From a virus: a stretch of DNA of 21,076 nt. The notes beneath the pieces were generated by a model. The model saw nothing but the letters and a program-made list of their open reading frames with translations. It was not told the DNA's origin and searched no databases. Shown piece after piece: positions 1 to 21,076 of the stretch. Numbering within the stretch: the stretch's first letter is position 1; each line of letters begins with the position of its first letter. The position numbers and the translations under genes were made by a program. The stretch is taken from positions 1 to 21,076 of IMG/VR virus record IMGVR_UViG_3300046459_000361. One strand, written 5' to 3'.

Positions 1-718
1 CGGTCTGTTCCGGCGCGATCGACAACGGCGCCGTGCCGCTGAAGATGGAGACCGGGGCCGAACTGGTCAGGTCGCCGCTGAACTGCGTCCAGGGGCCGGC
101 AAGCGACGGTGCCCAGTACAGGCGCAGCGTGAACCCGCCGGCCCCGTTGTCGACGTCGAGGGTCCCGCGTACCGCAGCGTGGCGCGGCAGAGCTGCGGGT
201 AGCGCTGCGAACCCGCCCCCGTCGACGGTGGTCCCGCCGCTGGTGGTGTTCAGGTACAACACCCCTGCTCGCGCTATCAGGTAGTAGGAGCGGTTACCGG
301 CCGCGCCCCACTTGCCGATCAGGAACTGAGTCTCGGACGAGAACCAGTTCGTCTCTCCCTCCCACCGGATATCAAGATCCCCGGTGATGTCGAGGGCGGT
401 CACATCGGGTGTGGTGGCGCGGTCGGCGGTGCCGGGCATTTCCAGGTGGAGCGGGCCGCCGGGGAGCGTGTAGCGGAAGGGGGTGTTGCGGTTGAACAGG
501 CCGTAGTACGGGCCTTCGGGGTTGCGGGGGGTGTACGTTCCGTCGAGGTTGCGGATGGTGGCCGCGCATGCGGCGGGATCGGCGGCGTTCGACTTGTACG
601 GGCGCCCGCGGGTGTGGGTGATCGGGTCGCGCGTGTACAGGTCGCCGGTGATGTCCTGCCACGTTGAACCCATGCGCAACTCGCCCTTGAGGCCGAGCGG
701 CTGGTCGGGGAATGCCAC
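1..718 (-). CDS. Distal/minor tail protein, 3'-truncated by window edge
   Basis: This open frame runs off the left edge; about 239 codons are visible and the C-terminus is missing. The start is a GTG at 716-718, two bases after the tape-measure stop, with a GGAAGGAG ribosome binding site inside the last codons of that gene. The N-terminus (MAFPDQPLGLKGELRMG, then WQDITGDLYTRDPITHTRGR) resembles the first minor tail protein after the tape measure in actinobacterial siphophages. The middle, around residues 105-215, is rich in Thr, Gly and aromatic residues (WEGETNWFSSETQFLIGKWG) in a pattern that suggests a LamG/concanavalin-like beta-sandwich, as in tail-tip proteins that touch the cell surface. 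The position directly downstream of the tape measure supports a distal-tail or baseplate role. The exact family is inference. Confidence 0.75.
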   Translation of the reverse strand, partial: MAFPDQPLGLKGELRMGSTWQDITGDLYTRDPITHTRGRPYKSNAADPAACAATIRNLDGTYTPRNPEGPYYGLFNRNTPFRYTLPGGPLHLEMPGTADRATTPDVTALDITGDLDIRWEGETNWFSSETQFLIGKWGAAGNRSYYLIARAGVLYLNTTSGGTTVDGGGFAALPAALPRHAAVRGTLDVDNGAGGFTLRLYWAPSLAGPWTQFSGDLTSSAPVSIFSGTAPLSIAPEQT

Positions 719-720
719 GG

Positions 721-2934
721 TTACGCACTCCTTCCTGTCACGGCGAACTGGACGTTTCCGCCACGGACGTTGACCGCGTCCCGGAACACCGACAGCAGGA
801 AGTCGCCGACGCGGCTGCCGTCCGAGGTGAACGTGACGACCGGCTGGGTGCCCCCGCCGCTCGTGGCGCTCGCGGTCTGTGCGGCGACATTCGCCGCGGT
901 CGCCTGTCCGGCTGTGGGCACGGACACGAGATTGGACATGGCCCGGTCGACCGCGCCGGAGCCGGATTCGATTCCGTCGACGACGCCGGCGGGAATCCAC
1001 CGACCGACCTCGCGCGCCATGACCTTGGACGGCGACGCAATGCCCAACGCTTTCGCGACCGGCCCCGGAATGACTTCCTTGGCCCAACCCGTGATCTTAT
1101 TTCTGAGCCAACTACCCATGGACACGATGCCGTTCCACAGACCCTGAACGATGTTCTTTCCCTTACCGACGAGCAGCCCGGACAGGTTGTTGCCGATCGC
1201 AGAAGAGAGGCGCCCGGGGAGTCCGCGAATCCAGTCGACCATTTCGGTCGCCTTGCCGACGGTCGCGTTTTTGATCGCGGTCCAGTTTTTGACGATCAGG
1301 CCGAGCAGCGTCCAGTTAAGAAACAGGCTGTACAGGCGTCCAGGGATTCCCTTGAGCCAACCCACGATTCCGTTCCACGATGAAACGGCGGTATCCCGGA
1401 TCGAGGACCAATGACTGATCAGCAGACCGATCAGGGTGAAGTTCATGAACGCCTGAACCATCATGTCTTTGGCCCAGATCAGTTTCCCGACGATCCAATC
1501 CCAGACAGCGAGCGTCCACCCCTTGATCTCGTCCCAATAGGTGATGACGAGCACGACCAGGGCGGCGATAGCCATACCGACCCAGCCGACGGGCCCGAGG
1601 CCGGCGATCCAGGCAGCGGCCATCTCTGCGCCCGCGATCGTCGCCGCAACACCGATCGCGGCGAACGCCGCACCAATGACCACCGCGGCGACGGTGAACT
1701 CGGCTCGGTGCTTGCCGACGAATCCGAAGAACGTGGTCAGGACCGGTACGACGTTGTCGCCGAGGAATTCGACAAGGTTCTGTTGCATCGAATTCTTGAA
1801 AGCCGTTAGCTGCGCCCCGGCATTGTCGCGGAGGTTGTTGCCGAGTGCGTCGGCTGCGCCGCCGACCTCGCCGAGACCCTTCGCGGCGGTACTCGGGTCC
1901 ATCGCATAAAGCGCTTTTCCGAGGTCTTCGGCCTGAGTTCCAAAAAGTGCGGTCGCCGCTTGCGACTGCTTGATCGGGTCCTTTATCGCACGGAGACGGT
2001 CGAGGGTGGTGTCGAGCGCGGCCGTCGCCGAGGTGCCGCCCTTGCTGAACTTTGCGGCCATGTCTTCGGCATTCAGGCCGAGAGCCTGAAAACCTGCCGC
2101 AGTGCTCGCCGAGCCGTCAACGGCTCGGATACTGAATTCCTTGATGGCGTCCGCAGCGATATCGGAATCTCGGGCGCCTGCCTGAATGGCCTGGTTCATC
2201 AGGCCAACGGCCGTGGCGCCGTCCAATCCCGCCTTACGGAATTGCGTGCCGTATTCGTTGAACGTATCGACCAGGTCATCGGCTTTATTTGCGGACGACT
2301 GGAATCCCTTGGTGAGGACGTCGAACGCCTCGTCGGCCGAGGAGACGAGACCGGTCCGCAGCATCTGCGAGACCGCGTTCGTGACCCCGCCGAGGTCCTG
2401 GTCGAAGGTGTTGGAGAGGTCGGCGACCTTCGTCGATATGGATTCGATCTGCGCGTTCGTCGCGTCCGGCGGGAGCAGGCCGGCGCCCATGGTCGCCTTG
2501 ATCGCCTCGGCGGCGCCCTGGAAATCCTCGGTGATCGCGTTCGAATACAGGTCGCCGGCGGCCTCGCCGTACCGCTTCGCCTCGGCCGGTGTCGCGCCGA
2601 GCTGCGCGCCGAGCTTGGCCGTGATCTGCCCTTGGCCGATGGCCTCGGACAGGCCGGCCATGAGGGCGGCGCCGAGCGCGCCGCCGATCACGCCCATGGC
2701 AAGCCCCTTGAGCTTGCCCGTGAGGGTGTCGCCGGCGTCCTCGGCGCCGTCGCCGGCGGCTTCGTCGAGGCCGTCGCCGAGGGCGCTGCCGGCGTCCTCG
2801 CCGCCGGCGCGGGCGCGTTGGGTGATGCGGGCGAGGGCGGCCCGTAGGCGGTTTTGGAAGCTGTCGAGGCCCTGCTCGGCCTCGCTGTCGTCGACGGTGA
2901 TCGTCGCGGCGAGTTCGCCGACAGTGAGTGCCAT
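721..2934 (-). CDS. Phage tail tape measure protein
   Basis: A protein of 737 residues, the longest in the tail module. It sets tail length and is normally threaded inside the tail tube until DNA ejection. The N-terminus (MALTVGELAATITVDD) begins with a beta-rich segment followed by long Ala-rich helices. Residues about 85-115 are hydrophobic and Gly-rich. The centre has the TP901-type tape-measure pattern with repeated ALFGTQAEDLGK-like and AADAIKEF-like stretches. A hydrophobic cluster near residues 405-470 probably spans the membrane. Then come Trp-rich repeats (WNGIVGWLKGIPGRL, then WIRGLPGRLSSAIGN) and the GIASPSKVMAREVGRW signature typical of tape-measure C-termini. I chose the ATG at 2934 rather than an upstream in-frame codon because AGGAGG lies 7 bases before it. 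It follows the two chaperone genes, as expected. Confidence 0.95.
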   Translation of the reverse strand: MALTVGELAATITVDDSEAEQGLDSFQNRLRAALARITQRARAGGEDAGSALGDGLDEAAGDGAEDAGDTLTGKLKGLAMGVIGGALGAALMAGLSEAIGQGQITAKLGAQLGATPAEAKRYGEAAGDLYSNAITEDFQGAAEAIKATMGAGLLPPDATNAQIESISTKVADLSNTFDQDLGGVTNAVSQMLRTGLVSSADEAFDVLTKGFQSSANKADDLVDTFNEYGTQFRKAGLDGATAVGLMNQAIQAGARDSDIAADAIKEFSIRAVDGSASTAAGFQALGLNAEDMAAKFSKGGTSATAALDTTLDRLRAIKDPIKQSQAATALFGTQAEDLGKALYAMDPSTAAKGLGEVGGAADALGNNLRDNAGAQLTAFKNSMQQNLVEFLGDNVVPVLTTFFGFVGKHRAEFTVAAVVIGAAFAAIGVAATIAGAEMAAAWIAGLGPVGWVGMAIAALVVLVITYWDEIKGWTLAVWDWIVGKLIWAKDMMVQAFMNFTLIGLLISHWSSIRDTAVSSWNGIVGWLKGIPGRLYSLFLNWTLLGLIVKNWTAIKNATVGKATEMVDWIRGLPGRLSSAIGNNLSGLLVGKGKNIVQGLWNGIVSMGSWLRNKITGWAKEVIPGPVAKALGIASPSKVMAREVGRWIPAGVVDGIESGSGAVDRAMSNLVSVPTAGQATAANVAAQTASATSGGGTQPVVTFTSDGSRVGDFLLSVFRDAVNVRGGNVQFAVTGRSA

Positions 2935-2979
2935 GCGCGGGCCTCCTCTCAAGGGGGCCGCGCACGCGGGGCGCGGTAT

Positions 2980-3677
2980 TCAGTTACGCCGGGGCTTCTT
3001 CGGCTCCGGTGGGGGGTTGAACAGGCGTTGAATGCGGGAGTCGGCGGAGAGCAGGCCGAAGATGCGCACGCGCAGCCATCGCCACGACCGCTCGTCGAGC
3101 AGGCCGGGCGCGCCGACGTCGACGCCGTAGAATTCGTGTAGGTCGGCCTCGACGAGCGGCCACTCGTCGAGGAGTTGGGCCCACGTCACTTGTGGGCTGC
3201 GCCGCTGCTGCCCTTTCCTCCGCGCCGGTTGGCCGGGCGGGGCCTCGTACCACTCGAAGAGCCCCGAGACCGGGTCTTGTTCGCCGCACCCGATGTACTG
3301 CGGCGCTGCTCCCGGTTCGGGGCCAGTTGAGAAGGGTCGCCGCCGGTGTTCCAGTACGCCTCTGCGCGGTCCTTGCTCTGGATGATCCACACCATGGCGG
3401 TCACGGCGGCGTGCTTGAGCACCGGCCACTCGACCCCGTCGGCGACCATCTCGGCGTGCGCGGTGCCCAGCACGTCGGCGTACATGTCGCGCTCGGCCGC
3501 ATCCGCGAGGACTTCGCGGTCGGCCTGTCCGCCGTCGGCGGCCGTAGCGGCGGCCTGCATGATGGCCTGCACCCGAAGACCGGTCGCCGCGGACGGCGCG
3601 GGAACCTTGTACGTCTTGCCCTTGATCGGTAGAGGCAGGCTGTCGTCGAGGAGGTTGCCGAGTTCCTGAAAGGCCAT
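2980..3677 (-). CDS. Tail assembly chaperone, long frameshift product (G-T type)
   Basis: Siphophages usually make two tail chaperones from one start, the longer by a programmed ribosomal frameshift. Here the 163-residue frame at 3186-3677 overlaps a second open frame that ends at 2980 and has no start of its own. The second frame lies at -1 relative to the first. Its unique C-terminus (VTWAQLLDEWPLVEADLHEF, ending in PPPEPKKPRRN) is rich in Trp and acidic residues, like known T-type extensions. A shift at the AGGAAAG heptamer (minus strand, 3213-3219) would give a product of about 232 residues. The tape measure, its client, follows 45 bases later. That both frames are used is strongly suggested by family precedent; the exact slip site is inference. 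Confidence 0.75.
3186..3677 (-). CDS. Tail assembly chaperone, short product (G type, DUF7426-like)
   Basis: A protein of 163 residues that starts MAFQELGNLLDDSLPLPIKG, a beginning I recognise from the DUF7426 group of actinophage tail chaperones placed between tail tube and tape measure. Such proteins coat the tape measure while the tail tube polymerises around it. The body is helical (residues 35-110), and the last 45 residues are rich in Arg, Gly and Ser, which is where the frameshift into the longer product would occur. The ATG overlaps the tail-tube stop by one base (TAATG), so translation is probably coupled. Confidence 0.8.
   Translation of the reverse strand: MAFQELGNLLDDSLPLPIKGKTYKVPAPSAATGLRVQAIMQAAATAADGGQADREVLADAAERDMYADVLGTAHAEMVADGVEWPVLKHAAVTAMVWIIQSKDRAEAYWNTGGDPSQLAPNREQRRSTSGAANKTRSRGSSSGTRPRPANRRGGKGSSGAAHK
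3213..3219 (-). other. Candidate -1 frameshift slippery heptamer
   Basis: Reading the minus strand in the short chaperone's frame, the codons GGA GGA AAG GGC contain the heptamer A GGA AAG. It differs by one base from the lambda G-T slippery site G GGA AAG. A -1 slip here moves ribosomes from the short frame, which stops at 3186, into the frame that stops at 2980. The A-site Lys codon re-pairs well (AAG to AAA); the P-site Gly re-pairing is poorer than in lambda. The site was found by reading the overlap region and has no experimental support. Confidence 0.5.
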
Positions 3678-4171
3678 TACGAACCACTCCCCGCGAGCGG
3701 GTTGGTGATCGCGGTCTTCGCGCCCTTGCCGGTGAGCGTGACCCCGACCGAGTCGAGGTCGTCGGTTGCTCCGCCGTCCGGGTCCCACGTCACCAGGGCG
3801 CGGCCCTCGTACGCGTCGGCGCGGCCCTCGCGGTCGTACCACCGCACGTGGACGGTCGCGCCGCTGCCGAAGCTCTCGGCCGCGAGCCTCAGCTTTTCCT
3901 GAGCCGCGTTGAACGCCTTCGTGGTCGGGTGGTAGCGGTGCAGCATCGTCAGCTCGACGGACCACGCGAGTTGTGTGACGGTGCTGTCGGCCCAGCCGCC
4001 GTCTTCGTAGGTGGTGGAATCCTGCTGCGTCGGGTCGACCGCCGGGTCGAACTCCTGGATGCCGGGCACGATCACCCACGACGGGGTGCTCGTCGAACTC
4101 GTGTCGAGTTCGAAGCGGTAGCGGCGCGCGAGCGCGGTCTCGGTCTCGGCCGGCTGTACGGGGGTGGACAA
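3677..4171 (-). CDS. Major tail tube protein
   Basis: A protein of 164 residues, the usual size of siphophage tail tube proteins, which stack as hexameric rings. It starts at a TTG (4169-4171); I chose this because AGGAGG lies 8 bases upstream and the next in-frame Met is deep inside the protein. The sequence is beta-rich, with STSTPSWVIVPGIQEFDPAV near residue 30 and the tail-tube-like phrase LDSVGVTLTGKGAKTAITNP at the end. It sits between the tail terminator and the chaperones, the standard place. Confidence 0.85.
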   Translation of the reverse strand: MSTPVQPAETETALARRYRFELDTSSTSTPSWVIVPGIQEFDPAVDPTQQDSTTYEDGGWADSTVTQLAWSVELTMLHRYHPTTKAFNAAQEKLRLAAESFGSGATVHVRWYDREGRADAYEGRALVTWDPDGGATDDLDSVGVTLTGKGAKTAITNPLAGSGS

Positions 4172-4183
4172 GGGACAGTCCTC

Positions 4184-4615
4184 CTACTCAAGTCGGGGGT
4201 GCGGCCGGTGAGCGCGCAACGCGTAGTTGCTGGTGCGCTCGAACCTGCCGAGGCTGTCGGCGCCGAGCGGGGCGGCGGACTGGCGGGTGATCAGCACGAC
4301 GCGGGCCGTGCCGAACAGGAACGGGCCGGAGTTGTGCAGCACCTCGAACACGGCGTCATCGAGGGCGGCCACCTCGCGCGGATCGGGCCCGGCGCGGGTA
4401 CGGGCCTGCACTAACACGGTGGTGTCGGTGAGGTTCTGCGAGGTGGCCGTGTCGTAGGCGGTGAGCACGACGGCGCGGTCCGGGGCGGCAGGCATCACGG
4501 TGTCCGTGATCGCTGTCTCTCCTGCCCCGTACACGCCGTCGGGCCGGTAGGCGGCCACCTCGGCGGCGTCGAGCAGGCGGGCGAGGCCGTCGACGACGTC
4601 GACGAGGAAGCTCAC
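4184..4615 (-). CDS. Tail terminator / minor capsid (head-tail joining) protein
   Basis: A protein of 143 residues that starts at a GTG whose last bases form the stop of the preceding gene (GTGA overlap). The N-terminal helix (SFLVDVVDGLARLLDAAEVA) followed by alternating beta strands (RAVVLTAYDT, TVLVQARTRAG) and the end segment (SNYALRAHRPH) match the pattern of the tail-terminator proteins that cap the tail tube in actinophages. Gene order, after the gp10-like protein and before the tail tube, agrees. No catalytic residues are expected. Confidence 0.75.
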   Translation of the reverse strand: MSFLVDVVDGLARLLDAAEVAAYRPDGVYGAGETAITDTVMPAAPDRAVVLTAYDTATSQNLTDTTVLVQARTRAGPDPREVAALDDAVFEVLHNSGPFLFGTARVVLITRQSAAPLGADSLGRFERTSNYALRAHRPHPRLE

Positions 4616-4962
4616 CGCAGCGACCGCCGGACCTGCGCGGCGATGATCTCCGTAATCGTGCCGTTCTCCTCGTGCAACGGCCCTTCCAGATACTTCGCCG
4701 TGCGGCCGTGGTCGTGGCGGTAGGTCAGTTCCTCGTGCTGGCGCACGGCGTACGGAGCGTCGTAGGACACGGCGGCCGTGACGGACTGCTCGTCGACGGA
4801 GACGACGCCGGAGCGCTCCAACGTGCCTTCCTCGATCGGCACACGCTGTCGGGAGACTTCCAACAGGTGCTCCGCGCCCAACCGCACCCCGCGCACGGCG
4901 CCTTGACGCATCGCCGCAAGGGCGGTGTTCCCGTTCCATCTGATCCGGGCGCGCTGGGTCAC
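4612..4962 (-). CDS. HK97 gp10-like / minor capsid head-tail protein
   Basis: A protein of 116 residues. The start is a GTG overlapping the preceding stop (GTGA), with GGAGG 10 bases upstream. The middle (PIEEGTLERSG) and the later motif YDAPYAVRQHEELTYRHDHG are characteristic of the gp10-like neck proteins of siphophages, which help join head and tail. The basic N-terminus and the C-terminal helix (ITEIIAAQVRRSLR) complete the usual fold. It is translationally coupled on both sides to other connector genes. Confidence 0.8.
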   Translation of the reverse strand: MTQRARIRWNGNTALAAMRQGAVRGVRLGAEHLLEVSRQRVPIEEGTLERSGVVSVDEQSVTAAVSYDAPYAVRQHEELTYRHDHGRTAKYLEGPLHEENGTITEIIAAQVRRSLR

Positions 4963-5276
4963 TCGCACATCACCTCCGTCGACTGCGGCACGGGCAGACC
5001 GGGCGCGGTGTGGTGGGCGACGCTGATCACGGTGGTGGTGCGGCCGGTGGGCAGCGTGACCCGCGATCCGGTCGGGCAGTCGAGGCCGGGGCCGGCGTAG
5101 ATCTGCGCGGTCGAGACGACCTCGGCGCCGGTCGCGTTGCGTACGCGCTTGATCGCCTCGGCGACCAGGGCGGGCACGTCCTCGGCGGGCGGCCCGTACT
5201 TCGGCCCGTACGCGCCGCTGCCGAGATACGGCTCGATGGTGATCCGGTGGACGAGCAGCCATGCGGGGACGTTCAC
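4959..5276 (-). CDS. Head-tail stopper / connector protein
   Basis: A protein of 105 residues starting at a GTG (5274-5276) that overlaps the adaptor gene's stop. The short beta-rich sequence (HRITIEPYLGSGAYGPKYG, then GSRVTLPTGRTTTVISVAHH) and its place right after the adaptor fit the head completion or stopper proteins that close the portal channel after packaging. The Gly/Tyr-rich loop near residues 17-28 is common in this group. The family assignment rests on order and sequence pattern. Confidence 0.7.
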   Translation of the reverse strand: MNVPAWLLVHRITIEPYLGSGAYGPKYGPPAEDVPALVAEAIKRVRNATGAEVVSTAQIYAGPGLDCPTGSRVTLPTGRTTTVISVAHHTAPGLPVPQSTEVMCE

Positions 5277-5653
5277 CAGATCACCCCCGGCAGCAGTCCG
5301 GCGCGCGTGAGGGCGCGGTGTGCGCGGGGCGCGAGGTCGACGTCGCCCGCCGCGGCTGGGACCTCCTTACGGCCGGACAGGGAGACGGGGCCGATAGAGA
5401 CGCTGTCCCACCGGCCGGCCGCGCCCGTGCCGTCGTCGCCGGTCGCGGCCCAATACTCGATCTGATCGCGCACGGCCTCGGCGAGGGCGGTCACGACCTT
5501 CGGATCGGTCGGCATGCCCGCGCTGTCGGTGCGGTAGACGGCCGTCAACAGGGCATCGTCGATGTCCTCGGACGCCCGCGCGAGCAGCCGGTCGGCGTCC
5601 GCCGGGGGCTGGCCGGTCCACACCTGCTCGGGGGTGGCGTAGACACGGCCCAC
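5273..5653 (-). CDS. Head-tail adaptor protein (gp6-like)
   Basis: A protein of 126 residues starting at a GTG 3 bases after the preceding stop, with AAGGGG upstream. The N-terminal half is helical (ADADRLLARASEDIDDALLT, then VVTALAEAVRDQIEYWAATG), as in the adaptor proteins that form a ring below the portal. The segment SVSIGPVSLSGRKEVP followed by LAPRAHRALTRAGLLP is typical of actinophage adaptors. It comes first in the connector series, as expected. Confidence 0.8.
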   Translation of the reverse strand: MGRVYATPEQVWTGQPPADADRLLARASEDIDDALLTAVYRTDSAGMPTDPKVVTALAEAVRDQIEYWAATGDDGTGAAGRWDSVSIGPVSLSGRKEVPAAAGDVDLAPRAHRALTRAGLLPGVIW

Positions 5654-5656
5654 CGG

Positions 5657-5899
5657 TCACCCCTTGGAACGGGGACGGCCCGCGGGCTTGGTCGCCTGCG
5701 GGCCGTCGGGGCTGGTCGTACCGGAACCGTCCGGCGGGTCGCCGTCGACCGGCTCCTCGTCGACCGGCGTCACGGTGTAGCCGTGGCGCCGGAAGTACGC
5801 GACGGCGCCCTCGCTGTCGGTGGTGGCCTCGCCGTCGACGAACCACACCCCCGCAACGCATCCGTTGAACTCCGCTACGGGAGTGCTCACCTTGTGCAT
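5657..5899 (-). CDS. Small conserved head protein, function unknown
   Basis: An 80-residue protein starting at an ATG 3 bases after the capsid stop, with an AGGTGA ribosome binding site overlapping the end of the capsid gene. Residues 1-45 form a compact segment (VAEFNGCVAGVWFVDGEA, then AVAYFRRHGYTVTPV) of a type often found just after the capsid gene in Streptomyces phages. The remainder is a disordered tail rich in Pro, Gly, Asp and Lys. No enzymatic motif is seen. It might decorate the head or help the connector assemble, but that is only a guess from position. Confidence 0.7.
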   Translation of the reverse strand: MHKVSTPVAEFNGCVAGVWFVDGEATTDSEGAVAYFRRHGYTVTPVDEEPVDGDPPDGSGTTSPDGPQATKPAGRPRSKG

Positions 5900-5902
5900 G
5901 GG

Positions 5903-6907
5903 TCACCTGACCTTGATGTTGCGGAACACGGACGCGGACTTGGTCGCCTTGAGGACGACACCGACCGGCCCCATCTCGACCTCGCCGGTCTTCACCGCGC
6001 CGGCGCTGGAGAAGTCGGGAAGCCACGTGTTCACGATCTGGCCGCCCACGGTGGCCACCGCGTGGAACCCGTCGAGGCCGATCCGCACCGCGTAGAGGTC
6101 GGTGAGGCCGGTCGCGGCGGTGCCGCCCACGGTGCGGTTCTCGATGGGGATGATCGGCGCGGAGGTGCCGGGCTTCTCCCCGGGGTCGACGAAGGTGATC
6201 CCGCCGTAGCTCTCCCGGACGATCGGGCGGCCGGTGGCGCCGATCAGGCCGTCGACCGGGTCACGGGTGTACTGCCCGGCGCGGCGGGCGAGGGCACGCA
6301 CACGCGCAAGGGCGGTGCTGTTGCCGATCACCAGCGACGGGGCGCCGTCGAGCTGAGAGAGCCACTCGTCGAGGACGTCGAGGGCCTTCTGTTCGGCGCG
6401 CGGGTCGGTGTCGAAGTCGGTCCAGTCGGTCACCTGCGCGAGGCGGAACTCGGTCGAGCTGCCGGACAGGGCCTTGTCGAGGCCGTCGAAGGAATCCTCG
6501 TCCTCCGCACTGTCGCCGTTGATCACGGCGTCCTGGAACTTGGTCCGGGTCGCCTTGATCTTCTGCTGCATGTTGAGCGTGACGGCGTTGGACGCTGCCG
6601 GACCGAGACGGGAGATGACCCGGTCGACCTGGAAGCTACCGCCGAGAACGGCGAGGTCGACGCTGAACCGCTGCGTCTTGACCTCGCTCGGCGCGTACTC
6701 GGTGTTGATCTTTCGGAAGTCCGCTGTGGGCTGGGTGATCAGCCGGCGGTACGAGTAGCTGAGGGTGTCGCCCCCGCCGGCGGGGTTGACGACGTCGTTG
6801 AAGACGAGCGAGTCGAGCAGAACGGATTCCTTGCGGAACTCGTCGATGACCTGAACGTCGACGTCGTCGGTCGCGTTCTGCTTGGCCTCGTCGAGGGTCA
6901 CGGGCAT
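5903..6907 (-). CDS. Major capsid protein
   Basis: A protein of 334 residues that forms the icosahedral shell. It starts at an ATG with AGGAG 9 bases upstream. The N-terminus is helical (LDEAKQNATDDVDVQVIDEF), followed by FRKESVLLDSLVFNDVVNPA, a segment typical of capsid proteins with an N-arm and E-loop. The core includes VINGDSAEDEDSFDGLDKAL and APSLVIGNSTALARVRALAR, and the C-terminus is beta-rich (VGVVLKATKSASVFRNIKV), matching HK97-fold capsid proteins of actinophages. The mini-gene at 6929-6976 ends 21 bases upstream, and the scaffold gene lies just beyond a reversed cassette. Confidence 0.9.
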   Translation of the reverse strand: MPVTLDEAKQNATDDVDVQVIDEFRKESVLLDSLVFNDVVNPAGGGDTLSYSYRRLITQPTADFRKINTEYAPSEVKTQRFSVDLAVLGGSFQVDRVISRLGPAASNAVTLNMQQKIKATRTKFQDAVINGDSAEDEDSFDGLDKALSGSSTEFRLAQVTDWTDFDTDPRAEQKALDVLDEWLSQLDGAPSLVIGNSTALARVRALARRAGQYTRDPVDGLIGATGRPIVRESYGGITFVDPGEKPGTSAPIIPIENRTVGGTAATGLTDLYAVRIGLDGFHAVATVGGQIVNTWLPDFSSAGAVKTGEVEMGPVGVVLKATKSASVFRNIKVR

Positions 6908-6928
6908 GGGCGTTGCTCCTGTCTTGGG

Positions 6929-6976
6929 TCAGCCGCCGAACTTGGCGGCGATGGCGTCGGCGAGGGTATTCGCCAT
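6929..6976 (-). CDS. 15-residue mini-protein repeating the scaffold C-terminus
   Basis: A complete tiny frame, ATG to TGA, encoding MANTLADAIAAKFGG. An AAGGAG ribosome binding site lies 6 bases before the ATG (minus strand, 6983-6988). The scaffold protein ends in ATLADAIAARFGN, so 10 of 12 residues from Thr4 on match. The similarity begins almost at the start codon: the DNA upstream of the two copies is unrelated. It could be a capsid-binding tail made as a separate peptide, a leader peptide that tunes capsid translation, or the remnant of an ancestral scaffold end left behind when the reversed cassette entered. The ribosome binding site argues against a mere remnant. Confidence 0.55.
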   Translation of the reverse strand: MANTLADAIAAKFGG

Positions 6977-6990
6977 GGGAGTCTCCTTAT

Positions 6991-7395
6991 GTGGATGGAG
7001 ACGCGAGGGATGAGCAGGCAGCAGAGGCAGCAGCGAACTCCAAGGCGAAGGGGGGCACCGACGAAACTGCCGTGCCGCGTCGGCCAGTTGTCGACCTAAG
7101 CAGCTATTCCCACACTCAGCGCCCCGCCGAGCGGCGGGAAATGACCAATGCAGAGCTGAAGGCAGCAGGGGCCACCAGCGCGAAGGGCGGAGTTGACTGG
7201 TTCGCCGGAGTTGCAGCGCTGATAGCAGCCGGGTTGGGAGGGGTCGCGGCGATCATCAAGGCATGGGCGCAACTCCTCTTTGCGCGTGCGGACATGATCC
7301 GGGCACGCTCAGGGCAACCAGATGTTGAACGTGATCGAGGGGAAGCAGAATCAGGGGACGGTGCTGGCGGGGGAAGCAGTCAGACTGATGCCTAG
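6991..7395 (+). CDS. Reversed cassette: small single-pass membrane protein
   Basis: A plus-strand frame of 134 codons between capsid and scaffold. I take the GTG at 6991, with GGAG 9 bases upstream; an in-frame ATG at 7141 would give 84 residues. Ala is written GCA and Glu GAG on both sides of codon 51, so the reading frame seems coding before the ATG as well. Residues 1-70 are hydrophilic, about 71-89 (WFAGVAALIAAGLGGVAAII) form one predicted membrane segment, and the tail is charged. A GC-rich hairpin (7123-7138) precedes the ATG. The stop overlaps the scaffold stop by three bases in a CTAG. I do not recognise a family. Placement and orientation suggest a moron. Confidence 0.55.
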   Translation: MDGDARDEQAAEAAANSKAKGGTDETAVPRRPVVDLSSYSHTQRPAERREMTNAELKAAGATSAKGGVDWFAGVAALIAAGLGGVAAIIKAWAQLLFARADMIRARSGQPDVERDRGEAESGDGAGGGSSQTDA

Positions 7396-8012
7396 TTTCC
7401 GAATCGGGCGGCGATGGCATCGGCCAGGGTGGCTGGCCGTTTGTCACTGGCCGGGGGCCCGTTGAACTCGGCGCCGCCGCGGGCCGGTCCCGTCGCCGGG
7501 GTGCCGAGACGGGGATTCGCCGTGATGGCGGCGGTGATGGCGGCGGTCAGTGCGGCGGTGTCGTTCGGATCGATCGCCTCGACCGTGGCGCGGAAGGACA
7601 CGGAGTCGAGCAGGGCGAGCGGGTCGGCGCCCGCGGCGGGCGCGGTCTGGAGAACGGCGGTCTGTACGGCGGCGGTGCGGGCTACGGTCTGGCTGTCCGT
7701 GATGGCGCGCTGTGCCCACTGCGGCAGACGGCTGATGTCGCCCTCGACCGCCGGCGCGACCTGGGCGGTCGGCGGGACCGGTGCCGGCTGCGGGGGCTGC
7801 GGCTGCTCGGCGGGGACCGGCGCGGGCGGGGTGACGGGTGCCGGCTGCGGTGTCGGCGCGGGGGCGGGCGGCTGTTGCGGTACGGCGGCGGGAGTTGGCG
7901 GCGCGGTCGGGGAGGGCGCGGGTGCGCCGGTCGGCTGTCCGCTCGGCTGGGTGCTGGGGTCGCCCTGCGGCTGTCCGCTCGGCGTGGTCGAGGACGGGGC
8001 CGGAGTGGTCAT
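7392..8012 (-). CDS. Capsid scaffolding protein
   Basis: A protein of 206 residues starting at an ATG with AGGAGG 5 bases upstream. The first 90 residues are an extreme low-complexity run of Pro, Ala, Gln and Thr, the next 90 are helical (ISRLPQWAQRAITDSQTVAR, then AALTAAITAAITANP), and the protein ends in ATLADAIAARFGN. Scaffolds of actinophages are typically short, flexible and placed directly before the capsid gene, and their C-terminal helix usually binds the capsid protein. Its end is repeated in the mini-gene next to the capsid gene. Its 5' region shares a promoter area with the reversed gene at 8207. Confidence 0.8.
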   Translation of the reverse strand: MTTPAPSSTTPSGQPQGDPSTQPSGQPTGAPAPSPTAPPTPAAVPQQPPAPAPTPQPAPVTPPAPVPAEQPQPPQPAPVPPTAQVAPAVEGDISRLPQWAQRAITDSQTVARTAAVQTAVLQTAPAAGADPLALLDSVSFRATVEAIDPNDTAALTAAITAAITANPRLGTPATGPARGGAEFNGPPASDKRPATLADAIAARFGN

Positions 8013-8079
8013 GGGTGCCTCCTGATGCGATCGGGCCCGCTCCTGCGGGAGTTTGCGGGCAGGCGTGAAGAACCGCCCG

Positions 8080-8108
8080 TTGACGACGGTCGGTTGGGGT
8101 TCTATATA
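8080..8108 (+). promoter_or_regulatory. Strong sigma70-type promoter for the 8207 cassette
   Basis: TTGACG (8080-8085), a 17-base spacer, then TATATA (8103-8108). This is close to the consensus for the main vegetative sigma factor and stands out in GC-rich DNA. The -10 lies in the perfect palindrome TCTATATAGA (8101-8110), so the same -10 could be read on the minus strand towards the scaffold gene, although no good minus-strand -35 is visible. The predicted transcript starts near 8115, about 90 bases before the coding region. Confidence 0.65.
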
Positions 8109-8117
8109 GATGAGTAG

Positions 8118-8195
8118 GTGCCTAGCGACGCAGCCCCGGCTTTTCTGAACACTTCGGCGCTGAGGGCCACCACTCCGGGAAAAAAACGCCATTGA
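8118..8195 (+). CDS. Possible leaderless upstream peptide (25 codons)
   Basis: A GTG at 8118 lies only a few bases from the expected transcription start of the 8080-8108 promoter, and a frame of 25 codons (MPSDAAPAFLNTSALRATTP, then GKKRH) runs to a TGA at 8193-8195, 11 bases before the start of the membrane-protein gene. Streptomyces often translates leaderless mRNA. It could be an upstream leader that couples translation, or chance: codon use gives no clear coding signal. Confidence 0.2.
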   Translation: MPSDAAPAFLNTSALRATTPGKKRH

Positions 8196-8206
8196 CCGGA
8201 GTGGAC

Positions 8207-8425
8207 ATGACAATTGCATTCGCCGCTAGGTGGTCGCTGATCGCCGCACGAATGCTTCCCCTGCTGGTGATTGTGGGGCTCTCGGCCCCGGCGTGGATCT
8301 CTTGGCCGTTTCTCTCCGCCGCACGTCAACAGGTCGTGCTTGAAATGGTGAGGACGCTGGCCGAGTGGTCTACCGCTTCAACACAGGAGCATGGGGAAGC
8401 GGACATGCGCAGAGAGAAAAAGTAG
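8207..8425 (+). CDS. Reversed cassette: small membrane protein with own promoter and terminator
   Basis: A protein of 72 residues starting at an ATG with GGAG 5 bases upstream. Residues about 14-38 (AARMLPLLVIVGLSAPAWIS) form one membrane segment; the rest is amphipathic, with a charged tail (EADMRREKK). The gene lies between the scaffold and the Rmf-like gene, against the direction of the late operon. It has a near-consensus promoter (8080-8108) and an excellent terminator (8428-8463), which makes it a self-contained unit. No family is recognised. Expression from the prophage, perhaps for superinfection exclusion, is inference from structure and position. Confidence 0.65.
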   Translation: MTIAFAARWSLIAARMLPLLVIVGLSAPAWISWPFLSAARQQVVLEMVRTLAEWSTASTQEHGEADMRREKK

Positions 8426-8427
8426 TG

Positions 8428-8463
8428 ACGGGCAGTAGCGGGATTCCTCTCGCTGCTGCCCGT
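8428..8463 (+). terminator. Rho-independent-like terminator after the 8207 gene
   Basis: A 13-bp stem (ACGGGCAGTAGCG at 8428-8440 with CGCTGCTGCCCGT at 8451-8463, one G-U pair) with a 10-base loop starts two bases after the stop codon and is followed by TTT. It ends just before the stop of the minus-strand Rmf-like gene, so it may act on both strands. Confidence 0.75.
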
Positions 8464-8464
8464 T

Positions 8465-8623
8465 TCACTGCTCAGCCGTGCGCCGGGCGCCGGCGTAGCC
8501 CTTGATCCATGCCGTACGGAGTAGGGAGTCACCGGGGTACGGGCACGTCCGCGCGTCGTCGCCGTTGCGTCCGGCCTCGGCTCCCTGCTGTACGGCCTTG
8601 ACGATGTCCTCGCGCGTTCCCAT
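8465..8623 (-). CDS. Rmf/CrpP-fold small protein
   Basis: A protein of 52 residues starting at an ATG with AAGGGGG upstream, 11 bases after the MuF stop. The sequence AVQQGAEAGRNGDDARTCPY followed by GDSLLRTAWIKGYAGAR has the pattern of ribosome modulation factor and the CrpP group: a helix, a Gly-rich turn, CPY, then LRxxWxxGY. Rmf binds the small ribosomal subunit and causes ribosome hibernation in enterobacteria. Phages of actinomycetes often carry Rmf/CrpP-fold genes of unknown role. Here it lies among head genes and would be expressed late. The fold call is fairly safe; the function is open. Confidence 0.75.
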   Translation of the reverse strand: MGTREDIVKAVQQGAEAGRNGDDARTCPYPGDSLLRTAWIKGYAGARRTAEQ

Positions 8624-8634
8624 GGCGGACCCCC

Positions 8635-10854
8635 TTACCGCTTGTTCTGCTGGTCGCTTTCGTTCTTGCGTGCGCCGGACGCCCAGCGCTGTTCGCGGCC
8701 GGTCGCCTGCTCGATGAACTCGGCCTGAGTCAGGCGTCCGTGCTCGGCCCACCACTCTTTCAGTTCGTCGCTCGCCCGCGCGTACGCGATTCGAGCCGGA
8801 CCGGAGAAGAGTTCAGCCGGATTGACCCCGGCGGCCTGGGCCTTGGCGTTGAGGAGGTAGCCGTTCGTGGCGTCCTCGGCGGCGAGTAGCTGCCGGTATG
8901 CGTACTCCTCGTACAGGGCGCGGGCCTCGGCGCGGGTGACTTGGCGGGCGGTCTCCTCGGTCACGCCCTTGGCGGCGTCGGACGCGATGGCGGCGGCCAA
9001 CTCCTCGGCGAACGTGGTGTCGTCGGCGAGGGCGCCCCATGTCTCCGGGTCCGGGGCGGGGTCCATCGCTTCGGCGAGGGCGTCGCGGTCGGCGAGCAGG
9101 TCGTCGATGGCGTTGCCGGTCGCGGCGGGCGGTGGCAGTTCGACGGCGTCGCGGCGGTCCATCTCGGCGGCGATGCGCAGTAGTTCGTCGTTGGTGGCGT
9201 ACTGCATGCACCAGGCGAGGGCGTCGTCGCCTACGTCCGAGAGGTCCGCGGCGAGGTTCCCGCCGGGGAAGTACGTCGCGAGCAGGTCGCGGCGGCGGGC
9301 CTCGGCGTCGAGGGCGGCGCGCTCGTCGGGCCCGGCGGTCCGGGCACGGGCGGCGAGGTCGCGGTCGGACAGGCCGACCAGGTCGCGCCTCACGCCCGGT
9401 AGCCGGCTCGCGACGTCGCGGCGGTCCATCTCCGCCATGACGCGCAGCGCGTCGCCGTCGTCGAGGTGCGGGAACGCACGGGCGAGGTCGTTGTCGCCGA
9501 ACGCGAGCAGGTCGTCGGCGAGGGTGCCGCCGGGGCGAACGCGGTCGAGCAGGTCGTCGAGGTCGCGGCGGTCGGCCTCGGCCTCGATCCGCGCGCGGGC
9601 GCGGTCGTCGAGCAGGCGGGAACCCTCGGCGGCGGCGAGCTGGTCGTCGCGCATCTCCCGTAGCGAGCGGTCATCGCCCGACCACACGCGTGCGGCGTCG
9701 AGCTGGGCCGGCGTCGCCTCGGTGCGCGGGGCGGGGAGGTTGGACGCGCCCGGCTGCTCGCGCTGCCGCAGCCGGCCTAGGTCGGGGTGGGCGGCGAGGT
9801 GGTCGCGCATGGCGCCCTGCCACTGCCGCACCTTCGCGTCGGCGGCGCGCTGCGCCTCGGGCGTGACGGCGGCGGCCTCACGGTTCTTCCATCGCCGAAT
9901 GTTCCGCTCGATCTTCCGCTGCCGCTGCCCTGCCTCGTAGCCGGCGGGGTCGCCGGCCGCGTCCTCCACGGGCGTGATGCCGGGCGTGTACGCGGACACG
10001 CTGTGACGGCAGTTCGGATGCTGGAGACCTGCGCGGCGCGCTTCGTCGAGCGAACCGGCAACGCTCACCCGGACCGTGCGGCCGTCCTCGGTCGCGTGCT
10101 CGGCCTCGACCGTGCGCTCGCCGTCCGGCCCGCCCACGGTCAACACCTTGCGCTCCCAGGGGCGGCAGAGCGGGCACTCGCGCGGGGAGTCGGACACGAT
10201 CACCAGGTCGACGCCGGCCTCGCCGAGCGTGCGCATGTGCGCTTCGGTCGCGGCGCGGCCGACGGACGTCCGTACGGCCATCTCCGCGTACGAGGTGAGT
10301 TGCCAACGGCGGCCGGCGCGGTCGGTGAACGACGCGATACCGCGGTCGGCGAACCGGCGCATGGCGTCCTGCGCCGCCTGCCGGCGGGTGCCGGTGCCGA
10401 GCAGGGGCGTTGCGGTGACCTCGGCGACGACCGTCCGGTACTGGTCGTCGACCGCCCGGAGAATCGAGTGGTGCGTCGCCGTGAGCCGGTCGACGGTTTC
10501 CTGCGCGAGCCGGTCGACCGCCTGCGCGTTCGGGGCGACCTCGTCGACCAGGCGGCGGGAGTCGTCGGACAGGGCGCCGAGTTCGGCGACGGCGGCGCGG
10601 TGCCCGGTGTTGTACGCCTCGGCGACGGCGTCGAACACGTCGAGGGACATCGCCTTGCCGAGTTCGTCGACAACACCCTGTGCCGCGCGACGCACGGCCT
10701 GTACGGCGGCGAGCTTGCGCTCGACCCAACCCGGGGCGTCGAGGCCGTCGGCGAGTTGGCGGGCGATGATGCCCAACAGCCGTTCCTCGGCAGCGGCGTA
10801 CAGGTCACGGGTGGTCTCGGCGAGGTCTTCGACCATGCCCGGATGGATCGGCAT
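8635..10854 (-). CDS. MuF-type minor capsid protein 2 with C-terminal repeats
   Basis: A protein of 739 residues. I take the ATG at 10854 because MPIHPGMVE is also the start of the duplicated copy at 11799 and both have a G-run ribosome binding site just upstream. Residues about 20-150 are long helices. The MuF/minor capsid 2 core lies near residues 185-290, with CPLCRPWERKVL (227-238), a Gly-rich loop, and GLQHPNCRHSVSAYTPG (276-292); the Cys and His pairs suggest a metal site. The second half carries four degenerate repeats ending in DRRD, then a Glu/Ala-rich helical tail. Such proteins sit inside the head next to the portal and may be ejected. At 739 residues it is longer than simple MuF proteins. 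Confidence 0.85.
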   Translation of the reverse strand: MPIHPGMVEDLAETTRDLYAAAEERLLGIIARQLADGLDAPGWVERKLAAVQAVRRAAQGVVDELGKAMSLDVFDAVAEAYNTGHRAAVAELGALSDDSRRLVDEVAPNAQAVDRLAQETVDRLTATHHSILRAVDDQYRTVVAEVTATPLLGTGTRRQAAQDAMRRFADRGIASFTDRAGRRWQLTSYAEMAVRTSVGRAATEAHMRTLGEAGVDLVIVSDSPRECPLCRPWERKVLTVGGPDGERTVEAEHATEDGRTVRVSVAGSLDEARRAGLQHPNCRHSVSAYTPGITPVEDAAGDPAGYEAGQRQRKIERNIRRWKNREAAAVTPEAQRAADAKVRQWQGAMRDHLAAHPDLGRLRQREQPGASNLPAPRTEATPAQLDAARVWSGDDRSLREMRDDQLAAAEGSRLLDDRARARIEAEADRRDLDDLLDRVRPGGTLADDLLAFGDNDLARAFPHLDDGDALRVMAEMDRRDVASRLPGVRRDLVGLSDRDLAARARTAGPDERAALDAEARRRDLLATYFPGGNLAADLSDVGDDALAWCMQYATNDELLRIAAEMDRRDAVELPPPAATGNAIDDLLADRDALAEAMDPAPDPETWGALADDTTFAEELAAAIASDAAKGVTEETARQVTRAEARALYEEYAYRQLLAAEDATNGYLLNAKAQAAGVNPAELFSGPARIAYARASDELKEWWAEHGRLTQAEFIEQATGREQRWASGARKNESDQQNKR
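9150..9676 (-). repeat. Four degenerate DRRD-ending protein repeats in the MuF C-terminal half
   Basis: Within the MuF gene, units of roughly 42-50 codons recur. They have the pattern LxxLxDxxLAxA, then (D/A)EAxRRD or AEMDRRD. Examples are FGDNDLARAFPHLDDGDALR followed by VMAEMDRRD, and VGDDALAWCMQY followed by RIAAEMDRRD. In DNA, the box rich in GTCGCGGCGG recurs near 9146, 9286, 9414 and 9561. Similar acidic, Arg-rich repeats are common in large Streptomyces phage and secreted proteins. A role as a flexible spacer is inference. Confidence 0.6.
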
Positions 10855-11029
10855 GCGCCCCCCAACGGCCGTACGAATGGGCATAAATGGGAGACGTGCG
10901 TGACAGGTCAGTAACAGAAGGCGGCTTATGTGGCCGCGGAGTGTAGTTGTGGCACGTTGGGGCCCCTGGCGTCTCTGACGACGCGTTAGAGTTGCTGGCG
11001 CAGCTCCACGTGACCCCTCACGTGCTTCG

Positions 11030-11064
11030 CCGGGACTCCCGGTGAAGGCCCTGGGCTCCAGGGC
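11030..11064 (+). promoter_or_regulatory. Two hairpins in the leader of the 11091 gene
   Basis: CCGGG-act-CCCGG (11030-11042) is followed by GCCCTGG-gct-CCAGGGC (11048-11064), both perfect stems with three-base loops. They sit 15-60 bases before the ribosome binding site of the small gene at 11091. A TAGAGT that matches the Streptomyces -10 pattern lies at 10987-10992, but I see no good -35. The rest of 10855-11090 shows no gene. Confidence 0.35.
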
Positions 11065-11090
11065 ACTTTGGGGTCACTGGAGGTTGCGTG

Positions 11091-11213
11091 ATGGCGCGTC
11101 GGGACAAACGCGGCAGGCGGAGCGGGAAGCGGAAGCCGGACAGACGGCTGATGCTGATCGACTGGTTGCCGGTAGTCAGGCTCATCATCGAATGGCTGCT
11201 GCGGCAGGGCTAG
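11091..11213 (+). CDS. Reversed cassette: 40-residue cationic amphipathic peptide
   Basis: ATG to TAG frame of 40 codons with a clean GGAGG ribosome binding site 7 bases upstream and a perfect 13-bp terminator hairpin 48 bases downstream. Residues 1-19 (MARRDKRGRRSGKRKPDRR) contain 11 Arg/Lys; residues 20-40 (LMLIDWLPVVRLIIEWLLRQ plus G) would form a strongly hydrophobic helix with two Trp. That layout recalls small membrane-active peptides and type I toxin-like proteins, but I recognise no family. It lies in cargo block 2, between the portal fragment and the intact MuF gene. It overlaps another frame on the same strand (GTG at 11042), which has no ribosome binding site and looks non-coding. 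Confidence 0.6.
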   Translation: MARRDKRGRRSGKRKPDRRLMLIDWLPVVRLIIEWLLRQG

Positions 11214-11261
11214 CGAGAGCGGCCCTCACGTGGCTCCGGACGTACGGCACGGACTCAGCAA

Positions 11262-11296
11262 GTGAGCCCGGCCGGTGCTTAGACGGCCGGGCTCAC
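11262..11296 (+). terminator. Perfect 13-bp terminator hairpin after the 11091 gene
   Basis: GTGAGCCCGGCCG (11262-11274) pairs exactly with CGGCCGGGCTCAC (11284-11296) around a 9-base loop. There is no U-run on either side, which is common for Streptomyces terminators. Being symmetrical, it could also affect late transcription on the minus strand. Confidence 0.65.
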
Positions 11297-11470
11297 AAGC
11301 TGCACGCCAGGCAAGGGCTCGATTTCCGGGGGCAACCGGGTTTCGGGCCCTTCGCCGTGTCTGATACTCCGAACGTACTTGGCGTGTCGTGATAGTACCT
11401 TGATGTTGTGAAGGTCTTGCGCGTAAGCGGGTACCTTCCATGAAGGATTGTGAGTCGTTGGTGTCAGCAA
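11279..11470 (-). other. Open minus-strand stretch, possible gene remnant
   Basis: Between the cargo-block-2 hairpin and the portal fragment, one minus-strand frame stays open and looks protein-like: TPTTHNPSWKVPAYAQDLHN, then IKVLSRHAKYVRSIRHGEGP and PPEIEPLPGVQLV, to a TAA at 11279-11281. It has no ATG or ribosome binding site; the best start would be a TTG at 11470. Its stop lies in the loop of the 11262-11296 hairpin. It may be the end of a gene whose start was lost in the duplication, or chance. I see no other gene in 11297-11501. Confidence 0.25.
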
Positions 11471-11501
11471 GTCATACGCGTCAAGGCCGGAAACGGCGGG
11501 G

Positions 11502-11519
11502 TTCCCGCTACAGCGGGAA
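11502..11519 (-). terminator. Short hairpin at the end of the portal fragment
   Basis: TTCCCGCT and AGCGGGAA form a perfect 8-bp stem with a two-base loop. It covers the TAG that ends the portal remnant (11508-11510). No U-run follows. It may be a relic of the terminator or intergenic region of the donor phage. Confidence 0.35.
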
Positions 11520-11599
11520 TGATCCGACGGGGTCGGGCGCGGCGGCGCCGGTCTCGGTGAGGATCGCCCGCGCTTCGGCTTGTACTGGCGCGTCGTCCC
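11508..11599 (-). pseudogene. Portal C-terminal fragment (duplicate)
   Basis: In the right frame this segment reads DDAPVQAEARAILTETGAAA, then PDPVGSFPL and a TAG. The intact portal ends DDTTVQAEVAAILSETGAGA, then PDPVGSFPM. The fragment has no start and is joined out of frame to the MuF fragment, so it is not expressed as portal. The junction reads AAGGGACGAC on the minus strand, where MuF continues AAGGCG and portal has TGGGACGAC; the parents share only about two bases there. Confidence 0.85.
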
Positions 11600-11799
11600 T
11601 TGCCGAGTTCGTCGACGACGCCCTGTGCTGCGCGGCGCACGGCCTGTACGGCGGCGAACTTGCGCTCGACCCAACCGGGGGCGTCGAGGCCGTCGGCGAG
11701 CTGCCGGGCGATGATGCCCAACAACCGGTCCTGGGCCTCCCGGTACGGGCTCAGGGTGCCCTCGGCCAATTCCTCGACCATGCCGGGATGGATCGGCAT
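11598..11799 (-). pseudogene. MuF N-terminal fragment (duplicate)
   Basis: From the ATG at 11799 the frame encodes 67 residues closely matching the start of the MuF protein (MPIHPGMVEELAEGTLSPYR, then LADGLDAPGWVERKFAAVQA and VVDELGK). It then enters the portal fragment out of frame and stops at 11464, after about 45 unrelated residues. The ribosome binding region (a G-run before the ATG) is kept, so a short chimeric protein of about 112 residues might still be made. It starts 33 bases from the divergent zinc-ribbon gene. Confidence 0.85.
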
Positions 11800-11831
11800 G
11801 AGGTACCCCCGCATGGCTCTATCTTCGGTAC

Positions 11832-12071
11832 ATGCCGAATCAGGAAGATCACACGCGTCCGCACAGCGCACAGTGCAGACGGTGTCGGAACGTGGTCACG
11901 TACTGGGGGCCGTTAGGCAATAAACGGTGTCCTCGATGCGGACTGGTTCTGTGGGCTGGAGCATCCGACCCGAAAACCGAACGGATCATCACGAACATCC
12001 AAGGGTGCGGCGTCCTTCTGTTCGTGGCCTTGGTCTTGCTGATGATCGTGGCGGGATGTAACGCCAACTAA
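11832..12071 (+). CDS. Reversed cassette: zinc-ribbon single-pass membrane protein
   Basis: A protein of 79 residues. CRRC at 15-18 and CPRC at 33-36 form a CxxC-x14-CxxC zinc ribbon, followed by a membrane segment at about 57-75 (CGVLLFVALVLLMIVAG). There is no Shine-Dalgarno, but TATCTT (11820-11825) lies 6 bases before the ATG, as expected of a -10 for a leaderless mRNA; the -35 is not obvious. The gene is divergent from the MuF fragment and lies in cargo block 1. The layout would put a small metal-binding domain on one side of the membrane. Function unknown; I do not recognise the family beyond the generic zinc ribbon. Confidence 0.65.
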   Translation: MPNQEDHTRPHSAQCRRCRNVVTYWGPLGNKRCPRCGLVLWAGASDPKTERIITNIQGCGVLLFVALVLLMIVAGCNAN

Positions 12072-12084
12072 CCGTTGGGCGGAC

Positions 12085-12124
12085 GAGGAACCACCTTGAG
12101 TGCCAGGGTGGACGGGCGTTCCTC
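12085..12124 (+). terminator. Imperfect hairpin after the zinc-ribbon gene
   Basis: GAGGAAC (12085-12091) pairs with GTTCCTC (12118-12124), with an inner CACC/GGTG pairing and a bulge. It begins 14 bases after the stop codon. Its shape is less convincing than the other terminators in the window. Confidence 0.35.
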
Positions 12125-12283
12125 ACCGCCAGGCCAATGTGAGGCAAGTCACTTCCTTGACTGGCAAGGTTGAGAACCTTCGACAGCCTTGCTTCCCTAG
12201 GGTCTGAGTCGTCTTGATTCGCAATTCCTTAAGGGAAGGCTTGCGCAACCGTAGATGCTTGACGCCTCATGTGTCATATGGTA
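12125..12283. other. Non-coding gap with nested short palindromes
   Basis: I see no gene here. AAGGTT-gag-AACCTT (12166-12180) is a perfect 6-bp hairpin; GCAAGG (12164-12169) and CCTTGC (12187-12192) form a wider arm pair around it. TAGGGT (12198-12203) fits a Streptomyces -10, and a TTGACG to TATTGG pair (17-base spacer, near 12259-12287) is a second weak promoter candidate facing the 12322 gene. Confidence 0.35.
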
Positions 12284-12313
12284 TTGGCGCACCTCCCTGG
12301 GGTGTCGTACCTT
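12284..12313 (+). promoter_or_regulatory. Promoter for a leaderless small gene
   Basis: TTGGCG (12284-12289), an 18-base spacer and TACCTT (12308-12313) lie immediately before the ATG at 12322. The 8 bases between the -10 and the ATG mean that transcription should begin at or beside the start codon, a leaderless arrangement common in Streptomyces. Confidence 0.5.
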
Positions 12314-12321
12314 CCCGCTTC

Positions 12322-12468
12322 ATGACGACTCTTCAGCTCGTGGGCTCTGGCGTAACTCTCTTCGCCGCCGCATTGACCTGCCTCCTCTTCGTAGCGCTGA
12401 TGTCCCCTGACCCGGCACTGCGGGCCCGAGCTGAGCGACTGCTCGCCATCGTCTTCCGCGCCCAATAA
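12322..12468 (+). CDS. Reversed cassette: 48-residue membrane protein
   Basis: A protein of 48 residues: one membrane segment at about 4-27 (LQLVGSGVTLFAAALTCLLF) and then a basic amphipathic helix (PALRARAERLLAIVFRAQ). The frame is open further upstream from a TTG at 12214, but that extension looks non-coding and the promoter at 12284-12313 lies inside it, so I take the ATG at 12322. It converges with the portal gene, whose stop is 11 bases away. No family recognised. Confidence 0.5.
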   Translation: MTTLQLVGSGVTLFAAALTCLLFVALMSPDPALRARAERLLAIVFRAQ

Positions 12469-12479
12469 CGCCGTTGACG

Positions 12480-13955
12480 TCACATCGGGAAACTGCCGAC
12501 CGGGTCCGGTGCACCAGCGCCGGTCTCGGAAAGAATTGCCGCCACCTCTGCTTGCACGGTGGTGTCGTCCCACGTCGGGTTGAGGATCTTCACCTTCGTT
12601 GCTGTGCTGACGGCGCCGGCGCGGTTGAGCAGGTCGAGTGTGGTCGCTGTCTGCTCGGCCGACTCGGCGACGCCGTCGCCGAACTCCACGCGTGGCCGGT
12701 CGGGCGTGATCCTGCTGCCGAACAGCGTCGCGTCGAGCAGCAGCAGCACGTGGCACATGTCGGCGACGGCGTGCCGCCAATAGCCGGCCTTCTTGCGGCG
12801 GGTGACCATGCTCCGGGCGTCGCGGGCGTCGACCTCGGTCGCGGTGACCGGCGCTCCGTCGCCGTCGAGGCCGAACGACTGCGGGCTGTAGCCGGCCGAC
12901 TGGGCGGCCTCCCGTGTGATCGCCTCGGTGGAGCTGCGGTGTTCCTCAACCCTGATGTCGAACTGATTCAGGATGATGCCGGCGCCCTCGTTCGGCGGCA
13001 TGCGCAGGGAGTGCCAGACCTCGCGGTCGTCGTCGAACGACGCACCCTTGCCGGCCCCCTCGTTGCGCATGTACCCGTCCGGGACGATCAGGCGGGCGCG
13101 GGCGAGGCGGATGTCGCGCATCCACGATGTCCACGTTTCGTCGAGGCTGTCGAACAGGTCGTAGATCGGTGCCGCGTAGTCCGAGCGTCCGATCGGTGAG
13201 CCGCGGTGCAGCCGGTTGGGCAGCACGTTGGGGACGTAGGCGGCGGTGAGTTGCTGAATGCCGGTCGTGATCGTGTCGCCGTCGGCGTCGAGGCTGTCGA
13301 CCAGGTCGGCCGTGTCGGGGTGCTCGGTGAGCGGCACCCTGCGGCCGACGTTGTCGGCGGTGCCCTTGTACAGGGCGTGCACGATGCGGCCGGGCTCGTG
13401 CCGCTCGAAGTGCCGCCATACGGTCGAGGTGGTCGAACCGTCCAGCTCGCGCCAGAAGTTGACGGCGCGCAGCAGGCCGAAGCGCCATTCGGGGATCGCG
13501 CCGTCGGGCTGCATGACGGTGAGCAGGGGGCGCGGCACTAGGGCGCGGTCCCACGTCACCCGCAGGAAAACCCCACTGAGGGCGGCGGCCTGCTCGGCGG
13601 CGCCGAGGAACACCTGTTGGGCGCGGCCCTCGTCGAGCAGCTGGTCGAGGCGGGCCTGTGTCGCGGTGTCCTCGACGGCGATCGTCGGCATGTCGGAGAA
13701 CAACAGGGCGGCCGAGGTCGCGGCGATGTCGCCGGCGAGGGGGACGTGTAGCCGGTGGTCGCGCCGGTCGAGGCGGTGCTCGAACGACCGGCGGCCCCAC
13801 AGACGGCGCCGCTCGGTGTGCCGCGGGTGATTGGTGTAGACGCGGGCGAGGCGTTTCCGGTCGCCGCTGTACCACGCGTCGTCGACGCGCATCGCCTCGT
13901 AGTGCGCGACCCACGCCGGCGGCGGCCATGGGGCGCCGTTCTGAGGGAGGGGCAC
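12480..13955 (-). CDS. Portal protein
   Basis: A protein of 491 residues, a normal length for SPP1 gp6-like/siphophage portals. The dodecameric portal is the DNA entry and exit channel at one vertex. The start is a GTG (13953-13955) with AGGAGG 6 bases upstream. N-terminal region: PPPAWVAHYEAMRVDDAWYS; central hydrophobic segment with AALSGVFLRVTWDRALVPRP; and the helix that leads into the clip with DLFDSLDETWTSWMRDIRLA. The later part includes ITREAAQSAGYSPQSFGLDG, a portal signature. It lies between the large terminase and MuF, the classic order, but separated from both by plus-strand cassettes. Confidence 0.9.
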   Translation of the reverse strand: MPLPQNGAPWPPPAWVAHYEAMRVDDAWYSGDRKRLARVYTNHPRHTERRRLWGRRSFEHRLDRRDHRLHVPLAGDIAATSAALLFSDMPTIAVEDTATQARLDQLLDEGRAQQVFLGAAEQAAALSGVFLRVTWDRALVPRPLLTVMQPDGAIPEWRFGLLRAVNFWRELDGSTTSTVWRHFERHEPGRIVHALYKGTADNVGRRVPLTEHPDTADLVDSLDADGDTITTGIQQLTAAYVPNVLPNRLHRGSPIGRSDYAAPIYDLFDSLDETWTSWMRDIRLARARLIVPDGYMRNEGAGKGASFDDDREVWHSLRMPPNEGAGIILNQFDIRVEEHRSSTEAITREAAQSAGYSPQSFGLDGDGAPVTATEVDARDARSMVTRRKKAGYWRHAVADMCHVLLLLDATLFGSRITPDRPRVEFGDGVAESAEQTATTLDLLNRAGAVSTATKVKILNPTWDDTTVQAEVAAILSETGAGAPDPVGSFPM

Positions 13956-13976
13956 AAGACACCTCCTGTGATAGCT

Positions 13977-13992
13977 GTAGGGAAAGCCCTAC
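13977..13992. repeat. Inverted repeat between portal and the 14026 gene
   Basis: GTAGGG-aaag-CCCTAC is a perfect 6-bp inverted repeat in the 70-base gap between the portal start and the divergent plus-strand gene. It could be an operator or a short hairpin. I see no convincing promoter for the plus-strand gene. Confidence 0.35.
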
Positions 13993-14025
13993 CAACGATC
14001 CGGACGACAAGGCAGGATCGAACGC

Positions 14026-14571
14026 ATGGATCAGGGGGTTGCGTCTGTACTGGGCGCGGGTGCGGCAGCAGTCGGTGTTCTTGCTACGGGGTGGTTCACG
14101 TACCGTGCCACTCGGCGCGGGCCACACGATCAGCGGGACGTCGAACTTGGCCGGACCCTGCGTGACGAACGGCGCACCGTCTATGACCAGTTCATCGAAG
14201 CAGCTGGCCAACTTGACCATGCGCTCGCCGAGTTCGACCCGCGACAGAGCGGCTATCTGAGGGCTGAGCGTCCGTCATACCCTCGACCCTCGTCTGTCTC
14301 ACGATCTTTGGAACACTTGCTTGGGGCCGAGGCGGCTCTCGGCGAGCTGAAGAGAAGGGCTGAGCTAGCCGGTCCGGATTCAGTGGCCAAGGCTGCCGAT
14401 GATGCATGGCGCAAGGTGACGCTCTACCGCGAAGCATTGAGTCGGTCCCACCAGGGCCAAGTGAGCGGTGTGAAGAGACGTAAGGCACTGGGTCAGTTGG
14501 CGCGCCGCGCGGAGGAGTCTCGGCAGCAGCTCGCCAAGAAATCACGCGGTGCGTTGTCAACCTCGCGCTAG
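14026..14571 (+). CDS. Reversed cassette: membrane-anchored helical protein
   Basis: A protein of 181 residues. Residues about 5-25 (VASVLGAGAAAVGVLATGWF) form an N-terminal membrane anchor, followed by YRATRRGPHDQRDVELGRTL and long charged helices to the end. Proteins of this build (anchor, TxRxxR, coiled helices) are common and uncharacterised in Streptomyces chromosomes and prophages. AGGA lies 8 bases before the ATG. It is divergent from portal and converges with the large terminase, overlapping its last 15 bases. Third codon positions are less GC-biased than in the virion genes, consistent with cargo. Confidence 0.75.
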   Translation: MDQGVASVLGAGAAAVGVLATGWFTYRATRRGPHDQRDVELGRTLRDERRTVYDQFIEAAGQLDHALAEFDPRQSGYLRAERPSYPRPSSVSRSLEHLLGAEAALGELKRRAELAGPDSVAKAADDAWRKVTLYREALSRSHQGQVSGVKRRKALGQLARRAEESRQQLAKKSRGALSTSR

Positions 14572-15792
14572 TAGGTGCCGCCACTCGTGGGCGGTGGAGT
14601 GCACGGCGTAGCGCAGTGCGTCGCATGAGTGGTCGGCGACCTTGACGGGCTTGTCCTCGCCCTTGTCAGCGGCGGCCGTGTCCCATACGTAGCCAGGCAG
14701 CTCGTCGAGCAGTCCCTCGCACGACCGGTGTATCCGCAGCAGACCGGCGCCGAGCAGGCTCGCCACGGACCGGATGCCGTCGACGACCTCGTTCGAGGCG
14801 CGGGCCACGCCCTCGTAGGAGTCGGCCCACAACTGCGTGATGAACGATGCCGCGCTCGGGTCGACGAACGTCCACTCGGCCGAGATGCCGAGGTCGGCAA
14901 CCCACCTGCGCAGGGCGGCGCTGTACTGGGCGTCGGTCATCTGCCGGTGCGCGGTGCGGGAGTCGTGACGCCACTCGGCGCACGCGTACAGCCGGCCGTC
15001 GACGCCCTCACCGAGCAGGATCGCCGAGGTGGCGTTCACGGTGCCGTAGTCGATACCGATCCAGTGCCGGCGCATGGCCGGCAGAGTGTCGACGACGTGC
15101 ACGGCCTCGTCGTACATGTCGTAGATCGCACCCTCGGCGACTGCCCACGCACCGTCGATCATCCGTCGGCGCCACAGGCCGGTGTACTCCGCCGACAGGG
15201 CGGTGACGTACGTCGGCGCCAAGCTCGGGTTGTCGGCGAGGCGGAAGTGCCAGGCGGCGAGGTCGAGTTCGCCGGACCGGTCGAGGTACTGCCGCTTGAG
15301 CCAGTGCCTAGGCGAGTCGGGGTTCGTGGTGCACAGCAGCCGCGCCCCTGGCACGGACAGTCGGGCGAGCAACTGCACGAAGAAGCCCTCGGGAACGAGG
15401 GTTGCCTCGTCGACGTAGGCCAGGCAGGCAGTCGCACCGCGCAGCCGGCCCTCGGCACGCGCGTCCGAGGCGCCGATCAGGTGGACCGTGCGGCCGAGGA
15501 TGCTCGCGACGGTGGCGCCGCGGGTGTGCCGGACCTCGGCGGCGACGTCCGAGCCGAACAGTGCGGGATCTTGCAGGGGCTCGATGATGTTGCGCTCGAT
15601 CGTCTGCAACGACCGGCCGCACAGCAGGATCAACCCGGTTGCCGGGGCGCGGCGGATCGACAGCAGGAACGCGAGCAGGCTCGCAATCGTCTTGCCCGAC
15701 CTGACACTGCCGTGCCAGATCGATATACGGGACGTGAACGACTCGCGCACTGACCGTAGTTGTTTGTCGGACAGCGGGAGGGGCGCAGCCAT
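14557..15792 (-). CDS. terL: Terminase large subunit
   Basis: A protein of 411 residues, the packaging motor and nuclease. Visible motifs: Walker A GSVRSGKT (28-35), Walker B LAYVDE (124-129), motif III TTNPDSP (155-161), and nuclease aspartates in GIDYG (D248), FVDPS (D311) and VADHSCDALRYA (D387, D391). Both ATPase and nuclease therefore look intact. I take the ATG at 15792, which overlaps the small-terminase stop as TGATG; the GTG one codon earlier is possible but sits too near the G-rich ribosome binding site. The 3' end overlaps the convergent gene at 14026-14571 by 15 bases. Confidence 0.95.
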   Translation of the reverse strand: MAAPLPLSDKQLRSVRESFTSRISIWHGSVRSGKTIASLLAFLLSIRRAPATGLILLCGRSLQTIERNIIEPLQDPALFGSDVAAEVRHTRGATVASILGRTVHLIGASDARAEGRLRGATACLAYVDEATLVPEGFFVQLLARLSVPGARLLCTTNPDSPRHWLKRQYLDRSGELDLAAWHFRLADNPSLAPTYVTALSAEYTGLWRRRMIDGAWAVAEGAIYDMYDEAVHVVDTLPAMRRHWIGIDYGTVNATSAILLGEGVDGRLYACAEWRHDSRTAHRQMTDAQYSAALRRWVADLGISAEWTFVDPSAASFITQLWADSYEGVARASNEVVDGIRSVASLLGAGLLRIHRSCEGLLDELPGYVWDTAAADKGEDKPVKVADHSCDALRYAVHSTAHEWRHLLARG

Positions 15793-16238
15793 CACACCCC
15801 CTCGCGGTCACCTCCGGCCGGCCCGATCAGGGCGTCGGCGAGGCGGTCGAGCATCGAGCCGCCGGCGCTTCCGGTACCGGTCTGGCGGGCGAGCTCAGAG
15901 ACGCGGGCGTGTACCTCGGTGAGCGCGCGAGCGGCGGTGGCATGGTCGCGGGCATCCCGCGCAGAGTCAGAGCCCCCGACCCGCTCGACCTGACGCAGGG
16001 CGCCGTCGAGGGACTCGTCGGCGAGCAACTCGCGCCGCACGGCAGCATCGGCTCGTCGCGCCTCGGTGGCCGCCGCGACTCGGGCGCCCCCGCTGAAAGT
16101 AAGCCCCTCTTGTCCGGCGATCTTGCTCACGGTGGCGGCGCTGCGCCCGGTCGTGCGGGCGATCGCGTTACGCGACTTGCCCTCGGCGTGTAGCCGGCGG
16201 ACCTGCTCGCGGTCCTCGTCGGTGATCGGCTCGGCCAC
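15792..16238 (-). CDS. terS: Terminase small subunit (HTH DNA-binding)
   Basis: A protein of 148 residues with a helix-turn-helix at 7-46 (EDREQVRRLHAEGKSRNAIA, then RTTGRSAATVSKIAGQEGL), a helical oligomerisation middle and a Gly-rich tail. Small terminases bind the packaging site and hand DNA to TerL, which is encoded next with a one-base overlap. The start is a GTG with GGAGG 7 bases upstream. It could in principle be a regulator, but the size and place argue for TerS. Confidence 0.8.
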   Translation of the reverse strand: MAEPITDEDREQVRRLHAEGKSRNAIARTTGRSAATVSKIAGQEGLTFSGGARVAAATEARRADAAVRRELLADESLDGALRQVERVGGSDSARDARDHATAARALTEVHARVSELARQTGTGSAGGSMLDRLADALIGPAGGDREGV

Positions 16239-16262
16239 GGCGTCACCTCCCGGCAGGCATGT

Positions 16263-16299
16263 GTACGCCCCGCCGAGGGGGGGAGTCGACGGGGCGTAC
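16263..16299 (-). promoter_or_regulatory. 10-bp hairpin in the terminase leader (cos, terminator or attenuator candidate)
   Basis: GTACGCCCCG (16263-16272) and CGGGGCGTAC (16290-16299) form a perfect inverted repeat with a G-rich 17-base loop. It lies between the late promoter at 16338-16367 and terS, so the late transcript should contain it. The region directly upstream of terS is where cos sites usually lie, and symmetrical G/C boxes fit, but this is only positional. Confidence 0.45.
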
Positions 16300-16337
16300 G
16301 AGTTGGGCTGTTTCCCGGCACGCCGGAGGCGGCACCA

Positions 16338-16367
16338 ACATTAGGTCACGACTTGATAACGAGTCAA
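16338..16367 (-). promoter_or_regulatory. Promoter of the terminase/late operon
   Basis: On the minus strand TTGACT (16362-16367), an 18-base spacer and TAATGT (16338-16343), reading towards terS. It is one of the two best promoter matches in the window. Transcription would start near 16331, leaving a leader of about 95 bases with the 16263-16299 hairpin. Confidence 0.6.
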
Positions 16368-16368
16368 G
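16352..16368. promoter_or_regulatory. Operator-like inverted repeat over the late -35
   Basis: CTTGA-taacgag-TCAAG, read on the plus strand, is an inverted repeat with 7-base spacing that covers the -35 element of the terminase promoter. A repressor or activator could bind here. The repressor gene is not in the window. The rest of 16369-16520 is AT-richer than its surroundings and shows no gene. Confidence 0.35.
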
Positions 16369-16520
16369 GGTGATCTTTTGTGGTGCTACATGGCTTTTAT
16401 GCCTACGTGGGGCCCATCTGGAGCCTTGAATTGTCGCCGCCGTAAAGCAAATGGCGTCGCAAAATCACTTCGCACAATTCGCCTTAGATGAGACTGTCGG
16501 TCCGATTCGCATCTATGGGG

Positions 16521-16551
16521 TACAGTTTTAGGGTCTGAATGAGACCTAAAA
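16521..16551 (+). promoter_or_regulatory. -10 element and inverted repeat over the nuclease start codon
   Basis: TACAGT (16521-16526) is a -10 candidate 12 bases before the ATG. TTTTA-g-GGTCT (16526-16536) pairs with AGACC-TAAAA (16542-16551), a 10-bp stem with one bulged G and the loop GAATG, so the start codon sits in the loop. As DNA it could be an autoregulatory operator at the transcription start; as RNA it could hide the start codon. No Shine-Dalgarno or clear -35 is present. Confidence 0.45.
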
Positions 16552-17474
16552 ATTGGAGCGATCGAGTGGCTGAGTGGGCGTTGAAGGAGGGGGAGCGGCT
16601 CAAGCGCGTCGACGTGCACGCAGAGTACGGGGGGCGTCGGCAGGGAGGTATCGGGCCGTCGCGTGTCTCTAACAACGTTCTGCTCTTCACCGACCCTGCG
16701 AAGGGGCGGCAGCATGGGTACTTCGACGGTTGGGGCGAGGATGGTTGTTACCACTACGCCGGCGAGGGGCAAAGCGGCGATCAGCGGATGACGCAGGGGA
16801 ACCTCTCCATCCTCAACCACCGTCAGGACGGTCGTGCCCTTCGTCTATTTCAAGGCGTCGCGTCCGGCACGGTCGAGTACCTCGGAGAGTTTGTCCTGGC
16901 CCGCGACGTCCCGTGGTACCGCACGGACGCGCCGGACACCGACGGCGAACTCCGTAGCGTGATCATGTTTCGGCTGGAACCTGTGGACGCGGCCCTGCAT
17001 AAGGGTGCACGCCTGCCGCACACGCCGGAGATGGCCCCGACCGTTACCGCAGTCGACGTCGAGCAGCAGCACACCGAACGGGCCCTGGTGGACCCCTCGC
17101 GGGAACCCTATGAAGCGGAGCGCCGCGAGGCGTCGCTCGTCCGCGCCTATATCGAGCACCTGCGCGGCGAGGGGAGCGAAGTGGTCCGCCACAAGATCCT
17201 TCCGAGTGGCGTCCTTAAGGCCCTGTACACCGACATCTACGACGTGACCGAGCGCATCCTCATTGAGGCGAAGGGCACGGTTCACCGCGACGCGATCCGT
17301 CAGGCCGTCGGGCAGCTCTTCGACTATCGCCGCCACATCTCCCCGCCGCCGCGGGGACTTGCTCTCCTCGTGCCCTCCAAGCCCGAGGACGACCTACTTG
17401 ATTTCTGCACGTCCGTGGATATCAAGGTCATCTGGCCGGAAGGGGATGGATACGCCCAGACGAGTGTGTGGTGA
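16539..17474 (+). CDS. SRA-domain PD-(D/E)XK modification-dependent restriction endonuclease
   Basis: A protein of 311 residues. Residues about 25-150 match the ScoMcrA-type SRA domain, with GGRRQGGIGPS, FTDPAKGRQHGYFDGW, YHYAGEGQSGDQRM and LNHRQDGRALRLF. SRA domains flip out and read modified cytosine. After a linker, residues about 195-305 form a PD-(D/E)XK nuclease: D232 or D235 in YTDIYDV, then EAK (243-245), then QLFDY (259-263). All expected catalytic residues are present. This is the build of a type IV restriction enzyme that cuts modified DNA. It faces away from terS across a regulated gap. It may protect the lysogen from modified phages or methylated DNA; the cleaved modification is not predictable from sequence. 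Confidence 0.85.
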   Translation: MRPKNWSDRVAEWALKEGERLKRVDVHAEYGGRRQGGIGPSRVSNNVLLFTDPAKGRQHGYFDGWGEDGCYHYAGEGQSGDQRMTQGNLSILNHRQDGRALRLFQGVASGTVEYLGEFVLARDVPWYRTDAPDTDGELRSVIMFRLEPVDAALHKGARLPHTPEMAPTVTAVDVEQQHTERALVDPSREPYEAERREASLVRAYIEHLRGEGSEVVRHKILPSGVLKALYTDIYDVTERILIEAKGTVHRDAIRQAVGQLFDYRRHISPPPRGLALLVPSKPEDDLLDFCTSVDIKVIWPEGDGYAQTSVW

Positions 17475-17554
17475 GCTGAAATGGGCGCCGCTTGCGTTGC
17501 CCCAGCGCTGACGCACTCCGCTGCGAGGTCCCCTCGCGAGCACATATAAGTGCA

Positions 17555-17591
17555 GGCCACCCGCGTTGTTTCTCAGGCCCCGCGGGTGGCC
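17555..17591 (+). terminator. Hairpin after the nuclease gene
   Basis: GGCCACCCGCG (17555-17565) pairs perfectly with CGCGGGTGGCC (17581-17591), an 11-bp stem with a 15-base loop, 80 bases after the nuclease stop and 40 bases before the next plus-strand gene. It can terminate the nuclease mRNA or act as an attenuator for the next gene. ATATAAG just upstream (17544-17550) is a weak -10 candidate. Confidence 0.6.
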
Positions 17592-17631
17592 CGTGCTCTC
17601 GCCCTTACACAGAACAGGAGCAGGCTCCAGT

Positions 17632-17877
17632 ATGACCGAGCCGAACCACACCAGCCCCTCTCCGAAAGATGAGGAGCCGCCGACCGCGAAGGTGGCCGAG
17701 GAGCCGCAGACCCCGACAGGGGCTCGGCACTCCGAGGTCGTCCGTGCTGTCATGTACGGCAGCGCACTGTCTGCCGGTGTCTTCCTCGTGCTCTTCGGGA
17801 AGGCCACCGCTGTCGAGGCGTCCGGGTACGTCTCTCCGTTCCTCGTGATCTTCGAGGGAACCAACCGAGGTATCTGA
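17632..17877 (+). CDS. Small membrane protein downstream of the nuclease
   Basis: A protein of 81 residues. Residues 1-35 are hydrophilic and rich in Pro, Glu and Lys; about 38-58 (VRAVMYGSALSAGVFLVLFG) form one membrane segment; the end (YVSPFLVIFEGTNRGI) is partly hydrophobic. AGGAG lies 11 bases before the ATG, a long spacing. A strong terminator follows within 10 bases. Same direction as the nuclease but separated by a hairpin, so joint function is uncertain. No family recognised. Confidence 0.65.
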   Translation: MTEPNHTSPSPKDEEPPTAKVAEEPQTPTGARHSEVVRAVMYGSALSAGVFLVLFGKATAVEASGYVSPFLVIFEGTNRGI

Positions 17878-17886
17878 CCTCTGACG

Positions 17887-17919
17887 CTGGGGGCGTCCGC
17901 GTTCTGCGGGCGCCCCCAG
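17887..17919. terminator. Bidirectional terminator between convergent genes
   Basis: CTGGGGGCGTCCGC (17887-17900) pairs with GCGGGCGCCCCCAG (17906-17919): a 14-bp stem with one G-U pair and a 5-base loop. It lies 9 bases after the stop of the plus-strand membrane gene and 5 bases beyond the stop of the minus-strand gene at 17925, so it can serve both. Confidence 0.85.
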
Positions 17920-17924
17920 TACTG

Positions 17925-18722
17925 TCAAGCAGCTCGTTTCTCCACGTCACGCTGACGCGCGGAGCTCAGCGAGGCAACGAGTGCAAGCAGGTCGGCCCAC
18001 CCCCACATACGCCGGTCGTGTTCGTCCACGGGCACAGGCGCCGTGCAGTCGGGGCCGGTCGAGCAGGTCACCGTCGGGGCCTGCTCGGGACCGGTGTGCA
18101 GGGTGAGCTCGCCGGCGCAGTACGGGCACGGGTGGTCGGGTAGCGGGGTGGTGCGCTGGTCGAGGCCGAGGGTCCGCAGCAGCCTGCCCTCGGCGATGCG
18201 CGCGGTACGCCGTGCCTCGTGCAGCAGGTGCGGGGGCAGGGGCTCGAACGGCGGTGCGGTCGGGGTGCCGTCGAGCTGCTGCTCGGGGGCGGTGTCCTCG
18301 TCGAGCACGCGCCCCTCGATCCACACGGAAGCGAAGTGCAGGCCGTGCGCCCGCGATCCGGCCGCGCGCTGTGCGTCGGCCGCGCCTGGCTGCTGGAACT
18401 CCCAGCGGCGGGGGTCGCCGGTCCCGGCGCGCTGGACGGCGGCGGCGAGGGTGTCGGCGAGGTCGAACAGCAGCCGCTCGACGGCGAGGCCGGTGTCGAG
18501 CGCGGTCACGTTGAGCGGGGCGGGGTGCTCGCGCAGGACCAGGGGCGCACGGTCGGCGACGAGTTGCTCGTCGTCGGTGGCGCGCAGGGTGTGCGCGAGC
18601 TGCCGCGGCGGCCACACGTCGGCGGGCGGGGTCTCGACGGCGAGCAGCAGCTCGCCCCACAACTCCCGTACGGTGCGCAGCGCGTCGCCGGTCTCGCGTC
18701 GGGCAATGGCGTCGGACGTCAT
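17925..18722 (-). CDS. Hypothetical protein with Cys-rich C-terminus
   Basis: A protein of 265 residues starting at the ATG at 18722, with GAGGGAGG upstream. The first 180 residues are helical (LRTVRELWGELLLAV near the start, LAVERLLFDLADTLAAAVQR in the middle). The C-terminal third has CPYCAGELTLH followed by CSTGPDC, a zinc-ribbon-like pair of Cys knuckles, then MWGWADLLALVASL. Proteins of this kind recur in Streptomyces prophages and are uncharacterised. It is the last gene of the early cluster before the terminator at 17887-17919. The ribosome binding site and a 26-base gap set it slightly apart from the coupled genes before it. Confidence 0.75.
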   Translation of the reverse strand: MTSDAIARRETGDALRTVRELWGELLLAVETPPADVWPPRQLAHTLRATDDEQLVADRAPLVLREHPAPLNVTALDTGLAVERLLFDLADTLAAAVQRAGTGDPRRWEFQQPGAADAQRAAGSRAHGLHFASVWIEGRVLDEDTAPEQQLDGTPTAPPFEPLPPHLLHEARRTARIAEGRLLRTLGLDQRTTPLPDHPCPYCAGELTLHTGPEQAPTVTCSTGPDCTAPVPVDEHDRRMWGWADLLALVASLSSARQRDVEKRAA

Positions 18723-18748
18723 CTCTGGTGTTCCCTCCCTCGGGGTGG

Positions 18749-19186
18749 TCAGTGGGCGGTGTCGTCGAGAGCCTGCTCGGGTGTGATCTCGCCTTCGCAT
18801 AGGCGCCGGATCGTTTCGGCGAGGTGCCATCCGTCGCCGGGCAGGTAGTCGCCGAGGGCGCCGGCGAGCTTGGCCGCGGTGGCGAGCCGCTCGGCGTGCG
18901 CGTCGCGGTCGGCCTCGGTCTCCGTGATGCACTCCTCGGCGGCCTCGATCCGCTTGTGCAGGCGCATTGCTGCTGCCTGCTGTCCGCCGGCGCTGCGCCG
19001 GTGGGTGTCGGCCTCGGTGACCTCGGCCTCGACGTCGGCTCGGAGCTGCGCGGAGTCCTCGGGCGCGAGCACGCCTCGGTCGGCGCGGGCGAGCACGAGG
19101 CGGAAGCGCTCGCGGCGGGTGTCGCGCTCGGCCTCGCGGGCGATCGTCCGGCCTCGGCGGGAGTCGGTACGCGTACGGGTGTTCAT
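18749..19186 (-). CDS. Helical/coiled-coil hypothetical protein
   Basis: A protein of 145 residues, highly charged. Residues 1-30 are Arg-rich and the middle (KRIEAAEECITETEADRDAH) reads as a coiled coil. The end (GDYLPGDGWHLAETIRRLCE plus GEITPEQALDD) is a short helical domain. The ATG overlaps the preceding stop (ATGA). No domain is recognised. Small coiled-coil proteins are common in this part of Streptomyces phage genomes. Confidence 0.7.
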   Translation of the reverse strand: MNTRTRTDSRRGRTIAREAERDTRRERFRLVLARADRGVLAPEDSAQLRADVEAEVTEADTHRRSAGGQQAAAMRLHKRIEAAEECITETEADRDAHAERLATAAKLAGALGDYLPGDGWHLAETIRRLCEGEITPEQALDDTAH

Positions 19187-19365
19187 CGGTCCCCCTCATT
19201 CAGTGCGGTGCAGGTGGTGCAGTGCGGCGGGCAGGCGCCGTGAGTGTCGGCATGGTGCTGTCGTCGCAGCGGGCCCGGGTCGAGCCGGCAGGCGAGCAGA
19301 CCGAGCGGAACGCCCGAGACGATGACGAGCAGCAGCACGAGCGCGGCAACGTGGTCGGCGGTCAT
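19183..19365 (-). CDS. Small membrane protein with Cys pair
   Basis: A 60-residue protein. Residues 5-26 (HVAALVLLLVIVSGVPLGLL) are a membrane segment; the soluble tail has CPPHCTTC, a possible metal or disulfide site. Start and stop overlap both neighbours by ATGA, so it is a genuine member of the coupled cluster despite its size. Function unknown. Confidence 0.7.
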   Translation of the reverse strand: MTADHVAALVLLLVIVSGVPLGLLACRLDPGPLRRQHHADTHGACPPHCTTCTALNEGDR

Positions 19366-19631
19366 CGGGCGCGCGTCCCTTCTTCGTCCGGCAGTTGACG
19401 AACGTCGACTACGCGCCGGGCAAGCAGGCGAGCGACGAGGCGCCGAGCGCGCGAGGTCTCCCGCGCGCGAGGCGCGACCGGTCGCGCGGCCGGGGTGGTG
19501 TTGATCTCCCATCCCTCGGCGGTGAGGCGGTCGAGCAGCTCGGATGCGGTGACCGTGGCGCGGTGCGGCGGCAGTTCGAGCGTGTCCGTAAGGTGCGCGG
19601 CGAGGGCTGCTCGGGCGGCGGGCGGGGTCAT
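19362..19631 (-). CDS. Small hypothetical protein, basic C-terminus
   Basis: An 89-residue protein starting at an ATG that overlaps the preceding stop (ATGA). Residues 1-45 look folded (RAALAAHLTDTLELPPHR, then ASELLDRLTAEGWEI), followed by an Arg-rich tail. I see no known motif. The gene is supported mainly by exact ATGA coupling on both sides. Confidence 0.65.
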   Translation of the reverse strand: MTPPAARAALAAHLTDTLELPPHRATVTASELLDRLTAEGWEINTTPAARPVAPRARETSRARRLVARLLARRVVDVRQLPDEEGTRAR

Positions 19632-20059
19632 CGGCGGAGTCCTCCGGCGGTGTGTCGGGCGCGGACTTCGCGCGGGGCGGGCGGGGTGGCCATGAGGCGG
19701 GCGAGGTAGTGCTGCTCGTCCTCGGTGTGCTCGTCGAGGACGCGCTCGCAGAACGCGGCGGTCTCCTCGGCGAGTTGGGACTCGACGCGGTCGTACCGTT
19801 CGGCCGCTTCCTGCTCGACCGCGGCTCGGCGCAGGGCCGGCCCGTCGAGGGTGTCGAGGTGGCGCCACTGGCCGCGGCGGCGGCGCTCGACGAGGACGTG
19901 CGCGCCCTGGTCGGCCCACTCGACGGCGCGGCGACGAACGCGGGCCTTGTCGGAGTTCCGGCAGATCGCCGGCGGCCCCTTGTGTGACCACGTGGCCGTT
20001 GCCCGGTACTCCTCGGTGTTTTGGGTGGTCTCGCGGGCGTGGTGGCGGCGACGGCTCAT
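19628..20059 (-). CDS. Basic hypothetical protein
   Basis: A 143-residue protein starting at the ATG at 20059 (MSRRRHHARE) that overlaps the upstream stop; a longer frame upstream is excluded by that overlap. The N-terminus is Arg- and His-rich; the middle (EWADQGAHVLVERRRRGQWR) and the C-terminal helix (ETAAFCERVLDEHTEDEQHY) resemble small DNA-metabolism proteins of Streptomyces phages without a clear family. A nucleic-acid-binding role is possible from charge. Confidence 0.65.
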   Translation of the reverse strand: MSRRRHHARETTQNTEEYRATATWSHKGPPAICRNSDKARVRRRAVEWADQGAHVLVERRRRGQWRHLDTLDGPALRRAAVEQEAAERYDRVESQLAEETAAFCERVLDEHTEDEQHYLARLMATPPAPREVRARHTAGGLRR

Positions 20060-20778
20060 GCGGCCTCGACCTCCCGTACGGCACGGATACGGGCGGGGTG
20101 CGGCTCGGCCGCGCTGCACGGCTCGCTGGGTCCGGAGCCGCACTCCGGGCAGGTGGCGTAGGTGGTCGCGTAGGCGTCACGCCGGGCACCGTGAACGCCG
20201 GTACGCAGTTCGACGCCGCGCGAGGACTTGCACAGGCGGCGGACGGCGACGCGGCACTGCTCGTTCGGGCAGGCGACGGCGAGCTCGACGAGCGCGGCTC
20301 GACGGCCGGGCAGCGTCTTGCGGATGGCGGCGCGGGTCTCCGGCGCGACGTACGGGCGCGGCTCGTCGTCGACGCTGCGCCCGACGCCGGCGGCGAGGGC
20401 GAGCACTGCCCGCGGCGGGGCGGCATCGAGGGCCTGCCCGATCGTGCGCGAGGGCAGGATGCCGTCGGCCGCGGCGGCGAGCTGGGCGCGGCGGCGCTCG
20501 GTGAACTCGACCGAGGACTCGTCGGGGTGGCCGTCGTAGACCGGGTGGGCGGTCTCGATCCGCTGCGTACGCAGGCCGGCGCGGATCTTCCGCACATGGG
20601 CGGGGGTGATCCATGCCTCGGTGCGGCCGTAGTGGTCGGCGACGGCGTCTCGGGTGTCGTCGTCGAGCGGGATGTCGCGCAGGGCGTAGGCCCATGCGCG
20701 GGCGTCGGATTCGCCGATGGTGCGGCGGTCGAACGCGGCGCACAGGGTGAGCAGTTCGGCGGCGTCGGCCGGGGTCAT
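20056..20778 (-). CDS. Zinc-finger-containing phage protein
   Basis: A 240-residue protein. The N-terminal half (MTPADAAELLTLCAAFDRRT, then WAYALRDIPLDDDTRDAVAD and WITPAHVRKIRAGLRTQRI) follows a pattern I associate with zinc-finger-domain proteins of Streptomyces phages, which begin with a helicase-loader-like helical domain. The C-terminal part has CPNEQCRVAVRRLC and then CPECGSGPSEPC, two Cys clusters able to bind zinc. The ATG overlaps the stop of the preceding gene (ATGA). A role in replication or DNA processing is suggested by neighbours and type; the specific function is unknown. Confidence 0.75.
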   Translation of the reverse strand: MTPADAAELLTLCAAFDRRTIGESDARAWAYALRDIPLDDDTRDAVADHYGRTEAWITPAHVRKIRAGLRTQRIETAHPVYDGHPDESSVEFTERRRAQLAAAADGILPSRTIGQALDAAPPRAVLALAAGVGRSVDDEPRPYVAPETRAAIRKTLPGRRAALVELAVACPNEQCRVAVRRLCKSSRGVELRTGVHGARRDAYATTYATCPECGSGPSEPCSAAEPHPARIRAVREVEAA

Positions 20779-21076
20779 GGGGTGGCCTCCTGTTCACGGA
20801 GTCGGGCGGCGAGGTCGAGGCCGTCGCGCACGCGCTGATCGGTGGTCGAGGGGCGCGAGCCGTGCAGGGCAACGACGTTGGGGCCGCGGCCGGCGTCCGG
20901 CGTGTGGGCGGGCATCGAGGGCAGGGAGCGCCAGCCGGCGAGGAAGTACCGGGCGCTGCGCACGCGGGAGCGGGCGGCCTGCCACGCTCCGCCGGCGTGA
21001 TCGACGAGGACCTGCACGCCGCAGCGTTCGATCAGGGCTTGCAGCAGGACCCACTCGGCGGGGGCAAGCTCCCACG
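20775..21076 (-). CDS. C-terminal part of a replication-region protein, 5' end outside window
   Basis: The frame is open to the window edge; about 99 residues are visible. They include WELAPAEWVLLQALIERCGV, then SARYFLAGWRSLPSMPAH and an Arg/Asp-rich end (DQRVRDGLDLAARLREQEAT). A GTG at 21017 could mimic a start, but the frame stays open and protein-like upstream, so it is most likely internal. The phrase ARYFLAGWRSLP is common near the end of HTH-type DNA-binding proteins in Streptomyces phages, so replication initiation or loading is a plausible role. Confidence 0.6.
   Translation of the reverse strand, partial: WELAPAEWVLLQALIERCGVQVLVDHAGGAWQAARSRVRSARYFLAGWRSLPSMPAHTPDAGRGPNVVALHGSRPSTTDQRVRDGLDLAARLREQEATP

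Follow-up and report, generated by a model that had tools for sequence, protein, structure and literature searches.

Directly upstream of the capsid gene of this Streptomyces phage stands a very small open reading frame that repeats the end of the scaffold protein and carries a strong ribosome-binding site. Is it a gene that makes a peptide of its own, a leader for capsid translation, or a remnant left behind when other DNA entered the late operon? Here, we compared the window, that is, the whole stretch of 21,076 nucleotides analysed (IMG/VR record IMGVR_UViG_3300046459_000361), with relatives of its late genes in phages, prophages, and metagenomic contigs.

A mini-frame with a capsid-like start and a scaffold-like tail

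The mini-frame, MANTLADAIAAKFGG with its stop included, occupies positions 6929–6976 of the minus strand and consists of 15 codons between an ATG at 6974–6976 and a TGA stop. The Shine–Dalgarno sequence AAGGAG precedes it at 6983–6988 (minus strand), separated from the ATG by a 6-nt spacer. Its stop lies 21 nt 5' of the ATG of the major capsid gene (5903–6907, minus strand), whose product belongs to the epsilon15 gp7-like family, begins with MPVTLDEA, and has its own Shine–Dalgarno sequence, AGGAG, at 6916–6920. On the opposite side stands a scaffold-like gene of 206 amino acids ending in PATLADAIAARFGN (7392–8012, minus strand), the positional counterpart of which is annotated as a scaffolding protein in Gordonia phage TinyDot. 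Sequence matches of the scaffold and capsid proteins to the PDB (for the capsid, recA fusion constructs over residues 76–133) were weak or compositional and were not used.

As an earlier note on this DNA had recognised, the mini-frame repeats the scaffold C-terminus: positions 6936–6967 and 7399–7430 form a direct repeat of 32 nt with 84% identity, and the final 42 nt of the mini-frame and of the scaffold gene differ at 13 positions. The similarity had been thought to begin at the ATG; it begins instead at codon 4 (ACC CTC GCC ...), and codons 1–3, together with the ribosome site, are in register with a capsid start. An important role for the scaffold C-terminus, which the earlier note presupposes, is plausible, as its motif is kept by 112 of 116 distinct scaffold tails from Streptomyces, Paenibacillus, Clostridium, and Bacillus prophages; that it binds the capsid is argued by analogy with the scaffolds of P22 and herpesviruses, which bind coat protein via C-terminal elements (PMC12005531).

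The front of the mini-frame comprises the ribosome site, the ATG, two codons, and ACCCTCG, and its translation, M-A-N-T-L-A-D-A, follows the capsid-start register. In 160 of 168 capsid relatives, the protein opens with M-x-x-[TS]-L (Thr or Ser followed by Leu at positions 4–5), typically continued by A-E/D-A, and two of them (L141 and L143) start with MAITLADA. Within the window, a 22-nt direct repeat (73% identity) links the capsid start to the front of the mini-frame. ACCCTCGnCGAnGCC is common to the capsid start ATGCCCGTGACCCTCGACGAGGCC and the start of the mini-frame, ATGGCGAATACCCTCGCCGACGCC, and it is also found in the scaffold tail. The probable crossover stretch common to the scaffold end and the capsid start is ACCCTCGCCGACGCC (6953–6967, minus strand), 13 of whose 15 letters agree with the capsid counterpart ACCCTCGACGAGGCC at 6884–6898. 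Judged by these similarities, the mini-frame looks like a chimera with its front from a capsid start and its back from a scaffold tail, and the simplest reading is likely that a capsid start and a scaffold end became fused at ACCCTCGnCGAnGCC. More broadly, [TS]-L-x-[DEQN]-[AG] occurs at both the capsid N-terminus and the scaffold tail in 60 of 114 distinct capsid/scaffold pairs (L002–L090 and L117–L196). This shared motif, being short, may be coincidental, or it may reflect common descent or mimicry; it appears to supply the short homology used at the mini-frame junction.

The start signals of the mini-frame

The 17-mer AAGGAGACTCCCATGGC, which spans the ribosome site and the ATG, is present in 51 other IMG/VR stretches; in all 51 an open frame starts at its ATG (9–453 codons), many of these with recognisable phage-protein starts. 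When the cassette end was resampled with a first-order Markov model, an in-frame ATG with a Shine–Dalgarno-like site no more than three codons from the tail arose in 0.14% of draws, and in 1.6% when ATG, GTG, or TTG within ten codons was allowed. These low figures, which come from a post hoc test with a simple model, fit descent from a real gene start. RNA folding places the AAGGAG within a predicted GUCUCC/GGAGAC hairpin; the folding of the leader region is not decisive, with z −2.75 for a 143-nt stretch and −0.7 and −0.9 for two shorter ones, and a search of Rfam returned zero matches. Judging from these signals, the mini-frame is probably translatable; provided that the late transcript traverses the cassette, its translation is also probable. 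The sequence CATGGGAGTCTCCTTATG (window 6974–6991) is almost palindromic, so that each strand has a Shine–Dalgarno-like site and a start codon.

The mini-frame borders a cassette missing from relatives

The closest relative is a Streptomyces prunicolor prophage (L117, L415, and L416), which has ~96% identity over the part that aligns with the reversed window. In blastn alignments, minus-strand window positions 10723–13684 and 14110–18172 match positions 1–2978 and 2941–7002 of L117, and the 38-nt overlap of the alignment with itself in L117 indicates a gain, in the window, of an insert of ~425 nt together with a further copy of the scaffold tail. The insert (6968–7392; ~0.42 kb, GC ~0.62–0.66), delimited by alignment to L117 and others, is missing from the cassette-free relatives, the empty site being found in L117, L118, L012–L014, and others.

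The sequence flanking the cassette is unusually divergent. Identity to L117 is 475/482 over most of the scaffold gene and 120/138 over its last part (7393–7530, minus strand); just past the cassette it is 36/43, and beyond that 517/525. Compared with the adjoining sequence (992/1007), this divergence gave a Fisher p of 4e-12, a value for which neighbouring sites are not independent, and divergent patches occur elsewhere in the L117 alignment too, with ~6% of 50-nt windows below 90% identity. The divergent scaffold end shows what appears to be the pattern of an imported tract. The 13 differences between the two tail copies make a recent simple target duplication unlikely. The tail of the mini-frame also differs from L117, which does not settle which of the two copies is native.

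On the plus strand, the cassette contains an antisense frame of 84 amino acids (7141–7395, with a possible GTG start at 6991) that has one predicted hydrophobic helix and is uncertain as a gene. Its third-position GC is 0.58, against 0.94 for the capsid and 0.87 for the scaffold gene, and it may be a foreign gene or no gene at all; a family search gave no match, those listed being far below the cut-offs. Searches for relatives of the cassette by blastn and tblastn in phage records, plasmids, IMG/VR, and 393 Streptomyces genomes yielded none that was convincing: the protein matches, of low complexity and mostly inside large frames, were rejected, and the DNA matches of ~19–52 nt were judged to be chance. 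Simple scans, which leave out Streptomyces promoter types, detected no sigma-70-like promoter or terminator in the cassette. Further plus-strand frames lie among the minus-strand late genes at window positions 11832–12071, 14026–14571, and 16539–17474; the first two show putative membrane segments by eye, and the first also a possible zinc ribbon.

The mini-frame was found only in the window and one near-identical contig

We gathered 169 capsid loci from phages, IMG/VR, and GTDB genomes, together with matches in Streptomyces genomes (36 of the 393 sampled). At 156 of the 169 loci, a tail-bearing frame ends 5–77 nt 5' of the capsid gene (median 18.5 nt; 152 within 8–50 nt). The other 13 did not fit the tail pattern used, and among them L052 and L053 have a 280-nt gap 5' of the capsid gene. 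In L053, a tRNA-Met gene (2726–2797) lies between the scaffold and capsid genes, and L052 shows the same gap.

Among these loci, the mini-frame was found in no capsid relative except L011, a separate contig that is 99.925% identical to the window over 4011 nt and letter-identical over the 236 nt 5' of the capsid gene. L011 also contains the junction of cassette, mini-frame, and capsid gene; the junction of scaffold and cassette is known from the window alone. Short frames in L083 and L121 are cut by contig ends, and the 112-codon frame of L133 is not a mini-frame. A pattern scan of IMG/VR for a ribosome site, an ATG, and L-x-D-A-[IV] gave L011 as the sole relevant match, a corrected sequence-pattern search of IMG/VR gave L011 only, and a relaxed start-pattern scan contained, among the matches listed, no short frame with a scaffold-like tail. 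The search that the earlier note had proposed, for the same frame and ribosome site before the capsid genes of related phages, led only to a near-identical contig. A functional small protein would be expected to keep its frame and start in diverged lineages; here, both were seen only in the window and the near-identical L011.

A second probable scar between the portal and MuF genes

A similar arrangement was identified elsewhere in the window by comparison with L415 and L417. In the order of the genes, it consists of a divergent portal end, a cassette with the antisense frame 11832–12071, 214 nt of MuF gene start, and 91 nt of portal-gene end, followed on the 3' side by sequence partly shared with L415 and then by the full MuF gene. 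The MuF fragment (11598–11811, minus strand) is identical to the window's own MuF start at 184 of 214 positions; the portal fragment (11515–11605, minus strand) agrees with L415 at 81/91 positions and with the portal end of the window itself at only 64/95, and the two fragments meet with an overlap of ~8 nt. Along the portal gene, identity to L415 is 87–98 of 98 per bin and falls to 75/98 in the last bin. Both scars share one layout, in which a divergent end of the upstream gene is followed by a cassette and then by a start of the downstream gene fused to an end of the upstream gene; the cassettes themselves differ. At the second scar, the MuF codons continue into portal sequence that is read out of frame, and the joined frame looks like debris, which supports reading the mini-frame as debris too.

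Proposed origin of the mini-frame

The reading that we favour, with a probability of about 80%, is that the mini-frame is a scar left by recombination when the cassette was inserted, and would have no dedicated function. A phage with an accessory cassette between its scaffold and capsid genes would have recombined with a cassette-free phage. In one exchange, a homologous crossover inside the scaffold gene would have imported the divergent scaffold end, the cassette, and the first codons and ribosome site of a capsid gene; in the other, out of register, the donor capsid start (M-x-x-TLADA) would have been joined to the recipient scaffold end (TLADAIAAKFGG) over ACCCTCGnCGAnGCC, producing a 15-codon chimeric frame followed by an intact capsid gene. 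The main likely effect of such a frame would be ribosome loading 21 nt 5' of the capsid start.

This reading draws on several observations: close relatives have the empty site, the scaffold tail is duplicated and the scaffold end divergent, the scaffold and capsid genes have a stretch in common, the front follows a capsid-like register, and a second scar has the same layout. From these we infer the sequence of events, the donor and recipient phages, and the lack of a dedicated function. The mechanism of exchange is read from its footprints, since no donor phage with scaffold, cassette, and capsid in plain order was found in the collections searched, where absence is no proof of nonexistence. 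Counting against the scar is the short text from which the capsid origin of the front is drawn (the register, the ribosome site, and the 22-nt repeat). In support of the scar, the scaffolds of cassette-free relatives end directly in the repeated sequence, which there lacks an ATG and a ribosome site of its own, an arrangement that the earlier note had named as telling against a function and that supports its own alternative, a relic of a former scaffold end.

Whatever its origin, the mini-frame might have been kept as a translational leader that places terminating ribosomes 21 nt 5' of the capsid start, a reading that we regard as unlikely, though of some weight. Translation of the scaffold gives the same spacing in cassette-free relatives (21 nt in L012, L013, L014, and L117–L121), and with the capsid start a few tens of nucleotides past the scaffold stop in relatives, coupling is plausible and would be retained by the mini-frame. 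The ribosome site, moreover, is strong and opens frames elsewhere, and a random cassette end would yield such a start in 0.1–1.6% of draws. However, the homologous sequence brings the spacing with it, and a capsid origin accounts for the start; the capsid gene, with an AGGAG in front of it, does not require a leader, the Shine–Dalgarno sequence of the mini-frame is caught in the predicted hairpin, and there is no comparative sign of selection. A more elaborate version, in which the scar was recruited as a capsid leader to restore the coupling that the cassette had broken, with the shared [TS]-L-x-[DE]-A motif serving both as head-assembly mimicry and as a recombination site, is decidedly improbable.

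The remaining readings fare worse. It is very improbable that the cassette is a small mobile element targeting the scaffold 3' end and bringing a replacement tail, its repeats being target-site or attachment-site copies. Its ~425 nt come near the 439 bp of MPME1, an ultra-small mobile element of mycobacteriophages (PMC3029335), and direct repeats flank the insert; but the terminal inverted repeats and the multiple copies at different sites that mark MPME-type elements are both absent, no protein family is recognised, a tail duplicate takes the place of the 6-bp addition of MPME1, and the repeats are too dissimilar to be a recent target duplication. Phage records, IMG/VR, and the 393 Streptomyces genomes yielded no other copy, and the portal/MuF scar of equal layout holds a different cassette. 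Only a slim chance is left to the headline of the earlier note, a free capsid-binding tail that tunes head assembly. The strongly conserved tail motif is intact in the mini-frame, and, as with P22 gp8 and the herpesvirus scaffold, the repeated sequence is the conserved end of a presumed scaffold beside a capsid gene (PMC12005531); unlike those elements, it is here a free frame of 15 residues in one lineage, with a putative role in binding. Conservation beyond L011 or in a second lineage was not found. A 15-residue peptide may, in addition, be short-lived in a bacterial cell, which further disfavours an assembly peptide. The least credible explanation is an assembly artefact fusing two strains: the source is metagenomic and shared stretches could mislead an assembler, but those stretches, of ~8–15 nt, are below the usual assembly word lengths, the copies differ by 11–33%, and the separate contig L011 has the same cassette/mini-frame/capsid junction.

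Comparison with known systems and implications

To the extent that genome layout can tell, the cassette fits a loose description of a moron, i.e. accessory DNA between genes that are adjacent in relatives (PMC3029335, PMC7067206). The added segment separates two late genes that are contiguous where the site is empty, it includes an antisense frame, and its base composition and codon use are unlike those of the surrounding phage genes. It may differ from a moron in its promoter-like and terminator-like sites, none of which simple scans detected, and in its antisense frame, which is perhaps no gene; a chimeric gene fragment also stands at its junction. The junctions also resemble those of phage mosaics, in which homologous exchange on one side is combined with short-homology or illegitimate joining on the other. 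Here, the divergent tract lies upstream (120/138 against 475/482 at the scaffold end, and 75/98 at the portal end), the opposite side has a short shared stretch with fused gene ends (ACCCTCGnCGAnGCC, and ~8 nt at portal/MuF), and neighbouring genes are partly duplicated, as in homology-assisted illegitimate recombination. In contrast to usual mosaic junctions, what is left here is a small open frame whose start looks functional, and one genome contains two footprints.

If the scar reading holds, debris of phage recombination can take the form of a purposeful-looking small gene, complete with a strong ribosome site, a warning for catalogues of small proteins. The two footprints would make the entry of cassettes into phage late operons readable as an exchange inside the upstream gene followed by a short-homology join, which couples the start of the downstream gene to the end of the upstream one. 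Were the leader role true, the locus would show how a tightly spaced scaffold–capsid pair tolerates an insertion.

Two side observations concern the small frames and the capsid family. A 12-codon frame, MARHKGRKGRRK, with the identical ribosome site AAGGAGACTCCCATGGC occurs in many IMG/VR contigs (e.g. L363, L364, L366, L369, L370, L373, and L374). Capsid matches in L049–L051, L054, L066, L067, L076, L086, L133, and L134 extend over ~1300 nt, against ~1000 nt, which suggests an inserted domain of ~100 residues.
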